The notes under the pieces were generated by a model. That model saw only the letters and a program-made list of their open reading frames with translations. It was not told the origin of the DNA and made no database searches. 64,000 nt of DNA. Origin: Paracholeplasma brassicae. GTDB taxonomy: Bacteria > Bacillota_I > Bacilli_A > Acholeplasmatales > UBA5453. Positions 1-64,000 of the stretch are shown here, one piece after another. How positions within the stretch are numbered: position 1 is the first letter of the stretch; the number at the start of each line of letters is the position of its first letter. A program made the translations under genes and the position numbers. Where the stretch lies: positions 1,662,366 through 1,726,365 of the forward strand of contig NC_022549.1 in assembly GCF_000967915.1 (NCBI RefSeq), given 5' to 3'.

Positions 1-133
1 CGTCCCAACTTGCCATGTCTTGTGCATCATACATTGAAACGATGATTACGGCATAAAGACTCATTACACCAAAGACGATTAAAAATAACTTATAATTGTC
101 TTTAATGGTTTGTTTAAATAACGCATTATTCAT
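1..133 (-). CDS. ABC-2 type transporter permease, N-terminal part only
   Basis: Only the first 44 codons lie in the window; the gene runs off the left edge. The start is the ATG complementary to 131-133, overlapping the end of the upstream ATPase gene by 8 bases, which indicates translational coupling. The peptide starts MNNALFKQTIKDNYK and goes into a hydrophobic segment (LFLIVFGVMSLYAVIIVSM). A short cytoplasmic N-terminus before a first transmembrane helix is usual for ABC-2 permeases. The role as membrane partner of the adjacent ATPase is inferred from position. Confidence 0.7.
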   Translation of the reverse strand, partial: MNNALFKQTIKDNYKLFLIVFGVMSLYAVIIVSMYDAQDMASWD

Positions 134-1040
134 GAGTCACCGCCTCGCTTTCTAACGCATTCGTTTCATAAAGTTCAATAAACAATCGCTCAAGTGATTC
201 TTTTTGCAGTTCAATTTTTGTCACATCGTAGGTGGATAGTTTTAATAAGACTTTATTTAACTCCGTTGTGATTCTAATCATCACATCTAGATTATCCGCA
301 GTAATGGCGTCTTTGTCATTCAGAAGAAAACGCCTTTTCTCTTCTAGATCCTTAAAGGATACCAAATACGTTTTACTCACTTTATTCTTTAATTCGTCAA
401 TCGACTCAATTGAAAGCTTTCTGCCTTCTTTGATGATTAAAACCCGATCACACGTCTTTTCTATTTCTTCAAAGCTGTGACTACTCATAAAGATGGTAGC
501 CCCTTCTCTTTTCTTTTGTTTAATTAAATCAATGAACTTTTTTTGCATGAGTGGGTCTAACCCTGAGGTTGGTTCATCTAGAATCAACAGCTTTGGTTGA
601 TGCATAAAGCAACAAACAAGCCCAAGTTTTTGTTTCATGCCTTTAGACATTTTTTTGATATAACCGGACGCATCAAGTTCAAAATAAGTAATCAATTCCA
701 TCATATAGGTTCGATCCGTTAAACCGCGAAGCTCTAGTATATAATTTAAAAAATCAATGCCTCTCATGTGTTCAAAAAACACAATTTCACCAGGTAGATA
801 CCCCAGGTCTCTTTTAATCTCTAATTCGGCCTCATTCAAGCATTTACCAAACAACTTAAACTCACCTTGTTGGGGAAATATGAACCCGAGTAATTGTCTA
901 ATGGTTGTGGTTTTTCCTGCCCCGTTCGGGCCTAAAAAACCATAAACCTCACCCTCAAAAATCTCAAACGACAAGTTGAAAACACCTTTATTTTGCCCGT
1001 AAGATTTCGTTAGATTTGCTACTTCAATGATTTTGGTCAT
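126..1040 (-). CDS. ABC transporter ATP-binding protein (ABC-2 exporter type)
   Basis: A 304-residue ATPase. Walker A GPNGAGKTT is at about residues 37-45, the signature is a non-canonical MSKGMKQKLG at 131-140, Walker B LLILDEPTSGLDP starts near 151 and the switch His (SSH) is near 188. The C-terminal 80 residues have the extra domain common in CcmA/NatA-type exporter ATPases. The start has a GAGGTGATGAG ribosome binding site. It is followed, with an 8-base overlap, by the permease that leaves the window, so the pair forms a two-gene exporter operon. The substrate cannot be told from sequence. Confidence 0.9.
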   Translation of the reverse strand: MTKIIEVANLTKSYGQNKGVFNLSFEIFEGEVYGFLGPNGAGKTTTIRQLLGFIFPQQGEFKLFGKCLNEAELEIKRDLGYLPGEIVFFEHMRGIDFLNYILELRGLTDRTYMMELITYFELDASGYIKKMSKGMKQKLGLVCCFMHQPKLLILDEPTSGLDPLMQKKFIDLIKQKKREGATIFMSSHSFEEIEKTCDRVLIIKEGRKLSIESIDELKNKVSKTYLVSFKDLEEKRRFLLNDKDAITADNLDVMIRITTELNKVLLKLSTYDVTKIELQKESLERLFIELYETNALESEAVTHE

Positions 1041-1060
1041 CTCATCACCTCACTGGTTTT

Positions 1061-1091
1061 ATTATACAACGAAAAAAAGACAAAGCGTCAA
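1061..1091 (-). promoter_or_regulatory. Probable sigma-A promoter of the ABC exporter operon
   Basis: On the minus strand, TTGACG (complement of 1086-1091) and TATAAT (complement of 1061-1066) are 19 bases apart, just upstream of the ATPase start at 1040. The spacing is slightly long but the -10 box is perfect. Confidence 0.5.
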
Positions 1092-1255
1092 TTCTTTTGC
1101 CTTTTATTCTGATTTTGGTTAAGCTGTTAATAATCTATGTAAATTTTTTTTTATTTAATACGTCAATCGATTCTATCAAAGTGCCATCTTTTGTAGTAAA
1201 AACTAAGCGTTTCTAATTCAATAAAGTCTGGCTTAATCGATAGAAGTTAGAAAAC

Positions 1256-2026
1256 TTAGAATGATTCGGTTAGGGTTTGAACGTTTGGATAAATATATCT
1301 TTCATCGAAACCGCCAGCCGCCTCTGTAATGTAGAGTTGCCCATGTTTAATAAACGCACGATAGTCTTTATAGGAAGCCACATCAACCCAAAGCTTCGGT
1401 TGTTCGTTTTCCAAATAAAGATTGGCTTTAAAATGAAACACCAGTTGTTCTTTTGAGAACATCTCTGGTTTAAACGTCTTATTTAAATGCCCATAAGGGT
1501 TTGTATTCACCAGAAAACAACCGTCTTGGTTTGTTCGTTCACTCGTATCGCCATAATAGGAGTAAGCGTGAACCAATCGAAGTGAATCAGAATCCATCAT
1601 GTGATCCTTTTCGATTAGACTCTTAAGAATCTCTACTATCGTTTCTTGTTTGTATGCGTATGGATAATTTATCATAACGACACCATCAAATAGATCGGCT
1701 TTATCATCAATCCTAGGTAGATGATAAACGATTTTATCCCCGATGGTGGTCAAAACATACGATAAATAAAGACGAACCTCACAGCGTTGTCTAATCATGT
1801 GTTTTCGAATTAGCTTAAAGGCATCAAGCGAATGTTCAGGCAGGTCACTTAAATCGTAGTTATCGTAGTCGATGGGTATCGTAAAATACACGTCTTTGAT
1901 CGCTAGCTTATATTTTTCTTCAACTACTAATTTCATATCAACGTCTTTTAACACGACTTCTTTTTTACACCCGAAAAAAAGTGTACTAAAAAAGACGATC
2001 AATAAACCCATGACTAATTTTTTCAT
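1256..2026 (-). CDS. Putative lipoprotein of unknown function
   Basis: The start is placed at the ATG at 2026 (MKKLVMGLLIVFFSTLFFGC): it has a GGTGAGG ribosome binding site and gives a textbook lipoprotein signal peptide with lipobox FFGC and a Cys at residue 20. The reading frame continues upstream, but a good promoter lies inside that extension. The mature part is about 235 residues, predicted mixed alpha/beta, with no family I recognise. It is expected to be anchored to the outer face of the membrane. It stands alone, between the ABC operon and a divergent diguanylate cyclase. Confidence 0.75.
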   Translation of the reverse strand: MKKLVMGLLIVFFSTLFFGCKKEVVLKDVDMKLVVEEKYKLAIKDVYFTIPIDYDNYDLSDLPEHSLDAFKLIRKHMIRQRCEVRLYLSYVLTTIGDKIVYHLPRIDDKADLFDGVVMINYPYAYKQETIVEILKSLIEKDHMMDSDSLRLVHAYSYYGDTSERTNQDGCFLVNTNPYGHLNKTFKPEMFSKEQLVFHFKANLYLENEQPKLWVDVASYKDYRAFIKHGQLYITEAAGGFDERYIYPNVQTLTESF

Positions 2027-2045
2027 GACCTCACCACCCAAGTTT

Positions 2046-2074
2046 AATTTATCAAACAATAAAATGGTTGTCAA
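2046..2074 (-). promoter_or_regulatory. Sigma-A promoter of the lipoprotein gene
   Basis: On the minus strand, TTGACA (complement of 2069-2074), 17 bases, then TAAATT (complement of 2046-2051), ending 20 bases before the ATG at 2026. Its position inside the longer open frame argues for the shorter start. Confidence 0.6.
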
Positions 2075-2216
2075 ATTGATTCGAACTATAAATGGAAATG
2101 ACCTTTGTTTATCTTTTATAACTAACAATACCGATTGATAATACTTCTAAACCCATTCAAAATAGAATCAAAACTTCTAGAATGACTTCATACTTGGAAA
2201 CAATCCAGGTGTTTAC

Positions 2217-3782
2217 TTGCTTCACGTAATGACAAATCATCAACAATACGCTATAATTAGGCTATTAGGCATAAGGTCGGTGATCCCTTTGAAACACATC
2301 AATAAAATTAATCTTTTGACCATTTTTATTACGATGGTCTTGATTGTGGGACTCTATTCGTTTTCAATCAACCGAATCAATCAATTTCATACGAAACAAA
2401 CCTATGAGGCTATGCTTGAACAAAAAAAGGTTTTAATCAAAGAAGGCGTCGATAACCAAATCATTCGTATTGAGAAATACAAAAATTCATTTACGACTTA
2501 TTTTTTTAGTGTTGCGGATCGCTTTATTAACCGTCAAATAGATAGCGCAATCGTAGGTGATGACCTGATTTATCAGCTTTCTCAATTAGAATCGATCATC
2601 CCAAACGCATTTAGCCTTCATTTGGTCGAAAATGGGATCACGAAATACGAACTCGGCATTCCAATCACATCCCTTGATGCGATTGAAGCAGACCCAAGGT
2701 TTTATCAAACGAACATATATACTCATCAAGACTATCTATTATTTTTAGGCGTCAATAAAGACTACGTCGATGAACGTGTATTTGTCCGTATTAAAGAAGA
2801 TATTTTAAGCCAGTCTTATGATAAAGACACGTACATGTGGATCAATCAAATCCTAGATTACGACGGTGGCGATGACTACGCGATTCGCTTCATCCATCCA
2901 AATTCAAACCCACCCACAGGCACACTTCTATCCACCAATACTGAGGTCTATGGTAAAAAACCCTATCAAATCGAACTAGACGGTATAAAAGAAGACGGCG
3001 ACGTCTATTTTACTTACCATTTCAAACTGCCAAACAGTGAGGTTTTAGCAGAAAAAATCACATACGCCAAACTCTATGAACCATACGACTTCGTGGTTGC
3101 GATGGGTATATACATCGAAGACATTACCGAATACAGCAACAAGAATCGTCAAGCAATGCTTAACTATTCGTTCGAAGTCTCTATTGGATTTGTCATTATC
3201 TTTGTCCTTGCTACCATAACGAACTACATCTACATTTCAAAAGCCAATCAAAAGAGGAATCAAGAAGAAAAAGAGACGATCATCAAAATCTCAAATACCG
3301 ACCAGCTGACTGGTGCGTATTTAAGAAGGGTTGCCATTAGTCATTTCGATCTCTACTTGAAAAACAACGCCAAAAAAGATGGCGTCTGTGCGTTTATTTT
3401 GTTCGATATTGATCACTTCAAACAAATCAATGACCGTTTTGGCCATAAAATGGGCGACGTCATCTTACAAGACGTCACAAAAATTATTAAAGAAGTTAAG
3501 TCCTTAGATAACCGCATTTACCGTTGGGGTGGAGATGAATTTGTCTTCTTGTTAAGAAGAGAGTCCAAACAAGCACTTCAAACAGACGTTGAAGCACTCA
3601 TCAAAACAATTAACAAATACGTCTTTAAATCCGAAGGTAAACAAACAAAAATCACAATTTCGATTGGTATTACTTTATTTAAAGAAACCGACCAATCCAT
3701 TGATGAGTTAATTGTTCGTTCGGATAAAGCGTTATACGAATCAAAAAATAAAGGAAGAAATCGTTACACAATCATAGAGTAA
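2217..3782 (+). CDS. Membrane diguanylate cyclase with extracytoplasmic Cache-like sensor
   Basis: Architecture: N-terminal transmembrane helix (about residues 32-50), a roughly 270-residue extracytoplasmic region that looks like a Cache sensor (WINQILDYDGGDDYAIRF-type stretch), a second transmembrane helix (about 325-345), then a GGDEF domain with an intact RWGGDEFVFL active site. It should make c-di-GMP from GTP in response to an outside signal. Starts are uncertain: TTG at 2217, ATG at 2229, or TTG at 2289, which has the better ribosome binding site (AAGG and GGTGAT just upstream) and puts the first helix at the N-terminus. The true protein may therefore be 24 residues shorter. Confidence 0.85.
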   Translation: MLHVMTNHQQYAIIRLLGIRSVIPLKHINKINLLTIFITMVLIVGLYSFSINRINQFHTKQTYEAMLEQKKVLIKEGVDNQIIRIEKYKNSFTTYFFSVADRFINRQIDSAIVGDDLIYQLSQLESIIPNAFSLHLVENGITKYELGIPITSLDAIEADPRFYQTNIYTHQDYLLFLGVNKDYVDERVFVRIKEDILSQSYDKDTYMWINQILDYDGGDDYAIRFIHPNSNPPTGTLLSTNTEVYGKKPYQIELDGIKEDGDVYFTYHFKLPNSEVLAEKITYAKLYEPYDFVVAMGIYIEDITEYSNKNRQAMLNYSFEVSIGFVIIFVLATITNYIYISKANQKRNQEEKETIIKISNTDQLTGAYLRRVAISHFDLYLKNNAKKDGVCAFILFDIDHFKQINDRFGHKMGDVILQDVTKIIKEVKSLDNRIYRWGGDEFVFLLRRESKQALQTDVEALIKTINKYVFKSEGKQTKITISIGITLFKETDQSIDELIVRSDKALYESKNKGRNRYTIIE

Positions 3783-3852
3783 TCAATTAACATTTCAGAG
3801 ATTTATCTTGCAAAATAGACCGTGGCAAACCAAAAATCAATCTGAACTAAGA

Positions 3853-3887
3853 AAAAAACATTGGATGACATATACCCAATGTTTTTT
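3853..3887. terminator. Bidirectional intrinsic terminator
   Basis: CATTGG/CCAATG stem (3859-3864 with 3876-3881) flanked by A and T runs on both sides, between the convergent genes ending at 3782 (+) and 3892 (-). Confidence 0.8.
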
Positions 3888-3891
3888 CTAT

Positions 3892-4884
3892 TTATACGTT
3901 CTCTTCAAGTAATGTTCTTACTTTCGTTCCAAAGAGCTCAATGGATTTTAATACTTTTTCATGTTCTAAGAAACCAACTGGTACGTGTAGTGTAAACCGG
4001 TCAATTCCAAGCGTCTCTTTTAAATGACGTATTTTTTTTGCCACATAAACGGGATCTCCAACGTAGAGTGCGCCATCAAATCCATTAGCAAACTCATAAC
4101 TGCGCTTGTTGTATTTTCCCCAACCGCGTTCACTTCCGATTTGATTCATCGCTTGTTCCATGGAAGGGTAATACGTCTCAAACGCTTCTTCATAAGTATC
4201 GGCAACATAACCATGCGAATGAACAGACACGTGCATTTTACTTTCGTCATGCCCAGCTTCAAGATACGTTTTTTTGTAAAGATCAATGAGCGGCTTAAAC
4301 ATTCGTGGTGCTCCACCTATAATCGCCACAAAAAGCGGTAATCCTAGTTTACCTGCACGAATTGCTGACTGCATTGTTCCACCAACCGCAACACTGATCC
4401 TTAAGTCCTTTGTTCTTGGATAAACCCCAAGATTTCGATAAGTGCTTCGGTAGTTTCCATCGTAACTTGAGATTTCATGATCTCTGATTTGAACCAGTAA
4501 ATTTAACTTTTCATCAAACAGTTCATCATAATCATTTAAGTCATAACCAAACAAAGGAAAGGATTCAATAAAAGACCCCCGTCCAACCATCACTTCCGCT
4601 CTACCTTTAGATAAGGCATTGAGTGTGGCAAAGTTCTGGTAAACCCTTACCGGGTCCTCACTTGATAAAACGGTTACCGCACTACCTAAGGTAATTCGTT
4701 TAGTAACACTTGAGGCAGCCGCCAAAATCACGTGAGGCGCACTTGCCGCATAATCTTTTCGGTGGTGTTCACCGATACCATAAAAATCTAGGCCAACTTC
4801 ATCAGCCAGTTTAATTTCCTCAATGGCATTTCTAATGCGCTCATCGTAGGTCATGGTTTGTAATGTTTTTGGATCCTGCATCAC
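3892..4884 (-). CDS. LLM-class flavin-dependent oxidoreductase (luciferase-like), N-terminus frameshifted
   Basis: A 330-residue open frame matching bacterial luciferase-like FMN oxidoreductases: GLDFYGIGEHHRKDYAASAP, a TLGSAV strand, and GRGSFIESFPLFG. The open frame starts at MMQDPK with no ribosome binding site. Further upstream in the same frame the sequence reads ELGITTFLEV, the usual first strand of the family. The real start signal, GGTGATAAG plus ATG at 4922-4924 followed by AAA AAA TTA, is one base out of frame. A single extra A near 4908-4912 explains this: the intended gene is 3892-4924. Function likely cytoplasmic; substrate unknown. Confidence 0.8.
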   Translation of the reverse strand: MMQDPKTLQTMTYDERIRNAIEEIKLADEVGLDFYGIGEHHRKDYAASAPHVILAAASSVTKRITLGSAVTVLSSEDPVRVYQNFATLNALSKGRAEVMVGRGSFIESFPLFGYDLNDYDELFDEKLNLLVQIRDHEISSYDGNYRSTYRNLGVYPRTKDLRISVAVGGTMQSAIRAGKLGLPLFVAIIGGAPRMFKPLIDLYKKTYLEAGHDESKMHVSVHSHGYVADTYEEAFETYYPSMEQAMNQIGSERGWGKYNKRSYEFANGFDGALYVGDPVYVAKKIRHLKETLGIDRFTLHVPVGFLEHEKVLKSIELFGTKVRTLLEENV

Positions 4885-4998
4885 TTCTAAGAAAGTGGTT
4901 ATCCCTAATTCTTAATTTTTTCATCTTATCACCACATTCAGTTTATCATTTCGAATTCGAAATGTTAATTGAAATGCTCAATCAAAAAAAAGTGCCGA

Positions 4999-5757
4999 TT
5001 ACTCGGTCACTTTGATCTCTTCTTTGATTAAGTTTTCCACTTCAAGTACGTGTAGGCTTTTTACCTCATCGGATTGCTTTTGTCTTAAAGTGAGCTTATC
5101 AATCATCTGAGTTAGGTCTTCCTTAGTAAAAATGCTTTTACCATACTTCTCTTTTTCCTTTACCGCTTTGATTGCTTGATTTAAGTGCGCGACGAAATGC
5201 TTCTTACTAACATTAATCTTTGATAGTTTACTACGATTACTAAAGACAACCATCGGAGTGATGTGTTCTATATCAATTTGCAGAAAGCTTTCAACCGCCT
5301 TCGTGTGAGCGTAGTTTTGTCTAAGAGGGTTATAGAAATCGTGCTTAGAAAATCGGTTCATGACTTGTTTCCAATGTTTGTCTTGTTCAGAACCGAAAAT
5401 ATAACCACCATAGTTCTTCATTTCAAATACGTAAACCCCTTTCGTTGAAACCACAAGTACGTCAATTTCTGTTACAGTCGTATTTTTTCCATCCAAATAG
5501 AGATTAGTCATTACCTGCTTGTTTTCAAATAGTTTACATAACTTACGATAAAGAATGAATTCCCCATAATACCCTTTATTTAAGTACATTTTAAAAAACG
5601 CTTGACCTGATTTTTCTTTATATTTCGTCTTTTTAAAAGACACCACATCATAGATAAAAATGATCAAGCGGATGATTAAAGCAATACTTGCTGCTATTAG
5701 TGTTGCAACAAGCATAATCAATGCTTCCATATCCGATTGTTTTTTCCGTTTTGCCAC
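4999..5757 (-). CDS. Membrane-anchored NERD-domain (nuclease-related) protein
   Basis: 252 residues. GTG start at 5757 with AGAGGTAACTA upstream. A transmembrane helix lies at about 13-37, then a NERD domain: GYYGEFILYRKL, the acidic TEIDVLVVSTKGVYVFEMKN with the Asp...Glu-x-Lys core of restriction-like nucleases, and NPLRQNYAHTKAV. NERD proteins are thought to act on nucleic acids but few have been tested. The C-terminal 60 residues are charged and helical. The gene lies among small independent genes, with no evident partner. Confidence 0.8.
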   Translation of the reverse strand: MAKRKKQSDMEALIMLVATLIAASIALIIRLIIFIYDVVSFKKTKYKEKSGQAFFKMYLNKGYYGEFILYRKLCKLFENKQVMTNLYLDGKNTTVTEIDVLVVSTKGVYVFEMKNYGGYIFGSEQDKHWKQVMNRFSKHDFYNPLRQNYAHTKAVESFLQIDIEHITPMVVFSNRSKLSKINVSKKHFVAHLNQAIKAVKEKEKYGKSIFTKEDLTQMIDKLTLRQKQSDEVKSLHVLEVENLIKEEIKVTE

Positions 5758-5806
5758 TAGTTACCTCTTTCTTAAACGATTAATGTCTCGTTAATCTATT
5801 TTTCTA

Positions 5807-6342
5807 TTACATACTCTTTATAACAAATTCAACAATAAGTGCATCTCTCTTATTGATAAACCTTGTCACATAGGCGTTTTCATGGATACTAGCTACCGAA
5901 TTTTTGCTTGATTGACTGATTAAACGATACGCATCTTTTAAACTGACAAAAACCACCTCACCACCTTCGTCATTCTCTTTTTTCGTCAAATCAAGATGGT
6001 TGAGTTGAATTGATCCGTAGCCTTTATATACATAGCTAATTTGCCTAAAATTACTTTGAGATTTTTCTTCAATAAAGTGCCCAAGGTATTCCAAAGAGTC
6101 AATAACAACGCCTGTTTCCTCTAATACCTCTCTTCTAAAACACGCCTCTGGTGACTCGTTATTTTCAATTCCACCACCAGGTAATTTATATTCGTTCTTC
6201 TTTTTTTATGAAATAGTGCAACTTGGTTATTGGGAAGAAAAACAAGACCTCTAGCAGAACGTCTTGTTTCTTCATTGAAGAACGGTTCATCTTTAAGTCC
6301 AAAGTCACTATCTTTTAGAATCGCGATTAATTGATCTTCCAT
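5807..6342 (-). pseudogene. Nudix hydrolase gene split by a one-base deletion
   Basis: The N-terminal half starts at the ATG at 6342 (TAATG overlap with the upstream stop). The frame breaks at a run of seven T's at 6201-6207 on the plus strand (A's in the gene). One more A there restores a complete Nudix box: KLPGGGIENNESPEACFRRE followed by VLEETG, matching Gx5Ex7REUxEExGU. The second half then reads through to 5807 (YLGHFIEEKSQSNFRQISYVYKG...). The restored protein is about 178 residues, normal for a Nudix NTP or sugar-nucleotide pyrophosphatase. It is either inactive, decoded by slippage, or a sequencing error. Confidence 0.8.
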
Positions 6343-6929
6343 TATTTTTTCTTCCAATAGTCTTGTTTTCTAATCTTTCCATCGACCTTGTGAATCACGA
6401 TTGAACTGCCTGCTTTTTCAGCTAAGTCTTCAGCGACTTCAATCGCTTTTTTTTGAGTATTATAGTACTTGATGGTTTTATCAGAACCTTCTTTTCTTAC
6501 GCGCCACTTTTTGTAATGTGGGCTTGTCTCGTCTTTGTTTTGTGAGATGTGGTATTTTAAAGGACGCCCCTTCTCGATTTTATCTTTTTTAGGATCATCT
6601 TCTTCAGACGAATCCTCATTCATCACTTTCTTTGTTTCTACAACTGTTATTTTTGGGCTTTCTTCTGCCTTCTTAATCGTTTCTTTTTTACTCGTAAGAT
6701 TCTTTGATGTCGTCAGTGGTTTATCTTCAATTATCTGATTATCGACGTTTTCTGAAGCAACCTTAACGGCATCATCTGACTCAATCTTGGTTGGTTTTTC
6801 TTCTTTGAAATCATTTTTTGTTTCAATATCCAATCGTTTCTTTCTTCTAAACAATAGATAAACCGCTAGTAATACAAATAAAATACCAAGTGCGATAAAA
6901 ATGGTGTAATCGTTCATGAAATCTCTCAT
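6342..6929 (-). CDS. Single-pass membrane protein with C-terminal DUF2188 domain
   Basis: 195 residues. AAGGAGGTATTGAAAA precedes the ATG at 6929. An N-terminal transmembrane helix (about 10-27) is followed by a long Lys/Glu/Asp-rich disordered stretch (30-115), then a DUF2188 module: YHISQNKDETSPHYKKWRVR..., ending in VIHKVDGKIR. DUF2188 is a short beta-rich domain of unknown function. The stop overlaps the Nudix start (TAATG), so the two are co-transcribed. Confidence 0.75.
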   Translation of the reverse strand: MRDFMNDYTIFIALGILFVLLAVYLLFRRKKRLDIETKNDFKEEKPTKIESDDAVKVASENVDNQIIEDKPLTTSKNLTSKKETIKKAEESPKITVVETKKVMNEDSSEEDDPKKDKIEKGRPLKYHISQNKDETSPHYKKWRVRKEGSDKTIKYYNTQKKAIEVAEDLAEKAGSSIVIHKVDGKIRKQDYWKKK

Positions 6930-7070
6930 TTTTCAATACCTCCTTGAATACCCTTATTTTCCCACACATTGACCTCAAAAGTCAATATTTTAACTTTTTT
7001 TAATCATTGTATCGATTATTATGATTATGTTCTCCACCTGTTTTTTTTATCAACAGTGTCGGTTATATAT

Positions 7071-7096
7071 AAAAAAGGAAGTGCAAATACACTTCC
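7071..7096 (-). terminator. Intrinsic terminator of the EAL gene
   Basis: Minus-strand stem GGAAGTG/CACTTCC (arms 7077-7083 and 7090-7096) followed by six T's, 18 bases after the stop of the gene ending at 7114. Confidence 0.85.
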
Positions 7097-7113
7097 CAAT
7101 TGATTTAAGGAAA

Positions 7114-9459
7114 TTACCCTACCTTTTCAGGTTTGTGATAAAAATAGCCTTGCTGAATGTAAATACCTAAGGCTTTGAACTTATCTGAGATTTCAATCGT
7201 CTCTACTTTTTCAATCACAATGTCTTTTTGTCCTTTGTGTGCGATGTCTTTTAATGTTCTAACAATGTCAAGAATCGTTGGTGACTGTATGTTTGTAGCA
7301 AATACGCCATCCAGTTTAAGGATGTCAAAAGGGACTTGATCTAGGATCCCTAAAGACGAATACTTAGACCCAAAATCATCGATTGCGATACGAAAGCCAT
7401 AGCGTTTGAACTTATTGATTGTTTCAATGCATAAATCGGTATTTCGGATAAACGTATTTTCGGATATTTCGATACAAACGTCATCGGTTTTAAGCCCACT
7501 TGAAATGGTTTTTTCAAGGACCAGTAATTCAAAATTGGTTTTAAAGAGTGCCGCAGGTGATAAGTTTAAATTTAAAATCGCCTTTGGGTAGTCTTTTTTT
7601 AGATACCGACTAAATTTCTTGATGGCAAGTTGTACTAAGTAGTCTTCAAGATAATCAATCAAATTGGATTTGGATGCCAACTCAAAAAACTCGTCAGGTG
7701 AGACAAACCCAAGCTCTGGATCAATCCATCTTGCGAGCGCTTCAATGTATCTCACCTCATTTGTTCTAGTATCAACGATTTTCTGATAATACACATCAAT
7801 TTGTTTGTTCTCGATTGCTTGATATAGCTTACTTGCCATGTTGATGTTTTTCTTTAACGCAAACCCGTGGGATTCTTCGTATTTCACAATCACGTTATGT
7901 TCACTTTGAGATGCCTCATTATTGGCGACCGCTGCTTGTGTGATTAGTTCAAACAAATTGACTGGTTCTTGGCTGATTCTAGAAAAACCAATGTTTTGTT
8001 TGACGTTTATCTCTGTGTCGATGATGTGATATTTTTTGTAGACCGAACGATTCGCGTGATCAATCACATCAAAAATGAGTTCTTCTTTTGGTTCGAGTAA
8101 AACTAAGATGAAGTGATGATAGCTGATGTTTGCTACGATAAACCCTTCTTTTTTGTAGATTAAAAATTCTTTTCCAATTTCTTGAATGAGTTTATCAATA
8201 AACTGGATGCCATAAAAGGCTTTAATTGAATTGATTTTTGAAATGCTTGCGTAAAAACAAACCGCGTCTTTCACTGGTTTTAGTTTCGAGATGTGTTCTT
8301 CAAGTCCTTGTTGATTGTAAAACGCATTCAGTGTATTGTGTGTCGCTAAATACGCTAAACGATCGTTTAAGGCTTTAAGCTCTGTGACGTCTTGATAGAT
8401 CACCACCATGTGATCATTAAATGAGGGATAGGCCGTAATCATGCAATAACGACCGTTTCTTGTAATTCGTCTTTCAAACGATACGGGTTTATTGGTTTTT
8501 CTTGCGTCTAAATAGATTTCAATGCGGTCTAGGTAGTCATTAGGAATTAAGTCCTTTGCCGTTTTTTCAAGTAACTCCTTTTTCGAAACCGAGACGACAT
8601 CAACAAAATACTCATTAATATAGATGTGCTTATAATCGACGATTTTGTCGCCTTCATAGATGAATTCAATCTCAATCACACCAACTTTAAGGTTTTTTAA
8701 CAATTCCATCCGTAGGTGATTTTCTTCGTACATCGTTTTTTCTAAACTTTCAAAATCGGTATAATCAAAGGCCAAAATGACGTGTGTGAAATCAACCAAA
8801 TAAGAGCCCTTGATTTGCATCGTCAATTCGATTTTTTGCTCAAATAGTCTTATATGAAACACGTCATTATTTAAAAAAGCCTTTTGTTTGATTGCTTCAT
8901 CAAATCTCAAGTGCTCTTCTTCAACTACCCAATTTCTAAACTCATCTAAATCAATCGAAATCGTTTGTTTTAACAAACAATAAGCCTCTTTCAAGAACTC
9001 AGAAAATTCCATTTCTACCAGACGCTTTTTATAGTCAATCCGTATTAAAATCGACTGATTATAGTCAAATGCCGCTTTTCTAAGACTTTGATTTTTCTGA
9101 TAGTTTTCATTCTCAAAGTAGACTAAGTAGCCCAATAAAACGTAATTGACCCCAAAAATAAAATGAATGATGAGGTGCATTATATCATTTGATTTAAACC
9201 ATTCATGAAGCGTGGTTAATTCACTTATTAATTGAAATAAAACAATTAGTGAAACTAACCCTGTGATTACTTTAACCCTTAGCCCTTTATCTAAGAAATC
9301 TCTAAACAATAGAAATATCATCAACAATAAAACACCAGTGAGTAAAAATGCTGGGGTGTTGTCGTGAATAAAAGGATTAAAATACATCAGTAGATAGCTA
9401 CTTGAATAAAGAAGCGAAATGCCAAGAAAGATTAAACGACGGTTCGTTAGTTTACTCAT
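7114..9459 (-). CDS. Membrane c-di-GMP phosphodiesterase: PAS-like, degenerate GGDEF, EAL
   Basis: 781 residues. Four predicted transmembrane helices (1-115), a PAS-like region (about 250-360), a degenerate GGDEF domain in which the GGDEF motif is replaced by NISYHHFILV, and a C-terminal EAL domain (about 535-780). EAL residues are conserved: YIEALARW, LNLNLSP, EISE, IAIDDFG, LKLDG, VIEKVE and QGYFY. It is therefore probably an active phosphodiesterase, with the GGDEF part structural or regulatory. GGAGGG precedes the ATG. It overlaps the upstream diguanylate cyclase gene by 8 bases. Confidence 0.9.
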   Translation of the reverse strand: MSKLTNRRLIFLGISLLYSSSYLLMYFNPFIHDNTPAFLLTGVLLLMIFLLFRDFLDKGLRVKVITGLVSLIVLFQLISELTTLHEWFKSNDIMHLIIHFIFGVNYVLLGYLVYFENENYQKNQSLRKAAFDYNQSILIRIDYKKRLVEMEFSEFLKEAYCLLKQTISIDLDEFRNWVVEEEHLRFDEAIKQKAFLNNDVFHIRLFEQKIELTMQIKGSYLVDFTHVILAFDYTDFESLEKTMYEENHLRMELLKNLKVGVIEIEFIYEGDKIVDYKHIYINEYFVDVVSVSKKELLEKTAKDLIPNDYLDRIEIYLDARKTNKPVSFERRITRNGRYCMITAYPSFNDHMVVIYQDVTELKALNDRLAYLATHNTLNAFYNQQGLEEHISKLKPVKDAVCFYASISKINSIKAFYGIQFIDKLIQEIGKEFLIYKKEGFIVANISYHHFILVLLEPKEELIFDVIDHANRSVYKKYHIIDTEINVKQNIGFSRISQEPVNLFELITQAAVANNEASQSEHNVIVKYEESHGFALKKNINMASKLYQAIENKQIDVYYQKIVDTRTNEVRYIEALARWIDPELGFVSPDEFFELASKSNLIDYLEDYLVQLAIKKFSRYLKKDYPKAILNLNLSPAALFKTNFELLVLEKTISSGLKTDDVCIEISENTFIRNTDLCIETINKFKRYGFRIAIDDFGSKYSSLGILDQVPFDILKLDGVFATNIQSPTILDIVRTLKDIAHKGQKDIVIEKVETIEISDKFKALGIYIQQGYFYHKPEKVG

Positions 9460-11077
9460 GTTTAAACCCTCCGACTTCTAGATAAACTCGCTTTTTATCT
9501 TCATACATTCTTAAATCACTTTCTTTAATTACTGTGTAAATATCCGTTGTTGGTTTTTCTTCAATGTAATACCCGATGGCAAGCGCCAATAATGAGCCCT
9601 GTTTTCGATTGGTGATTTGTTTGGTTTTAAATTGATTAACCTTTGATTCGATGATGTCTTTGCTCGTATTTTTCATGATGATCACAAACTCATCGCCACC
9701 GGTTCTAAAACAAATACCATCACTAAAGAACTCGCGAATGAGACTCGAAGCTTCCTTAATCAAAAGGTCACCCCTTACATGACCAAAGACGTCATTGACT
9801 TCTTTTAGGTAGTTTAGATCACAAGATAGCACCCCTAGTGGGTAACTTGAATCGATGACTAACTCCGGTGTGATTTTTTCAAAATAATGACGATTATAAA
9901 AACCGGTGAGCTGGTCGTGATAACTCAAGTACTCCACCTGTTTTAAGTGGTTATAATGATGGGTTACGTCTCTTGCTGAGGCATATATCTTTCCATCATA
10001 GGCGTACGTACGCCACTCTAAATACTTATAGGACCCATTCTTACAAACGTAGCGATTAATGAAATTTGAAATGCGTTCGTTATCAAATATGACTTCACGG
10101 TTCGTCTTTTTGGTGCGTTCTAGATCCTCAGGATGGACAAATTCAAAATAGGATTTGCTCATCAATTCTTCTTTTGAAAACCCTAGTGTTTTTTCCCAGG
10201 TGTCATTTAATTTGATAAAGTAGCCTTCCTTATTCGCAATCGCAAGTAAATCTAGACTCACATCAAAAAACGTTTCATTTTCTTTTCTTGACTCCAATAG
10301 TTCATGGTAAGTATCCACTAACTTTGAAACATCCCTTAAGATACCAGCGTAGCCAACGGGTTGATCATCCTCATAAATGGTTGTTGCTGAGGTCTCAAAA
10401 TACCGCCACTGCCCTTTGTTTGTGATTAAACGAAATGAGCTAATTTCATGATGCTTGTTGGAATCCTTAATAATTTCAAAAAATGTGTTAATCTTTGGTA
10501 AGTCACTTGGGTGCACATAACCTTTAAAGGCGGTACCCATGCCTTCATTTAGAGAAAAGCCAAGTCGTTGTTCAAAAGCTTTCGATAAATAGGTAAAGTT
10601 ACCATTTAATGATAGCCTGTAAATGACATCTTTTGTGTTGTTAATAATCTCGTTTAGATTTTTTTCATTTTCTTCTTTGACTTGATGTTCAATTTTTGAG
10701 TCATTAATGTCAATGTGTGCCCCAATCACAATTAGAGGTTTGCCTAAGTCATCTTTTTTGATGACTTTTCCCATATCTAGAACCCAAATCAACTGGCCAT
10801 TTTTATGTTTAATTCGTACTTCTACTTTGTAAAAAGGCGTCTTACCTGAAAGTAAATCATCAACGGCCATTTTGGCTTTATCTTGGTCTTTTTCGTAGAC
10901 AAAATCAAACCACGTATCCACGGTAATAGGTTCTAATGTCTTTCGATCATACCCAATCATCTCTAACCAGCGATCGTTAATGGTTAACTCATTGGTTTTG
11001 ATATTCCAAATCCAAGTTGCAGCACCCATCGCTTCTGTGATTAATTTTTCATATGCTAAATTATCTATGTCCTGCAT
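9452..11077 (-). CDS. Soluble diguanylate cyclase: three PAS domains plus GGDEF
   Basis: 541 residues, no transmembrane segment. Three PAS repeats (about 8-130, 140-255, 270-380), each with the PAC-type YRYLEWR or WVLDMGKV strand, then GGDEF (about 385-540) with an intact FRTGGDEFVIIM active site. GAGGTGATCAG precedes the ATG. The next gene on the strand is the EAL phosphodiesterase, overlapping by 8 bases, so one mRNA carries a synthase and a hydrolase of c-di-GMP. No RxxD inhibitory site is evident before the GGDEF motif. Confidence 0.92.
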   Translation of the reverse strand: MQDIDNLAYEKLITEAMGAATWIWNIKTNELTINDRWLEMIGYDRKTLEPITVDTWFDFVYEKDQDKAKMAVDDLLSGKTPFYKVEVRIKHKNGQLIWVLDMGKVIKKDDLGKPLIVIGAHIDINDSKIEHQVKEENEKNLNEIINNTKDVIYRLSLNGNFTYLSKAFEQRLGFSLNEGMGTAFKGYVHPSDLPKINTFFEIIKDSNKHHEISSFRLITNKGQWRYFETSATTIYEDDQPVGYAGILRDVSKLVDTYHELLESRKENETFFDVSLDLLAIANKEGYFIKLNDTWEKTLGFSKEELMSKSYFEFVHPEDLERTKKTNREVIFDNERISNFINRYVCKNGSYKYLEWRTYAYDGKIYASARDVTHHYNHLKQVEYLSYHDQLTGFYNRHYFEKITPELVIDSSYPLGVLSCDLNYLKEVNDVFGHVRGDLLIKEASSLIREFFSDGICFRTGGDEFVIIMKNTSKDIIESKVNQFKTKQITNRKQGSLLALAIGYYIEEKPTTDIYTVIKESDLRMYEDKKRVYLEVGGFKHE

Positions 11078-11151
11078 CTGATCACCTCATGACTTCTAAT
11101 ACTTTATTTTACCACGAATGAAAACAGATTGATTTCTAAATGATTATCCGA

Positions 11152-11180
11152 TAAAAAAAAATAGCCATGATTAGTGGCTA
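11152..11180 (-). terminator. Intrinsic terminator after the large membrane protein gene
   Basis: Minus-strand stem TAGCCA/TGGCTA (11162-11167 with 11175-11180) followed by nine T's, directly downstream of the stop at 11191. Confidence 0.85.
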
Positions 11181-11190
11181 CTTTAAACGA

Positions 11191-13140
11191 TTAATGCTCG
11201 ATGTTCTTCTTGAAAACTAAAAAACTAGATAGACCAAATAACAACACATAAATAACCGTCATCAATGTTAAAATAAACAAATAAATATAGGCATTGATTA
11301 AGAAGAAAAAGCCAAACCTCACATAAAAATAAATCGCTAGTAGTCCGTTTGAAACTAGAAAGGAAAATAATACCCTACTTCGGTTTTGATTAATGTAGTT
11401 TCTAAGTGACTCAATGTAGTTTTGACCTTTTACTTGTTTAAACCGCTTGTTGGTATATAGATACAAGTAAATCATATATAAAAATACCACCATCAACAAG
11501 ATCACTAAGTTATTTAAAACAGACGTTTGATAGTCTTGTTTAATGCCTTCTAAGTACTGACGGTGACTATGGACACTCGTGGCTTTATCTATGCCTACGA
11601 TCTCAATAATTTGATCCAAATCAGAAGCTGATACCGGTTTTTCAAACGTTAGCTTCATTAAACTGATGTCACTTTTTGACCCAATCAGATTTTCGTAGTC
11701 GCTAATAAAAATGTAGGCTTGACTAAAATCAATCTGAGCTTCAATGTTGTTATGACCTCTAGTCTTGAGGTACTCAATCACATGAAGTCGTTCGTTTGTT
11801 TCTCTGATGACTTTATAGACATTAAATAAGACGATTTTGCCTTCGATCCATAGTTCAACGGTTTTACCAACCGCATTTTTTTGATTGAATAACTTGATTG
11901 CAGCCGTTTCATCGATGATGATTGGATTTGTTGGATTCACATTTTTTGACTCATAAAGAACCTGTGTTTCTTGAACGTTATAATAATAGTCATGAACACC
12001 CGTTTTATAAATCACACCTGAATCAAAGTAGTTATCAGATACGACATTTAGATTGATGCCATTTCCGATGCCATCGACGTTTTGGTCTATATAAGAGACT
12101 TCATACGAGTCACTAAGACTAAGTGTGCTTTGATGCTCAAAAAACGCGTACCGATCTAGAATAATGATGTTGTCTTCTAACCCTTTGATGTCATCGAGTT
12201 TTTCTTGTTGAGTTAACGTGATTGAGACAAACGTATACATCATAAGTATGCCGATTAGCGCGGTAACGATTAAAAATACCGCTTCAAACTTAAACCCCTT
12301 GATGAATGCTAAAAATCGTTTAAGTTCAGCGACAAACCGCTTTTTATTGAATAGCAACTCTGTTTTTTTTGTATCAAACAAGCCAAACGAGTAGGTAATC
12401 ACACTTAAGGCAAATACCCCAATAAAAAACAACAGTTGATAGACCCAAAGCGGTTCGTAAAACACATGAATCACACCCACAAGTGAACTGTAGTTAATTT
12501 TGATCATGGTCTCAATTAAGAAATAAAACCCTAATAAGAATACCCCTTGAACAAACGACCCTAACTCGTCAGTAAACGTTTGTTTATCCCGATGCCTAAC
12601 TAGCATTCGAGCCACTAAATAAATCAGACCGATAATAACAGCTAGTATCACCAAACTCGTATTTAAATAGTGCTGATGATCGAAAAACATATGATCATAA
12701 TTGTGGCGCATGCTAAGCATCACAACTAAAAATATCACATAAACCAAGTTAACGGCCTTTGTGATTAAAGCATAAAGTGTGTAGGTAACCATTAAAAGCA
12801 CATAAAGATAAATCATGAACGCATAAGGCGTAAAAGAGAAACTTAACTGATAAAAACCAACCGATACTAAAAAGAGTAGTTTAACGGGTTTACTGATGCG
12901 TTTCGTTCGAATTATACCTAAAATCAAATCAATTAAGTCAAAACTCAATAATAGCCCAACAATAAAACTGATATAGCCATAGTTAATGAATGCTTTCGCA
13001 CGTTCTTCAATAAAATAGGCGGATAACTCGCCTAATAGATTATCCTCTAGGTGCACGTGTCCTAAAAAGTAATAGCCAAGAAAAAAAAGAATGATACCTA
13101 AAACATAAGACAAGCGAAACCACTTTAATTTCTTTTTCAT
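11191..13140 (-). CDS. Polytopic membrane protein with large extracytoplasmic domain, FtsX/MacB-like layout
   Basis: 649 residues. Seven or so N-terminal transmembrane helices (1-260), a further helix near 288-312, an extracytoplasmic region of roughly 220 residues (312-535), and three C-terminal helices. The helix, large outer domain, three-helix arrangement from 288 on resembles FtsX/MacB-type permeases, but no ATPase is adjacent and I cannot confirm the family. GGGTGATTAA precedes the ATG. It has its own terminator and appears to be a single-gene unit. Confidence 0.6.
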   Translation of the reverse strand: MKKKLKWFRLSYVLGIILFFLGYYFLGHVHLEDNLLGELSAYFIEERAKAFINYGYISFIVGLLLSFDLIDLILGIIRTKRISKPVKLLFLVSVGFYQLSFSFTPYAFMIYLYVLLMVTYTLYALITKAVNLVYVIFLVVMLSMRHNYDHMFFDHQHYLNTSLVILAVIIGLIYLVARMLVRHRDKQTFTDELGSFVQGVFLLGFYFLIETMIKINYSSLVGVIHVFYEPLWVYQLLFFIGVFALSVITYSFGLFDTKKTELLFNKKRFVAELKRFLAFIKGFKFEAVFLIVTALIGILMMYTFVSITLTQQEKLDDIKGLEDNIIILDRYAFFEHQSTLSLSDSYEVSYIDQNVDGIGNGINLNVVSDNYFDSGVIYKTGVHDYYYNVQETQVLYESKNVNPTNPIIIDETAAIKLFNQKNAVGKTVELWIEGKIVLFNVYKVIRETNERLHVIEYLKTRGHNNIEAQIDFSQAYIFISDYENLIGSKSDISLMKLTFEKPVSASDLDQIIEIVGIDKATSVHSHRQYLEGIKQDYQTSVLNNLVILLMVVFLYMIYLYLYTNKRFKQVKGQNYIESLRNYINQNRSRVLFSFLVSNGLLAIYFYVRFGFFFLINAYIYLFILTLMTVIYVLLFGLSSFLVFKKNIEH

Positions 13141-13294
13141 TTAATCACCCAATTCCTCTACGTAATTCCATTATAGCACTAACAAATAATATTTATCATC
13201 TTCTTTTCATAAAATAGCTTATCCTGATTAGTTTATTTGTTTTCTAACTGGGTAAGTTACAAGAAGTCTTTGAAACACCGATAAATATAAAGAA

Positions 13295-13338
13295 CCTCAA
13301 TCACAAGACCAATACCTTGAACGGCCGTTTGATTGAGG
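13295..13338 (-). terminator. Hairpin downstream of the FGE-like gene, possible terminator
   Basis: CCTCAATCA (13295-13303) pairs with TGATTGAGG (13330-13338) over a 26-base loop that itself can fold. On the minus strand it follows the stop at 13357, but the T tract after it is weak. Confidence 0.45.
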
Positions 13339-13356
13339 CATTAATCCTTATATTTT

Positions 13357-14499
13357 TTAATTTGTTCTTGCTAAACGAAACCCAAGGTCTTCCATGCGAG
13401 TGATTGAATCAAGTGAAAAACTAATGCCTGTCACAGCGTCTTTTCGTAGCGTTGTGTAAGAACCGCCTCTAGTTACCGTCATAAACGAATCAGAATAACT
13501 GGTTGTTGTGATTGTCCACTCTCGAACGTTACCGCTCATATCAAAGAAACCCATGTGGTTGGCTTGTTTTAAACCCACGTTCATTGTTTTTGGTTGATCT
13601 GGGTATGCCCCGCCATAAATCCAAGCAATCAAATGGTGCTCACTAAAATCAGACGAACTCATGCTTGCCCCACTTAAAAAGTCAGATGGGATGTAGTAAT
13701 TACCGGCCACATTGATGGTGTAGGTCTGTTCCGCAGGGACTCTTCTAGCCGCAAATTCCCATTCATTAGAGGTTGGCAAACGAAAGCCACCTTGATCATC
13801 AATGATTAAACCTTTAAGTGTATTGACGTAATCATCGACTTTCTTTAACACGTTAAACGACTCATCGTAATAGACTGGGACTAACCCCATCATTTCGGAG
13901 TAAGCATTTGAAAAAAGAATGGCATCGATTAGATTCACTTCGACCACTGGTTCATATAAACGGACTTTATCGTTTGAGCCAAACACATAAGAACCCGCCT
14001 TGCCTTTTTGAAAATCATAACCATTTGCCTTTGCGTATTCGTATACTTCAAAGTATAAGCCTGCAGTCACCTCAGACATACCAAGTTCATAACCGCCATC
14101 TATGGTTGCTTGACCATAACTTCCCGTTGGCATTGTGTAAGTATTTCCTTCGGACACAGGTTTAAAAGCGTAGTTTTGAATGTATCTTGGATAAACATCG
14201 ATGTTTGACTTTGAGGTTAATAGCGATTGGCTATCTTTGTCAAATGGTTGTTGGTAACGATTAGAAATATACCAGCCGACAAACGAATGACCTTCTTTTT
14301 CGAGTGGTTCTGGTACCATGATTTTAGCATCAAGTTCTAAATCCACTGTAATTGTTGACTGATCGATTTGATGAAAATTCAACTGGTAAATGATTGGTTC
14401 TTCATCCTTTGGATCTTTATTCTCATTTGGTGTTTTATCGTAACACGCACTAAGTAGTCCTAAACATAAAACAAGCAATAATAACGTTACTTTTTTCAT
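13357..14499 (-). CDS. Lipoprotein with InlB-type repeat and FGE/SUMF1-like domain
   Basis: 380 residues. Lipoprotein signal MKKVTLLLLVLCLGLLSAC with Cys 19. One Listeria-Bacteroides (InlB B) repeat (about 40-108, EKEGHSFVGWYISN) is followed by a formylglycine-generating-enzyme-sulfatase fold domain (about 120-380): GGFRLPTSNEWEFAARR, HMGFFDMSGNVREWT, TRGGSYTT and LGFRLAR. The only Cys in the protein is the lipidated one, so the copper/cysteine chemistry of true FGE is absent; it is more likely a binding or structural member of the family. AGGAGGTAGAA precedes the start. Confidence 0.85.
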   Translation of the reverse strand: MKKVTLLLLVLCLGLLSACYDKTPNENKDPKDEEPIIYQLNFHQIDQSTITVDLELDAKIMVPEPLEKEGHSFVGWYISNRYQQPFDKDSQSLLTSKSNIDVYPRYIQNYAFKPVSEGNTYTMPTGSYGQATIDGGYELGMSEVTAGLYFEVYEYAKANGYDFQKGKAGSYVFGSNDKVRLYEPVVEVNLIDAILFSNAYSEMMGLVPVYYDESFNVLKKVDDYVNTLKGLIIDDQGGFRLPTSNEWEFAARRVPAEQTYTINVAGNYYIPSDFLSGASMSSSDFSEHHLIAWIYGGAYPDQPKTMNVGLKQANHMGFFDMSGNVREWTITTTSYSDSFMTVTRGGSYTTLRKDAVTGISFSLDSITRMEDLGFRLARTN

Positions 14500-14576
14500 T
14501 TCTACCTCCTGAAATTGATACTCTATAACAATATTTTACCTGTTTTTATAACTATTGTAAATAAATTCATTCTAAG

Positions 14577-14605
14577 TAAAAAAAGAAACTTCAACGATGA
14601 AGTTT
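14577..14605 (-). terminator. Terminator of the opp operon
   Basis: Minus-strand stem AAACTTCA/TGAAGTTT (14586-14593 with 14598-14605) followed by CTTTTTTT, just after the stop at 14622. Confidence 0.85.
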
Positions 14606-14621
14606 TCTTTAAATTTTGAGC

Positions 14622-15554
14622 TTATTTGATGTGACAACTAACAAAATGATTTGGTTCAACCTCTAGGAATGACTCATCTGCAATTCCTAAGGTCTTATAG
14701 CGATCAAAATCAAACACGTCATTTTCTTTTTCATACAAATCGAGGGATTTATGTGAACTGTTTCGTTCAAGATCAGTTTTTAAAAACGCCGCTAAGAGTT
14801 TTTTTGTATAGGGATGATAAGGATTTTTGAAAATCCGGTCGACCGGTGCTTTTTCAACAATCCTCCCCCCATGCATAACAATCACGTCATCGACCATCTT
14901 CGATACCACACCTAAATCATGGGTAATAAATAAGATTGAGGTTTTGTATTTCGCCTTAAGTTCATTCATCAATTTAAGGATTTCTGCTTGAATGATGACA
15001 TCAAGTGCGGTCGTCGGTTCATCGGCAATTAAAAGCTTCGGATTGCAAGAAAGCGCCATCGCAATCATGACACGCTGGCTCATCCCGCCTGAGAGTTGAT
15101 GCGGATAGGCTTTCATGACCCGTTGTGGGTTCTGGATTTTTACAACATTTAACATCTCATAAGCCTTACTTACGGCCTCTTTTTTTGTCAATTTTTGATG
15201 TAAAATCAACACTTCTGTTAACTGTTTTTCAACCGTCAATACTGGGTTTAAACTAGAAATCGGTTCTTGGAAAATCACCGAAATTTCATTACCTCTGATT
15301 TTTTCTAACTCTTTATCACTCATTAAAGACAACACTTGATTATTAAACGTAATCGTGCCTTCATGTATTTTTTGGTTGGCTTGAAATAATTTGATAATTG
15401 ACATGGCCGTTTGGCTTTTTCCACTACCTGATTCACCAACTATCCCTAAGGTTTTTCCTTCTTCAAGTGTAAACGATATACCGTTAACCGCTTTAACAAG
15501 CCCATTTCTAGTGTCAAAGTACGTGTGTAGGTTTTCTACTTTTAGTAAACTCAT
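14622..15554 (-). CDS. oppD: Oligopeptide ABC importer ATPase OppD-type
   Basis: 310 residues. Walker [12 protein letters not shown] (about 40-50), Q-loop [10 protein letters not shown], signature LSGGMSQRV, Walker [14 protein letters not shown]-loop THDLG, and the OppD/DppD C-terminal oligopeptide domain ([11 protein letters not shown]). This is one of two cytoplasmic ATPases powering peptide uptake. ATGA overlap (4 bases) with the upstream oppF stop; AAGGTGG precedes the ATG. Last gene of the operon. Confidence 0.93.
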
Positions 15555-17008
15555 AAGAGACCACCTTCGTCTTTCTCTTGTTTTAACTTACAGGAAACAA
15601 AATGCCCTTTTGATACCTCATACCAGTTTGGATCTGCTTCTCCTGTCTTGTGATAATGAAACTCGTAGTCACTTGTCTCATAAGTGATTTCGTGGATTGT
15701 TTGTTTGAATGTTTCGTCCTCGTAAGCCGGTATCGCATTTAGTAATTGTTTGGTGTATGGGTGTTTCGGATTCTTAAAAATCTCCTCAGCACTTGCGAGC
15801 TCAACTAATGAGCCAAAATACATCACACCGATACGGTCTGAAATAAATCTAACTACACCTAAATCATGTGTAATAAACAAGTAAGTTAAGTTATCGGTTT
15901 TCTTTAAGTCTTCTAACAAATTGATGATTTGAGATTGAATCGAAACGTCAAGTGCCGATACGGCCTCATCACAAACCACAAATTTCGGTTTTAATGCTAA
16001 CGCTCTTGCAATCCCAATCCGCTGTCTTTGACCACCTGAAAACTGGTGTGGGTAACGGTTCTTATATGCCTCATCTAACCCACACTTCTTCATGATATCT
16101 TCGACATAATTGTTGTAGGCTTCACTGTTCTTTCGTTTAAAAAACTTATGAATTAATAGACCTTCACCAATGATGTCTTTAACTTTACTTCTAGGATCAA
16201 GTGACGAATAAGGGTCTTGAAAAATGATTTGCAAATCCTTCTTTAAATACCTAATTTCTTTTTTAGTTAGTGCACTTAAATCGATGCCTTGATCTTTAAA
16301 CGATTCATATTTGATGAATTTCGGATCATTTTTTAATGTTACTTTAATGGATTCGACTTTTTCTTTAATCGTTTTAACGTCCGCCTCTTTTTCGTTGATT
16401 TGCTCTTCTAGTTTTTTTAGAAGCACACCACTATCTAAGTGCCTCATTTTTAACTTGGTTTCTTCAAAATCGTATTTTTGTTTGAGTACTGATAGTTCTT
16501 TTAATGCCTTATATTCGTCTAATAAAATACGACTGATTTCTTCTAAATCATGATAGGCCGCGAGGCCGCCAATTAAACGAAACGTATTATAATATTTATT
16601 TTCAAACTCAATTTTAGACAATCGGTACAGTTCGCTAGAAGCCTCATCGACTCTATTTTGTTTGAGTATGTTTAGTGCCTTAAAGTCTTTGTCGTAACTT
16701 TTAGAAACTTTTACAAGGCTTTGATAGACTTTCTTGACGTATTTAGGCATGAAATTATCAATCGTTTCCCCGTAGTAAAGACTAGAACCACCCGTTTGTT
16801 TTTGAAGTTGGATGATTGTTCGACCCAAGGTCGATTTACCACACCCAGATTCGCCAACTATCCCAAGTGTTTCGCCTTCATAAATATCAATTGAGACATT
16901 TTTATTGGCTTTGACGTAGTCTTGTTTGACTTGAAACGGGTGTTTCTTTTTAATTGGAAAGTATTTTTGTAAGTGTTTGATACTTAAGAGTACTCGTTCA
17001 TTGTTCAT
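15551..17008 (-). CDS. oppF: Oligopeptide ABC importer ATPase OppF-type with large helical insertion
   Basis: 485 residues, about 150 longer than usual OppF. Walker A GESGCGKST (about 52-60) is followed by an insertion of roughly 75-250 that is strongly helical and charged (KLEEQINEKEADVKTIKEKV looks like coiled coil). Only then come the Q-loop FQDPYSSLDPRS, signature FSGGQRQRIGIARAL, Walker B FVVCDEAVSALD and THDLG. The insertion sits between Walker A and the Q-loop and does not disrupt any ATPase motif. The frame is intact throughout. Ends in TGA, which overlaps the next ATG. Confidence 0.9.
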   Translation of the reverse strand: MNNERVLLSIKHLQKYFPIKKKHPFQVKQDYVKANKNVSIDIYEGETLGIVGESGCGKSTLGRTIIQLQKQTGGSSLYYGETIDNFMPKYVKKVYQSLVKVSKSYDKDFKALNILKQNRVDEASSELYRLSKIEFENKYYNTFRLIGGLAAYHDLEEISRILLDEYKALKELSVLKQKYDFEETKLKMRHLDSGVLLKKLEEQINEKEADVKTIKEKVESIKVTLKNDPKFIKYESFKDQGIDLSALTKKEIRYLKKDLQIIFQDPYSSLDPRSKVKDIIGEGLLIHKFFKRKNSEAYNNYVEDIMKKCGLDEAYKNRYPHQFSGGQRQRIGIARALALKPKFVVCDEAVSALDVSIQSQIINLLEDLKKTDNLTYLFITHDLGVVRFISDRIGVMYFGSLVELASAEEIFKNPKHPYTKQLLNAIPAYEDETFKQTIHEITYETSDYEFHYHKTGEADPNWYEVSKGHFVSCKLKQEKDEGGLL

Positions 17009-17014
17009 AAAAAA

Positions 17015-17905
17015 TTACCTCTCTCTCATCTTTGGATCAAGCGCGTCTCTAATGCCGTCACCAAGCATGTTAAAAGCAAGTATTGAAAACATAATCGCAA
17101 GACCTGGGTAAATCGTTAAATACGTATGGGTTCTAATGTAGGCTCTACCTGAGGAAAGCATTAAACCCCATTCCGCAACGGAGGATTCAAGTCCTAGTCC
17201 GATAAACCCTAAGCCTGCCGCCGATAAGATGGCTGATGCGATTCCAAGACTCGATTGCACAATAATTGCCGATAACGTATTTGGAATAATGTGGCTTACA
17301 ATAATTCTTAAATTTGATGAGCCCAGGGCGTGCGACGCTTCAATGAATTGTTTTTCCGACAAAGCTAAGACGTTTGAACGAATGATCCTTGCGAAGATTG
17401 GAATATTACCAATGGCAATCGCAACAATCATATTAAACATACCAGCCCCGAAAGACGCAACAATCGCAATGGCTAGTAAAATCGATGGAATCGATAATAA
17501 AACGTCTGAAACCCTCATAATGACCACATCAAGTAAGCCCTTATAATAGCCCGCTAAAACGCCTAATAATCCGCCAATCACAAGTGAAATTGAGACGGCA
17601 GATAGCCCAATGGTAAGTGAGGTTCTAGCCCCATAAACCACCCTTGAAAACACATCTCTTCCTAAATGATCCGTCCCAAATAGATGATCTAAACTAGGCT
17701 TAGCAAGCGCATTTGAAAGGTTTTGTTCTTTCATCCCAAACGGTGCGATAAAATCGGCGAATAACGCCATAATGATAACCAAAACGAGAAACCCAAACCC
17801 AACTAAAAAACGTTTATTTTCTTTAAGTGACATCAATACCTCTTGAAAAGGTGTTTTTGGTAAGCGACTTAGATTTTCAATAACTTCATTTCTTTTTTTA
17901 AACAT
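17015..17905 (-). CDS. oppC: Oligopeptide ABC importer permease OppC-type
   Basis: Start placed at the ATG at 17905 (MFKKRNEVIENLSRLPKTPF), preceded by AAAGGGGGT; the longer open frame up to 17974 would overlap oppB and lacks a ribosome binding site. 296 residues with an N-terminal helix, the OppC_N extracytoplasmic loop (NALAKPSLDHLFGTDHLGRD), and the binding-protein-dependent permease core with EAA-like loop EASHALGSSNLRIIVSHIIPN. Lies 6 bases before oppF and 13 bases after oppB. Confidence 0.92.
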   Translation of the reverse strand: MFKKRNEVIENLSRLPKTPFQEVLMSLKENKRFLVGFGFLVLVIIMALFADFIAPFGMKEQNLSNALAKPSLDHLFGTDHLGRDVFSRVVYGARTSLTIGLSAVSISLVIGGLLGVLAGYYKGLLDVVIMRVSDVLLSIPSILLAIAIVASFGAGMFNMIVAIAIGNIPIFARIIRSNVLALSEKQFIEASHALGSSNLRIIVSHIIPNTLSAIIVQSSLGIASAILSAAGLGFIGLGLESSVAEWGLMLSSGRAYIRTHTYLTIYPGLAIMFSILAFNMLGDGIRDALDPKMRER

Positions 17906-17918
17906 CGTCTTACCCCCT

Positions 17919-18848
17919 TTACTTGTACTGTGCACGAATGCGTGGATCGATGTAGGCATATAAGATATCAACAATCAAGTTGACCACAGTAAACACAAAC
18001 GCAACAAATAACACACTGCCTTGAACCATCATAATGTCTCTTTGTCTAATGGCATTAACCATTAATACCCCAAGACCATTAATGCTAAAGATGGATTCGG
18101 TTAATACCGCTCCACCTAAAAGTGCACCAAATTGTAAGCCAATGACTGTAACGACAGGAATTAAGGCGTTTTTTAATGCGTGACGATAAACAACTTTATT
18201 GGATGATAACCCCTTGGCGTAAGCCGTTCTAATGTAGTCTTGATTGAGTGCGTCAATCATTGAAGATCTTGTGATCCGGGCGATTGAGCCTATCGAGGAA
18301 CTCGATAAGGCAATCACCGGTAAGACCATTTGTCTAGGTGTATCAAAGCCACTTGATGGAAACCAACCAAGGGTCAAAGAGAAAATGATAATTAAGATTA
18401 ACGATTGCCAAAACGTCGGCATTGACACCCCAAACAACGACACCACCATGGTTGTATTGTCTACCGCTTTGTTTGGCTTTCTAGAAGCCATAACGCCCAT
18501 TGGTATGCCAATGAGTGTCGCAAAGACAATACTGAGACTTGCTAAAATAATGGTATTTGGTAGACGGATAAGTATTTCTTTTAACACCTCTCGGTTATTT
18601 AAATACGAACGTCCCAAATCAAACCTTAGAAACACATCACTTGCGTATCTAGCATATTGAACAATAAACGGGTCATTCAACCCCATTTCAAGTCTTAGTG
18701 CCGCTAATGCCTCAGGTGAAGCATTCTCACCTAAAATCATCACTGCCGCATCGGCAGGCGATAAAAACATAATGGTAAACACAATAAACGACACACCGAT
18801 GAGAATCGGGATTAACCAAATCACACGTTTAATGATGTATTTGTACAT
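17919..18848 (-). CDS. oppB: Oligopeptide ABC importer permease OppB-type
   Basis: 309 residues, six predicted helices. N-terminal signature MYKYIIKRVIWLIPILIGVS and the EAA-like cytoplasmic loop RTAYAKGLSSNKVVYRHALKN. GAAGGTGAG precedes the ATG. Forms the translocation channel with OppC. A hairpin terminator between oppA and this gene probably lowers its expression relative to the binding protein. Confidence 0.93.
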   Translation of the reverse strand: MYKYIIKRVIWLIPILIGVSFIVFTIMFLSPADAAVMILGENASPEALAALRLEMGLNDPFIVQYARYASDVFLRFDLGRSYLNNREVLKEILIRLPNTIILASLSIVFATLIGIPMGVMASRKPNKAVDNTTMVVSLFGVSMPTFWQSLILIIIFSLTLGWFPSSGFDTPRQMVLPVIALSSSSIGSIARITRSSMIDALNQDYIRTAYAKGLSSNKVVYRHALKNALIPVVTVIGLQFGALLGGAVLTESIFSINGLGVLMVNAIRQRDIMMVQGSVLFVAFVFTVVNLIVDILYAYIDPRIRAQYK

Positions 18849-18865
18849 AAACTCACCTTCATTTT

Positions 18866-18907
18866 TTTTAAAAAAGAATGGGTCGTTTTTGGCTTCCCAT
18901 TCTTTTT
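18866..18907 (-). terminator. Intercistronic terminator between oppA and oppB
   Basis: Minus-strand stem GAATGGG/CCCATTC (18876-18882 with 18896-18902) followed by TTTTTT. Likely a leaky terminator that keeps the binding protein in excess over the membrane parts, as in many importer operons. Confidence 0.75.
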
Positions 18908-18916
18908 CCTATTTTG

Positions 18917-20457
18917 TTATTTCTTTGATACACCAGCTAAGAAATAGCTTCCCATTGGGTGGTGTTTAAATCCAGTAACGACATTACGATACGCCGATAC
19001 GTTTTCTCTGGTTTGTAAGAATACCCAAGGCAGCTCATCGTGGATAATCGCTTGTGCGGCTTCATAAGCTGCTTTTCTTACAGCTTGATCCGAAGTATTT
19101 CTACCCGTTTCTAAATAGCCATCAACTTCACTGTTGCTATAGAACACACGGTTACCACCAGATGGGGTCGATTGTGAATGGAATAATGGGTATAGTCCGT
19201 AATCCGCATCCGCTGTAACCGTTGTCCAACCAAGTAAGAATAAATCCGCTTGAGTGGTTTCTTTTGGTTTAGCGGTTTCTGCTAAGAATGCGCCCCACTC
19301 CATTTGATTAATCACAACCGTGATATTAAGTTTCTTCAATTGTTCTTGGACAACTTGTGCCACACTAATACGTTCAGCGCTGTTATCACCAACATACAGA
19401 CGTAGTGTGAAACCACCCGTTGGCCATGCCGATTTGCCTAAGAATTCTTCTGCTAAATCTGCATCATAAGCGTATGGAGATAGGCTTGAATTATACCCGA
19501 ACACCGAACTGTTGATTGGACCACTCATTTGAGTACCAACGTTTTGATAGACCGCCTTAACAATGGCATCGACATCAATGATGTGTGCAATCGCTTTTCT
19601 AACGTTAATGTCTTTTAAATAATCATTGCTTGCTTGGTTTAATCCTAAGTATTCTGCACCAAGGTTTGGTGTGTTGACTAAGGTTAATTTATCATTTGCG
19701 CGAACACTAGCGGTGTCTGCTGGTGAAATATCATAGGCAATATCGATCTCTCCGTTTTCTAAACCAATCAAACGAACGCTTGATTCTCTGATGGTTCTAA
19801 ACTCGATTTTAGCCATTAATGCTTTTTGGCCCCAATAAGCGTCATTTCTCTCTAAAACAACTTTCTCACCAGATACCCAACTAACGAATTTAAATGGACC
19901 TGTCCCTACCGCACTCGTTGTGCCATAGTCTTCGCCTGCCGCTTCAACCGCTTTTTGATTTAATATAGCCGTTGCAGGGTGTGCAAGGTGTGTGATGAAT
20001 GGGCCAAATGGGGTTTTCGTTCCAATTCGAATCACATACTCACTTACCACTTCGATTTTCTCAGGATCGACTGAACCGACGATGTGCGCAATCGTTGAGG
20101 AGGTCAACGCACGTCTCATTGTGTATTCAACATCTGCTGCCGTGAATTTCTCTCCATTATGGAAGTAGACATCATCTCTTAAAACGAACTCATACGTGTT
20201 ATTTCCAACCTCAGTCCATGATTTAGCAAGTCCAGGTCTTAAGACAAGTTCTTCGTCTTGATGGACAAGTGTTTCATAGATTTGTCTAGCGACTCTTGTT
20301 GTCGCTTGGTCATTGGTTGCTTGAATATCAAACGTAATTGGGTCAGCGCCATTGGCGACGACTAATGTATCCGATGCACTAGCGCTTGATCCACAAGCAA
20401 CTAAGCCAAATGTACTAAATAATGCTAGTAAAAGCACTAAAACTTTCTTTTTCTCAT
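18917..20457 (-). CDS. oppA: Oligopeptide-binding lipoprotein OppA, start region frameshifted
   Basis: Extracytoplasmic solute-binding protein family 5 with lipobox LVACGSS, then DTLVVANGADPITFDIQ and typical SBP_bac_5 features (YHFHNGE-like VYFHNGEKFTAADV, VGTGPFKFVSW). The good start signal is AAGGAG plus the ATG at 20457, but it reads ATG AGA AAA AGA AAG TTT TAG. One extra A in the five-T run at 20448-20452 (plus strand) restores MRKKKVLVLLLALF. The frame open to 20521 is an artefact, because its upstream part contains the promoter. About 513 residues if corrected. First gene of oppABCFD. Confidence 0.85.
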
Positions 20458-20492
20458 CAGTATCTCTCCTTTGTGATGATATTTTGTGTTCT

Positions 20493-20521
20493 ATTATGCT
20501 TGATATTTTCGCTTGTGTCAA
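20493..20521 (-). promoter_or_regulatory. Sigma-A promoter of the opp operon
   Basis: Minus-strand TTGACA (complement of 20516-20521), 17 bases, CATAAT (complement of 20493-20498), about 35 bases before the ATG at 20457. The -35 box coincides with the TTG that opens the longer frame, which shows that frame is not the real start. Confidence 0.7.
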
Positions 20522-20671
20522 TCTTTTTTCAACATTGATTGAAATGAAAACGATTTCATATCGAATTAGATACTTTGAATGACAAATAATTGAAAAAAGG
20601 CAATTTTCTCATGTTTAAAATTTCAATAATGATTTCAAACACCTTGTTTTACCATACAACTATGTTGTAAG

Positions 20672-20703
20672 AAAAACACATGAACCAGCTACGGTTCGTG
20701 TGT
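20672..20703 (-). terminator. Terminator downstream of the broken OB-fold gene
   Basis: Minus-strand ACACGAACC pairs with GGTTCATGTGT with one bulge, then TTTTTC. Lies about 30 bases past the extended end (20733) of the gene. Confidence 0.6.
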
Positions 20704-20732
20704 CCTTTATTAATGATATTTCTATTCTGTTG

Positions 20733-21438
20733 TTATGACTTGTTGTGTGTGTGATAGACAAGCATTTCAAAATCGAACGCTAGTTGATTCGTTCTTAAGT
20801 AAGTAAACCCGGATACCCTCACTTGTGTCCCTATCCATGATTCGTATTGTTGATAGTAAAGTGCCTCATCACTTGGTTTCTTGCTACTGGGGTGATACTA
20901 TCACCTCAAAGCGGTGTGTACCTAAGCTTTGATTGGTTCTTCCGGTAACCCTTAATACGTCTGAGATGTAGCCGGAGGTTCCATAGTCATTGTAGGCTTG
21001 ATACGTTTGGTAATCCAACTCAATATCAATGACCCCTGTGTCATCTTTTAAGATTAGGTTGTAGAAATTAGTCTTACTAGAATCAATAACCCCAATCACG
21101 CTTGCCTCAACGGTTACCATCTCTGTGGTTAACAGCGCCTCACTAATTGAGGTAATCACAAGTTCATAAACAGGCGTAATCGTCCTCATAAGTAAGACTT
21201 CCTTTTGAAGTTCACCAATAAGAATGGTTGCTTTTACTTCAATCAAGGTTTCTTCTGTGACAAGATTAATCCACTTGTTCTCAAAATCAATGACGTCTTG
21301 TTCATTTAAGGCTTCATAGGAAACGAGCGCATCCATAAATAAACTTTGTGCCATTTGAAGTGCTAATGGTTGGTCACTTTCTGTTAGTTGTTGATAGTTC
21401 TCTAAAATAAAGGCTTCAATTAAATCGACTTTTTCTTG
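20733..21438 (-). pseudogene. Remnant of a protein with an OB-fold-like region
   Basis: The open frame 20884-21354 (156 residues) is beta-rich and OB-fold-like (VEASVIGVIDSSKTNFYNLI, LKDDTGVIDIEL, VLRVTGRT). Removing one base from the GGGG at 20889-20892 joins it to a further 50 residues (SKKPSDEALYYQQYESWIG... to a TAA at 20733) of the same style. Upstream the frame stays open to a TGA at 21439-21441 (VDLIEAFILENYQQLTESDQPLALQ) without a start codon. The gene has probably lost its 5' end as well. Function unknown. Confidence 0.5.
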
Positions 21439-21493
21439 TCACAATAAAATAATGACGTTTTTGTCATCTTTTTTCAAAATGCCTCAGAAAGTC

Positions 21494-21525
21494 AAAAAAA
21501 ACAACGAAAATGCGCTGTTTTTTCA
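21494..21525 (-). terminator. Terminator of the two small membrane protein genes
   Basis: Minus-strand AACAGCG/CGTTGTT stem with a six-base loop followed by T8, 20-50 bases after the stop at 21545. Confidence 0.7.
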
Positions 21526-21544
21526 AAATTACTTCAGATTTTAC

Positions 21545-21847
21545 TTAAAAATGATTCAACGCTTCACCCAGCGCTTTTACCAAATATAAAATGTATGACG
21601 TAAAAACCGCCATCGGTATCAAGATGACTAAATATCTAACGACAAGTCTAAATAACCGATTTTTGATAAAAACAGCCAGATAATAAATGCTGAGTAAAAC
21701 AAATAGCGTAAGAAAAAGCACGTAAAATACCTCTTCTAAAACATAAGGTAAATCTTCTATAAATGTTGAAATTAACAGGTGATACATCGTCATCAGAAAT
21801 GAGACTAAGTAGATTACCTCTAAGATTTTGATTCGTTTATCAATCAT
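21545..21847 (-). CDS. Small membrane protein, unknown function
   Basis: 100 residues with three predicted transmembrane helices (about 10-28, 40-60, 70-92). GGAGGTAGTCGT precedes the ATG. Four bases after the stop of the similar-sized membrane gene upstream, so the two are one transcription unit. No family recognised. Confidence 0.6.
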   Translation of the reverse strand: MIDKRIKILEVIYLVSFLMTMYHLLISTFIEDLPYVLEEVFYVLFLTLFVLLSIYYLAVFIKNRLFRLVVRYLVILIPMAVFTSYILYLVKALGEALNHF

Positions 21848-21851
21848 ACGA

Positions 21852-22262
21852 CTACCTCCAGTATTTTTGAAAATTAATTAGCTTAAACCTTAATAAAACT
21901 AGAAGCAGAAAAAACGCACCCAACAAATAGATAACTAAAATCCCCGGGGCATCACTTTGATCAGCTAGCACATACACCATAGGACTTGAGACTAAATATA
22001 GTCCTAACAATATAGCACTGCCTATCTGAACGTTTCTTAAGCGTGCCGACGTCTTTTGACTTCTTAGTGTCAACAATTGATTTAATAAATACATCACCGA
22101 TAGCATAAACACAGACAGAAGAAAAAAAAGCGGGTATAAAATACGTCCATAAGGCCTGTTTACTGGATTATTGATTAGAAAGATTACTAGTACTATCAAA
22201 AAAATAGCCAATCCCATTTGTAAAATTCGTGCTAACCAGACAATTCGTTTTTCATTTAACAC
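21852..22262 (-). CDS. Small four-helix membrane protein, unknown function
   Basis: 136 residues with four predicted helices. The start is GTG at 22262 (GGAGATGATAAG upstream). Cationic loops (NQLLTLRSQKTSARLRN) suggest a defined topology. Co-transcribed with the 100-residue membrane protein. No homologue recognised. Confidence 0.6.
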   Translation of the reverse strand: MLNEKRIVWLARILQMGLAIFLIVLVIFLINNPVNRPYGRILYPLFFLLSVFMLSVMYLLNQLLTLRSQKTSARLRNVQIGSAILLGLYLVSSPMVYVLADQSDAPGILVIYLLGAFFLLLVLLRFKLINFQKYWR

Positions 22263-22357
22263 CTTATCATCTCCATACTAATTATACCACAATAATTTTA
22301 TGAATAAAAAGAATGAATCACTCAAAACAACGAATTGTAAAAAAACAAAATTAGTTC

Positions 22358-22385
22358 TTGTCTTTTTAAAATCCTATGTTATACT
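22358..22385 (+). promoter_or_regulatory. Promoter of the uracil permease gene
   Basis: TTGTCT (22358-22363), 16 bases, TATACT (22380-22385). Transcription would start near 22392, just before the attenuator. Confidence 0.6.
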
Positions 22386-22398
22386 ATTTGTAGTTAAG

Positions 22399-22486
22399 GT
22401 CCTTTAAGTTGTGCCCGTGAGCATGATAAGGTGATGTTTTTTTATACCTAGATCAATTTAAAGGACACCACTGGTGTCTTTTTTTG
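22399..22486 (+). promoter_or_regulatory. PyrR-type transcription attenuator
   Basis: Three competing parts can be seen. Antiterminator: GTCCTTTAAGTTG (22399-22411) pairs over 13 bases with CAATTTAAAGGAC (22454-22466). Terminator: GACACC/GGTGTC (22464-22469 with 22473-22478) then seven T's. Anti-antiterminator: CCTT...AAGG (22401-22431) enclosing GCCCGTGAGC, which fits the PyrR-binding loop pattern CCNGNGAG. In Bacillus, PyrR with UMP or UTP stabilises the last structure and so causes termination. Here it would switch off the uracil permease when pyrimidines are plentiful. Confidence 0.8.
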
Positions 22487-22522
22487 TTAAAGGCCTTTTA
22501 CAAAAGAAAAGGAGAAAACACA

Positions 22523-23782
22523 ATGCAAGAAAAAGAATTGATTGTTGGAATTGATCAAAAACCAACGAGTATTGGGTCTTGGGTCATCCTAAGCCTTCAG
22601 CACGTATTTGCCATGTTTGGCGCAACCATCTTAGTCCCACTTCTAACAGGACTTGATGTCGGGGTGGCACTAGTCGCTTCTGGGATTGGAACCATCACTT
22701 ATTTGTTATGTACAAAAAGAAAAGTCCCTGTTTACTTAGGTAGTTCCTTCGCCTACATTGGCGCAATACAGTTAGCAACCGCAAACGCTGGGGTTGATTC
22801 AGCCTACCTAGGCTTGATGGCGGTTGGTCTCATTTATATTTTATTCGCTTCCATCATTAAAATTTTTGGTAGTGGCTGGTTACGAAAACTCTTACCACCA
22901 ATTGTGGTCGGACCGATGATTATGATCATTGGATTAACGCTCGCACCTGAGGCAATCAAGAGCGCAGGTCTTAATGGAGATTCTGGGTATGAAGTACCTG
23001 TTGTGGCACTCATCACGTTTTTATCCGTTGTGATTATCTCAACCAAAGCCAAAGGTATGTTAAAGATTGTGCCATTTATTGTTTCAATCTTTATTGGTTA
23101 CGCAGCCGCGATGATTTTCGGTATCGTTGACTACAGCGTCTTTGAAACTGTTTCATTCTTTCAACTACCAAAGTTTAGTTTCATCGGTACTTATGATTTT
23201 GATTTCTCTCAAATTCTAATGTTTGCACCACTTGCATTTGTTACCATTGCCGAACACATCGGTGATCACGTGGTCTTAGGTGAAATCACTAATAAAGATT
23301 TCCTAACCGATCCAGGACTTGATAAAACCCTACTTGGTGATGGACTTGCGACATTCATTTCTGCTTCAATTGGTGGACCTGCCAATACCACTTACGGTGA
23401 AAACACCGGTGTCATCGCGATTACTCGCGTTGGTTCGGTTTACGTCATTGGTCTTGCCGCACTCTTTGCCATATCCCTTGGCTTCTTCGGTTACATCCAA
23501 GCCTTTATTACAAGTATTCCATGGGCAGTCATTGGCGGGATGACCATCATCTTGTATGGGTTAATCGCAGCCAATGGTGTCAAAATATTAATTAAAGACC
23601 GTACTGACCTATCAAACATGAGAAACTTAGTCATTGTTTCAACGATGCTAGTCATCGGTCTAGGTGGTGCAGTCTTACCTATTACAAGCACAATCCAATT
23701 AACCGGCATGAGCTTAGCGATGTTGGTTGGTATTCTTTTAAATCAATTCATCAAACTTTTAGATTACCTCATCAAACCATAA
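22523..23782 (+). CDS. pyrP: Uracil permease (NCS2 family)
   Basis: About 419 residues; start at the ATG at 22523 with AAGGAG (MQEKELIVGIDQKP). NCS2/UraA hallmarks: LQHVFAMFGATILVPLLTG, FAYIGAIQLA, AEHIGDHVVLGEI and GGPANTTYGENTGVIAITR. Twelve to fourteen helices expected. The GGPANTTYGEN motif is that of uracil rather than xanthine members, and the PyrR-type leader agrees with pyrimidine transport. Single-gene unit with its own terminator. Confidence 0.92.
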   Translation: MQEKELIVGIDQKPTSIGSWVILSLQHVFAMFGATILVPLLTGLDVGVALVASGIGTITYLLCTKRKVPVYLGSSFAYIGAIQLATANAGVDSAYLGLMAVGLIYILFASIIKIFGSGWLRKLLPPIVVGPMIMIIGLTLAPEAIKSAGLNGDSGYEVPVVALITFLSVVIISTKAKGMLKIVPFIVSIFIGYAAAMIFGIVDYSVFETVSFFQLPKFSFIGTYDFDFSQILMFAPLAFVTIAEHIGDHVVLGEITNKDFLTDPGLDKTLLGDGLATFISASIGGPANTTYGENTGVIAITRVGSVYVIGLAALFAISLGFFGYIQAFITSIPWAVIGGMTIILYGLIAANGVKILIKDRTDLSNMRNLVIVSTMLVIGLGGAVLPITSTIQLTGMSLAMLVGILLNQFIKLLDYLIKP

Positions 23783-23804
23783 ATAATAAAGCCATCAATA
23801 TAGC

Positions 23805-23850
23805 AAGCAGTCAATCCAAACAAAGGGATTGGCTGCTTTAATATTTTTCG
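23805..23850 (+). terminator. Terminator of the uracil permease gene
   Basis: 13-base stem AAGCAGTCAATCC/GGATTGGCTGCTT (23805-23817 with 23826-23838, one G-U pair), then TTAATATTTTT. Confidence 0.85.
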
Positions 23851-23924
23851 ATAATAAACCACTAGATTTATCCTTATAAAATGCTATAATGAAGGTCAAG
23901 GTCAAATATAAAGGGGGACTCTAT

Positions 23925-24773
23925 ATGAGAAAACAAAACACACTGATTATCATCATTTTCTTAGTTGTTGGTACACTTGTGCTTGCTAGTGCCATCACCA
24001 TGCTGTTTTTTGGAGAAGCACTTGCAGCGCGTTTTGACGTCATCGGGATACGTGTAGCCACCTTATTTGTTGCCTTTTCATCTTTTTTATCCTCAATGAT
24101 TTTTTCACTACTCATCCTAATGCATAATAAAACCGTCGTTAAGTACAACGACGATACCAATCGTCGCGCTGAACTCTTTCGAGAACAACAATTTGCGTCA
24201 TCCAATTATTCAATCATTGAGTTTATGGACCGAATGCTCATCTACCCAGAATCAACTAGATACATTGACCGACTTGTTGTAAGAAAAAGCATGTTATTTC
24301 ATATGATTGAACAAAGCATTAATGAACAAGACGTTCTAAAGAAACCTGAAGACTTTCTATTCTTTTCTTTAAAGATTCCTTATCGGATCACCGAAGGTAA
24401 AATCGTTTCAAGCATTACATTTGATCGATTGAAATTTGAACGAAATGGCAATACCTATGAATTTATTACACCAAAACCAGAACAAACAAGTCGTACGTTC
24501 TTACTTTATAATGAACACACCAAACGAAACAATGTCATTATCAATTTAATCGTCAAAAAAGACGCCGATTTCTTCAACAAGGCGTCTATCAACTTATTTT
24601 CAAAAATAAAAATAAGTATTAACATTACATCTATCTTAGGCGTACTTGTAAAAGGGGTCTCAGAACTCTACTTTACCAACCCAGAACAAATCGAAGGTGA
24701 TGGTTCAAATACTTACAAAATCAACTCAGCAAACTTTACATTAACTGAAATGCCTTCAATCGTCAAATCCTAA
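23925..24773 (+). CDS. Membrane-anchored protein of unknown function
   Basis: Start at the ATG at 23925 with AAAGGGGGACT; the frame open from 23889 overlaps a TATAAT at 23885-23890, so the shorter start is right. 282 residues: two N-terminal helices (about 6-28 and 38-62) and a cytoplasmic or external domain of about 210 residues, mixed alpha/beta, with no recognised motif. Ends inside a two-way terminator. Confidence 0.65.
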   Translation: MRKQNTLIIIIFLVVGTLVLASAITMLFFGEALAARFDVIGIRVATLFVAFSSFLSSMIFSLLILMHNKTVVKYNDDTNRRAELFREQQFASSNYSIIEFMDRMLIYPESTRYIDRLVVRKSMLFHMIEQSINEQDVLKKPEDFLFFSLKIPYRITEGKIVSSITFDRLKFERNGNTYEFITPKPEQTSRTFLLYNEHTKRNNVIINLIVKKDADFFNKASINLFSKIKISINITSILGVLVKGVSELYFTNPEQIEGDGSNTYKINSANFTLTEMPSIVKS

Positions 24774-24796
24774 GCTCATGCTTGGGATTTTTTTTC
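24766..24796. terminator. Bidirectional terminator containing both stop codons
   Basis: AATCCTAAGC/GCTTGGGATT (24766-24775 with 24780-24789) followed by T's on the plus strand. The TAA of the plus gene (24771-24773) is in the left arm and the stop of the minus gene begins at 24776 in the loop. Confidence 0.8.
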
Positions 24797-25699
24797 GTAA
24801 CACGTCTTACAAACAAATGAAATACCATCAACTTTCACATCCGCAAAAGGATAGCCTTGCGAATAACCTTTTGACATACTCGCTGATCCTGGGTATAAGT
24901 ACGCTTGCTGATTTAAACACACACGTTCAATGAGCACATCTTTAAATAACGCACCGCAAAGTGGATCAAATAAATCATCCTTGATAGGCACAAGAGAAAC
25001 GCCAACCAAAAACCTACCTAAGAAACCTTGATGCATATCTTTTTCTATTAGCACTTCTTTTTCATAAATAATACCCGTATCTAAGACTTCAATCTTAAAA
25101 TACCACCCAGAGACCTGCCTTTTTAGTGTGATTCTAAAACGATCATGCCCTTGATATGAATTTGGTTCTACCATCTGAAACGAGGAAAGAATGGTTGGCT
25201 CTATATAAAACTGTTTGGGTTTTATCCCACCCATATAATAGTAAAATGGTTGTACTACTACTCTATCCTTTTGCTTACTAATGGACAAACCCACATCGAT
25301 TTGATCACGTGCTTGATGGTTAAATAGCACGTAAGCGTTGTAGTTTGTTTCATTTTTTGAACACTTAAATATCGCATCTTTTAAAGAAACGATGGCTTCT
25401 AGCTCATCATAACCCTCTTTAGAAAATAAGTAATTATAGGCCCCCGTATGATACTCTAACTCAGTTTCTTCAATTGAGTTCTCATAATACTTGATTGGGA
25501 TACTTGTGTATCTCTTCTTCTTTGTATCTATGGTGAATAAAGCTTTACCATAATCAACAACCACCGACTCTTTACTAAAATCATAAAGCACGTTTTTATC
25601 TTTGTTATAGACTAAGGAGCCCTCATTGAGGGCTTCTTTGATGACTTGATTCAAGTTGTTATACGCCTTACCGGTCTTCTTATTACTAGTATAATACAT
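24776..25699 (-). CDS. Hypothetical protein with C-terminal Cys-x-x-Cys
   Basis: 307 residues, no signal peptide or transmembrane helix. The C-terminus reads DGISFVCKTCYEKKSQA, a half zinc-ribbon; other Cys are at FKCSKNE, DPLCGALF and ERVCLNQQ. The body is beta-rich. AAGGTAGGG lies 9-11 bases before the ATG. No family recognised; possibly cytoplasmic and metal-binding. Confidence 0.6.
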   Translation of the reverse strand: MYYTSNKKTGKAYNNLNQVIKEALNEGSLVYNKDKNVLYDFSKESVVVDYGKALFTIDTKKKRYTSIPIKYYENSIEETELEYHTGAYNYLFSKEGYDELEAIVSLKDAIFKCSKNETNYNAYVLFNHQARDQIDVGLSISKQKDRVVVQPFYYYMGGIKPKQFYIEPTILSSFQMVEPNSYQGHDRFRITLKRQVSGWYFKIEVLDTGIIYEKEVLIEKDMHQGFLGRFLVGVSLVPIKDDLFDPLCGALFKDVLIERVCLNQQAYLYPGSASMSKGYSQGYPFADVKVDGISFVCKTCYEKKSQA

Positions 25700-25863
25700 G
25701 AGAATGCCCTACCTTTTGTCCTATTTTTATAAAACGGAATTTCTAATAGATATCAACGACTTGAATCGCCTATATCCTTTAGTCGAACTAATCATACCAC
25801 AATTTATCCTATGAATTCAATTGACTGCCAATGCGATATAGTGATCATTTCTTTCTTACTGTC

Positions 25864-25916
25864 TTGATTTCCAACCATCGTTATGTTAATATATGCATAT
25901 ATGCTCATATAATAAA
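25864..25916 (+). promoter_or_regulatory. Promoter and ArsR/SmtB-type operator of the metal ATPase operon
   Basis: TTGATT (25864-25869), 17 bases, TAATAT (25887-25892). An AT-rich imperfect inverted repeat (ATATATGCATATAT and ATGCTCATATAAT, about 25889-25914) overlaps and follows the -10 box, where ArsR/SmtB repressors normally bind. Confidence 0.6.
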
Positions 25917-25930
25917 ATAAGGAGAATAAC

Positions 25931-26269
25931 ATGACACACGACACTTGTAATCACAACAAACACCTAGAAGAAATTAAAACAAATCTCATTAACGAATCAG
26001 ACACTCAAAAACTATCCAAATTATTTAAAGTCTTATCTGATGAAACCAGAATCAAAATACTTTACACAATCTCTAAACACGAGGTTTGTGTCAACGACAT
26101 CGCTAATGTCTTAAACCTATCCCAAAGTGCGATTTCTCATCAATTAAAGACGTTAAAAGATGCAAATCTCATCAAATCCAGAAGAGAAAAACAAACCATC
26201 TACTACACACTAGTTGATGACCATGTGCATTTAATCTATAACCAAGCACTATCTCATATTAAGGAGTAA
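25931..26269 (+). CDS. ArsR/SmtB-family metal-sensing repressor
   Basis: 112 residues. Winged helix with recognition region CVNDIANVLNLSQSAISHQLK. Candidate metal ligands are of two kinds. The N-terminus THDTCNHNKH and the Cys of HEVCVND recall the alpha3N site of CadC. The C-terminal helix DDHVHLIYNQALSHIKE has D-x-H-x10-H-x2-E, the CzrA alpha5 zinc site with Glu in place of the last His. It is likely to repress its own operon and release DNA when a divalent metal binds. AAGGAG precedes the ATG; three bases separate it from the ATPase gene. Confidence 0.9.
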   Translation: MTHDTCNHNKHLEEIKTNLINESDTQKLSKLFKVLSDETRIKILYTISKHEVCVNDIANVLNLSQSAISHQLKTLKDANLIKSRREKQTIYYTLVDDHVHLIYNQALSHIKE

Positions 26270-26272
26270 CCC

Positions 26273-28156
26273 ATGCACACACAGCATAATCATACACATC
26301 ATCAACATAACCATAAAAAAGACTTCTTCTTGTTTATCCTAGGCACCATTTTCTACCTTGTTGGTTTGGTTAGTTCAAACCCACTCATAGCCAATATACT
26401 TTTTGTCTTCGCCATACTTCTATCAGGCCTGCACGTCATTAAAGAAGGGTTTGTTGAAACCCTCACTAATACGCTAAAAAATAGAAAATTCTCACCTAAC
26501 ATCCATCTATTGATGACCTTAAGTGCCCTAGGTGCAATCCTCATTGATTACTATGATGAGGCGGCACTGCTCATCTTGATCTTTGCAGGGGCGCACTTCT
26601 TAGAAGATTACGCCAAAAACAAAAGTAAGAACGACCTTGTTGGACTGATAAAACTAAACCCAACCAAAGCCAGAAGACTAATCAATCAAACCGATTACGA
26701 AACCATTGATGCGAGTCTCGTTAACGAAAACGACACACTTCTCGTATTAAAAGGCGATCAAGTACCAACCGATGGTATGCTCTTAAGCGAAGAAGCCATC
26801 CTGAACGAGCAAAACATTACCGGTGAATCCATGCCTGTTGAAAAAAAACTTGATGATACCCTCTACGCATCTACCATCAATCTAGGCAATGCCTTTAAAC
26901 TACGATCCACTAAAAAGAATAATGAGAGTTTGTTTTATCAAATCGTTGAACTTGCGAAAACCGCACAAAACAATCACAGTAAGACAGCCTCACTCATCAA
27001 GCGAATTGAACCCATTTATGTGACAACTGTCTTAATATTAAGCCCACTGTTCTTCATCTTAATGAATCAACTATTAAACCATAACATCGAATCTAGTTTT
27101 TATAAAACCATGGTCTTTTTAATCGGTGCATCGCCTTGTGCGATTGCGATGATAGACATACCTGCAACGCTATCAAGTCTATCGAACTTAGCCAAACAAG
27201 GTGTTCTTGTCAAAGGCGGCATGCACTTAGATAACTTGTCTCGTATCGATACCGTGGTCTTTGATAAAACCGGTACACTATCCAATGGCAACATCGTCTT
27301 AAGTGACCTACAGATACTAGAAGAGCAACACAAGTCTTTTTATCTTGATATTTTATACTCACTTGAAAAGAAATCCACACACCCGATCGCACAGGCAATC
27401 ATCAATCACTTAACAAACGCCAAAGACCTTGATTTAGACGTCACCATACGCCCTGGATTTGGCCTAGAAGCGACATACCAAAAACACATCTATCAAGTCT
27501 TAAAACCAAGCGCAGTTGAATCAATTGAAGAGACCCTCAAAAAACAGATAGCTACGCTTGAATCAGAAGGAAAAACCGTCTTTATTCTAAACAAAGATCA
27601 TCAACCGGTCTTACTGGTTGGTTTGACGGACACCATTAGAGAAAATGCCTGTGAAACAATTCAATACTTTAAATCCAATGGCCTTAAAACCATTTTACTG
27701 ACCGGTGACTCTTTATTGACAGCAAACGCAATTAAAGAAAAATTAAACCTTGATGAGTCTTACGCAAACGTCTTACCTCTAGAAAAAAGTGAACACATCG
27801 ATCGATTAATCGAGCATGGTCATCGTGTTTTAATGATTGGCGATGGCATTAACGACACCGTCGCACTCAAAAAAGCGACAATAGGTATTGCAATGGGCAG
27901 TTCAACTGACGCACTACTTGAAGTCTCTGACGTTGTTTTAACTAAAAACGACTTATTAAAACTGACACACTTGCACAAAGTCTCAAAAAGACATCACAGA
28001 ATTGTGCTACAAAACCTCTTATTTTCTTTTGGGATTGTCCTTTTTCTTACCTTTATTAATATTTTTAATTTCTCAGATATCGCCTTTACGGTCATTCTAC
28101 ATGAAGGATCGACGATACTGGTGATTCTAAATGGCCTTAGACTCCTCAAAAAATAA
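26273..28156 (+). CDS. P1B-type heavy-metal ATPase with SPC motif
   Basis: 627 residues. His-rich N-terminus (HTQHNHTHHQHNHKK) replaces an HMA domain. Transmembrane metal motif is GASPCAIAM (SPC, not CPC) and the last helix has VILHEGSTILVILNGLRLL. TGES, DKTGTL, THPIAQ and GDGIND are all present. SPC plus HEG(G/S)T is the pattern of P1B-4 pumps, which export Co, Zn, Ni or Fe. The ArsR gene upstream supports metal efflux. The operon's terminator is interrupted by an IS element. Confidence 0.9.
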   Translation: MHTQHNHTHHQHNHKKDFFLFILGTIFYLVGLVSSNPLIANILFVFAILLSGLHVIKEGFVETLTNTLKNRKFSPNIHLLMTLSALGAILIDYYDEAALLILIFAGAHFLEDYAKNKSKNDLVGLIKLNPTKARRLINQTDYETIDASLVNENDTLLVLKGDQVPTDGMLLSEEAILNEQNITGESMPVEKKLDDTLYASTINLGNAFKLRSTKKNNESLFYQIVELAKTAQNNHSKTASLIKRIEPIYVTTVLILSPLFFILMNQLLNHNIESSFYKTMVFLIGASPCAIAMIDIPATLSSLSNLAKQGVLVKGGMHLDNLSRIDTVVFDKTGTLSNGNIVLSDLQILEEQHKSFYLDILYSLEKKSTHPIAQAIINHLTNAKDLDLDVTIRPGFGLEATYQKHIYQVLKPSAVESIEETLKKQIATLESEGKTVFILNKDHQPVLLVGLTDTIRENACETIQYFKSNGLKTILLTGDSLLTANAIKEKLNLDESYANVLPLEKSEHIDRLIEHGHRVLMIGDGINDTVALKKATIGIAMGSSTDALLEVSDVVLTKNDLLKLTHLHKVSKRHHRIVLQNLLFSFGIVLFLTFINIFNFSDIAFTVILHEGSTILVILNGLRLLKK

Positions 28157-28265
28157 AAAATGCCAATACAAAACAGAAAAAACTCTGTGAGTGATATGAT
28201 CCCCTTAAAGTAGACACTACAAATAATTAAAGTTTGTAGAAGTGTACAGAGAGGGGATTTTTCTT

Positions 28266-28985
28266 ATGTCAAGAACACCAAGATTCAGTAAAGAAACAAA
28301 AATCAAAGCAATCAAAGCATATCAAACAGGAATCAAGTCAATGTTAGAAATCGCATGTGAATTAGGATGTGACGTATCCAGTGTTAAACAATGGGTCAGG
28401 AACTATGAATCGATGGGAAGTATGGCATTTGAGGATAAACCAAGAAACCAAAGTTATATGAAATCATTCAAATTAGAGGTGATTAAAGCTTACCACGATG
28501 GCAAAGGATCATACGCAGAACTGGCCAAACAATATCAAATAACATCAGACTCAATGATTAAGAGTTGGGTTTCCAAGTATAATAGACATAACGAGATCAA
28601 AGCGTATGATCCAAAGGGGTATGTTTATATGGCGAAATCAAGAAAAGTGAGTTATGAAGAAAAGTTAGATATAGTGAAATGGACGATTGAACATAACTTT
28701 GAATATAAACTCGCAGCGGAGAAGTTTGAGACAGCCTACTCACAAGTGTATAACTGGGTCAGAAAATACAACGTAGAAGGTGAAGCTGGTTTAAAGGACG
28801 AACGAGGCAAGAGAAAGCCTGTAGAGAATCTAAGTGAAATTGAGAAACTAAAACGTGAAGTTGAGCTTCTAAGACGGAAGAATGAACGTCTGGAGATGGA
28901 GGCTGAAGTCATAAAAAAATTCCAGGAGATCGAAAGGAGGGATATTTTAGCAAGATCCGCCAAGAAGCCAAATACAAAACGATAA
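28266..28985 (+). CDS. IS3-family transposase OrfA (DNA-binding part), copy 1
   Basis: Start at the ATG at 28266 (MSRTPRFSKETKIKAIKAYQ) after AGAGGGG. 239 residues with three consecutive helix-turn-helix units (about 8-55, 60-110, 120-170) and a C-terminal coiled coil (EIEKLKREVELLRRKNERLE) that is a leucine-zipper-like dimerisation region of IS3 OrfA. It binds the IS ends. The frame ends at 28985, after the slippery site. Confidence 0.9.
   Translation: MSRTPRFSKETKIKAIKAYQTGIKSMLEIACELGCDVSSVKQWVRNYESMGSMAFEDKPRNQSYMKSFKLEVIKAYHDGKGSYAELAKQYQITSDSMIKSWVSKYNRHNEIKAYDPKGYVYMAKSRKVSYEEKLDIVKWTIEHNFEYKLAAEKFETAYSQVYNWVRKYNVEGEAGLKDERGKRKPVENLSEIEKLKREVELLRRKNERLEMEAEVIKKFQEIERRDILARSAKKPNTKR
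28913..28940 (+). promoter_or_regulatory. Programmed -1 ribosomal frameshift site of the IS, copy 1
   Basis: A run of seven A's (28913-28919) in frame as A-AAA-AAA is the classic slippery heptamer. After a -1 slip the frame reads ATT CCA GGA and runs straight into orfB. AAAGGAGGG shortly downstream may act as a stimulatory or initiation signal. Confidence 0.75.
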
Positions 28986-29848
28986 AAGGGCTTCATGAGG
29001 CAAAAAACTATCCTATTTTGGTGTTATGTGAAATCCTTTTGATTGTTCGTAGCAGCTATTATAAGTGGTTAAAACATGAAGAAACAAATGAAGAAAAGAT
29101 TAATCATGAGTTATCTCAATTGATTCTTGAATATCATGATGAGTTTAAAGGTATCTTAGGCTATAGACGGATGACTTTATGGATTAATAAGCGGAATCAA
29201 ACGAACTATAATGTAAAACGCATCAGACGATTGATGAAGAAATTAGGTGTATCGTCGGTTATCCGTAGAGTGCGTAAGGGGTATATTAAAGTAAGACCAG
29301 AGATCACAGCAGAGAATGTCTTAAACAGACAATTTGAGGCTAATAATCCCAATGAGAAATGGTTAACAGACGTTACCGAGTTCAAGGTGATTGGATCGAA
29401 TACTAAGTTATACTTAAGTGCCATCATCGATCTGTGTGATACCAGTATTATCAGTTACAAAATGGGTATATCGAATAATAACCAACTGGTAAATGAAACC
29501 TTCGAGAAAGCATTCCAACTTAATCCGGAAGCCAAACCGATGGTACACAGTGACCGCGGGTATCAATATACGAATAAAGTGTTTCAAAAGAAGCTCACTT
29601 CTAGAAGCATGACAGTCAGTATGTCTAGAGTTGGTAGGTGTATTGATAATGGACCGATGGAGAGTTTTTGGGGTACACTTAAATCAGAAATGTACTATTT
29701 AACCCAGTTTCACGACATCAATCAACTCAAAGTAGCGATTGATCAATACATCCAGTTTTATAATAAACAAAGGTACCAAGAAAAACTAAAAGGCTTAACT
29801 CCGATGGAATTTCGGAATCAAGCCTTAAAAATTGAATCAGTTATTTAA
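28919..29848 (+). CDS. IS3-family transposase OrfB (catalytic part), copy 1
   Basis: The frame is open from the slippery site (YFSKIRQEAKYKTIKGLHEA) to 29848. HTH_21 region (YRRMTLWINKRNQTNYNVKRI) is followed by an integrase core: WLTDVTEF (first Asp), VHSDRGYQYTN (second Asp), and NGPMESFWGTLKSEMY (Glu), a complete DDE triad. It is normally made as an OrfAB fusion by -1 frameshifting. A free OrfB could start internally. Confidence 0.9.
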   Translation: MPGDRKEGYFSKIRQEAKYKTIKGLHEAKNYPILVLCEILLIVRSSYYKWLKHEETNEEKINHELSQLILEYHDEFKGILGYRRMTLWINKRNQTNYNVKRIRRLMKKLGVSSVIRRVRKGYIKVRPEITAENVLNRQFEANNPNEKWLTDVTEFKVIGSNTKLYLSAIIDLCDTSIISYKMGISNNNQLVNETFEKAFQLNPEAKPMVHSDRGYQYTNKVFQKKLTSRSMTVSMSRVGRCIDNGPMESFWGTLKSEMYYLTQFHDINQLKVAIDQYIQFYNKQRYQEKLKGLTPMEFRNQALKIESVI

Positions 29849-29945
29849 TTATTTCCACTGTCTACTTGACAGGGGGCGGTTCAGAGTATTGGCTTTTTTG
29901 ATCGCCTTAAAGGATAAAAGATAACAATAGACTTAAACAAAAATA

Positions 29946-30650
29946 CTACCGTTTATAGGCTCTTAACATCTCTTTTTTATCAACACTTAAGCGTCTTGAT
30001 TCCCGGCACTTTTGAATCGCTTTATTGACTATTTTTTTGTTTAATTGCGGATGCGTCTTTAAATAATCTAAGCTTCTTTCTTCATACAATATAATCGCTT
30101 CACTCAATAACCACCCAGACATCATAATGACGTAATACGCATTTTCTTCTTCTAGCCACAACATACGTTTTAATACCCTATCAAGTACCCCGTCTTCTTT
30201 TAGTAAGATAAACAAGATAAAGAGCCCCAAACGCCTAACAAACACACGTTTGTCATATAAACAATCATCCACCAAGCTCAAAAGATCTTTTGGTTCAATT
30301 AAGTGAAAATTTAGTAGGTCACAATGCGCCCAGTTTTCCATTAACTCTTTATAGACCTCTAAATACTTTTTTAATTCCTCGAAGTCCTTGATATAGGTCA
30401 GCAATTTGCCATAAATCGCAATCTCTTCGTAACTACCTTCAAGTCTTAGATCCAAAAATGACGTATAATTGCCTTTAGCAATCGCTCGAACAATCTCATC
30501 CATCGTTTTCGTTTTTAAAGCAAGTAGGGGCAACTGTGTTTGTAAGATACGCCTAGCCCATGCTTCTTTTTCTACGTTTTTGAAGTTATCTAAATATTGT
30601 CGAAACACCTCTACATCTTCATCTTTCCACACATCTTTAATTAAGTTCAT
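29946..30650 (-). CDS. alkD: DNA alkylation repair protein, AlkD-type HEAT-repeat
   Basis: Start at the ATG at 30650 (MNLIKDVWKDEDVEVF) with GAGGTGATG. About 234 residues, all helical. Family motifs: ENWAHCDLL, FVRRLGLFILF, AYYVIMMSGWLLSEA and the C-terminal NKAIQKCRESRRLS. AlkD-type glycosylases remove bulky or cationic alkylated bases without base flipping. Alone on its strand, downstream of the alpha/beta hydrolase with a short gap. Confidence 0.88.
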   Translation of the reverse strand: MNLIKDVWKDEDVEVFRQYLDNFKNVEKEAWARRILQTQLPLLALKTKTMDEIVRAIAKGNYTSFLDLRLEGSYEEIAIYGKLLTYIKDFEELKKYLEVYKELMENWAHCDLLNFHLIEPKDLLSLVDDCLYDKRVFVRRLGLFILFILLKEDGVLDRVLKRMLWLEEENAYYVIMMSGWLLSEAIILYEERSLDYLKTHPQLNKKIVNKAIQKCRESRRLSVDKKEMLRAYKR

Positions 30651-30690
30651 CAAACATCACCTCAATTTTGTCTTCTTCCGTTGTTTAGCG

Positions 30691-31407
30691 TTATTGATTA
30701 CCTATAAAATCAAGGATGGCTTTAACCACCAAATCCTGTTGAGTCTTCGTTGAAATTGACGCATCGCCATCTTTTTTTTGATTACCATACCATCCAAACT
30801 GAGCGTGATTCCCCCCGACAATTTCATAAAACTGAACCGATTGTCCTAAATAGTTTTTACTTTCTTCAACTTTTGTTTTATCAAGAACAAGATCAAATTC
30901 AGCCGTTATCATAAGTACTTGTTGACTAGATACATCTCTAATTGGATAACTTGCTAAAAAGACTATTTCGTTGATGTTTTTATGATTTGTAGCAACCAAA
31001 CTCGCGACGGTCCCACCAAGGGAATGTCCAATCACCACATTTTCTTTCTCATTACTTAAAAACCTCTTTGAATAATTAGGCGTTAGAATCGCCAAATTAA
31101 AGAGGGGTTTGACTATGGTTACGTCATACCCAGATAAGGCTAATTTAACCGCAAGATACCGATAACTCTCAGGATTCACCTTCCCACCAGGAATAAAGAC
31201 AATATTCTTGATTGGATCATCCACATAATAACTAATTTGATCAAAATCCTCTTTAACTGTAAGCAAACTAAGATCATATAGTTCTATTTCCTCATTCATT
31301 GATTTTTGCGCATCATAAGAATTGCTTGTATAAATGAATAGACCTAGCACCACAACAAGAAATAATGTTAACGTTAGAATAAGTATGTATTTAATAACTT
31401 TTTTCAT
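30691..31407 (-). CDS. Membrane-anchored alpha/beta hydrolase
   Basis: 238 residues. N-terminal helix (about 7-27) anchors the protein, with the enzyme outside. The nucleophile elbow is GHSLGG, the oxyanion region is FIPGGKVNPESYRYLA, and a catalytic His is likely in GGNHAQFGWYG; an Asp in TAEFDLVLDK fits the acid. This matches the small alpha/beta-hydrolase (PF12695-like) group. Substrate unknown. An inverted repeat at the promoter suggests control by a repressor. Confidence 0.82.
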   Translation of the reverse strand: MKKVIKYILILTLTLFLVVVLGLFIYTSNSYDAQKSMNEEIELYDLSLLTVKEDFDQISYYVDDPIKNIVFIPGGKVNPESYRYLAVKLALSGYDVTIVKPLFNLAILTPNYSKRFLSNEKENVVIGHSLGGTVASLVATNHKNINEIVFLASYPIRDVSSQQVLMITAEFDLVLDKTKVEESKNYLGQSVQFYEIVGGNHAQFGWYGNQKKDGDASISTKTQQDLVVKAILDFIGNQ

Positions 31408-31436
31408 TAATTTTTTACCTTCCTTATAAAGACAAA

Positions 31437-31465
31437 AATTAGAACCATTTCTAGTTCTAATTATA
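31437..31465 (-). promoter_or_regulatory. -10 box and palindromic operator before the hydrolase gene
   Basis: TATAAT on the minus strand (complement of 31460-31465) overlaps a perfect nine-base inverted repeat AATTAGAAC (31437-31445)/GTTCTAATT (31454-31462). The position, over and after the -10 box, is typical of a repressor operator. It could also act as a leader terminator, since a short T run follows. Confidence 0.5.
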
Positions 31466-31561
31466 CATCAACTTGTTTGCCTTTGAGCGTTTAAAATAAT
31501 GCGTTGATACTAAGTCAATAAAACGGACATATTAAATTAAGAGTATGTTCATTTTTCTCAA

Positions 31562-31990
31562 CTAATTAGCATTTCTCGAGTTCTCGTATTGCTTTTCATA
31601 CTGATTAGGAGAAATATATCCTAATGTGCCATGTATCCTTATAGTATGGTAAAATGTTTCAATATATTCAAACACTAGCTGTTGAGTATGCTCTAAATCT
31701 TTTATCTTAAATATCTTTAACCATTCACGTTTGATAATGGCGTGAAATGATTCTATACATGCATTATCCCATGGGTCTGCTTTCTTTGAATAGCTTGGTC
31801 TCATGTTAGAATCCATTAAACTCAAATACTCTTTTGAAACATATTGTATCCCACGATCACTATGAATAATCAGTGGATTATCCAAATTCCGTCTTTCTTT
31901 TGCACGTTTAATACACCGGACTACTGAATCTACAGATAAACTATCTGATAGATCCCAAGCGATGATTTTACGGCTGAATAAATCCATCAC
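31562..31990 (-). pseudogene. IS3/IS150-type transposase OrfB, C-terminal fragment
   Basis: 142 residues of an integrase core: MMDLFSRKIIAWDLSDS, IIHSDRGIQYVSKEY (second Asp of DDE) and WDNACIESFHAIIKREW (Glu), ending in the usual LGYISPNQYEKQY. The first Asp and all upstream parts are missing, so the gene is truncated. It is a different IS from the 1692-bp element. Confidence 0.85.
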
Positions 31991-32254
31991 ACTTCAAATT
32001 TATTAAAAATATAAAATAGGGATAAGCCTATTTCTATATTTTTTCTTAGGTTAATGACATTGTTTGACACTTACACTTTTTTAGACTTTAAGATATCTCT
32101 TTCTCTTATCCTCTAAGAATGCCTTAAACCAAGTTCATGTTCATCACGCCAAGATTCTACTACGGACTTCCTCCAACCCCATATATTATCGATATTTTTA
32201 AAAATTTAATTTATCAACACAGATCAAGTGTTAAAAAATTTGTCACTAAAACTA
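31991..32254. other. Intergenic stretch without recognisable gene
   Basis: AT-rich sequence between the IS3 remnant and the end of the ABC gene. I see no open frame with a start signal, no tRNA and no clear terminator. It probably contains decayed IS sequence. Confidence 0.4.
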
Positions 32255-34600
32255 CTACTTTCGAATTGCTTCGATTGGTTTCATCATGTTTATTTTATAA
32301 AGTGGTATTACCGTTCCTATCATATTTAACAGCAAAATAGCTGATACGGTAACAAAAGCAATATAAGTTTTATAGTAGATGAATGTATAATCTTTACTAT
32401 ACTGCTCAACAAATCCATAATTAATTACCCAAATAGTAAGATAAGAAAAAATAATAGATAGAATAATAATAGGAATACATAAAATTAAATTTTCATAAAT
32501 ATACACCTTATAAATGTTTTTATTTCTTGCTCCTAAAGCTTTTAAAATACCAATTTCCTTTCTTCTTGCATAAATACTTTGAGAAATTAGAGATACGGTT
32601 AAAAGTAAAACAATAAACGTCAAAAGTATACATACCAACAGCATGATTAACTTAATGTTTTCAAGTGTTAACTCAAAATGTGCTTGGGGTGCTGAAATTG
32701 GAGTTTCAATTTCTACATTGTAATAGTCTACAGATGTTCTTAAAAACTGAGACAGATTATTTACTGTACTTGTACTTATAAGTAGTTGATGCATCGTAAT
32801 GAAAGGTACAATTTCACTATATGCTTCTTCGTCAATTAAAAATAAAGATTGTGTGTCCGATTTGAAAATAACTCCTTTTATTGTTACTTCGAAAGAATCT
32901 ATTTGAGAATATGTTTTATCTGTTACTTCTATGTTAATTTTCTTACCCACATGAATCAAAGGATTTTTTAAAATTATTTTTTCTATTTCCATATCTTTAT
33001 CTGGATCATAAACCCATTGTTCATCAAGATAATAAGACTCAATATAAGACTCAGAAAATATTTTATTGTAATCGTTTAATGTGATATATATTTCTTTTTT
33101 GTTAAGTTTGTCTTCAAGAATAAAATCATTTTGACCGGCTATGAGATAATCAGACTTATCGAAGAATGCTTTAAATTTGGGCGTTTGATGATTAGATAAT
33201 CTTCCATCATGATTAATATTTATAGTCAACTTGTCATTGAGCGAGTTAGAATAAATATTAGTTTCAGTTCCATAATAGGTGTCCTTCAAGTAAATCGTAT
33301 TGTAAATATTATAGATGTAATTTGCTTCATCTTCATATAATGTGGGATTTGGAGCATATCTAAATGGACTTTTAAATATGCCTGCAACCACTAACTCAGT
33401 ACTTGCAACCGGTATTTTCGACCCAATTAACGAGGAGAACGTCACATTACTATAATTGAGAGTTATTTCCTGATCCTCAATCAACGCTATTTCTCCCATG
33501 TCAAAAAACCTATATAATAAACTTTCTGATATATAGTAACTATTCTCAGTTATCTCTAAACTCTCAGGATACATTTCAAATCCGAAATCAATCATTTCTT
33601 GTTTCGAACCGACTTTAAAATCCTCAAGTATCTTAGTGGTCGTATTTTTTTGCTTAATGTTTTGGATGTCATGATAACTAACATTAGATAAGCTAAAGTA
33701 ATCATAATCTCTTGTTTTAATTAGTTTCGTATGCGGATCTGCATGATGATAACTGAAAAAAGACATTGTTAGAGCAATAGAAGCATACGATATCATCATC
33801 AATAAAACTGTTACAATTAACTTTATTTTTTTAAAACTTAAGTTTTTAAGACCCATTTTAAAAGCAATACGATTTGAAAATCTTTTTGATTCTCCAGTTT
33901 CATACACTTCTTTTGAGTTAGGAGGGGTAATTGTCTTGATTTCATCGAATATGATTGACCCGTCTTCCAACTTGATTAATCTATCTCCATAGTTATTAGC
34001 TAATTCTTCGTTATGAGTAACGATAATAACTAATTTTTCCTTAGAAATCTCTTTTAATAGTTTTATTATTTCATTCCCTGTTTTTTTATCAAGGTTACCT
34101 GTTGGTTCGTCGGCTAACAATACTTTTGATTTTTTAATCAGTGCTCTAGCTATTGCAACTCTTTGAAGTTGCCCGCCACTTAATTCATTGGGATATCTTT
34201 TCTCATATCCTTTTAACATAACAGAAGATAGTGTTCGATCTATAAATTCATTTGTGATACTTAAGTCTTGGAAGTTTAATCCCATTGTTAAATTATCTCT
34301 AATATTTAGTTCTGGTATTATATTGTAGTCTTGAAAAACAAAACCAACATACTTGTTTCGATACTCGTCTAATTCTTTTTCTTTTTTTCCAATAACTTTG
34401 TCTAGAAAAATTAAATCACCACCTGTAGGTATATCTAAACCACCTATAATATTCATCAACGTGGTTTTTCCACTTCCACTTTCCCCTAGTATAAAGACTA
34501 ATCCTTTATTAGGTAATGAACAACTAATATTACATAACGCTTTTATATTAGGTGCGTTTTTTGTACTATATTCTTTTGCTATATTTGATAATTCAATCAT
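32255..34600 (-). CDS. MacB-like ABC transporter, ATPase fused to FtsX-type permease
   Basis: 781 residues. ATPase (1-225): Walker A GESGSGKTTL, signature LSGGQLQRVAIARAL, Walker B VLLADEPTGNLD, THNEE. Then a helix (about 265-285), an extracytoplasmic domain of about 360 residues, and three C-terminal helices, the last with EIGILKALGARNKNIYKVY, the FtsX cytoplasmic-loop signature. MacB/LolD-type proteins move lipoproteins, peptides or antibiotics outward or transmit force. No TolC or adaptor is nearby. It ends in PIEAIRK, as usual for the family. Confidence 0.9.
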   Translation of the reverse strand: MIELSNIAKEYSTKNAPNIKALCNISCSLPNKGLVFILGESGSGKTTLMNIIGGLDIPTGGDLIFLDKVIGKKEKELDEYRNKYVGFVFQDYNIIPELNIRDNLTMGLNFQDLSITNEFIDRTLSSVMLKGYEKRYPNELSGGQLQRVAIARALIKKSKVLLADEPTGNLDKKTGNEIIKLLKEISKEKLVIIVTHNEELANNYGDRLIKLEDGSIIFDEIKTITPPNSKEVYETGESKRFSNRIAFKMGLKNLSFKKIKLIVTVLLMMISYASIALTMSFFSYHHADPHTKLIKTRDYDYFSLSNVSYHDIQNIKQKNTTTKILEDFKVGSKQEMIDFGFEMYPESLEITENSYYISESLLYRFFDMGEIALIEDQEITLNYSNVTFSSLIGSKIPVASTELVVAGIFKSPFRYAPNPTLYEDEANYIYNIYNTIYLKDTYYGTETNIYSNSLNDKLTININHDGRLSNHQTPKFKAFFDKSDYLIAGQNDFILEDKLNKKEIYITLNDYNKIFSESYIESYYLDEQWVYDPDKDMEIEKIILKNPLIHVGKKINIEVTDKTYSQIDSFEVTIKGVIFKSDTQSLFLIDEEAYSEIVPFITMHQLLISTSTVNNLSQFLRTSVDYYNVEIETPISAPQAHFELTLENIKLIMLLVCILLTFIVLLLTVSLISQSIYARRKEIGILKALGARNKNIYKVYIYENLILCIPIIILSIIFSYLTIWVINYGFVEQYSKDYTFIYYKTYIAFVTVSAILLLNMIGTVIPLYKINMMKPIEAIRK

Positions 34601-34606
34601 TTGATA

Positions 34607-35098
34607 TTATCCCTCTCGACCAATCTCTCTCTTAGTTGTTGCAACATATTCGTATTGGTTATATGTTGTGCTACCAATTCCTAAAAATCCACCCTCTTTA
34701 AATGAATATAATTTCCCTTTATCAATACAGTTAACGCTAGAAGACGCAGGCATTGTATTATTACTTGTTGTTCCACCTGTTTTTCTACCAATAATATATC
34801 CAATCGCAGGTTTTAAGTATTTATCATTTGTTGCTTCAAGACTCGCAGAGTACTTTATTCTCATATTATCATATACAGTACAATTCGAAACTGTACCTGA
34901 AGCTTGCCACCCAACTATGCCTCCAATTGTGCTATTTTGATTTATAGTTGTATTACTTTTAGGAATATAATACACATTAATAACTCCGCTATATGAACTT
35001 GAAGTCACTGTTCCTCCATACATTATGCCTAAAATACCACCGGCATTTCCATAAGTATTAATATTAACGGTTCTATCTCTAATACGTCCTATTAAGTA
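34607..35098 (-). pseudogene. 3' fragment of a GLUG-type surface protein
   Basis: The open frame 34607-35023 contains GLUG-like repeats (GGIVGWQASGTVSNCTVYDN; upstream in frame AGGILGIMYGGTVTSSSYSG). The same frame extends back (YLIGRIRDRTVNINTYGN) to the TAA at 35102-35104 that ends the next gene, with no start codon or ribosome binding site. So the 5' part of a larger secreted repeat protein was lost at a junction with the zinc-ribbon gene. Confidence 0.6.
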
Positions 35099-35101
35099 CA
35101 G

Positions 35102-35932
35102 TTAAGACTGCCATCGAACCGCTTGACACTGTGGGCATTTCGTCTCTTCTTTTGACAAAACTTCACCACAATACAAACAATACTCTTTCTTTTCATCAGT
35201 ATTAGTCGATGGATTTGTTTTATTTGACTCCTCCATTACTCGATGTGAAAACATCAATTTGAAATAGTAAATAGAACACCCTATAATACCTATGATTGAA
35301 ATACTACCAATAATTAGAGCGTATCTTGTTTGTTTGATTGCTGCTAAATAACTCCCATCATCTGTCAAACTAAATGTCTTGTAATCGGCATTTATGGAAT
35401 CCGTAGATGGTAATAGCGGTAAACCTTCAACAACAATCCGAATCTCACCTGTGTTAAATATGCGATCGGCTTCTTCCTTAGTATAAATAGAATAGGTATA
35501 CCCATCCTCGCGCCATAAGTCACGACCAAAAATCTCAAGGTTGTAGGTAATGTAATACTTACCACCTTCTCCCTTGATACGATCGGTGACAATCGCATTC
35601 ATATACTGTTCTTCTTTTGCTGTATCAATCATGTTAAAGTAGTACATTTGATCACTCTTAATTAAGTTAATTTTATTATTTGATGTGAATAAAAGCACAC
35701 CACACAAAACCAAAGCGAACACAAAAACCGATAACCAATTATACATTTTGGTCATTTGATAATACCTTAACGAACCAACCCTATAAGATCTACGAAATAA
35801 ACGGTAACGTCTTGGCGGATAAAACACATTATGTCGATGAACATAAGCCGGTCTTGATTTTCTTGAACTAGCGCTCCTAGAGCCACGAGATCCGTGTCCT
35901 CCCCTTGAACCCCCTCTTGAACCTGATGGCAT
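35102..35932 (-). CDS. Two-helix membrane protein with Gly/Arg/Ser-rich N-terminus and C-terminal zinc ribbon
   Basis: Start at the ATG at 35932 (MPSGSRGGSRGGHGSRG), preceded by GGGAGG; the frame is open further up but lacks a start signal. 276 residues: a basic RGG/SRS-rich tail (1-30), Arg-rich stretch to 62, helix about 66-84, outer domain of about 120 residues, second helix about 208-230, then a cytoplasmic zinc ribbon YCLYCGE...KCPQCQ. Membrane zinc-ribbon proteins are widespread but mostly of unknown role. Confidence 0.7.
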   Translation of the reverse strand: MPSGSRGGSRGGHGSRGSRSASSRKSRPAYVHRHNVFYPPRRYRLFRRSYRVGSLRYYQMTKMYNWLSVFVFALVLCGVLLFTSNNKINLIKSDQMYYFNMIDTAKEEQYMNAIVTDRIKGEGGKYYITYNLEIFGRDLWREDGYTYSIYTKEEADRIFNTGEIRIVVEGLPLLPSTDSINADYKTFSLTDDGSYLAAIKQTRYALIIGSISIIGIIGCSIYYFKLMFSHRVMEESNKTNPSTNTDEKKEYCLYCGEVLSKEETKCPQCQAVRWQS

Positions 35933-35968
35933 ATTAATATCCTCCCATTTCATGAATTTTAGATTCAT

Positions 35969-36333
35969 TTATTACATATGTCAATTATAACATATAACTA
36001 ACTATACAGTAATTAATCATTAGTAACTATTTGAAATCATACCATTTAGCTATCTAGTAAGATCCACACATCTTTAATATAATTTATTATTATTTTCTCC
36101 TTCTGTTCATTTTCCCAAACTGACGTCATTAATACTCAAATCAGCAACATGATATTTAACCGTTTATTGCTCAAACAATAATAATTTTTTGTAAGCTTCA
36201 AATAACTTAAACGCATGTTTTTTCACAAAAATAAAATACCTCCTGGTATTAACAGTAATAATATATTTTTACATTATTTTCTGTGCCTACTTTGGAGGTA
36301 TCATATCAGAATGGTGATTTTATCATATAAATA
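35969..36333. other. Intergenic region with hairpins, no gene
   Basis: No open frame with a start signal. It holds the terminator of the InlB-repeat lipoprotein gene and an alternative longer pairing ATACCTCC (36236-36243) with GGAGGTAT (36294-36301). The rest is plain AT-rich DNA. Confidence 0.5.
36228..36250 (-). terminator. Probable terminator of the InlB-repeat lipoprotein gene
   Basis: Minus-strand AATACC/GGTATT stem with AGGA loop, then TTATTTTTG. It lies about 85 bases after the stop at 36334. Confidence 0.55.
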
Positions 36334-37845
36334 TTATATTATGTAGATAATGTTATCAAGATTAACTTTTCCATTCAATACTTCTATCTTGATAATCACA
36401 TTTGATTGATTAATATCAAATGTATATGTCTTGAAGTCAGTCGTTAGTAAGTCGATTGAATCTAGCAGTATAAACTCATCAGTTACGTTAATATATATGT
36501 TGATGATACTATCATACGAGAAGTAAACCTCTGATCCAAAAAGTCTAGCATCAAACGATAACATTCTAACATATGAAAAGGGATCAACGTTATACATATA
36601 ACTAACCGGTGTACTAAAGTAATCATCCTTATCACCTCTAAATCTAGCCACAACCGATCCATTACTATCACTCATGTAGTTCATTTCTTTTTCTTGATGC
36701 ATGACTAAGGTGTGTACTTCTTTTAATACAAATTGCATGCCGTTTAATTCATGAATAGTTTCTTCATTGTCAAAGTCGAATAACTCAGATTCAAAGTCAA
36801 CACTTGTTGTTTTATGCTCAGTTTGTCCACTTAGATTAGTCTTAAATATGATGTCATCAACTGTTAAACGATGACCACTACTAATTTCAATTCTAAACGT
36901 AAAATCACCTGAAACATTTAAATTAGAAAGCATAAAAGTCTTTCCTTTATTTGCTTCATCGTCATCTAAGAAACTGAATGTTTCAATCAATGTATCATTA
37001 ACAAATACTTTGATTCTAGCGTTGTTTGCTTTATCTGATCCACCACCTTGTGGATAAGTTGATTTTGGTGAAAATGGTAACCTTGCTTTAAACGATACTT
37101 CAGATATGCCATCAACACCATTGGTTAATTCTATAAATCCTAACCCTGCATCACCTAAGTCATTCCCAAAACCACCAATGGTGATCGCATTACCATTTGC
37201 TTTTAAACCAATATCGATTCTACCGTTTAATACATCATACGTAAAACCTTTAACTGAAATATAATCAAAATCTTCATATGAACTAAAATTACCACCACCG
37301 TCTTTGATGACTTGAAGTTCTTCAAAATCCTCTGTGTGATATGAATCTTCGATATTTTCCTCTATCTTTTCCCATATCGCTTTTAAGGTTAGCCCATTTA
37401 AAGGCATATGCGTTGGTAGTTCTTTATCCCATTTAACAAATCGATGTCCTAATTTTTCAGGTATACTGGTGATTGATAACTCGCTTAAATAAGGTTGTTT
37501 AACATCAGCCATTGAAGTTCCACCATCTGTATCAAACGAAACCGTATAATGATTTGTCTCCCATAATGCTTTTAGATTAATGTCATGATTAGGCATCACT
37601 TCAGGTAACGTTTGATCCCAACTTATAAATGTATGACCAACTTTAGATGGCTCATCGCTTAAATCGATGATGTCACCTTCTTTTAACTCAACCGGTTTAA
37701 TTTCATCGCCGCCATCTGTATCAAATGAAATCAAATAAGTATCTAAATCCTTTTCAATGTCATTGTCTTTTTGACAAGCCACTAACCCAAGGCTCATCAT
37801 AAAAACCAACAATACAAATAACAACTTTTTCATGCTAATATTCAT
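36334..37845 (-). CDS. Large lipoprotein with two InlB-type repeats
   Basis: 503 residues. ATG at 37845 preceded by AAAGGAG. Lipobox in MSLGLVACQ. Two Listeria-Bacteroides repeats: about 38-95 (SFDTDGGDEIKPV...GHTFISWDQTLP) and 96-160 (SFDTDGGTSMADV...GHRFVKWDKELP). The rest (165-503) contains two beta-sandwich regions that look like carbohydrate-binding or jelly-roll modules (SYEDFDYISVKGFTYDVLNG, ...HRLTVDDIIF, and a second copy ending KVNLDNIIYII). A surface-exposed adhesin or binding protein; no catalytic motif seen. Confidence 0.8.
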   Translation of the reverse strand: MNISMKKLLFVLLVFMMSLGLVACQKDNDIEKDLDTYLISFDTDGGDEIKPVELKEGDIIDLSDEPSKVGHTFISWDQTLPEVMPNHDINLKALWETNHYTVSFDTDGGTSMADVKQPYLSELSITSIPEKLGHRFVKWDKELPTHMPLNGLTLKAIWEKIEENIEDSYHTEDFEELQVIKDGGGNFSSYEDFDYISVKGFTYDVLNGRIDIGLKANGNAITIGGFGNDLGDAGLGFIELTNGVDGISEVSFKARLPFSPKSTYPQGGGSDKANNARIKVFVNDTLIETFSFLDDDEANKGKTFMLSNLNVSGDFTFRIEISSGHRLTVDDIIFKTNLSGQTEHKTTSVDFESELFDFDNEETIHELNGMQFVLKEVHTLVMHQEKEMNYMSDSNGSVVARFRGDKDDYFSTPVSYMYNVDPFSYVRMLSFDARLFGSEVYFSYDSIINIYINVTDEFILLDSIDLLTTDFKTYTFDINQSNVIIKIEVLNGKVNLDNIIYII

Positions 37846-37878
37846 CAGAAATACTCCTTTATCGATGTGATGAATATA

Positions 37879-38148
37879 TTATAACATGTATATAATTAAT
37901 TTTCGATGATAAATTACTTGATTAAAACGACTGTTCACAACAAGTGTTTTTAAAGTTTTTACATTAATCTGTTTTCCGCCACAACTACTCAAACAAGCCA
38001 TTAGAGCATTTGTCCCTAATGGAAAAGCGCTTAAATCTTTATTGTTTATTACCATTGGGTATTTTTTATCTAATCTTTCTGTAAATATTGTAAACCCTAA
38101 TTCAAATAGAAATGCAATTACTTCTTCTAAGTCATCACCTAAAGACAT
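37879..38148 (-). CDS. Short open frame, unknown, probably a remnant
   Basis: 89 residues (MSLGDDLEEVIAFLFELGFT...). No ribosome binding site is visible before the ATG. The frame is open upstream to 38211 (KQYSTKGSNHGQLH) without a start codon, so it may be a fragment. It lies at the edge of the IS66-bounded segment. I do not recognise it. Confidence 0.3.
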   Translation of the reverse strand: MSLGDDLEEVIAFLFELGFTIFTERLDKKYPMVINNKDLSAFPLGTNALMACLSSCGGKQINVKTLKTLVVNSRFNQVIYHRKLIIYML

Positions 38149-38253
38149 ATGAAGTTGTCCGTGATTACTGCCTTTTGTTGAATACTGCTTAACTAAAATC
38201 TTAAGTCTCTATTCTATATTGGAACAATTTATGAGGCAATGCACACTATATTA

Positions 38254-38324
38254 CAAAAAAACTGCAACTTTTCTCACATAGTTAATTATGTGTAAAAAGT
38301 TGCAGCCACTAATTTAAACTTTTA
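38254..38324. repeat. Palindromic repeat unit, copy 1
   Basis: 44-base near-perfect palindrome 38262-38305 (arms CTGCAACTTTT and AAAAGTTGCAG) preceded by seven A's and followed by CCACTAATTTAAACTTTTA. A second unit with the same flanks is at 46452-46521, but the middle of the palindrome is inverted there. It abuts an IS66-like terminus at 38325. Confidence 0.75.
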
Positions 38325-38614
38325 GTAAGCGTCAAATAACAGACGTAAAAAAAGACCTGATCGCTCAGATCTTAGCTGTTACTTAAACAAGGTGATGGTT
38401 AGTCAGTTCCGTTATTCATATGAAATTTAGTTATCATCTTTTCACTATAAGGCATTAACTCGTCTAGTTTTAGCTCATTTACTTTTGAATTAGTTAATAG
38501 CTCTAAGATGTAGGTGTAGTACTTATAAGGATTTAACTCATTCATCAAACAACTTTGTGTGATTGAATATAATAGCGCACTTGAATCTGCACCATTTGGT
38601 GTATTAGAAAACAA
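38325..38614 (-). pseudogene. IS66-family TnpC C-terminal remnant with terminal repeat
   Basis: 38399-38614 encodes FSNTPNGADSSALLYSITQS, MNELNPYKYYTYILELL and ELMPYSEKM, the C-terminal part of IS66 TnpC (DDE_Tnp_IS66_C region). It has no start. About 70 bases after its stop comes GTAAGCGTC (38325-38333), which matches the typical terminal bases of IS66-family elements, in the right orientation for the right end of this element. Everything upstream in the transposase is lost. Confidence 0.75.
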
Positions 38615-38738
38615 CTAGTTCATTACCCACGTTATCTTTTAAATCATAGATAATTGATCTTTCATTGGCTGCCTTTTTGATTGCCTCATTAAGTGAATGA
38701 TATATTATTTTTCTTCATTTATTTTGATATAATAAATT

Positions 38739-39417
38739 CTAAAACCTCATTATTTCATCCTTAAATTGTTCGATATTTACTATCTCAATTGTCTTGTGGT
38801 TCAATGTTATAATTAGTCCTAACGACTCTAGTTCTTTAAGTTTACGACTAAATGTTTCAGGTGTTAAACCAACTTGTTTTGCTAGATTTTGTTTGGTTGT
38901 TTTAAATGTAACAATCCCGTTTTTATGATTTTCTAACAATAAGTGAGCCACACGATAAATGGCTTTTTGAATATTAGTATTTTCGATTAGTTCTTCAGCT
39001 TTTACTAATCTCTTTGATAATTCAGTCATCATTTTAAACGATAACTCAGGTGAGGTAACCATCAGCTTCTTTAGTTCGTCTTTGTCGACTAAACATATCA
39101 CTGCATCCTCAATCACTTCAGCAGTTGATGACATCAATTCCTCACTAAAAATAGCCATCTCACCAAAGAAATCACCTTTTTCAAGAATTCTAATGACTTG
39201 TTCTTTACCCTCATCATTGAACTTACTCACTTTAACTTTACCCCGATGAATGACATATAAGCTATTAAGGATATCACCAGAGGTATAGATGAAACTGCCT
39301 TTAGAACGCTTTTGATGGGTGGAAATCAAACAAACCGCATCTTGCTCATCCTTAGAAAGGTTCTTAAATATCGGTACATATAAAATACAGCTTTTTGGTT
39401 CTAAGTTCTTTTTGCAT
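38739..39417 (-). CDS. Crp/Fnr-family regulator, start region frameshifted
   Basis: Cyclic-nucleotide-like domain (CILYVPIFKNLSKDEQ, GEMAIFSEELMSSTAEV) and C-terminal helix-turn-helix TTKQNLAKQVGLTPETFSRKLKELE. The recognition helix has E-x-x-S-R (ETFSR), the FNR residues that read TTGAT. The true start is the ATG at 39417 with GGAGG seven bases upstream, but it is out of frame. Removing one A from the five-A run (39409-39413) gives MQKNLEPKSCILYVPIF. The open frame up to 39464 instead starts inside the promoter. About 225 residues. A probable regulator of the metal ATPase operon next to it. Confidence 0.85.
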
Positions 39418-39435
39418 ATCAATACCTCCAACTCT

Positions 39436-39464
39436 ATTGTATGATAAAGGCTTCTTTTTGCCAA
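39436..39464 (-). promoter_or_regulatory. Promoter of the Crp/Fnr regulator gene
   Basis: Minus-strand TTGGCA (complement of 39459-39464), 17 bases, TACAAT (complement of 39436-39441), about 20 bases before the ATG at 39417. The regulator can therefore be expressed independently of the upstream ATPase operon. Confidence 0.7.
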
Positions 39465-39476
39465 GGTTTTTAATCT

Positions 39477-39704
39477 TTATTTTAGGGTTGTTTTTAAAAC
39501 ATCATAACCGATATTTTCTATTGTTTTTTGAATTTCATTAGAATCCAACTTAGAATCATCAAATGATAATTTAACTCTACTCGAATTAAACATCACTTCG
39601 ACTGAATCCTTGTCGATTCCTTCTAGACGCTTTAACCCTTTTTCAATTTTGAGTAAGCAAGAAGGGCAAGTTAATGTTTCTAATTGTAATGTCATTTGTT
39701 TCAT
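39477..39704 (-). CDS. Heavy-metal-associated (HMA) domain protein, CopZ-like
   Basis: 75 residues forming one HMA ferredoxin-like fold: MTLQLETLTCPSCLLKIEKGL has the metal-binding loop TCPSC, and ENIGYDV is the usual end. It starts four bases after the stop of the ATPase gene, which itself lacks an HMA domain, so it probably delivers or receives the metal as a separate chaperone. Confidence 0.88.
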   Translation of the reverse strand: MKQMTLQLETLTCPSCLLKIEKGLKRLEGIDKDSVEVMFNSSRVKLSFDDSKLDSNEIQKTIENIGYDVLKTTLK

Positions 39705-39708
39705 ATGT

Positions 39709-41562
39709 TTATTTCTCCTTTATATTTGTTTTTAATAGTCTCATCCCGTTTAAAATCACTACTAGAATGGATAGTTCATGAACTAACATGCCAATAGACA
39801 TTGTCATCTGACTGTTATATAGCACTTGATAAAGTAAGACAATAACGACTAATAACGAAATGATAATGTTTTGCCACATATTTCTTAAAATCTTGCCAGC
39901 AAGCCTTTTTGCAGTTGCCAAATGGTAAAGATCATGATGCATTAAGACAACATCACTTGTCTCAATCGCAACATCGGTACCACCTTTGATTGAAATACCA
40001 ATGGTTGCACTAGCTAGTGATGGTGCATCATTGATGCCATCACCAATGAAGGTTACTTTTCTACCTTCAAGTACTAATTTATCAATGAATGCCTTTTTAT
40101 CTTTTGGTAACATCCCTCCAAATCCTTGTGTCATATTAAGACTATCTTTAATTTTATCTACTGCCCCTTGGTTATCACCAGATAAAATATAAGTATCTTT
40201 AACACCTAGTTGACGTAATCTCTTTAAATCATTATTGATATTATCTCTTAATTGATCTCCAATTGAGATAACCGATAAAACTTTCTCTTCTTCTGCTAAA
40301 ATGACATATGATAATCCTTTATCTTCAAAGCGTTTAATGTCATTTAAAACTGAACTTAGTTCTACTTGATAATCATTCATTAATGCTTGATTACCAAGTA
40401 AAATGCGTTTGTCATTTATGTATCCCTTGATGCCCTGACCTTTAATAACATTTAAGTCTTTTACCTCAAAAGTACTTACATCACCTATGTAGTTAAGGAT
40501 AGATTTTGCCAGTGGATGTGTTTGAGTTTCTTCCAACGATTTATAATAGTTTTTAATCTTATCCACATTTGAATCATAAGCTATCATCTCTACAACTTCA
40601 GGAAACCCTTTCGTGAGTGTTCCTGTCTTATCAAAGATGAACACATCACTTTTGGCTAAGTCACTGATGGTCTCACTGCCTTTAAATAAAATCCCGTGTT
40701 TCGCTCCAAAACCAATGCCTGCCACATTAGATACTGGAATACCGATCACTAAAGCACCAGGACAACCTAACACTAAAATAGTCACACCAAGTTCTATATC
40801 TTTTGTTAATAACCCCATCAACAACCCAAAAATTAATACCACTGGTGTATAAAAAGTGCTAAAACGATCAATGAATTGCCATGCTCTTGATTTTTTATCT
40901 TGAGCTTCAACAACCATTTCAATGATTTTACCAAAGGTTGTATCTTCTAAAACTGCAGTAGTTTTTATCACAATATGCCCGTCGTCTAATATACTTGATG
41001 CATAAACTTGATCTGATAATGTTTTTGATACAGGTATGGATTCACCAGTTAGTGAAGCTTCACTTAAATAACCACTGCCTTCAACAATCAAACCATCCAC
41101 AGGGACTTTTTCTCCTGTTTTTACAACGACCAAATCACCAACTAGAACCTCCTCAATCGGAATTTTTACAGTCAAACCATCTTTTAACACTGCTGCTTCA
41201 AGCGGTGTTAAATCCGTTAACTCTTTGATTGCTTTTTTAGTATGATTTAGTGTTTTTTGTTCTAGAAAAGAACCAAATAGAAATAGAAATGTGACAATCG
41301 CACTTTCTTCATAGTTCTTAATAATAAATGCCCCAAGTACAGCAAGTACGACTAATACATCAATGCTAATGACTTTAATTTTTAATGCGCTGTATGCTTG
41401 AAATAAAATAGGTAATAAACCTACTATAGAAGCAATCAATAACAAAATCTCTGATATGTTTTTATTATGAGTTACATAATTATTTACAAATGCAAATACG
41501 ATCAGTATCAATGAAACTAACATCAAATGGTTTTTATGTTTATAGATAATTTTTGTGTTCAT
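39709..41562 (-). CDS. P1B-type ATPase with unusual CPG motif
   Basis: 617 residues, no N-terminal metal domain. The transmembrane metal motif is LGCPGALVIGIPV (CPG rather than CPC) and the last helix has MLVHELSILVVILNGMRLL. TGES, DKTGTLT, THPLAK and GDGINDAPS are intact, so catalysis should work. The substrate cannot be fixed: CPG is not one of the well-studied P1B motifs. The operon partners (Ric-like, HMA) and FNR-type control point to Fe or Cu handling under low oxygen or nitrosative stress; that is inference. Confidence 0.88.
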   Translation of the reverse strand: MNTKIIYKHKNHLMLVSLILIVFAFVNNYVTHNKNISEILLLIASIVGLLPILFQAYSALKIKVISIDVLVVLAVLGAFIIKNYEESAIVTFLFLFGSFLEQKTLNHTKKAIKELTDLTPLEAAVLKDGLTVKIPIEEVLVGDLVVVKTGEKVPVDGLIVEGSGYLSEASLTGESIPVSKTLSDQVYASSILDDGHIVIKTTAVLEDTTFGKIIEMVVEAQDKKSRAWQFIDRFSTFYTPVVLIFGLLMGLLTKDIELGVTILVLGCPGALVIGIPVSNVAGIGFGAKHGILFKGSETISDLAKSDVFIFDKTGTLTKGFPEVVEMIAYDSNVDKIKNYYKSLEETQTHPLAKSILNYIGDVSTFEVKDLNVIKGQGIKGYINDKRILLGNQALMNDYQVELSSVLNDIKRFEDKGLSYVILAEEEKVLSVISIGDQLRDNINNDLKRLRQLGVKDTYILSGDNQGAVDKIKDSLNMTQGFGGMLPKDKKAFIDKLVLEGRKVTFIGDGINDAPSLASATIGISIKGGTDVAIETSDVVLMHHDLYHLATAKRLAGKILRNMWQNIIISLLVVIVLLYQVLYNSQMTMSIGMLVHELSILVVILNGMRLLKTNIKEK

Positions 41563-41852
41563 TAGATTTCTTGATATCCTTGATCGATTGATTTTATATA
41601 CTCATAAACCATTTGATATGTTTCACATACATCATTAGGTACTAAGTAGTCATGTGTTAATACCCTTAAACGGTGTAATGTTTCTTTAATCCTTAGATCA
41701 TCGTTAGTTTCAAATCCTTCATATAGCTTTAAATACTGATCATAAACCTCATAAAACTCTTTATGCGATTCTCCGTGAACCTTTCTAACAATTTTGATGA
41801 TTTCTAAAAAACGTTTGTTTTCTAATACTTCTTTTCTTAATACCGCATTCAT
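41562..41852 (-). CDS. Ric/ScdA-like short protein (Fe-S cluster repair family)
   Basis: 96 residues, all helical: FLEIIKIVRKVHGESHKEFYEVYDQYLKL then LHRLRVLTHDYLVPNDVCETYQMVYEYI. The VHGxxH pattern and the C-terminal DYxVP..VCExYQ resemble short Ric proteins of streptococci and lactobacilli, related to the ScdA/YtfE iron-sulfur repair proteins. First gene of the operon; its stop overlaps the ATPase start. AGGAGGGATAAT precedes the ATG. Confidence 0.65.
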   Translation of the reverse strand: MNAVLRKEVLENKRFLEIIKIVRKVHGESHKEFYEVYDQYLKLYEGFETNDDLRIKETLHRLRVLTHDYLVPNDVCETYQMVYEYIKSIDQGYQEI

Positions 41853-41875
41853 ATTATCCCTCCTAAGACACCATC

Positions 41876-41917
41876 ATTTTATCAACTAATCCATATAAAA
41901 ACCTTGATCCAAATCAA
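41876..41917 (-). promoter_or_regulatory. Class II FNR-type promoter of the Ric-ATPase-HMA operon
   Basis: TTGATCCAAATCAA (41904-41917) is a perfect TTGAT-N4-ATCAA palindrome, the FNR consensus. On the minus strand a TAAAAT box (complement of 41876-41881) has its centre 32 bases from the centre of the palindrome, which puts the site at -41.5, the standard position for activation by Fnr/Crp proteins. No good -35 box exists, as expected for an activator-dependent promoter. It lies 24 bases upstream of the ATG at 41852. Confidence 0.8.
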
Positions 41918-42141
41918 GAAAACATCAAGATCAAAAAAAGATGGAAAGTTCACAAAGGAACTATCCACCATTAGCGTTTATAAAGTTTTAACGCTTCTTT
42001 TCTCTCTATCGTTACTCTTCTTGTGTCAATAGCGTTTTGAAAATACATTAAAAAAGCGAATTGTCTTTTTAATTAATCAATTATAAATAGAATTAAAGAT
42101 TTAAAAATCAATCGTTTAAAAGGTTTTATTTCAAATAATGA

Positions 42142-42170
42142 TTGACAATAGATTCAGGGTGCTGTAAGAT
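42142..42170 (+). promoter_or_regulatory. Promoter of the 42.2-44.7 kb operon
   Basis: TTGACA (42142-42147), 17 bases, TAAGAT (42165-42170). A perfect TATAAT also occurs at 42170-42175 but 22 bases from the -35 box. Confidence 0.45.
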
Positions 42171-42206
42171 ATAATTATCGAAAAACAATAATTTTAGGAG
42201 AGAAAT

Positions 42207-42953
42207 ATGAAAATTTTAATGTCTTATATGATCCTTTTAATGTCATTACTAGGGTATTGGTTATTTAAACCCACAGACTTAGAAGATTACTTTTTAATTG
42301 AAGCACCCAATAAGTATGAAACCTATGTGGATAGTTTAGGTTATGACGGTAAACTGCCTTACATAGCTTCTGATTTATTGAGTCACTATGAAACAGACTC
42401 TTATGTAACCTCCCTTAAAAACGTAGATTTCATTTGGGATAGTTCACTACCTTATACTTATTCTAGGGATTGGAGTCGTTATGAAAACATCGATTGGGAT
42501 GGCAAGCCTACGTTTTCTTTAGAGGGGCATCTCTTTAAATCTAGAGAGAATACATACTATTTACTATTTACTTATAATTATAACCATACCGCGCTGGGTC
42601 ATTTAGTACATCATTTTGAACTGAATGTCAGTGAGACACTTGGGTATGAGTATAAAACACATCTTGGACAACTAACTTATAGAAATAAACTGTATGGTAG
42701 TCGTATCATTTATGGTGAAAAAGAGACTTTCCCTACCCCAATCACAAATTCACCGCACAAATCCAATTTTGAAGGGGTTATCCTCTACGAGATTAATGAA
42801 ATTCCAAACAATTTCTTACAACTTAGGTTTAACGTCTATGAACAACAAGATGTATTATCTACAGTCCGTTTAGGTTTTAATAGCTTTACGAACCGTAAAA
42901 AACCCTTTATCCCACAATCTTTAGAACTTACTTACTTTTTGGAGGACAATTAA
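42207..42953 (+). CDS. Membrane-anchored extracytoplasmic protein, unknown function
   Basis: 248 residues. AGGAGAGAAAT precedes the ATG. N-terminal helix MKILMSYMILLMSLLGYWLF with no lipobox Cys serves as signal or anchor. The rest is beta-rich and aromatic (ENIDWDGKPTFSLEGHLFKS). First gene of a four-gene operon with the DUF2975/XRE pair and another large membrane protein, so it may sense or respond with them. Family not recognised. Confidence 0.65.
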   Translation: MKILMSYMILLMSLLGYWLFKPTDLEDYFLIEAPNKYETYVDSLGYDGKLPYIASDLLSHYETDSYVTSLKNVDFIWDSSLPYTYSRDWSRYENIDWDGKPTFSLEGHLFKSRENTYYLLFTYNYNHTALGHLVHHFELNVSETLGYEYKTHLGQLTYRNKLYGSRIIYGEKETFPTPITNSPHKSNFEGVILYEINEIPNNFLQLRFNVYEQQDVLSTVRLGFNSFTNRKKPFIPQSLELTYFLEDN

Positions 42954-42955
42954 TT

Positions 42956-43516
42956 ATGCAATATATGTTTATTTTACTCACATTACTCGCTATAGGCACC
43001 CTAAGTCTTTCTGTTTATATCATCTATCTAACAAAGAAAAACAATTTAACAGAAATTTTACGATTTTTCAGTAAGTTCTTAATCTTTGTTTTTTGTTTCT
43101 TTGTATTAATTTATGTAGTCTTATCACTTGTAGCCTTGTTTACTAAACCACTGAACGAGATTAGTTTGATTTTATTATTAGATATAAGTTTTAGAGGGTA
43201 CTTCTTCTACTACATATTTAAAGATGCGCTATTTTTAATGAATCAGTTAAACCATGGGATTGTGTTTGAAGAAAAGAACGCAGAAGCGGTATTAAGAATG
43301 GGTAAGAACTTCATTTTGATTACTGCGATTCAAATCCTTACTGGATTAGGAATAAGCGTAGTTAGGTATATAGGTGGAACTTATTCAAAAGAATTTATTG
43401 TTACGATCGCATCAGAACCATTAATATTCATAGTTGTTGGATTTATCCTTTATATCCTGGCACTTATTTACCGTAAAGCAATCGAAATCTATGAGGAAAA
43501 TAAACTTACTGTATGA
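42956..43516 (+). CDS. DUF2975 membrane protein
   Basis: 186 residues with four predicted helices (about 4-25, 42-66, 128-150 and 155-178). DUF2975 features: RGYFFYYIFKDALFLMNQLNHG and FEEKNAEAVLRMGKNFI. Such proteins are nearly always followed by a small XRE-type regulator, as here, where the stop overlaps the next ATG by four bases. Thought to form a membrane-linked regulatory pair; mechanism not established. Confidence 0.8.
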   Translation: MQYMFILLTLLAIGTLSLSVYIIYLTKKNNLTEILRFFSKFLIFVFCFFVLIYVVLSLVALFTKPLNEISLILLLDISFRGYFFYYIFKDALFLMNQLNHGIVFEEKNAEAVLRMGKNFILITAIQILTGLGISVVRYIGGTYSKEFIVTIASEPLIFIVVGFILYILALIYRKAIEIYEENKLTV

Positions 43517-43740
43517 TTTATGTTACTTTGACAGAAATGTTAGAAAAGAAACAAATGACGTCTAAAATGTTATGTGAGATCATTGGGATAACTGAGGCTA
43601 ACCTATCTATCTTAAGATCGGGTAAAGCCAAAGCGATAAGATTCACAACATTAAACGCTATTTGTCAAGCTTTAGAGTGTCATCCAGGAGACATTCTAAG
43701 ATATACGGAAGGTGGTCAACCCGAAGATGACATGGTTTAG
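43513..43740 (+). CDS. Small XRE-family (HTH_26, YozG-like) regulator
   Basis: 75 residues: MIYVTLTEMLEKKQMTSKML, then EITEANLSILRSGKAKAIRF-type helix-turn-helix, and CQALECHPGDILRY, the standard ending of this family. Partner of the DUF2975 protein. Overlaps its neighbours on both sides, so translation is coupled. Confidence 0.88.
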   Translation: MIYVTLTEMLEKKQMTSKMLCEIIGITEANLSILRSGKAKAIRFTTLNAICQALECHPGDILRYTEGGQPEDDMV

Positions 43741-44713
43741 TATATTCTCAATCCTAACACCTATTGTGCTTATCACAGCAATTGTTTATTTTAAAAAGAA
43801 ACGTAGGATGATTATTTCAATAGCAATTTTATGTCTCTCTTATTTAGCCTTTGAGTTTTATACTTGGACGGATGAACCTTATTATGGTTTCAACTATACA
43901 CATCTAGTCCTCGATGATAAAACGAGTGATTTTACATTATCATTAATTGATGACGTATTGTATGAGTCTTCATTGAATGAACCATTAGACTATAAACTGC
44001 TCGATTGGGGTTCTAAGCGTCTTGATTACAAACCGATTTACTTAAAAACATTGAACGCTCAGTATGATTTGGTTATTTTCTCTAGAAATAAAAACAAACA
44101 GGTGCCTTATGGTTACTACACACATGACGACTATGAATTCAATAGTGATACACAGTCGAAAATTGTGATTGTAGAAAAAAAGACTGGTAAATTATTGGAA
44201 TTTCATTCCTATGATTTAATAGGGTATACCCTAGATTTAAACAATATACTAGTCCAGGATAAAACGGTTGCACTCCCTGTATTCAAGCCGTTTACCAATG
44301 AGGTTTCATATTACTTTGCACTTTACATTGAAGATTCTGATAATTTTACATCGATTACAGAAACTTACCTATTCTTTAATATGCGTAGCAAGCTTAAATA
44401 TTATGCTTTTGGTCATGAATTTTATTTAGGTGTATTTGAAGATGGCACTATTAACTATCAATCCTTCAAGTCTGAACGAATTATTGAATATATCAAAGGA
44501 GAACCAAAAATCGTCTCTAGTAGTTATGGTGGTCGCACGTTAAATGCTTTAGATGATGAACTATACGTTCAACAAGGTTACTTCACTGTCGTAAATCGAT
44601 TATTATATATTGTGAAAAACGATTTAAAGATTTATAGAATGAATGGAAACGATTTAACTTATGTCGCTGATGTCATCGATTTGAAATCGTGGCAAACCCA
44701 AATCCCTCATTAA
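43727..44713 (+). CDS. Membrane-anchored protein of unknown function
   Basis: About 328 residues from the ATG at 43727 (MTWFSIFSILTPIVLITAIV); a GTG at 43712 is also possible. Two N-terminal helices (about 3-23 and 27-46) precede an extracytoplasmic domain of about 280 residues, beta-rich with many Tyr/Phe (SYYFALYIEDSDNF, YQSFKSERIIEYIKGE), perhaps propeller-like. It overlaps the end of the XRE gene. Last gene of the operon. Confidence 0.65.
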   Translation: MTWFSIFSILTPIVLITAIVYFKKKRRMIISIAILCLSYLAFEFYTWTDEPYYGFNYTHLVLDDKTSDFTLSLIDDVLYESSLNEPLDYKLLDWGSKRLDYKPIYLKTLNAQYDLVIFSRNKNKQVPYGYYTHDDYEFNSDTQSKIVIVEKKTGKLLEFHSYDLIGYTLDLNNILVQDKTVALPVFKPFTNEVSYYFALYIEDSDNFTSITETYLFFNMRSKLKYYAFGHEFYLGVFEDGTINYQSFKSERIIEYIKGEPKIVSSSYGGRTLNALDDELYVQQGYFTVVNRLLYIVKNDLKIYRMNGNDLTYVADVIDLKSWQTQIPH

Positions 44714-44736
44714 TTAGAGTGGAGGTCTTTTAATAA

Positions 44737-44784
44737 AAACCCTGCTATTTAGCTCTCTTAATCCTGAGCTATTTGCAGGGTTAT
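44737..44784. terminator. Two-part hairpin terminator
   Basis: AACCCTGC/GCAGGGTT outer stem and AGCTC/GAGCT inner stem, followed by ATTTTCTT on the plus strand. It ends the operon at 44713 and may also serve the minus-strand remnant. Confidence 0.65.
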
Positions 44785-44975
44785 TTTCTTATTTGGATAA
44801 AACTCTAAAAAAAGATTTATATAGCCATCTAAACGTTCTTCATTAGGTTTGAAGAACTCAAACGTAATGCCATTACATTTATCATAGTTAACACCATCAA
44901 TGCTATAGCTTTTTCTAAACCTACAAATAGGTCCTTTACAATAAGTACATTTAGCACTGTCAGTGATAAATGTAC
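44758..44975 (-). pseudogene. Cys-motif fragment, probably from a transposase
   Basis: Frame on the minus strand reading TFITDSAKCTYCKGPICRF, RKSYSIDGVNYDKCNGITFE, FFKPNEERLDGYINLF to a TAA at 44758-44760. It has no start; a TAA precedes it. The CxxC-x4-C motif looks like the zinc finger found at the end of some IS transposases; the family is not certain. The 105-residue open frame 44829-45146 in another frame is not real. Confidence 0.4.
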
Positions 44976-45024
44976 TTTAATAAATGAAGGTGTATTTCTA
45001 ATCAATAATTCATGTTTTGTCACG

Positions 45025-45228
45025 TCATTCAAATAGAATCTTACTACTACCCCTGTGATTAATATCACCATCATTTTTATATTCAGCTGACCATTTATAA
45101 TATGTCGGTTTTGATATATTAAGGTTTCTACACACTGCCGCGACACTTAATTCAGGATGTGTTTGTTGGTACTTGATTGCGTCTAGTTTAAACTGTTTAT
45201 CATACTGTTTTGCCATTGATAAGCTCAC
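45025..45228 (-). pseudogene. IS3-family OrfA, N-terminal fragment
   Basis: 67 residues: MAKQYDKQFKLDAIKYQQTH, PELSVAAVCRNLNISKPTYY, then KWSAEYKNDGDINHRGSSK, an IS3 helix-turn-helix OrfA cut after about 60 residues. AAGGAAGTGAGC lies before the start. It breaks off into unrelated sequence. Confidence 0.75.
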
Positions 45229-45237
45229 TTCCTTTTC

Positions 45238-45633
45238 ATGAATTATTTTAACATGAACACTCTATGTTTAACTTATCCGTTATTTATACTAGCATCACAA
45301 TGCCAAAACATTTTTACTACAATCAAAATAAAGATCTCTGATCAAGAGAAAAAACTACGCTTAGAAGATTATCGCTATGCTCTTGAAAACGACTATTGCT
45401 TTGGACCGCCTGTTGATATCGATGATATTATGAACAAAGATATTTTTGATGAATTTGTCCATTTTAAATGTCTTAAATGTGGCTTCGAATATGATGAGGA
45501 ATATGATATCCTACTAGAAATGTGGGATGAATCCATCTCTGATTATCCTGTGATTTACTGTGATCATTGTGGTAAAGAATCTTCTGTACCACTTGATGCT
45601 TACTATAAACAAACCTTAATGGTTTTTAAATAA
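45238..45633 (+). CDS. Small protein with C-terminal zinc ribbon
   Basis: 131 residues in the open frame. The C-terminal half has FKCLKCGFEYDEEYD and VIYCDHCGKES, two CxxC knuckles of a zinc ribbon. The first 35 residues (MNYFNMNTLCLTYPLF...) overlap the start region of the divergent IS3 remnant and may not be original; no ribosome binding site is visible. So the 5' end could have been replaced. Function unknown. Confidence 0.5.
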   Translation: MNYFNMNTLCLTYPLFILASQCQNIFTTIKIKISDQEKKLRLEDYRYALENDYCFGPPVDIDDIMNKDIFDEFVHFKCLKCGFEYDEEYDILLEMWDESISDYPVIYCDHCGKESSVPLDAYYKQTLMVFK

Positions 45634-45657
45634 TTATTTTAACTCATATCTTGCTTA

Positions 45658-45679
45658 CCCACATGACTGTGGGATTTTT
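45658..45679 (+). terminator. Terminator of the zinc-ribbon gene
   Basis: CCCACA/TGTGGG stem (45658-45663 with 45668-45673) followed by ATTTTTG, 25 bases after the stop. Confidence 0.75.
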
Positions 45680-46006
45680 GTCTATTTAGATTTTTAGATT
45701 TGAAAATAGAATTTCCTATTAAGCAAAAAAAGGAATTCGATCATCTCGAACGCCTATTACTTCTAGGCTTACTTTTAGCCAGTACTCAACGATAAATACA
45801 CTCTATCATAATTGTCAAATATTGTCCATGAGCCCAACGCACGATATAGCCCAATGAGGCCCTCAAAAGTGTAAGGTGTTTTATTCTCATATAATCAAGC
45901 ATCATTTCTTTTCGTTACTTATACAGAAATTCACAATGATTATAGAAGGTATAAAAAATTATTCTAAATAATGCATAAATAAGTATTTTTAGATTAGTTC
46001 ACCAAA
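45680..46006. other. Intergenic stretch without an intact gene
   Basis: No frame with a start signal. A short minus-strand frame ending near 45725 (EYWLKVSLEVIGVRDDRIPF) may be the end of a lost gene. Otherwise nothing seen. Confidence 0.35.
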
Positions 46007-46353
46007 CTATTCTACTTTTAGAATTCCAAAAAAGATAGTAATTGATAGAAGTGCTATTAGCGGGAAACTAGATGCGAATAAAGAGAAATAACTATAGGTT
46101 ATTTGAAACTGAAGTATCCATATGAGTATAAATGCCAATGCAACAGTAAAATAGAGATTTTAACCCAAGATTTCATGTGCTTTAAGTTTAATAAATTAAT
46201 AGTAAGTATGCCAATTGTTAATATCCTACTCAAAATCACTAGATGCCTAATAAAATCATCACTATAAAAATTCAATAAACCATACGTGATAATTATGATT
46301 CCGCAGATTAAAGGATACCATTGTCTATAATGTCTTTTAGCTAATAGCCTCAT
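46007..46353 (-). pseudogene. Small membrane protein gene with a one-base frameshift
   Basis: The open frame 46099-46353 gives MRLLAKRHYRQWYPLICGII... with two or three helices and breaks at KISILL. One more base in the four-A run at 46148-46151 (plus strand) continues as FTVALAFILIWILQFQITYS and FPLIALLSITIFFGILKVE to a TAG at 46007. The corrected protein has about 115 residues and four helices. Function unknown. Confidence 0.6.
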
Positions 46354-46444
46354 ACCTCACTCCTTAGTCTAGCCAATTAAATGGCCAATTATTAATATAA
46401 TTTAGTTTACATAGGCTTTCTTTAATTTCAACATATCTTTTAAA

Positions 46445-46521
46445 CGCTCACAAAAAAACTGCAACTTTTTACACATAAATAACTATGTGAGAAAAGTTGC
46501 AGCCACTAATTTAAACTTTTA
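46445..46521. repeat. IS66-like terminus and palindromic repeat unit, copy 2
   Basis: CGCTCAC (46445-46451, GTGAGCG on the minus strand) looks like an IS66-family end. It is followed at once by AAAAAAA and the 44-base palindrome 46459-46502, then CCACTAATTTAAACTTTTA, the same outer sequence as copy 1 at 38254-38324. The inside of the palindrome is reversed relative to copy 1 (one mismatch). Confidence 0.7.
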
Positions 46522-46571
46522 TAACTTAAAATGTACCTTAAAAAAATAATAACTACTCTGCAGCCCTCAAC

Positions 46572-46841
46572 TCATTTACTAGAATTCCTAAAATAATTAT
46601 ATATATAGATATTTGGTAACGCTAATGTAAACCACCATATTAAAAGATATATAAATATTGGTACATCATATTCTATAAGTATAATAGAAACGATTGAAGT
46701 TGACATAAAAGTCATAAAAAAGATACCTTGTTTTATACTACTTTCTTGGTTATGCACTTGAAAGTTTCTCTTTTTAATGAACAATACATATACTAAAATA
46801 ACAAAAAGTAGTATAGGTAGTCCTATTTGAATGTATATCAT
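46572..46841 (-). CDS. Small three-helix membrane protein
   Basis: Start placed at the ATG at 46841 (MIYIQIGLPILLFVILVYVL) with GAGGAG eight bases upstream. About 89 residues, three predicted helices. It follows the 175-residue membrane protein in the RHS orphan module, so it could be part of an immunity set. Not recognised. Confidence 0.5.
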   Translation of the reverse strand: MIYIQIGLPILLFVILVYVLFIKKRNFQVHNQESSIKQGIFFMTFMSTSIVSIILIEYDVPIFIYLLIWWFTLALPNIYIYNYFRNSSK

Positions 46842-46862
46842 ATACATCACTCCTCTCATAGA

Positions 46863-47426
46863 TTATAGTAAAGACTTCTTTAATTCTTGTTGAGCATTTT
46901 TGTCAATGAGATTTTCCAATAGAATATTTAATATTCTTTCTTTGGCCTTTGTGTCTATAACCGATAAATCTACAAAGAATACAAATCTAACTGATTTGCT
47001 GTTCGAAAAGAAGATGCCATTTAAATCACTTCTATATGTAATATGCTTGATTGAGTTTAATAAGGATGACTTTTTTGAATTATCTTTCCCAATATATGCT
47101 ATTTGATCTTCATCTATAACAACACCATACTTTATTATATTCTTATTTCTATATAGTTTTTCTGTTTGTCTTTTTAAAGCATAAATTTGAAGTTCTTCAC
47201 CCTTCAAAATCATAGATACTAGAAAGAGTAAGAGAATACAATTTGTTAGTAAATATAAAATATTTAGTTTGGGAACGATAGAGAATATTAAACCGATAAG
47301 AACCAATATAGTTAGAATTGAAAATACTTTATAGGCTGTCTTTTTTCTAAATGAATATGCATATATTACATTTTCTCTGGCTAAATTCAAAGCCTTTTAC
47401 TTGTCAATCTCATAATTATACTCCAT
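46863..47426 (-). CDS. Membrane protein after the RHS orphan tip, possible immunity protein
   Basis: The open frame 46863-47390 starts at a TTG without a ribosome binding site. A better start is the ATG at 47426 (GGAGGATTAAA upstream), which reads MEYNYEIDK, then an in-frame TAA (47397-47399), then KALNLARENVIYAYSFRKK in the same frame. So a nonsense codon may have cut the gene. The body has two helices (about 20-65) and a soluble domain (GIFFSNSKSVRFVFFVDLSV) like PH/YcxB-type proteins. Its position right after an RHS C-terminus fits an immunity role, which is inference. Confidence 0.5.
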
Positions 47427-47436
47427 TTTAATCCTC

Positions 47437-48513
47437 CTATAAGTTTAAGAATTTTATATATGATGCTAATGCAGGAACAGCAACTTTTAATAATAACGGT
47501 GCTAAGTAGGGAGCAAAGTATATTACTGCAGCAACAACTAATATTGCAACTCCAACAGTAACATATCCTCCAATAACTCCCCAATCAACACTTTTTATTT
47601 TTTCTTTTGCATACTCATATCCTTCTATGGCAACTGTTGCTAGTGCTAATGGAATTGGTCTAATACCAAAAGTTGTTGTGTTTGTTGTATTGCCTATCTG
47701 TGTTTAATGGCCGAATGATAAGAACAACTCTGTATCTTTACTAAATCCACCAGAAATATTAAACGTACTATTGATACCTACAAGATTGAGCAATGATGGT
47801 ATCTTGATTGAACCAACTCCATCGCTCCATTTAGCATCCCATAGTTTATCAATTTCACCAGTTCTGAATTGGTTTTCTATAAAACCAAACCCATAGTCAA
47901 ATTTGATGTCTACCTTTTCTAGAAAATAGTCGACTACTTTGTTTACTACTTTTTTAGCATAATCTTTGACTTTGCCCCAAAGCTTTTTAAAGTTAAACTT
48001 GCCACTTGTATCAAATCCGTGAACTGGATTGTTAGCGCAATATGCAAACAGATTAATACCGTCAACGTTTCCTGGTTCTAAATACAATGTATGATCCATA
48101 TTAATAAATCTTGATAATAATGGACTGTAATATCTGCTTTCTAGACAGTACCACTCAGTTTCTACATCATAATAATATCCCTTGTATCTAAATGGGTTAA
48201 TATTACCAATAAATGATGAACGTGTGTTTTCTGCATTTGATGAATCATATACCTTATGATTACCCCATGCATCATATTTATATGTTACCACAATCTTACC
48301 ATTAACATCAATAATATTTCTAATAATTCCGAGTAAATCTCTTACATAAAAATACTTGTTTGACTGATGTTCAAATCCAACTAGTTGGTTTTGCTCATTG
48401 TAGATGAAGTGCATGGTTTGACCATTCTTTTCTTCTGCAATGATATTAGTGCCTTGTAGATAATACTTAGTTTCAACACCATTGATGTTTTTGATGTATT
48501 TTAGATCAATCAT
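47437..48513 (-). pseudogene. Orphan RHS C-terminal module with in-frame stop
   Basis: The frame begins abruptly after an IS66 remnant with RHS repeats (YYLQGTNIIAEEKNGQTMHF, YKYDAWGNHKVYDSS), the RHS core (FRYKGYYYDVETEWYCLESR, YYSPLLSRFINMDH, NLFAYCANNPV), and then a variable tip from about residue 150. A TAA at 47704-47706 interrupts the frame, after which TQIGNTTNTTTFGIRPIPLA and a hydrophobic tail (YVTVGVAILVVAAVIYFAPY) continue in the same frame to a TAG at 47437. It lacks the N-terminal shell and looks like a displaced toxin tip used for recombination into the main RHS gene. Confidence 0.7.
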
Positions 48514-48797
48514 GATTTAAGTGCTTGTAGGAACTGAGGTAAATCACTAAGCTCAACACGAACTAAATGCCCACTTAGTTTAAATGAAATCTCTCTTGTT
48601 TTAATCAGTTCCGTCACGTTGATGAGTGGGGATTTGTTTGATGAATCTTCCTTCGTCGTTTTAAGCCACTTATGAATCACCGAAACAGAAACACCATGTT
48701 TGATTGAAATTGATTTAACGCTTAATCCACTTAGTCGTTCTTTTATGATCTTATTTTTGAATGTTTGATCGTATGCTTTTGCCATATCATTTACCAC
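48510..48797 (-). CDS. tnpA: IS66-family accessory protein TnpA
   Basis: 95 residues: MAKAYDQTFKNKIIKERLSG, VSVSVIHKWLK (helix-turn-helix), and the IS66 TnpA ending LSGHLVRVELSDLPQFLQAL. A terminal repeat GTGAGCG lies 60 bases upstream on the same strand (48861-48867). TnpB and TnpC, which should follow, are missing, and the RHS fragment begins at the stop codon. So this is a deletion remnant. Confidence 0.8.
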   Translation of the reverse strand: MVNDMAKAYDQTFKNKIIKERLSGLSVKSISIKHGVSVSVIHKWLKTTKEDSSNKSPLINVTELIKTREISFKLSGHLVRVELSDLPQFLQALKS

Positions 48798-48840
48798 CTT
48801 ATCTTTTTATAGATATTGTAGTATTTGTCAAACATCATTG

Positions 48841-48867
48841 GAAGAACGGGTTATTTTAAACGCTCAC
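48841..48867 (-). repeat. IS66-like terminal inverted repeat
   Basis: GTGAGCGTTTAAAATAACCC on the minus strand, just upstream of tnpA. The first 14 bases (GTGAGCGTTTAAAA) recur at 46438-46451 on the minus strand and at 51633-51646 on the plus strand. Confidence 0.65.
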
Positions 48868-48993
48868 AAAAAACAAAAATAAATCTTATATTTTAATATC
48901 AATAATTCAGCTTCACAGGATTAAATAAAAAATCAAAGGCTATCACAATGATGATTCACCCTTGATTAGTTTATGAAATGTAAAATTTAAATC

Positions 48994-49494
48994 TTATTCA
49001 TTTTGATACTTTTCCATGTAAGGTTCAATTCGGTTTGATAATTCATACCAGTTTTCTGATAATGCCGAAATTTTAAGAATACATTTTTTATCAACATAAA
49101 TATCAATTCTAGCAGGCGTTACTACACATTTGCATTCAGTGTATTCATATTGAATCGATTTACCAAACATACTTCTATAGATAAATTCATGATCGCCAAT
49201 TCTGATTTCCCAAACAATGTAGTACCAAATAAATGTAATACCAAATAAAGTCATAAGTATAGATAATACAAAAAACATCACTAATATTTCAACCCCACCT
49301 GTAGTTGGTAGAAACGGCATTGATATACCCAAAATTACGAATATAATAGAGACAAAAATTCCTCCTCTAAGAATCATAAGAGGTTGCTTAATAATATTGC
49401 TATTAGATTTGGGCTTAGCTTTATAACCATATCTCATAAGTCCTAAAATAAATATCGTTAATGCAATAAAGATGTACCTTGATACATTGTCCAT
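48994..49494 (-). CDS. Membrane protein, candidate RHS immunity protein
   Basis: 166 residues. Three predicted helices (about 5-22, 45-65, 70-95) and a soluble C-terminal domain (EIRIGDHEFIYRSMFGKSIQ, ...KISALSENWYELSNRIEPYM). It starts 20 bases after the stop of the RHS gene, the usual place of a cognate immunity gene. The PH-like tail recalls DUF6560-type proteins, but I am not sure of the family. Confidence 0.55.
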   Translation of the reverse strand: MDNVSRYIFIALTIFILGLMRYGYKAKPKSNSNIIKQPLMILRGGIFVSIIFVILGISMPFLPTTGGVEILVMFFVLSILMTLFGITFIWYYIVWEIRIGDHEFIYRSMFGKSIQYEYTECKCVVTPARIDIYVDKKCILKISALSENWYELSNRIEPYMEKYQNE

Positions 49495-49513
49495 TTGTTA
49501 CCCTCCCATTTTC

Positions 49514-51514
49514 TTAAATTAATTCATCCAAAATCGATGAAACAACATCCCATATAATATTTTTCTTAATATCCTTGTTACCTGAGTTTAAAAGTCTTGA
49601 TACATACTTGTTCATTTGTTTGTTCAAGTTTTTAATATGTCTTGCTTTACTATTCGGATTACTTTGTCTAACTCTAACTTTTTGAATGTTAGTTAGTCTA
49701 CCATGCTGTACTCCAGGTCCACTGATGAATCCAAATAAAGCACCTGTTGCACCTGATCCAATCACTCTACCCCATTCAATAGGGCCTACAGAAACTAGTT
49801 GTGAAGCAAGTTCACCAGCAGATCCTGTTATTCCACCTGCAATAGTCATGCCTAATCTACCGATTGCAGAACCACCAAAAGCACCCATTACACCACCTAT
49901 TGCTATATCTATGAAAAGTTGTTGAGGATCAACTTCACCGGTAGTTATTAACTGGGTAACGACGGAAGTTGCTCCGCCTATCCCAGCTCCAACGCCAGCT
50001 CCCACAAGTACTAGAGGGCCTAAGCCAGCAGTCGCTACAGAAACTGCGGCAATTACTATTACAGCTGCGACAACAACAATTGCTGTCGTTAACCACTTAG
50101 GCCAGTTTCTACTATCGTCTACTAGATTTACAGGATTGTTCTCACAATATGCGAATAAATTAGTGCCATAAATATCACCAACATCACCGGTTTCACTATC
50201 TGAATTTATGAATCTTTGGATTTTTGAATCGTAGAATCGATTCTTTAAATAATACCATCCAGTTTCTTCATCTAAGTAATACCCTTTGTAGATAAAACTA
50301 TTTAATTCTGCAATAATTTCGCCAGTAGTATTTGGTGTATAAACTTTGTTAAGTAATCTACCCTTTGCATCATATTTATATGATACCATAACTACTTTAT
50401 TTTCATCAACTATTTCTGTGATGATGCCAAGCAAGTCTCTAATATAATAATACATTTTGCTCAGGTATTCGAACCCTACTAGAAGTCCTCTTTCATTATA
50501 GATATATCTAGTTGTTATCGTTCCATTCTTTGTTTCTGAAATGATGTTTGATCCATTGAGTTCATAGGTTGTGATATCACTACCTACAATCTTTTTAGTT
50601 CTAATACCTGCTTCATTGTAGAAATACTCGATATTATCTTTGTTTGGTTCAGTGATTGCTGTTAATCTTCTACCTGACCATGTTAACGATTTACTTCCAA
50701 TTTGACTTGGATTTCCAATAAAATTACTACCAGCATATGAGATGGTTTCTGTACTATCTTCAACATTATCAACATACTTAATGATTCTAGTTAATTGATC
50801 TTTCCAAGCGTTATCATGCTTATATTCATAAGACTCATTTGGTGTTAGTTGAGTTGAAAGTGGTTGATTGCCGTTATAGTATTTCTTGAACTGGATATTG
50901 TTATTACCAGTATAGGTCATAATTAACGTTCTACCAAGTGGTTGTCCATCAATTGGATTGTATTCTCTAACCAACCGGTTCAAGTAATCATACTCATATT
51001 CATAGGTACCATCAGGCGTAATCATTGAAGTTACATTTCCTAGGGCATCATACGAGTAAATAACGGTTGTACTGTCGTATTTTTGAATGGATTCTACTTG
51101 TAGGGATGATTTACCAGCACCTGGTGCTTTATAGGTATAACTGTTCTCTAATGTATGTAATCCAGTATTAATAACATCCTTGGTACTTCTACCTAGGTGG
51201 TCCACATAGGTTTTAACTGACATCATATGATTGGTTTGGCATAGTTTTGAGATAATGGTTGAATCAACCACATCATCTTTATAGGCGAGCATCTCTAGTT
51301 GTCCATTTAAGTGTTTATCTGGATTAAACCCATTTAGGTTTGACCCAACAACGGTTTGAGATCCTTCCAATGATAGGGTTGCAGTTTCAGTTTTTGTGTC
51401 TACACCATCGTAAACGTTATAGGTGTCTCCATCCCAAGTTAAGACAACGGTTTGCCATACATCCATTGGTACTACTGCATCTCTAACAAGGTGTTTAACA
51501 TTGTTTAGTGTCAA
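49514..51514 (-). CDS. RHS repeat protein with polymorphic C-terminal tip, 5'-truncated
   Basis: 666 residues. N-terminal LamG-like piece (VWQTVVLTWDGDTYNVYDGV, LNGQLEMLAYKDD), RHS/YD repeats (YSYDALGNVTSMITPDGTYE, FYNEAGIRTKKI), core SFIYKGYYLDEETGWYYLKN, RFYDSKIQRFINSD, NLFAYCENNPVNLVD, then a hydrophobic Gly-rich pre-toxin (about 475-615) and a basic tip (VRQSNPNSKARHIKNLNKQM...). RHS proteins carry toxins in this tip. The 5' end has no ribosome binding site and adjoins an IS66-like end at 51633, so the N-terminal part is probably lost. The tip family is not recognised. Confidence 0.8.
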   Translation of the reverse strand: MTLNNVKHLVRDAVVPMDVWQTVVLTWDGDTYNVYDGVDTKTETATLSLEGSQTVVGSNLNGFNPDKHLNGQLEMLAYKDDVVDSTIISKLCQTNHMMSVKTYVDHLGRSTKDVINTGLHTLENSYTYKAPGAGKSSLQVESIQKYDSTTVIYSYDALGNVTSMITPDGTYEYEYDYLNRLVREYNPIDGQPLGRTLIMTYTGNNNIQFKKYYNGNQPLSTQLTPNESYEYKHDNAWKDQLTRIIKYVDNVEDSTETISYAGSNFIGNPSQIGSKSLTWSGRRLTAITEPNKDNIEYFYNEAGIRTKKIVGSDITTYELNGSNIISETKNGTITTRYIYNERGLLVGFEYLSKMYYYIRDLLGIITEIVDENKVVMVSYKYDAKGRLLNKVYTPNTTGEIIAELNSFIYKGYYLDEETGWYYLKNRFYDSKIQRFINSDSETGDVGDIYGTNLFAYCENNPVNLVDDSRNWPKWLTTAIVVVAAVIVIAAVSVATAGLGPLVLVGAGVGAGIGGATSVVTQLITTGEVDPQQLFIDIAIGGVMGAFGGSAIGRLGMTIAGGITGSAGELASQLVSVGPIEWGRVIGSGATGALFGFISGPGVQHGRLTNIQKVRVRQSNPNSKARHIKNLNKQMNKYVSRLLNSGNKDIKKNIIWDVVSSILDELI

Positions 51515-51632
51515 TGGCGTTTTTGAAAATGTATTAAGAAATGCTTAACTACTTCAAATCGTTCTCTATCTGTATCATGTTTTCCTGTCTGTTTCCTTAA
51601 CATCTTTTGATGGTTTAAGTGTAGGAAAAAAA

Positions 51633-51646
51633 GTGAGCGTTTAAAA
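51633..51646 (+). repeat. IS66-like terminal repeat
   Basis: GTGAGCGTTTAAAA on the plus strand, identical to the ends at 46451 and 48867 read from the other side. It would be the right end of a minus-strand IS66 remnant extending to about 53.5 kb, into which the IS3 element inserted. Confidence 0.6.
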
Positions 51647-51731
51647 AAGCACGTCCCATATAAAGTAAAAACCTCTAGGCCCGATTTTTGGCTATCTGAA
51701 CCGCCCCCTGTCAAGTAGACAGTGGAAATAA

Positions 51732-52661
51732 TTAAATAACTGATTCAATTTTTAAGGCTTGATTCCGAAATTCCATCGGAGTTAAGCCTTTTAGTTTTTC
51801 TTGGTACCTTTGTTTATTATAAAACTGGATGTATTGATCAATCGCTACTTTGAGTTGATTGATGTCGTGAAACTGGGTTAAATAGTACATTTCTGATTTA
51901 AGTGTACCCCAAAAACTCTCCATCGGTCCATTATCAATACACCTACCAACTCTAGACATACTGACTGTCATGCTTCTAGAAGTGAGCTTCTTTTGAAACA
52001 CTTTATTCGTATATTGATACCCGCGGTCACTGTGTACCATCGGTTTGGCTTCCGGATTAAGTTGGAATGCTTTCTCGAAGGTTTCATTTACCAGTTGGTT
52101 ATTATTCGATATACCCATTTTGTAACTGATAATACTGGTATCACACAGATCGATGATGGCACTTAAGTATAACTTAGTATTCGATCCAATCACCTTGAAC
52201 TCGGTAACGTCTGTTAACCATTTCTCATTGGGATTATTAGCCTCAAATTGTCTGTTTAAGACATTCTCTGCTGTGATCTCTGGTCTTACTTTAATATACC
52301 CCTTACGCACTCTACGGATAACCGACGATACACCTAATTTCTTCATCAATCGTCTGATGCGTTTTACATTATAGTTCGTTTGATTCCGCTTATTAATCCA
52401 TAAAGTCATCCGTCTATAGCCTAAGATACCTTTAAACTCATCATGATATTCAAGAATCAATTGAGATAACTCATGATTAATCTTTTCTTCATTTGTTTCT
52501 TCATGTTTTAACCACTTATAATAGCTGCTACGAACAATCAAAAGGATTTCACATAACACCAAAATAGGATAGTTTTTTGCCTCATGAAGCCCTTTTATCG
52601 TTTTGTATTTGGCTTCTTGGCGGATCTTGCTAAAATATCCCTCCTTTCGATCTCCTGGAAT
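51732..52661 (-). CDS. IS3-family transposase OrfB, copy 2
   Basis: Identical to the OrfB of copy 1, including the complete DDE triad (TDVTEF, HSDRGYQYT, ESFWGTLKSE). It is reached from OrfA through the -1 frameshift at the seven-A run (complement of 52661-52667). Confidence 0.9.
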   Translation of the reverse strand: MPGDRKEGYFSKIRQEAKYKTIKGLHEAKNYPILVLCEILLIVRSSYYKWLKHEETNEEKINHELSQLILEYHDEFKGILGYRRMTLWINKRNQTNYNVKRIRRLMKKLGVSSVIRRVRKGYIKVRPEITAENVLNRQFEANNPNEKWLTDVTEFKVIGSNTKLYLSAIIDLCDTSIISYKMGISNNNQLVNETFEKAFQLNPEAKPMVHSDRGYQYTNKVFQKKLTSRSMTVSMSRVGRCIDNGPMESFWGTLKSEMYYLTQFHDINQLKVAIDQYIQFYNKQRYQEKLKGLTPMEFRNQALKIESVI

Positions 52662-53314
52662 TTTTTTATGACTTCAGCCTCCATCTCCAGACGTTCATTC
52701 TTCCGTCTTAGAAGCTCAACTTCACGTTTTAGTTTCTCAATTTCACTTAGATTCTCTACAGGCTTTCTCTTGCCTCGTTCGTCCTTTAAACCAGCTTCAC
52801 CTTCTACGTTGTATTTTCTGACCCAGTTATACACTTGTGAGTAGGCTGTCTCAAACTTCTCCGCTGCGAGTTTATATTCAAAGTTATGTTCAATCGTCCA
52901 TTTCACTATATCTAACTTTTCTTCATAACTCACTTTTCTTGATTTCGCCATATAAACATACCCCTTTGGATCATACGCTTTGATCTCGTTATGTCTATTA
53001 TACTTGGAAACCCAACTCTTAATCATTGAGTCTGATGTTATTTGATATTGTTTGGCCAGTTCTGCGTATGATCCTTTGCCATCGTGGTAAGCTTTAATCA
53101 CCTCTAATTTGAATGATTTCATATAACTTTGGTTTCTTGGTTTATCCTCAAATGCCATACTTCCCATCGATTCATAGTTCCTGACCCATTGTTTAACACT
53201 GGATACGTCACATCCTAATTCACATGCGATTTCTAACATTGACTTGATTCCTGTTTGATATGCTTTGATTGCTTTGATTTTTGTTTCTTTACTGAATCTT
53301 GGTGTTCTTGACAT
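52595..53314 (-). CDS. IS3-family transposase OrfA, copy 2
   Basis: Identical to OrfA of copy 1: three helix-turn-helix units and a C-terminal coiled coil. Start at the ATG at 53314 after AGAGGGG. It reads towards the left. Confidence 0.9.
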   Translation of the reverse strand: MSRTPRFSKETKIKAIKAYQTGIKSMLEIACELGCDVSSVKQWVRNYESMGSMAFEDKPRNQSYMKSFKLEVIKAYHDGKGSYAELAKQYQITSDSMIKSWVSKYNRHNEIKAYDPKGYVYMAKSRKVSYEEKLDIVKWTIEHNFEYKLAAEKFETAYSQVYNWVRKYNVEGEAGLKDERGKRKPVENLSEIEKLKREVELLRRKNERLEMEAEVIKKFQEIERRDILARSAKKPNTKR

Positions 53315-53408
53315 AAGAAAAATCCCCTCTCTGTACACTTCTACAAACTTTAATTATTTGTAGTGTCTACTTTAAGGGGATCATATCAATCTAGAGGTTT
53401 CTTTCATT

Positions 53409-53510
53409 TTAAATTGACATCTTGATGTTGTTATCCCATGGGAGTAAATGAGCCATCATCTTAAATTTATCATTTAATTTGACTGGGTATTGAAACTCAC
53501 TTTCAGCAAT
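53409..53510 (-). pseudogene. C-terminal remnant, probably of a transposase
   Basis: About 34 residues open on the minus strand (RIAESEFQYPVKLNDKFKMM, AHLLPWDNNIKMSI, stop TAA). No start. The LLPW ending near an IS66-type terminus (51633) suggests IS66 TnpC, but this is weak. Confidence 0.3.
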
Positions 53511-53645
53511 GCGTTATACTAAACATCAATACAGTAGATTTCCTTGATATCCTTGAATGACAAAATATTCCAACTCATCCCCTTTTTTCTTAGAAGTTCA
53601 TGATTTGGATTCTTTTAAATTTAAAAAATCCGTTTATTTCGAATG

Positions 53646-53676
53646 TTAAAAAAAGACCCTTGAATATCAATAGCCT
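53646..53676 (-). terminator. Weak terminator resembling the one after tRNA-Thr
   Basis: Minus-strand CTATTGA/TCAAGGG with one mismatch, then CTTTTTTT. The plus-strand sequence AAAGACCCTTGAATATCAAT resembles AAAGACCATTGAACTTCAAT at 55624-55643. Confidence 0.4.
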
Positions 53677-53772
53677 TTCTTAGTTTGCCCCTTGATTATT
53701 ATAAAATCACATTTCCAATTTTACTTGGTCCAACTATTGGGGTTCATTACAATTAATCCGTCTATTTTTTAA

Positions 53773-53799
53773 TGGTGCCGAAAAGATGACCCGAAGTTT
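53773..53799 (-). repeat. Partial tRNA 3' end, candidate attachment-site duplication
   Basis: The minus strand has TTTTCGGCACCA preceded by CTTCGGGTC, matching the T-arm, acceptor strand and CCA of tRNA-Thr at 55676-55751 at 21 of 27 positions, the last 12 perfectly. No other tRNA parts are present here. It may mark the left end of an integrated segment or be a dead tRNA. Confidence 0.5.
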
Positions 53800-53814
53800 A
53801 TACATATATTTACA

Positions 53815-54504
53815 TCACTTTGCCTTGTGATAAGCATATTTGTATTGATCCATGTGGTAATCTTTAATTTGAGTATATTTTTCTTTATTATCAATATCTA
53901 CTTTGTTTGATACAGCATCAACTAATATGTTTTGTAAATATTGATACTCTGCATACTGTCCTAATGAAGCCATCACAAGGGCATTCCTAAAATACTTAGC
54001 GTGATGAGAAATTAGTCTAGCATTGAAATCATACCCATATTGCTTTAAAAATAGGTAAGCAAATGCTGCAACTGTTCTTGTGTTCCCTTCTCTAAATGGG
54101 TGTACTTTCCAAACATCAGCAATCATTCGAGTAAATAAATGAATGAAGTCCTCTTTCTTCAGTAAAATCCACTCGGTTTTAAAATATTGACGATCTATAT
54201 GAGTGAATTCGTTGATAATACTCATATGTGCTGTATATTCAACGCTCTTGCCATTGATGATAGGTTCTTCTTTATAGATGTCAATTTTTCTTGTTTCTCC
54301 AGCCCAATCATAAACATTCTCAAACAATTTCTTATGGATTTTCAAGACATCTTTTGATGTATTTATCTTGAACGAATCTTTGATTAATGAAATCAAAGCA
54401 AGATTTGTCATACGGTTCTCAAACTCATCAAGTTTGTCTTTATCTTTAATGTTAGCTTTGTTGATTAAAACATCAGAGTCTTTGTAAATATATGGATCTT
54501 TCAT
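53815..54504 (-). CDS. fic: Fic-domain toxin
   Basis: 229 residues. Fic motif HPFREGNTRTVAAF, with upstream LFENVYDWAGETRKIDIYKE (the flap and beta hairpin region) typical of the VbhT/Fic class. It should transfer AMP (or another nucleotide part) from ATP onto target proteins such as gyrase or topoisomerase IV. Its start overlaps the stop of the upstream antitoxin gene at 54504. No inhibitory helix is apparent in the protein itself, so inhibition would come from the partner. Confidence 0.9.
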   Translation of the reverse strand: MKDPYIYKDSDVLINKANIKDKDKLDEFENRMTNLALISLIKDSFKINTSKDVLKIHKKLFENVYDWAGETRKIDIYKEEPIINGKSVEYTAHMSIINEFTHIDRQYFKTEWILLKKEDFIHLFTRMIADVWKVHPFREGNTRTVAAFAYLFLKQYGYDFNARLISHHAKYFRNALVMASLGQYAEYQYLQNILVDAVSNKVDIDNKEKYTQIKDYHMDQYKYAYHKAK

Positions 54505-54821
54505 TATAAGTTTCTTCCAAGTGCAAATACTGCTGTTTCATAATCAATCAAGTCTTGAGCGTATAAGCCTAGTATTCGATTTGCATAAGAAGATACTTCT
54601 TTCCCACCAGTTAAATTAATCGCGTTTGCTAGCATTTCAATTTCTTTAGCTTTCTCTTGACTTGGTAAAACCACTTCAAAAGGAATGCCTCTTTTAGATT
54701 CTATTTGCTTTAAGTATATATTAACGGCATAGGATAAAGTAATCCCCAAATCACTTAGAATCGATTCAACATTGTTCTTTAAATCATCAGAAACTCTGAC
54801 ATGAATAACATCATTTCTCAT
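54504..54821 (-). CDS. RelB/DinJ-like antitoxin with VbhA-like tail
   Basis: Start at the ATG at 54821 (MRNDVIHVRVSDDLKNNVES) after GAGGTGG. About 105 residues: ribbon-helix-helix DNA-binding N-terminus of RelB/DinJ type (SYAVNIYLKQIESKRGIPFE) and a helical C-terminus (SYANRILGLYAQDLIDYETA) resembling the VbhA antitoxin domain that blocks Fic proteins. A strict (S/T)xxxE(G/N) motif is not visible; TGGKEV is the closest. Encoded directly upstream of fic with a one-base overlap. Confidence 0.75.
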   Translation of the reverse strand: MRNDVIHVRVSDDLKNNVESILSDLGITLSYAVNIYLKQIESKRGIPFEVVLPSQEKAKEIEMLANAINLTGGKEVSSYANRILGLYAQDLIDYETAVFALGRNL

Positions 54822-54839
54822 ACAATCCACCTCAATAGT

Positions 54840-54868
54840 ATTGTATCACATTTGATACACATAATCAA
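54840..54868 (-). promoter_or_regulatory. Toxin-antitoxin promoter with operator palindrome
   Basis: Minus-strand TTGATT (complement of 54863-54868), 17 bases, TACAAT (complement of 54840-54845). The spacer contains a perfect inverted repeat TGTATCA-N4-TGATACA (54842-54859), the probable autoregulatory site of the ribbon-helix-helix antitoxin. Confidence 0.7.
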
Positions 54869-54914
54869 GATTTAAGACTATTTGTCTCCTCCCATTTTCC
54901 ATTGCCCATCCTGT

Positions 54915-55097
54915 TCAATAGTCATCATTTTTTTTATAATATTCATTAGCTTTTGTAGTTGTATAAAGATAATTTCCCATCGCATCATAATGGCTTATCC
55001 CTGCGCTTGAAAACAGACCTAGAAAATAGTCTGTCATTTCTTGCGATATACAAAAGTCATTATATATTTGCTTAATGTTTTTTTGATTACTAATCAA
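54915..55097 (-). CDS. Short hypothetical open frame
   Basis: 60 residues from a TTG (SNQKNIKQIYNDFCISQEMT...). No ribosome binding site. It may be the end of a degraded gene. Composition is protein-like (GISHYDAMGNYLYTTTKANE), but no family is recognised. Confidence 0.25.
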   Translation of the reverse strand: MISNQKNIKQIYNDFCISQEMTDYFLGLFSSAGISHYDAMGNYLYTTTKANEYYKKNDDY

Positions 55098-55616
55098 GTT
55101 AAATATAGAGTGATTTTTCCCTATTACACAGTGTACGCCATAAGTGAAATCACATACAAAAAAATTTTTGTTTTTTCAATATATCAAATAAGCTCATTTC
55201 GATAAAATAATATCAACGACATTTTATGATTCGTTCGAAAATTCGGTCGACAATAATTTATTCGTTCTTTTTTTAGTCGAAACAAGTGGTGTGAACAAAC
55301 TCAATTTCCTTTCTAGATAAATAAAGCTTGCAACAATAGATTATATTATCGTTTCATTTTGAATCGTTTTTCATTGTTTTTGTTTCGAAATAAATGATTC
55401 CTTGTTTTTATGTCATTAAAAAGACTAGGAGAGTTATGACTGTTTTAGTTATTTCACATATCGCTTCAATTAATAGACTATTTATATTATTTTTGGGGTA
55501 TAACTCTTAGAAATTCATGGGTGAGACTCAAATTCAAATCGCCCCTTTTGACTCTAGAAGTTCATATTTTACATTTCTTGTCACCCAATTAAAGAGTATT
55601 TATTCTTATTCGCCAT
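55098..55616. other. Intergenic region without a recognisable gene
   Basis: About 500 bases of very AT-rich sequence. I see no open frame with a start signal, no second tRNA and no clear hairpin before the tRNA terminator. Confidence 0.4.
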
Positions 55617-55647
55617 AAAAACAAAAGACCATTGAACTTCAATGATC
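55617..55647 (-). terminator. Terminator after tRNA-Thr
   Basis: Minus-strand GATCATTGAA/TTCAATGGTC (55627-55636 with 55638-55647), then TTTTGTTTTT. Confidence 0.8.
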
Positions 55648-55675
55648 TATCTCTAAAAACTAATTATTCAAAAAA

Positions 55676-55751
55676 TGGTGCCGAAAATAGGACTCGAACC
55701 TACGACCTGCTGATTACGAGACAGCTGCTCTACCACCTGAGCTATTTCGGC
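55676..55751 (-). tRNA. tRNA-Thr (anticodon CGT), CCA encoded
   Basis: A 76-base cloverleaf on the minus strand: acceptor GCCGAAA/TTTCGGC, D arm GCTC-AGGTGGTA-GAGC, anticodon loop CTCGTAA (anticodon CGT, reads ACG), T arm GTAGG-TTCGAGT-CCTAT and A73-CCA. There is one T-T mismatch at the base of the anticodon loop (31-39). Alone, with its own terminator, between the accessory region and the uronate operon. Confidence 0.93.
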
Positions 55752-55803
55752 ATCTAGGTTCATTATACGCCTCATCTTATCCATTTTTCAAGAGGGAAAA
55801 GAA

Positions 55804-55830
55804 AGAACTCTAATCAATTATTAGAGTTCT
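55804..55830 (-). terminator. Terminator of the uronate operon
   Basis: Minus-strand AGAACTCTAAT/ATTAGAGTTCT (55804-55814 with 55820-55830), followed by TTCTTTT, 9 bases after the kinase stop. Confidence 0.85.
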
Positions 55831-55838
55831 AAGTCTAT

Positions 55839-56582
55839 TTACGCTTTTAAAACAACCGTTGCCGACGATTGTGTTTCTAGCGCTTTATGATAGGCATTTT
55901 CATTTTTTATCCACTTTTTAAGAAACATTCGTAGACGCTTAAATCCATTTCTATCATAAATTCGTTTAATTTGCTTATACTTACCTATTCCATAAAATAC
56001 AGTCAAACCCGCATCAATTTTTAGAGATGGATGCATTGAATAGGCACCTTCGATCAATAAGTATTTTTTATAAGGTAAGCGGACCTCTCCTACGTGACTA
56101 TGGGTTTTAAAATCAAATGGTCGATAACAAATCTTATCTTTCGATAAAAATGGTTTGACGACACTTTGATTCATTTTATTAAAATCGATGTTCGTAGCAT
56201 ATTTACCATATGCGGTAGTTTGATCTATTTCTGGTTTTTTAAAGAAATCATCCATGTGAATGACGTTCATTTCATAAATCATGGAAAGTTGTTGAGCTAA
56301 GGTTGTTTTACCTGAGGCTGCATTCCCATCGAGTTTTATGACAATTTGATCATTGTCTTGAAGCTCTTCAATAACAAACACCATTGTCATCAAATTTCTA
56401 GCGTTCTTTGTAACAAAAATGCTTTGTTCATCCACGATAAGTCCAAGCTTTTTCTGTTCTCTATTTAACCGTTCAAATCGGTTAAAAGAAAGACAATACG
56501 TCCCCCTTTTATCTAGTTCGTATTTATGATGGTTGATTCTCTTTAAATGAAGCACATGCTCGTTAGTTATCTTTAAAGGCAT
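55839..56582 (-). CDS. P-loop kinase of the uridine-kinase-like superfamily
   Basis: Start at the ATG at 56582 ([20 protein letters not shown]) with GAGGTG, inside the end of the ECF-S gene (20-base overlap). 247 residues: an N-terminal 80-residue domain, Walker [16 protein letters not shown], then [12 protein letters not shown] (acidic residues of the uridine kinase/PRK fold) and [14 protein letters not shown]. It is typical of small-molecule kinases such as uridine, nicotinamide riboside or pantothenate kinases. Coupling to an ECF-S gene suggests it traps the imported vitamin-like substrate by phosphorylation. Confidence 0.8.
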
Positions 56583-57105
56583 CCAAAACACCTCGTTTAG
56601 TTAAACCAATGTAAAGTGCTGGGATCATAATCAATTGAATGGCCATCCCTGGTAAGCCTTTAACAAATGAAGTTGTTAAAAACACATCAAGATTAAAAGG
56701 TACTCCTGCGTCTTTATAAAATACGTTTGCCGCTAACCCCCAAGTCGCACGCCCTAGTAACATCGCAATGACCAAACTAACAAAGACAAGCGCGTCTTTT
56801 TTCGGTAGAAGTTTGTGTAACAAACCAATAAAAAATCCGTAAGCCGCAAGCTCAAACATCATTGTTGTCGCGATTGGATAAAGCGGCGGTGTGGTTAATA
56901 ACACACTTCTTAAGATGGGTGAAATTAACCCAACCGTTAAACCATACCACGGACCGAGTATTAACCCTGTGAGTAACGCAGGTATATGCATCAATAAAAA
57001 GACGGAACCTAAGGCTGGATTTGATCCAGTTAAAAATGGTAGTAAAATCCCTAAAGCTATCATTAAACCCGATAAAATCAGGGATTTCAAATGTTTGTTT
57101 GTCAT
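56563..57105 (-). CDS. ECF transporter substrate-specificity (S) component
   Basis: 180 residues, six predicted helices. [37 protein letters not shown] and [14 protein letters not shown] are the pattern of a common ECF-S group. It binds a vitamin or precursor and needs EcfA/EcfT from elsewhere. The ligand is not evident; its partner kinase and the LarA gene just upstream suggest a cofactor precursor. Starts 25 bases after the larA stop. Confidence 0.85.
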
Positions 57106-57130
57106 GAATTATCTTCTTTCTATATTGATG

Positions 57131-58396
57131 TCAAAATCGGTTCTTATCAATCCAAAGCCCAAGTGCTGGGTTTGGAATAAAGAATATTTCTTCACCATCT
57201 TCTAATGTATTAAAACCTGGTTCAAGTTTATTAGGATCATACTTTTTAACTGCTTCATCGTAACTACAAGCATTAAAATGAACGCCTCTAACTTCATCTA
57301 GAGTGATGTTTTTAACTGCATATGTAATCTTAAAACGGCCATCTGAAGAGCTATGGATTAAGTGTGCAGCTGCACCCATGTTTTTTTGTAAATCATCATT
57401 TTCCTTGAATAAATCTAAGACATTAAGTCTGCCACAGTAGCCATACTTTCTGATGAGTTGATCGATTTTTGGGTCTTCACCAAACTTTACAATGCCCTCA
57501 CCTAAAACAAGTAACTCACCACCATCAGCGATTGCCATACGTGTACGGTAAACAGACTTATTACCTAACCAAGTACTCTTGAATTCTTTTGGATCAAGAT
57601 ACACAACTGCCTTTTTTATCCCTTTGTGAACAAAATTTATATTCTTTTCTTGAGATAACTTGATGGCTTCTTCTAAGACTTTTCTTGTATTACCAATAAA
57701 CACACCATGTGTTTTAATGACATTTTTTGGTGCGGTAGTTACTGTTAATACAAACACGATAGGACGACTCTTTAAAAAGTGTTCTAACGCGTAATCAAGC
57801 ACTTTTCTAACCGGTGTGTGGTCTTTACCCATCATACGTTCCATACCAAAAACGGCACCGATCATATGAGATTCATTGATGGTTGTTTTACCACCACAAC
57901 CAACAAATAAGTTTTTCGCATGATTAGCCATACCAATGACTTCATGAGGGACAACTTGACCAACCGATAGAATTAAATCATATGATTCATCCATTAAAAT
58001 ACGGTTGACTTCCATCCCAACGCCTTTATCCCAAAGACCTTCTGTGATCTCTTTAACATAGCTAGCCGGTACTTCACCAACACGAACGACATCTTCTCTC
58101 CAGTTATGGATTAAAAATCTGTCTTTAGGAATATCCCCATACATTTCATCAATCTCTATATCGCTCATTGGTTCGTGTGTACCTAAAGCAGGCAAAATAT
58201 CAACTTGTGCGTGATCTTTTAATAGATGATAATATGTGTTCGTTATAAAACCTGAGTTTGAGTGGAATCTTGTAAAATCAGGTGGAATAATTAATACTTT
58301 TTTATAAGATTTGCCTTCTAATGAATCCTTTAACGCTTGTTTAATCTCTTCATTAGTTAAGCCTTCTATTGTTTTTCCAAGATAAAATTTTTCCAT
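57131..58396 (-). CDS. larA: LarA-family nickel-dependent hydroxyacid racemase/epimerase
   Basis: 421 residues. LarA motifs: IIPPDFTRFHSNSGF, PALGTHEPMSD, a conserved VVPHEVIGM His and FVGCGGKTTINESH (nucleotide/cofactor region). The family uses the nickel-pincer nucleotide to move a hydride at an alpha-hydroxyacid carbon. Besides lactate, members act on malate and on gluconate C2. Between an SDR of the fructuronate-reductase type and gnd, an aldonate epimerase (mannonate/gluconate) is the most attractive guess; lactate remains possible. LarB, LarC and LarE are not in the window. The stop/start spacing to the SDR is 3 bases. Confidence 0.85.
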   Translation of the reverse strand: MEKFYLGKTIEGLTNEEIKQALKDSLEGKSYKKVLIIPPDFTRFHSNSGFITNTYYHLLKDHAQVDILPALGTHEPMSDIEIDEMYGDIPKDRFLIHNWREDVVRVGEVPASYVKEITEGLWDKGVGMEVNRILMDESYDLILSVGQVVPHEVIGMANHAKNLFVGCGGKTTINESHMIGAVFGMERMMGKDHTPVRKVLDYALEHFLKSRPIVFVLTVTTAPKNVIKTHGVFIGNTRKVLEEAIKLSQEKNINFVHKGIKKAVVYLDPKEFKSTWLGNKSVYRTRMAIADGGELLVLGEGIVKFGEDPKIDQLIRKYGYCGRLNVLDLFKENDDLQKNMGAAAHLIHSSSDGRFKITYAVKNITLDEVRGVHFNACSYDEAVKKYDPNKLEPGFNTLEDGEEIFFIPNPALGLWIDKNRF

Positions 58397-58399
58397 TGT

Positions 58400-59248
58400 T
58401 TATACCCCACTATATGAAGAGAATCCACCATCGACAGGCACTACAATACCGGTGACGAATTTAGATTGTTTTGGGTCAATTAGGTATAAGAGTGTACCAA
58501 CTAATTCATCTGGTTCACCAAAGCGTTTCATTGGGGTTGCCTCAATGATTTTATGTGATCTTGGTGTGAGTGTACCATCGGCATTCACAAGTAAGTTTTT
58601 GTTTTGTTCAGTAACAAAGAAACCTGGTGCCATGGCATTAACTCTAATACCAGCTTGTGCAAAATGGACAGCCATCCACTGTGTAAAGTTATTGATTGCT
58701 GCTTTTGCTGCACTATAAGCCGCTACTTTAGTGAGCGGGTTGTATGAACTCATGGATGAAATATTTAACACACTACATCCTTCTTTCCCGATCATATCCT
58801 TCATGAATACTTGTGAAGGGATTAATGTGCCTTGGAAGTTTAATCCAAAGACATAATCAAAACCGTTTAAGTCCATGTTGAAGAAATGCATGTCCTCGTT
58901 TTTTAAGACGGTTTCTTCATTGAAATATTCATCTTTTGTGGTTGCTTTTAAGTCATTACCACCGGCGGCATTAATTAAAATGTCGACTGGTCCAAATACT
59001 TGGTTAACAATCTCTTTGGCTTGTTCAATGCTTTCTTTATTTAATACGTCAGCTGATACCGCAAGGGCATGATAGCCACTTTTCGCAATCTCATCTTTCA
59101 GTTTTGATGCTTTTTCTAAACTTCTACCAAGAATGACGACCTTCGCACCTGCTTGTGCACAAGCTCTTGAAAAACTTGAACCTAAAACACCTGCACCACC
59201 GGTAATAACAACGACTTTATCTGTTAAGTCAAACGTTAGTGGATACAT
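58400..59248 (-). CDS. SDR oxidoreductase, fructuronate reductase/mannonate dehydrogenase type
   Basis: 282 residues. NAD(P) site TGGAGVLGSSFSRACAQAG, NAAGG, catalytic Ser (NISSMSSYNP) and YSAAK. Closely resembles the SDR-type D-mannonate oxidoreductases (B. subtilis YjmF-like): ending GIVVPVDGGFSSYSGV. It would reduce fructuronate to mannonate (or tagaturonate to altronate) in uronate breakdown. Two bases after gnd, three before larA. Confidence 0.88.
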   Translation of the reverse strand: MYPLTFDLTDKVVVITGGAGVLGSSFSRACAQAGAKVVILGRSLEKASKLKDEIAKSGYHALAVSADVLNKESIEQAKEIVNQVFGPVDILINAAGGNDLKATTKDEYFNEETVLKNEDMHFFNMDLNGFDYVFGLNFQGTLIPSQVFMKDMIGKEGCSVLNISSMSSYNPLTKVAAYSAAKAAINNFTQWMAVHFAQAGIRVNAMAPGFFVTEQNKNLLVNADGTLTPRSHKIIEATPMKRFGEPDELVGTLLYLIDPKQSKFVTGIVVPVDGGFSSYSGV

Positions 59249-59250
59249 AA

Positions 59251-60705
59251 TTAAACGTTATAAGTCGTTGATGAGGTTTTACCCCCACGACCTGTCCAGT
59301 TTGTATGAAAGAACTCGCCTCTTGGTTTGTCTGTTCTTTCATAAGTGTGCGCACCAAAGAAATCTCTTTGAGCTTGTAGTAAGTTTGCAGGCAGTTTTTC
59401 TGTACGGTAGGAATCAAAATAGTTAAGTGCTGCACTCATTGCTGGTGTTGGAATACCATTCATTACTGCAGTAGCAATGACTTTACGCCAAGAGGCTGCA
59501 TTTTCTTCAACAGCATGCTTGAAGTATGGATCAAGCAGTAAATTATTTAACTCATGGTTTTTATCAAATGCTTCTTTAATCTTGCCTAAGAAGACAGATC
59601 TAATGATACATCCACCACGCCACATTAATGCTATGCCGCCATAGTTTAAATCCCAATGGTTTGACTTAGCGGCTTCTTTCATTAACGCATAACCTTGTGC
59701 ATATGAAACAATCTTAGAGACATATAAGGCCTTCTTGATGTCTTCAATAAATGCTTTCTTATCTCCATCAAAAGTGATTGGTACTTGTTTGAATGTTTTT
59801 GAAGCAACCACACGTTCGTCTTTCATTGCTGAAATGAAACGAGCATATACAGCTTCAGTGATTAAAGTTAGTGGCACTGAATCTTCAAGTGATGAAACAG
59901 CGGTCCATTTGCCTGTGCCTTTTTGACCAGCAGTATCTAAAATCTTATCGATTAATGGACTGCCATCTTCATCTTTATGAGATAAGATTTCGCCAGTAAT
60001 TTCAATGAGATAACTATCTAATTCTGTTTTATTCCAATCTTTAAATACTTCTGCCATTTCATCCGCAGACATACCTAAAACATTTCTCATTAAATGATAA
60101 GCTTCAGTGATTAATTGAATATCACCGTATTCAATCCCGTTATGAACCATTTTAACGAAATGGCCAGCGCCATCTTGTCCAACCCAGTCGCAGCAAACCG
60201 CACCATCGTCGACTTTCGCAGCGATTGCTTGGAAGATTGGTTTAACGTGTTCCCATGCTTTAACTGAGCCACCTGGCATGATTGATGGTCCAAGTAATGC
60301 GCCTTCTTCACCACCTGAAACACCAGTACCAATGTAGTATAGACCTTTAGATTCGACATACTTAGTACGTCTGATGGTATCAGGATAATGCGAGTTACCA
60401 CCATCAATGATGATATCGCCTTCTTCAAGTAAGGGAATTAATTGCTCAATGACTTGATCGACTGGATTACCAGCTTTAATCATCATCATGACCTTACGTG
60501 GTTTTTTTAATGTTTTTACTAATTCTTTTAAGTCAGATGTCCCAATGATAGACATGCCCTTAGCACGGCCATTTAGGAATTCATCGACGCGACTTTGTTG
60601 TCTTGCATGCGCTGTGACTTGAAAACCTTTAGAAGCCATATTTAAGACTAGGTTTTCCCCCATCACCGCAAGCCCTGTTAATCCAATATCTGATAATTTT
60701 TGCAT
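59251..60705 (-). CDS. gnd: 6-phosphogluconate dehydrogenase (decarboxylating)
   Basis: 484 residues, full length. N-terminal Rossmann IGLTGLAVMGENLVLNMASK (the normal GLAVMG), IIDGGNSHYPDT, GTGVSGGEEGALLGPSIMPG, the catalytic Lys in GAGHFVKMVHNGIEYGD and the C-terminal tail NWTGRGGKTSSTTYNV. It converts 6-phosphogluconate to ribulose 5-phosphate and CO2. An Arg follows the second strand (ARQQSR), which fits NADP use. Its place within a uronate cluster suggests a branch through gluconate. Confidence 0.95.
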   Translation of the reverse strand: MQKLSDIGLTGLAVMGENLVLNMASKGFQVTAHARQQSRVDEFLNGRAKGMSIIGTSDLKELVKTLKKPRKVMMMIKAGNPVDQVIEQLIPLLEEGDIIIDGGNSHYPDTIRRTKYVESKGLYYIGTGVSGGEEGALLGPSIMPGGSVKAWEHVKPIFQAIAAKVDDGAVCCDWVGQDGAGHFVKMVHNGIEYGDIQLITEAYHLMRNVLGMSADEMAEVFKDWNKTELDSYLIEITGEILSHKDEDGSPLIDKILDTAGQKGTGKWTAVSSLEDSVPLTLITEAVYARFISAMKDERVVASKTFKQVPITFDGDKKAFIEDIKKALYVSKIVSYAQGYALMKEAAKSNHWDLNYGGIALMWRGGCIIRSVFLGKIKEAFDKNHELNNLLLDPYFKHAVEENAASWRKVIATAVMNGIPTPAMSAALNYFDSYRTEKLPANLLQAQRDFFGAHTYERTDKPRGEFFHTNWTGRGGKTSSTTYNV

Positions 60706-60717
60706 AGTATTCTCCTC

Positions 60718-61791
60718 TTATCGTTTAACTCTCGCGTTACCTTCATAAATCGCCCATATTTGTTCTTCATCTAAAGGTAGCCCAAAATCTTCTTTCACCG
60801 TCGTGACATAGGCACCAGTTGCCCAAGCAAATTGTGCACATTTTTCACTTTCAAAACCTCTGAGTTTACTATATAATAAACCACCAACAAACCCGTCTCC
60901 ACCACCAATACGGTCTAAGACACTGATTGGTCTTGGTTCAATCACTGACCAGTTGCCATTATCATATAGGATTGCACCCCATTCATGGTGATTTGCATCC
61001 ACAACTTCTCTTAGTGTGGTTGCGTAAGTTTGTGCGTTTGGATACGCTTTTCTCACGTTATTTACTAAGTCCTTAAAATTTTCAATCTCAGCTTTAATAT
61101 CTTTACCGCCTGCTTTAGGACCTTCAATATCAAGTGCTAATTGATAGTCTTCTTCATTACCGATTAAGATATCTGTTAAGCTTGCGATTTCTTTAAAGAC
61201 TTCAAGTAGTTCTTTTCTTCTATTTTTCCAGAATGTGGCACGATAGTTTAAATCAAATGAAATCTTTGTTCCATTTTCTTTAGCATATCTTGCTAACTTC
61301 AAACAGAAATCACTGGTTTCTTTTGATAAAGCAACAATTAACCCTGATAAGTGTAATAACTCAACACCCTCATCCTTAAAAATACGTTCTAAATCAAAAT
61401 CGTCAATGGACATTGTACGCCCAACTTCACCAGCTCTATCATTTAAGACCCTAGGCCCTCTCATGCCATAACCGCTATCGGCAATATTAAACTGATGACG
61501 TAATCCCCAAGGACCACCCTGTTCAACATCGAGTCCTTCATAAGCAATACCGCGTCTTCTTAAATCCCCTTTGATTAGAAGTGCGATTGGACTATCTTTA
61601 ACAAACTTAGTCATCACCATTGTATTTAAACCTAACGATGCTGAAATACTTAAAACGTTACTTTCAGCGCTCGTTGCTTGCATTTCAAATAAATGACTTG
61701 TGTGCACCGGTTGACGATCAAACGGTGTGATTCTAACCCCCATCGACGTTGGTGATACTAACTGATACTTACTGTTTTTTCTAAATGACAT
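60718..61791 (-). CDS. kdgK: PfkB-family sugar kinase, probably 2-keto-3-deoxygluconate kinase
   Basis: 357 residues. Ribokinase fold with catalytic GGGDGFVGGLLYSKL, HLSGLIVALSKET and the KDG-kinase-like SFDLNYRATFWKNRRK. The N-terminus is rather long. KDG kinase phosphorylates 2-keto-3-deoxygluconate to KDPG in the Ashwell pathway. The aldolase and dehydratase (uxuA) are not in the window. Directly upstream of gnd. Confidence 0.88.
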   Translation of the reverse strand: MSFRKNSKYQLVSPTSMGVRITPFDRQPVHTSHLFEMQATSAESNVLSISASLGLNTMVMTKFVKDSPIALLIKGDLRRRGIAYEGLDVEQGGPWGLRHQFNIADSGYGMRGPRVLNDRAGEVGRTMSIDDFDLERIFKDEGVELLHLSGLIVALSKETSDFCLKLARYAKENGTKISFDLNYRATFWKNRRKELLEVFKEIASLTDILIGNEEDYQLALDIEGPKAGGKDIKAEIENFKDLVNNVRKAYPNAQTYATTLREVVDANHHEWGAILYDNGNWSVIEPRPISVLDRIGGGDGFVGGLLYSKLRGFESEKCAQFAWATGAYVTTVKEDFGLPLDEEQIWAIYEGNARVKR

Positions 61792-61805
61792 TTCTATTGC
61801 CTCCC

Positions 61806-63293
61806 CTATGCTTTAAATCCTTGATATAGTAATTCTAAGTGTTTACCAATGTGTGTTTCAAGACGGTCTTTGTAGGCAGATATTTCTTGTCGCCACAACA
61901 GATAAAGTCGATCTTTAAACACAAAATTTCCATCGCTATCTTTGTGGTTTAAGATAAACCCATACGTAATGTGAATCAATTGTCTTGCATCCTCATGATT
62001 CATTAACGATGGTAATTCTTCATCCTTAAGTGAATCTAATGATGGGATATTATTTATGTTCGTTGTCACATGATAGAACTTAGTTGCTTCCTTAAACATC
62101 GATAATGCATACGCATGTAATTCTCTATATAATCCCGGGTCTTTCATCGAAACCACACGAACCGCTTCTAACCAATTAGTACCCGCAGTTTTCACATGGA
62201 AGTGACCTTTGGTATGTTTACCGATTAATTCAAAGATCGAGAATTTATCAGAACCTGAGTGAATTGATAATTTGTAACCAAAGTGTTCAGCGATTGCCAC
62301 ATGAATGATTAATTCTTGTTCAAATTGTTTGATATCGCCAATATAGTCAATACCCTTTTGGAATTCACCACAAAATCTAGGTGCTAATGTGTCGACTTTA
62401 ATACCTCTTAATGCCAATTCATTTGCAACAAAGTAGTGTTCTACTGGTGTGGTAGGTGTTTCTGTTTCATCAATCGATAACTCAAAATTAGGCGCATTTT
62501 TTTTACCTCTAAAGAACGTATCATAAATGTCTTCAACAAATGAAATTGCCTCTAAATACACTAAGACTGATCGTTTTAACTCATATTCACTAAACGTGAT
62601 GGTTTGATCAGAAACATTAAATGATTGATTCAAATAGCGTCCTTTGAGTTCATCTGATAACACGTCTTGATCAAGTATTTCTTTTTTGCTCATTCGATTA
62701 ACATCATTTCTAATGTGTTCACTTGCATCCAGTGTGATCATTGTAAAACCTAAGGATAGTGCGTATTCAATGTCTTTTTTCGTCTTCAAGTGATCCCCAT
62801 CAGCGCCAAACCCGCGTTTGAAACCCACTTTATACACACCAAACGTTGCGCTATTTAATACATCTTCGTACGTACGATTTGTCATGTTTAACTCACGAAT
62901 CGATTGTTGTGCGAAGATTGGGTAAGCGTCGTATTTTTCAAAAACACGCGCATGTCCTTCGGTCGCAAGACCCAATCGGTCACCAAGTCCAAAGCTTCTT
63001 TTTTGATGAAGTACTGGTACAGGTTTTGTAAAGCTAAATAGTTCTCTTAACACGTTAGCGTTATGAGACGATAAGGGTGCAATTACACCTGGTTTACCAA
63101 AAACCATAAAAGGTTTACCTTCAAATTTAGACGATAGACTGCCATACGCAATTAATTCATCAACTGTTTCTTTCTTTTGCATGAAAACCCAAGTATCTGA
63201 AACCTGATTAATGGATTTTTCATACACAGTCGCTTCTTTGATGCCATCCACTGAAGCCAATTCTTGTAACATTGTTTCTTTTGTCTGTTGCAT
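61806..63293 (-). CDS. uxaE: Tagaturonate epimerase (UxaE family)
   Basis: Start at the ATG at 63293 (MQQTKETMLQELASVDGIKE) with AAGGGAG; the open frame upstream to 63371 lacks a start signal. About 495 residues. UxaE-like features: FGLGDRLGLATEGHARVF, GFKRGFGADGDHLKTKKDIE, LAPRFCGEFQKGIDYIGDI, the metal ligand region LSIHSGSDKFSIFELIG and TKGHFHVKTAGTNWLEA. It interconverts tagaturonate and fructuronate, linking galacturonate and glucuronate breakdown. First gene of the seven-gene operon. Confidence 0.88.
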   Translation of the reverse strand: MQQTKETMLQELASVDGIKEATVYEKSINQVSDTWVFMQKKETVDELIAYGSLSSKFEGKPFMVFGKPGVIAPLSSHNANVLRELFSFTKPVPVLHQKRSFGLGDRLGLATEGHARVFEKYDAYPIFAQQSIRELNMTNRTYEDVLNSATFGVYKVGFKRGFGADGDHLKTKKDIEYALSLGFTMITLDASEHIRNDVNRMSKKEILDQDVLSDELKGRYLNQSFNVSDQTITFSEYELKRSVLVYLEAISFVEDIYDTFFRGKKNAPNFELSIDETETPTTPVEHYFVANELALRGIKVDTLAPRFCGEFQKGIDYIGDIKQFEQELIIHVAIAEHFGYKLSIHSGSDKFSIFELIGKHTKGHFHVKTAGTNWLEAVRVVSMKDPGLYRELHAYALSMFKEATKFYHVTTNINNIPSLDSLKDEELPSLMNHEDARQLIHITYGFILNHKDSDGNFVFKDRLYLLWRQEISAYKDRLETHIGKHLELLYQGFKA

Positions 63294-63366
63294 ATTTTTT
63301 CTCCCTTTTGTTTTTTTTCCTACTCGAATAGGATTTATAAATGCGTCAAAACCTTTCTTATTTTCA

Positions 63367-63430
63367 TACATCCCCTCGATTCAAAGGGATGCCTTTATTA
63401 TCATTTTATCACAATTTGTAAAAAATAAAC
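63367..63430 (-). promoter_or_regulatory. Leader and promoter region of the uronate operon
   Basis: The minus strand has a TTTACA-like -35 near 63416-63421 and a TAATAA or GATAAT -10 near 63394-63401, followed by a leader hairpin CATCCC/GGGATG (63370-63392, partly mismatched). Boxes are weak, so a regulator may be needed. No specific operator recognised. Confidence 0.35.
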
Positions 63431-63461
63431 ACCGTTTATTATTACAGACACTATAATTTAA

Positions 63462-63483
63462 GGACGCACGCGTACGTGAGTCC
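63462..63483 (-). terminator. Terminator after the HAD phosphatase gene
   Basis: Inverted repeat GGACGCACG (63462-63470)/CGTGAGTCC (63475-63483) with a CGTA loop, directly after the stop at 63492. The T tract is weak. Confidence 0.55.
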
Positions 63484-63491
63484 AAAATGAC

Positions 63492-64000
63492 CTACTTTTG
63501 ATAAATGAGGGTTTTGACTGCATGAGTAAACCCTTCCTCAGTCACTGATTTTGTGACGTAGTCTGAATGCTCTTTTAAGATGGCTTCTGCATTTGCCATC
63601 GCAACCCCAACACCCGCTTCTAAAATCATGGATAAATCATTTTCTTGATCCCCAATCGCAAGCACATCTTTTAAATCAACACCTAAGTACTTGGTTAAGC
63701 GTTTAAGTGCTCGTCCTTTACTCGCAAGTTGATTGCCAATATCCAAGAACTGTGGTTGGCTTTGTAAAAGATAAATTCCTTTAATCGTTTTTAACGTTTC
63801 TTTAAGTTCATTTAGTAGGTCATGATCTTCTTCGATCACTAAGAGTTTTAAAACACCATCTTCTAGATAAGCTCTTTCTTCTTCTAATTCAACTATTACC
63901 GATTCAAATGTACCAATTCGTTTTTCTAATTTGTCTTTAGCTACTTTACTAGAGACGATTTGCTTGGTCGTATAAATTAAATACGACACTTGTTTTTGGT
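63492..64000 (-). CDS. HAD-superfamily (Cof-type) phosphatase, 5' part beyond the window
   Basis: The frame is open to the right edge; 169 residues visible, the C-terminal half of a Cof/YcsE-type HAD. GRALKRLTKYLGV, then VLAIGDQENDLSMI (motif IV, metal-binding Asp) and GVGVAMANAEAILKEHSDYV are diagnostic. The nucleophile DxD and cap are outside the window. These enzymes dephosphorylate sugar phosphates, FMN or PLP. Separated from the uronate operon by a terminator. Confidence 0.85.
   Translation of the reverse strand, partial: QKQVSYLIYTTKQIVSSKVAKDKLEKRIGTFESVIVELEEERAYLEDGVLKLLVIEEDHDLLNELKETLKTIKGIYLLQSQPQFLDIGNQLASKGRALKRLTKYLGVDLKDVLAIGDQENDLSMILEAGVGVAMANAEAILKEHSDYVTKSVTEEGFTHAVKTLIYQK

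Follow-up and report, generated by a model that had tools for sequence, protein, structure and literature searches.

P1B-type metal ATPases whose helix M4 carries the motif CPG make up a widespread, little-noticed branch of bacterial metal-exporting pumps, one that sequence comparison places outside both the CPC (P1B-2) and the SPC (P1B-4) groups. P1B pumps are sorted by a few metal-touching residues, and the combination in the CPG pumps was absent from every group that we compared. We consider it probable that the operon described here is activated by an FLP-type regulator and encodes an efflux pump of this separate branch that receives its metal from a chaperone, and that the cargo is a thiophilic metal.

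A CPG-type P1B ATPase in a tight gene run

The window, by which we mean the whole 64-kb stretch of Paracholeplasma brassicae DNA that was analyzed, covers positions 1662366 to 1726365 of a single-contig genome of 1.88 Mb. Its minus strand holds a tight run of four genes, in the order 96-amino-acid (aa) open reading frame (ORF), P1B ATPase, HMA protein and Crp/Fnr regulator. The stop codon of the first gene and the start codon of the ATPase gene overlap by 1 base, and 4 bases separate the ATPase gene from the HMA gene. The features of the run are as follows.

41904 to 41917, minus strand: FNR-type inverted repeat TTGATttggATCAA, a perfect match, 51 bases before the first start codon of the operon
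41876 to 41881, minus strand: putative -10 hexamer TAAAAT, whose spacing would place the box at -41.5 (class II activation)
41562 to 41852, minus strand: 96-aa "mini-RIC," a shortened relative of the protein RIC/ScdA, which repairs iron-sulfur centers (NCBIfam RIC E value of 1.3e-9, with a score far under the cut-off)
39709 to 41562, minus strand: P1B-type metal ATPase of the CPG type, 617 aa, without a fused HMA domain (ATG start; TIGR01525)
40756 to 40764, minus strand: codons Cys267-Pro268-Gly269, the M4 metal motif (39 of 39 CPG rows)
40612 to 40632, minus strand: DKTGTLT phosphorylation motif, from motif reading
39769 to 39789, minus strand: codons Met592 to Ser598 (MLVHELS, M6), with Met592, His595, Glu596 and Ser598 in 39, 39, 37 and 39 of 39 CPG rows
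39477 to 39704, minus strand: separate HMA metal-binding protein, 75 aa, with CPSC
38739 to 39464, minus strand: Crp/Fnr regulator of the two-cysteine (FLP) type, start codon uncertain (Pfam cNMP_binding and HTH_Crp_2)

At the start of the regulator gene (39409 to 39430, minus strand), an ATG with a good ribosome-binding site is out of frame with the conserved regulator reading, and the open frame begins at an upstream TTG; where the gene really starts, or whether it is intact, is uncertain. A remnant of an IS66 transposase C terminus (38399 to 38614, minus strand) adjoins the operon.

The ATPase scored 490 bits against the heavy metal P-type ATPase family TIGR01525 (cut-off, 346.25), which places it in the P1B family. 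Its motifs are TGES at residue 172, CPG at 267, DKTGTLT at 311, HP at 349, GDGIND at 507 and HELS at 595. The preliminary description of this DNA had reported LGCPGALVIG in M4, intact catalytic motifs and an HMA domain on a separate gene, and all three observations held: M4 has this reading, with CPG at residue 267, and CPGALVI recurs in 14 of 14 aligned relatives (37 to 55% identity); TGES, DKTGTLT, HP and GDGIND are all present; and the 75-aa partner matches Pfam HMA with an E value of 1.8e-12. M6 reads MSIGMLVHELS, and the protein ends after it. The same description was right about HELS in this last helix but had compared it with HEGG, whereas excerpts of PMC8880997 give the P1B-4 motif as HEGxT. 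A predicted model of the pump (pLDDT 81, pTM 0.68) fitted P1B pumps best, with 7r0g as the top structure (Z score of 35.3, root mean square deviation of 3.0 over 609 residues).

Cys267 is the sole cysteine of the 617-aa pump, and 30 of 39 CPG pumps have a single cysteine in the compared part of the sequence. A pump whose one cysteine lies in the transport site is a handy subject for labeling and spectroscopy. The long-branch CPG pump L144/L169 (CPGALVIAIPIASS) has four cysteines, yet it is found with the usual HMA gene, Crp/Fnr gene and box.

Distribution of CPG pumps

A search for relatives in 100 genomes of the order returned a block of loci at 37 to 55% identity, followed by matches mostly at 30 to 37%. 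All 15 full-length loci of the block, the window included, carry CPG; of the weaker loci that we fetched, 13 of 14 carry CPC or SPC, and the remaining one (L025) is unread. Across 392 genomes of the wider group, a DNA pattern for CPGALVI matched 25 times, in 24 of the genomes, and its reversed control had none among the matches listed; the pattern undercounts CPG pumps, L214 having CPGALVL. A scan of named species yielded a sample of at least 80 loci, of which at least 16 were CPG, with hosts that include Helcococcus, Streptococcus, Lactobacillus, Sporosarcina, Cytobacillus, Microbacterium, Corynebacterium, Sedimentitalea and the haloarchaeon Natrialba. The hosts of CPG pumps include Bacilli, Actinobacteria, an alphaproteobacterium and a haloarchaeon. 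On plasmids, 39 of 40 rows among the matches listed, the top rows included, were from Enterococcus at about 53% identity. These pumps are annotated as heavy metal pumps or zntA, and the motif was read in four fetched clusters.

CPG pumps lie outside the known groups in the tree

We built a 106-row tree with the CPx letters masked, using as references Escherichia coli CopA and ZntA, Staphylococcus aureus CadA, and Cupriavidus metallidurans PbrA and CzcP; we take the last two to be these proteins from their place on pMOL30 and their motifs, since the record calls them only heavy metal translocating P-type ATPases. In making the tree, 37 of 143 rows, including 7 of 46 CPG rows, were dropped by hand (near copies, fragments, P2-type pumps and thinning). 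All 39 CPG rows fell on one side of a branch with SH-aLRT support of 92. In a more careful tree of 58 of these rows, 23 of them CPG, the CPG branch had modest support (89/61, and 87% of 200 bootstrap trees), a group of P1B-2, P1B-4 and APC pumps stood beside it at 100/99, and the CPG pumps lay outside the CopA clade with full support.

Two groupings were rejected in tests of single clades, for which the groups were picked after the tree had been seen. Uniting CPG with the SPC pumps (P1B-4) was 37 log units worse (p-AU of 0.00524), and uniting CPG with the P1B-2 pumps (ZntA, CadA and PbrA) was 33 log units worse (p-AU of 0.0176). The phylogeny that the preliminary description had proposed as a check thus put the CPG pumps outside the groups of CopA, ZntA, CadA, PbrA and CzcP. 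We looked for a secure position within an established group that shares the motif and has a known metal, and did not find one in this tree, whose references cover P1B-1, P1B-2 and P1B-4.

A metal site with one cysteine and a new methionine

We aligned the metal site of 39 CPG rows with that of 61 CPC, SPC and APC rows; CPH, CPD and SPA rows were left out. Gly269 is present in 39 of 39 CPG pumps, whereas all 61 other rows have Cys there. Met592 is likewise invariant in the CPG pumps, and its place is taken by V, I, G or A in 59 of the 61 others. These differences bear out, at the level of sequence, the earlier reading that the metal site is altered while the rest of the pump is intact. His595, Ser598 and Glu86 are each kept in all 39 CPG pumps and Glu596 in 37; in place of the Thr of HEGxT, 38 of the 39 have Ile or Val. 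Val573 aligns with Lys in 27 of the 61 other rows, which is probably the P1B-2 M5 Lys. Judged from the alignment, the metal site combines a single Cys and a new Met with a His-Glu helix like that of P1B-4, and in our reading Met592 would substitute for the lost second cysteine. As natural variants of the site, Gln replaces Glu596 in two CPG pumps, L151 and L052 (HQGS and HQLS).

The likeness to P1B-4 was examined against sCoaT. In excerpts of PMC8880997, the high-affinity site of sCoaT is assigned to the SPC and HEGxT motifs, H657 is proposed as a built-in counterion, and E120 is proposed as a transient ligand for release. The CPG of the window pump aligns with S325-P-C327, His595-Glu596 with H657-E658, and Glu86 with E120. 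Nonetheless, M4 separates the two groups, with SPC in 14 of 14 SPC rows versus CPG in 39 of 39 rows of the clade, and in M6 HELSI retains the His and Glu of HEGxT without its Gly and Thr.

P1B-2 and P1B-1 were rejected by motif as well. The position of the second Cys of the P1B-2 CPC motif is taken by Gly269, and His595 stands where 27 of 30 P1B-2-like rows have Asp. In all 15 P1B-1-like rows, position 595 is Met and positions 598 and 599 are both Ser; at these three places the CPG pumps have His, Ser and Ile or Val. The M4 motif of P1B-5 is TPC, not CPG, and the window pump, which ends after M6, has no hemerythrin-like fusion of the kind that some P1B-5 pumps carry. Another M4 variant, CPD, occurs in four P1B pumps (L068, L078, L084 and L110); the three of these that are in the tree group with the CPH pumps.

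Genes linked to CPG pumps

Neighbors within 3.5 kb were counted at two sets of CPG loci, 24 that came from the genome draw and 16 that the scan of named species had supplied, and at 64 non-CPG P1B loci of that same scan. An HMA gene apart from the pump was present at 21 of 24 and 15 of 16 CPG loci versus 8 of 64 other loci, a Crp/Fnr gene at 16 of 24 and 9 of 16 versus 1 of 64, and a mini-RIC gene at 12 of 24 and 5 of 16 versus 0 of 64; the CPG counts are lower bounds, several stretches being short, and the comparison is to be read with profiles that were built partly from loci later counted and with controls that come from other taxa. L168 and L180, which have no intact CPG pump ORF, were omitted from these counts, and L044 and L171, which hold the same pump on contigs of equal length, were taken as one locus that appears once in each CPG set. 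Among the 64 non-CPG loci, the HMA domain is inside the pump in 41. When ORFs of at least 70 aa lying up to 5 kb from 44 CPG pumps were compared all against all, HMA turned up at 27 loci, Crp/Fnr at 26 and mini-RIC at 19; next in number came ABC ATPases with 8 and overlapping antisense ORFs with 7, then ArsR-type ORFs and transposases with 5 each. Since gene order varies, the linkage is not merely the shared ancestry of one block. At one locus (L165), the HMA domain is fused to the C terminus of the pump, and a near relative (L164) has a stop between the two.

All 18 aligned HMA partners contain C-P-[ST]-C. The slot between the HMA and crp genes is filled by Dps on an Enterococcus plasmid (L039) and by the mini-RIC ORF in Streptococcus and Lactobacillus (L045 to L047). 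Against NCBIfam RIC, the mini-RIC of the window scored 38.2 bits, well below the cut-off of 204.7, so it does not pass as a RIC protein by score, and all 10 aligned mini-RIC members matched the RIC/ScdA model weakly. A profile of these 10 members covers only residues 85 to 144 and 151 to 207 of S. aureus ScdA; His26, His30 and Cys76 are kept in all 10. A model made from 6 sequences (pLDDT 93.9) had S. aureus RIC 9r7j as its best fold match (TM score of 0.73 by query, Foldseek E value of 0.0097). No Foldseek match of the model reached an E value of 0.001, the PDB rows ranking below the two of ScdA seem to be helices matched by chance, and Pfam gave only weak, unrelated matches. Because mini-RIC stops short of the last part of ScdA, most of the di-iron ligands appear to be absent, as judged by what we take to be the ligand positions of ScdA/RIC, and any iron role of mini-RIC is weak to that extent.

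A shared promoter and a two-cysteine regulator

Among 32 Crp/Fnr regulators of CPG loci, Cys26 (window numbering) is shared by 32 and Cys124 by 31, mostly 96 to 99 residues apart, and 26 of the 32 have PE[ST]xSR in the recognition helix. We take a spacing of about 97 to be the layout of Lactobacillus casei FLP, which reportedly acts as a dithiol-disulfide DNA-binding switch. The window regulator has two further cysteines, one upstream of Cys26 and one between Cys26 and Cys124.

Within the 64-kb window alone, the TTGATttggATCAA box is not significant (2 matches versus 0.33 expected, with 7 of 100 shuffles reaching 2), and the second perfect match, at 36406 to 36419, lies inside the ORF at 36334 to 37845 and is probably due to chance. 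We therefore give the counts across loci, scoring matches of at least 9/10 within 500 bases upstream of the pump at 45 CPG and 63 non-CPG loci; near copies and short loci (L041, L042, L044, L097 and L128 to L151) and one short non-CPG locus were omitted. The box was present at 32 of 45 CPG loci (shuffles, mean of 3.17 and highest of 8) versus 3 of 63 non-CPG loci (mean of 2.40 and highest of 6); the CPG loci are related, so the 32 boxes are not 32 independent events, and at least one of them, that of L167, falls within a gene, probably by chance. A -10 hexamer matching at 5/6 or better occurs at one single offset in 26 of the 32 boxed promoters, compared with 0 to 2 at each of 29 other offsets, and this offset puts the box at -41.5, the place of a class II activator. 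The actinobacterial loci L054 and L055 (about 70% G+C) have the box and no -10 that passes the filter. Thirteen of the 45 CPG loci have no box at 9/10; five of them (L048, L157, L158, L174 and L176) have a TTGAC form of the box with a -10 in the same place, and a rescan of 7 of the 13 found neither the strict box nor the TTGAC form at L056 and L057. In the enterococcal cluster L040, dps, crp, the HMA gene and the pump gene each have their own box and -10.

We scanned 296 genomes for the box followed by 22 bases and a -10, which gave 13 matches versus 2 for the control. In 10 cases a CPG pump operon, or the HMA gene that goes with it, follows the match; behind the remaining 3 there is no notable ORF. 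Nine of these 10 genomes had helped define the pattern, only L214 (the pump with CPGALVL) being new, so what the scan shows is that the pattern marks little else. With one mismatch allowed, the window's own genome had 45 matches and the control 13, a background too high for a wider regulon to be made out. FLP-type regulators have long been known without a clear role, and the shared promoter offers a direct way to test what they are for.

Proposed mechanism and candidate cargoes

From these motifs, the tree, the gene linkage and the promoter layout, we infer binding and activation by the regulator, transfer of metal from the HMA protein to the pump, the ligands and the direction of transport. 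The two-cysteine FLP-type regulator would bind the box at -41.5 and activate the operon, probably when its cysteines are oxidized or bind metal. The separate HMA protein would bind metal through CPSC and hand it to the pump, which would export it through Cys267, Met592 (in place of the lost second cysteine), His595, Glu596 and Ser598, with Glu86 helping in release. The 96-aa RIC remnant, or Dps elsewhere, would handle iron or Fe-S damage from the same stress. The genome encodes nine further P-type ATPases, including ones of the CopA-like CPC, P1B-2-like CPC, CPH and SPC types. The presence of these other P1B types argues for a stress-specific role of the CPG pump, and the nine other pumps count against our explanation to the extent that the need of the cell for this one is not obvious. 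A more tentative joint reading, plausible in our view, is that CPG pumps form an uncharacterized subgroup of P1B whose transport site (one Cys, one Met, His and Glu) is peculiar to it, that a thiol- or metal-sensing FLP drives the pump, the chaperone and an iron-protection protein from one type of promoter, with a box kept from Bacilli to Actinobacteria, and that the pump would export metal freed inside the cell by oxidative damage rather than metal from outside.

For the cargo, Cu(I) or Ag(I) is a weak first guess, Zn(II) or Cd(II) comes next and is rather unlikely, Fe(II) or Co(II) follows as somewhat less likely again, and any other metal is improbable. Cysteine, methionine and histidine suit Cu(I), so Cys267, Met592 and His595 would make a typical Cu(I) site, with the HMA protein as a CopZ-like chaperone. 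CopZ is indeed the best NCBIfam match of that protein (E value of 1.2e-14), though at 54 bits against a cut-off of 91, and its CxxC has no adjoining Met. The P1B-1 marks are missing from M6 of the CPG pumps, and CopA-like and CPH pumps are already present in the genome. On the Listeria plasmid pLM58, a gene row of Dps, Crp/Fnr, Lgt, chaperone and P-type ATPase, taken by annotation with the pump motif unread, is given in an excerpt of PMC5663981, where a table calls the chaperone and pump copper genes. A Zn(II) or Cd(II) pump on a side branch of P1B-2 would explain why the first Cys of CPC is retained, and lactococcal FLP regulators are said to be linked to zinc levels and peroxide, an Flp mutant effect that is the ground for naming Zn(II). 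This origin is at odds with the Gly and His that replace the second Cys and the M6 Asp, with Val573 opposite the probable M5 Lys, and with the rejected CPG-P1B-2 clade.

The CPG pump could also be a P1B-4-like exporter of Fe(II), Zn(II) or Co(II), similar to PfeT, PmtA or FrvA, in which SPC drifted to CPG and the cargo did not change. We regard this as unlikely, even though the M6 residues His595, Glu596 and Ser598 match P1B-4, the M2 Glu matches E120 of sCoaT, and both Dps and the RIC remnant are iron-linked partners; this M6 kinship and these partners are the grounds for Fe(II), which known P1B-4 pumps export according to an excerpt of PMC10654040. The single CPG-SPC clade was rejected, the Gly and Thr of HEGxT and the Cys of SPC are lost, Met592 is new and invariant, and the genome has a separate SPC pump (L006). 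The second Cys of the classic motif is lost, but it is very improbable that this reflects decay of the pump and its metal site, or an error in sequencing. CPG, Met592, His595 and Ser598 show no variation across 39 diverse pumps, the catalytic motifs are intact, an error is thereby refuted, and among 55 CPG loci only L168 and the contig-end piece L180 are without an intact pump ORF. A chaperone-fed exporter of a thiophilic metal under FLP control remains the reading that we prefer.

Relation to known systems

With the P1B-4 pumps (CzcP, sCoaT, PfeT and FrvA, the last an SPC pump in an excerpt of PMC3283593), the CPG pumps share the P1B fold and motifs, the His-Glu-x-Ser of M6 and the M2 Glu, and they differ in M4, in HEGxT, in Met592, in their separate clade and in their regulator and partners. 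They share the first M4 Cys with the P1B-2 pumps (ZntA, CadA and PbrA) and are about 30 to 37% identical to them where aligned, but they are without the second Cys and the M6 Asp, their HMA domain is not fused, and they form a separate clade. The separate CxxC HMA protein beside the pump recalls CopZ with the P1B-1 pump CopA, whose CPC and M6 Met-Ser-Ser are replaced in the CPG pumps and whose clade excludes them. A hemerythrin-family (RIC-like) protein also accompanies P1B-5-type pumps with a hemerythrin-like domain; there the di-iron domain is fused, according to an excerpt of PMC9388753, whereas at the CPG locus it is a separate, shortened gene. The regulators resemble the FLP/FlpA-type regulators of lactic acid bacteria in their two cysteines and FNR-like box; the link to a CPG pump is described here, and we found nothing on a pump in the literature on Lactococcus flp.

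In excerpts of PMC7558416 (Table 4), P1B-1 to P1B-7 are tabulated by substrate with P1B-7 as unknown, and P1B-6 and P1B-7 had not been biochemically examined according to an excerpt of PMC4932525. Literature on P1B motifs, on the gene cluster and on Listeria plasmids yielded neither an assay of a CPG pump nor data on the function, metal or expression of one; the classification review of Smith et al. 2014, which lay outside this coverage, may list a CPG group, and the promoter with its set of partners is the part least likely to be already known. Three clusters from Enterococcus and one from Lactococcus (L039 to L042) have CPG pumps about 53% identical to that of the window and the same box, and the Enterococcus plasmid clusters differ from the window in carrying Dps instead of mini-RIC.

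The regulator of the window is 51 to 57% identical to those of the second CPG set (L018 to L023, with the order HMA-pump-crp), but only 34 to 37% identical to those of L011, L013 and L016, which belong to the first CPG set together with the window pump. Judged by these identities, the operon is possibly a mixed one, with a first-set pump and a regulator nearer the second set. One genome of the same genus (G028) carries both CPG sets as paralogues, L010 and L182, which are 55% and 41% identical to the window pump.

Follow-up and report, generated by a model that had tools for sequence, protein, structure and literature searches.

The stretch of DNA analyzed here (hereafter, the window) comprises 64,000 nucleotides of Paracholeplasma brassicae, a bacterium without a cell wall, and corresponds to positions 1,662,366-1,726,365 of NC_022549.1, the single contig of a genome of 1,877,792 bp. 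Two open reading frames (ORFs) of the window, both on the minus strand, match the RHS-associated core profile TIGR03696 (E-values of 1.2e-16 and 5.6e-18), which agrees with the shared core described in the original prediction; YD repeats and the core were recognized at the locus with PF05593, TIGR03696 and TIGR01643, and profile searches of the whole genome with PF05593 and TIGR03696 returned these two places only. Each RHS ORF is trailed by genes for small membrane proteins, and insertion sequence (IS) remnants lie beside them, all of these features being on the minus strand. The full-length N-terminal delivery part present in relatives is absent from the locus. A Fic-domain protein and a RelB/DinJ-like partner, forming a toxin-antitoxin-like pair, are encoded upstream of the RHS locus (53815-54830). 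A terminator-like hairpin at 46450-46521 is duplicated within the window, flanks included, at ~38253-38324 (90%).

The first RHS piece (piece 1, 49514..51541) contains a lectin-like piece, YD repeats, the core and a C-terminal tip, as identified by Pfam and NCBIfam profiles and by DNA identity to the RHS gene of the Acholeplasmataceae bacterium UBA4853 (locus L003). A main RHS gene had been proposed at 49514-51514; alignment to intact homologues, which measure 2,262-2,273 residues, indicates instead a 5'-truncated remnant, retaining the C-terminal ~675 residues of a gene of ~2,270. The UBA4853 homologue, an open frame of 2,273 residues, displays 90.5% DNA identity to piece 1 over window positions 50244-51507, and the homology fades at ~51507-51538. 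The N-terminal 1,587 residues of the UBA4853 protein had no match anywhere in the whole genome; this search was carried out without a positive control, and the PF05593 and TIGR03696 searches, which included controls, agree with it.

The second piece (piece 2, 47440..48492) comprises the core and tip of another RHS lineage, is also 5' truncated, and carries an in-frame stop. Its core DNA matches, over 48492-48023, the RHS genes of the congeners G003, G004 and G008 (~88% identity; 87.9% to the G003/G004 core), rather than piece 1, and it is 91.8% identical over 47579-48492 to an intact RHS gene of 2,262 residues in G044, a genome from a different family of the order; an intact gene from another family encodes its tip (tip 2) with 96% identity at the amino-acid level. 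The RHS fragment originally placed at 47437-48513 was correctly credited with a core and a different tip, but it is not one open frame, as tip 2 is interrupted by a TAA at 47704-47706 where the intact homologue is open. Its 5' part is joined, at ~48500, to an IS66 tnpA remnant.

This IS66 5' remnant (48500..48867) includes a terminal repeat, GTGAGCGTTTAAAA, at 48854-48867 and tnpA at 48510-48797, and is 96% identical to C1:602845-603048, part of another IS66 remnant of this genome, in which both terminal repeats are preserved along with the transposase end (PF03050/PF13817, in its 3' part). On the other side of piece 1, ~95 bp beyond its 5' end, an IS66 3' remnant with its terminal repeat begins at 51633 (51633..51697), and its other half (53389-53500) lies past an IS3-family element (51697..53388), one of nine near-identical copies, that was inserted into it, as judged from the uninterrupted copy at C1:603317-603488. 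The IS3 element was ruled out as the cutter of the RHS gene, since it sits inside the IS66 remnant. These elements resemble known IS66 and IS3 members in their TnpA, DDE_Tnp_IS66 remnant and terminal inverted repeats, and in the multiple copies of the IS3 element; unlike known IS66, the IS66 traits are present here as fragments. We considered whether IS66 ends might have moved RHS tip modules as a mobile cassette, given that piece 1 and the intact membrane-protein gene after it (imm1, below) are flanked by right and left IS66 ends in direct orientation, and that related orphan tips in two other genomes (G035 and G036) likewise begin just past a shared repeated sequence. However, no target duplication was seen at the ends, ~95 bp of unassigned sequence separate piece 1 from the IS66 end at 51633, piece 2 is joined to an internal position of IS66, as a deletion would produce, and the genome holds no second composite copy, so that we judge a mobile cassette quite unlikely. 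The sequence common to G035 and G036 is 106 bp long and abuts two unrelated orphan cassettes (L136:10133-10238 and L137:8925-9030); part of it recurs elsewhere in those loci, and it may be an IS end.

At the nucleotide level, the detectable likeness between the two cores is limited to one stretch of ~124 bp at 71%, and their amino-acid identity is ~50%. The cores are therefore not recent duplicates, and the derivation of piece 2 from piece 1 by duplication was discarded on the basis of the protein identity and the different closest relatives. Further, the tips are unlike after the NNPV motif, as predicted, and a tip 1 query finds nothing in the tip 2 region. Under the reading first proposed, piece 1 would be delivered as a live main RHS gene and piece 2 would act as a reservoir from which an orphan tip recombines into it; the pieces share a strand and lie ~2.1 kb apart, an arrangement that relatives show with intact main genes. 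Nevertheless, piece 1 lacks ~1,600 N-terminal residues found in its homologues, the amino-acid identity of the cores is only ~50%, the pieces are cut-off ends of different lineages, and stops interrupt both tip 2 and the gene that follows it. This reading, already contradicted on these grounds, is highly improbable.

Other features of the locus are those of polymorphic toxins, the kind to which it had been assigned: YD repeats, the core, tips exchanged behind the conserved core, and a layout of full-length plus orphan genes in relatives. By sliding identity, piece 1 remains near 90% to UBA4853 until ~50240 and falls to background beyond, which indicates that its 3' end, including tip 1, derived from elsewhere; together with the alignment, this places the putative exchange point at 50230..50250, inside the conserved core. 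The identity of piece 2 to the G044 gene falls at ~47580, and its last ~45-50 residues, as well as the next gene, differ. This hydrophobic variable end of tip 2 (47437..47580) resembles an orphan end in G050, with a score that was reached by none of 3000 shuffles. As a control, the RHS gene of G044 was compared with that of G004, a genome of a different family; ~85% DNA identity was found over most of their length and ~36% at the tip. This is the signature expected of polymorphic toxins, and it shows that noise does not account for the breaks in pieces 1 and 2. The same comparison displayed a second variable stretch within these otherwise conserved full-length genes, well ahead of the tip (L200:8195-8760). 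Pairwise dN/dS between the pieces and intact relatives ranged from 0.10 to 0.17, and between intact genes from 0.09 to 0.10; the pieces thus descend from constrained genes, and the closeness of both ranges points to an N-terminal loss that is recent on that scale.

Tip 1 (49514..50113) is a candidate toxin tip with a long Gly-rich hydrophobic segment and a basic end of ~60 residues, recognized by homology to G035 (58% identity), G036 (61% over the C-terminal 98 residues) and G123 (34%); in G035 and G036, genomes from another family than the window host, the homologues are orphan tips. No relatives of tip 1 were found in viral contigs and plasmids. The gene that follows, imm1 (48994..49494), encodes an intact DUF6560 membrane protein (PF20197, 36 bits, cut-off 27.8) and is a candidate immunity gene to tip 1. 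DUF6560 relatives also lie directly after the tip 1 homologues of G035 (35% identity) and G036 (48%), and in all three loci the DUF6560 gene starts ~20 bp past the tip stop. The retention of this neighbor pair across families supports a cognate function, and these data support tip 1 and DUF6560 as a putative toxin-immunity cassette. It had been anticipated that finding the downstream membrane genes apart from RHS genes would speak against a toxin locus, and this holds in part, as DUF6560 is also encoded in genomes without an RHS core (e.g., G013, G017 and G026), but the specific pair with tip 1 is kept in G035 and G036. Moreover, DUF6560 follows other RHS-type tips (G019 and G356). The family is therefore broader than a partner of tip 1.

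Small membrane-protein genes follow piece 2 as well, as predicted, but the first of them is damaged: in imm2a (46863..47426), which would encode a 2-TM-like protein and is a candidate immunity gene to tip 2, comparison with a G040 homologue (51% identity) reveals an in-frame TAA at 47397-47399. The G040 homologue belongs to an array encoding small membrane proteins. The imm2a protein also displays 32% identity to the product of the gene after the G044 RHS. The tip 2-imm2a neighbor pair recurs in G050, where it is damaged too, and this pairing is weaker than the tip 1-DUF6560 synteny. A further small membrane protein (imm2b, 46572..46859) was recognized by its ORF and hydropathy. AlphaFold single-sequence models of imm1 and imm2a (pLDDT of 59 and 55, respectively) were too poor for a fold search.

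An intracellular use of the first module was also weighed, in which DUF6560 would counteract a truncated piece 1 produced in the cytoplasm, in line with a toxin-antitoxin proposal made for Salmonella rhs elements (PMC7043789). Tip 1 and imm1 are intact and adjacent, the pair was retained as an orphan in G035 and G036, and comparison of tip 1 and imm1 with G036 and G035 indicates constraint (dN/dS of 0.14-0.23, with synonymous sites near saturation). Furthermore, piece 1 is stop-free over ~675 codons, so that intracellular expression would still be possible, which counts against reading the locus as a remnant. Nonetheless, these dN/dS values chiefly record time before the truncation, and membrane immunity proteins commonly protect from toxins entering from outside (PMC12744356); we therefore find an intracellular toxin-antitoxin role unlikely.

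The Gly-rich hydrophobic segment and basic end of tip 1, the hydrophobic variable end of tip 2 and the partner proteins, of membrane type by hydropathy, suggest a mode of action. By analogy with Tse5 and EsxX, the tips probably act on membranes. The GxxxG count of tip 1 is 10, against 5.4 expected in shuffles, 2% of which reach 10. Tse5 is a pore-forming Rhs toxin with a membrane immunity protein (PMC9637101, PMC10684867), and the locus would be alike in the mechanism suggested, in which an RHS carrier brings a tip that acts on membranes and the immunity protein is itself a membrane protein. The RHS core at the locus is matched in PDB chain 8cp6_B; however, homology to the Tse5 tip was found in no search, and the locus displays no evidence of type VI secretion. 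EsxX/TelE are glycine-zipper LXG toxins with membrane immunity (PMC12744356), and resemble the locus in the Gly-rich membrane segment, the membrane proteins as immunity and the orphan immunity islands, but the locus has an RHS rather than an LXG carrier and a different immunity family, DUF6560. Searches of the tips against Pfam, NCBIfam and PADLOC toxin profiles, as suggested in the original prediction, yielded no match at the curated cut-offs, nor any curated toxin family supporting membrane action, and returned weak matches at chance level; those of the tip 2 end (E above 0.05) were attributed to chance. A PDB profile match of tip 1 to designed armadillo proteins was dismissed as an effect of sequence composition, since it covers ~34 positions of repeat-like character and involves designed proteins only.

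The closest anatomical parallel is found in the Rhs/WapA systems with orphan modules (PMC3150448, PMC3482391, PMC3967940), with which the locus shares YD repeats, a hyperconserved core and unlike tips, as well as an immunity-like gene after each tip, orphan modules and IS disruption. In CDI/Rhs systems, truncated modules without start signals have been described, some of them disrupted by IS elements, whose orphan immunity is still made (PMC3150448); the anatomy is the same as that observed here, which counts in favor of a remnant. Three differences separate the locus from these systems: its genome has no full-length carrier gene, its second module contains stops, and its host is wall-less.

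Among relatives, RHS genes are far from uncommon, contrary to what had been stated for relatives of Mollicutes: within the order Acholeplasmatales, TIGR03696 has matches in 60 of the 160 genomes (40 of the 88 good ones) and in 18 of 28 genera. A search of a literature library recovered no report of RHS toxins in this order of wall-less bacteria. In several relatives a long RHS frame is followed by a short one on the same strand, 1.4-5.7 kb apart (e.g., G008:C33, G144:C73, G159:C27, and twice each in G034 and G152), and the window locus is, judging by its sequence, a broken instance of this common arrangement. Furthermore, UBA4853, G003/G004, G044, G014, G140, G141 and G150 have a Pol-beta-type nucleotidyltransferase gene immediately 5' of their full-length RHS gene, as does the Anaeroplasmataceae phage NatCom_34063. 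The gene was thus recorded in one phage and in at least seven genomes from several families (L003:2293-3216, L090:605-1552, L200:3486-4433, L206:7273-8214, L216:6977-7852, L224:2640-3536, L225:5699-6625 and L226:2760-3587). It is absent upstream of the remaining full-length RHS genes checked, and has been lost in the window. The Anaeroplasmataceae phage genome PV036447.1 (L206) contains a full-length RHS gene (8236-13746, 1,836 aa, annotated as hypothetical) with a gene for a small membrane protein after it, and phage tail genes beside the intact G044 RHS (L200:12192-16340) suggest prophage carriage.

Taken together, we consider it very likely that RHS polymorphic-toxin genes of two lineages have left a decaying remnant here, beside mobile DNA. 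In relatives, the full-length RHS protein would form a cage-like carrier, as in the known RHS family, with a short exchangeable C-terminal toxin tip, and the gene after the tip would encode the matching immunity protein. At the locus, two RHS genes have been truncated beside IS66 remnants, by ~1,600 and ~1,900 N-terminal residues, and one of these remnants later received the IS3 element. The modules may once have served for killing neighboring bacteria, and any present-day function would mainly be that of imm1 as orphan immunity; the occurrence of DUF6560 beyond RHS loci counts against the explanation as a whole. On the sequence evidence, the locus is a remnant of a member of the RHS polymorphic toxins, not a working one.

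For the order as a whole, it is conceivable, and we propose it tentatively, that Acholeplasmatales wield a widespread RHS arsenal, partly phage-carried and partly nucleotidyltransferase-linked, with short membrane-active tips paired with DUF6560-like membrane immunity proteins, and with tips crossing families, of which this locus would be a decayed witness. Taken by itself, the locus is a damaged representative of an already known system. Through it, a testable function, immunity to one tip, can be proposed for the uncharacterized family DUF6560, and the conserved nucleotidyltransferase-RHS pair, also found in phage, calls for explanation and is perhaps more interesting than the locus.
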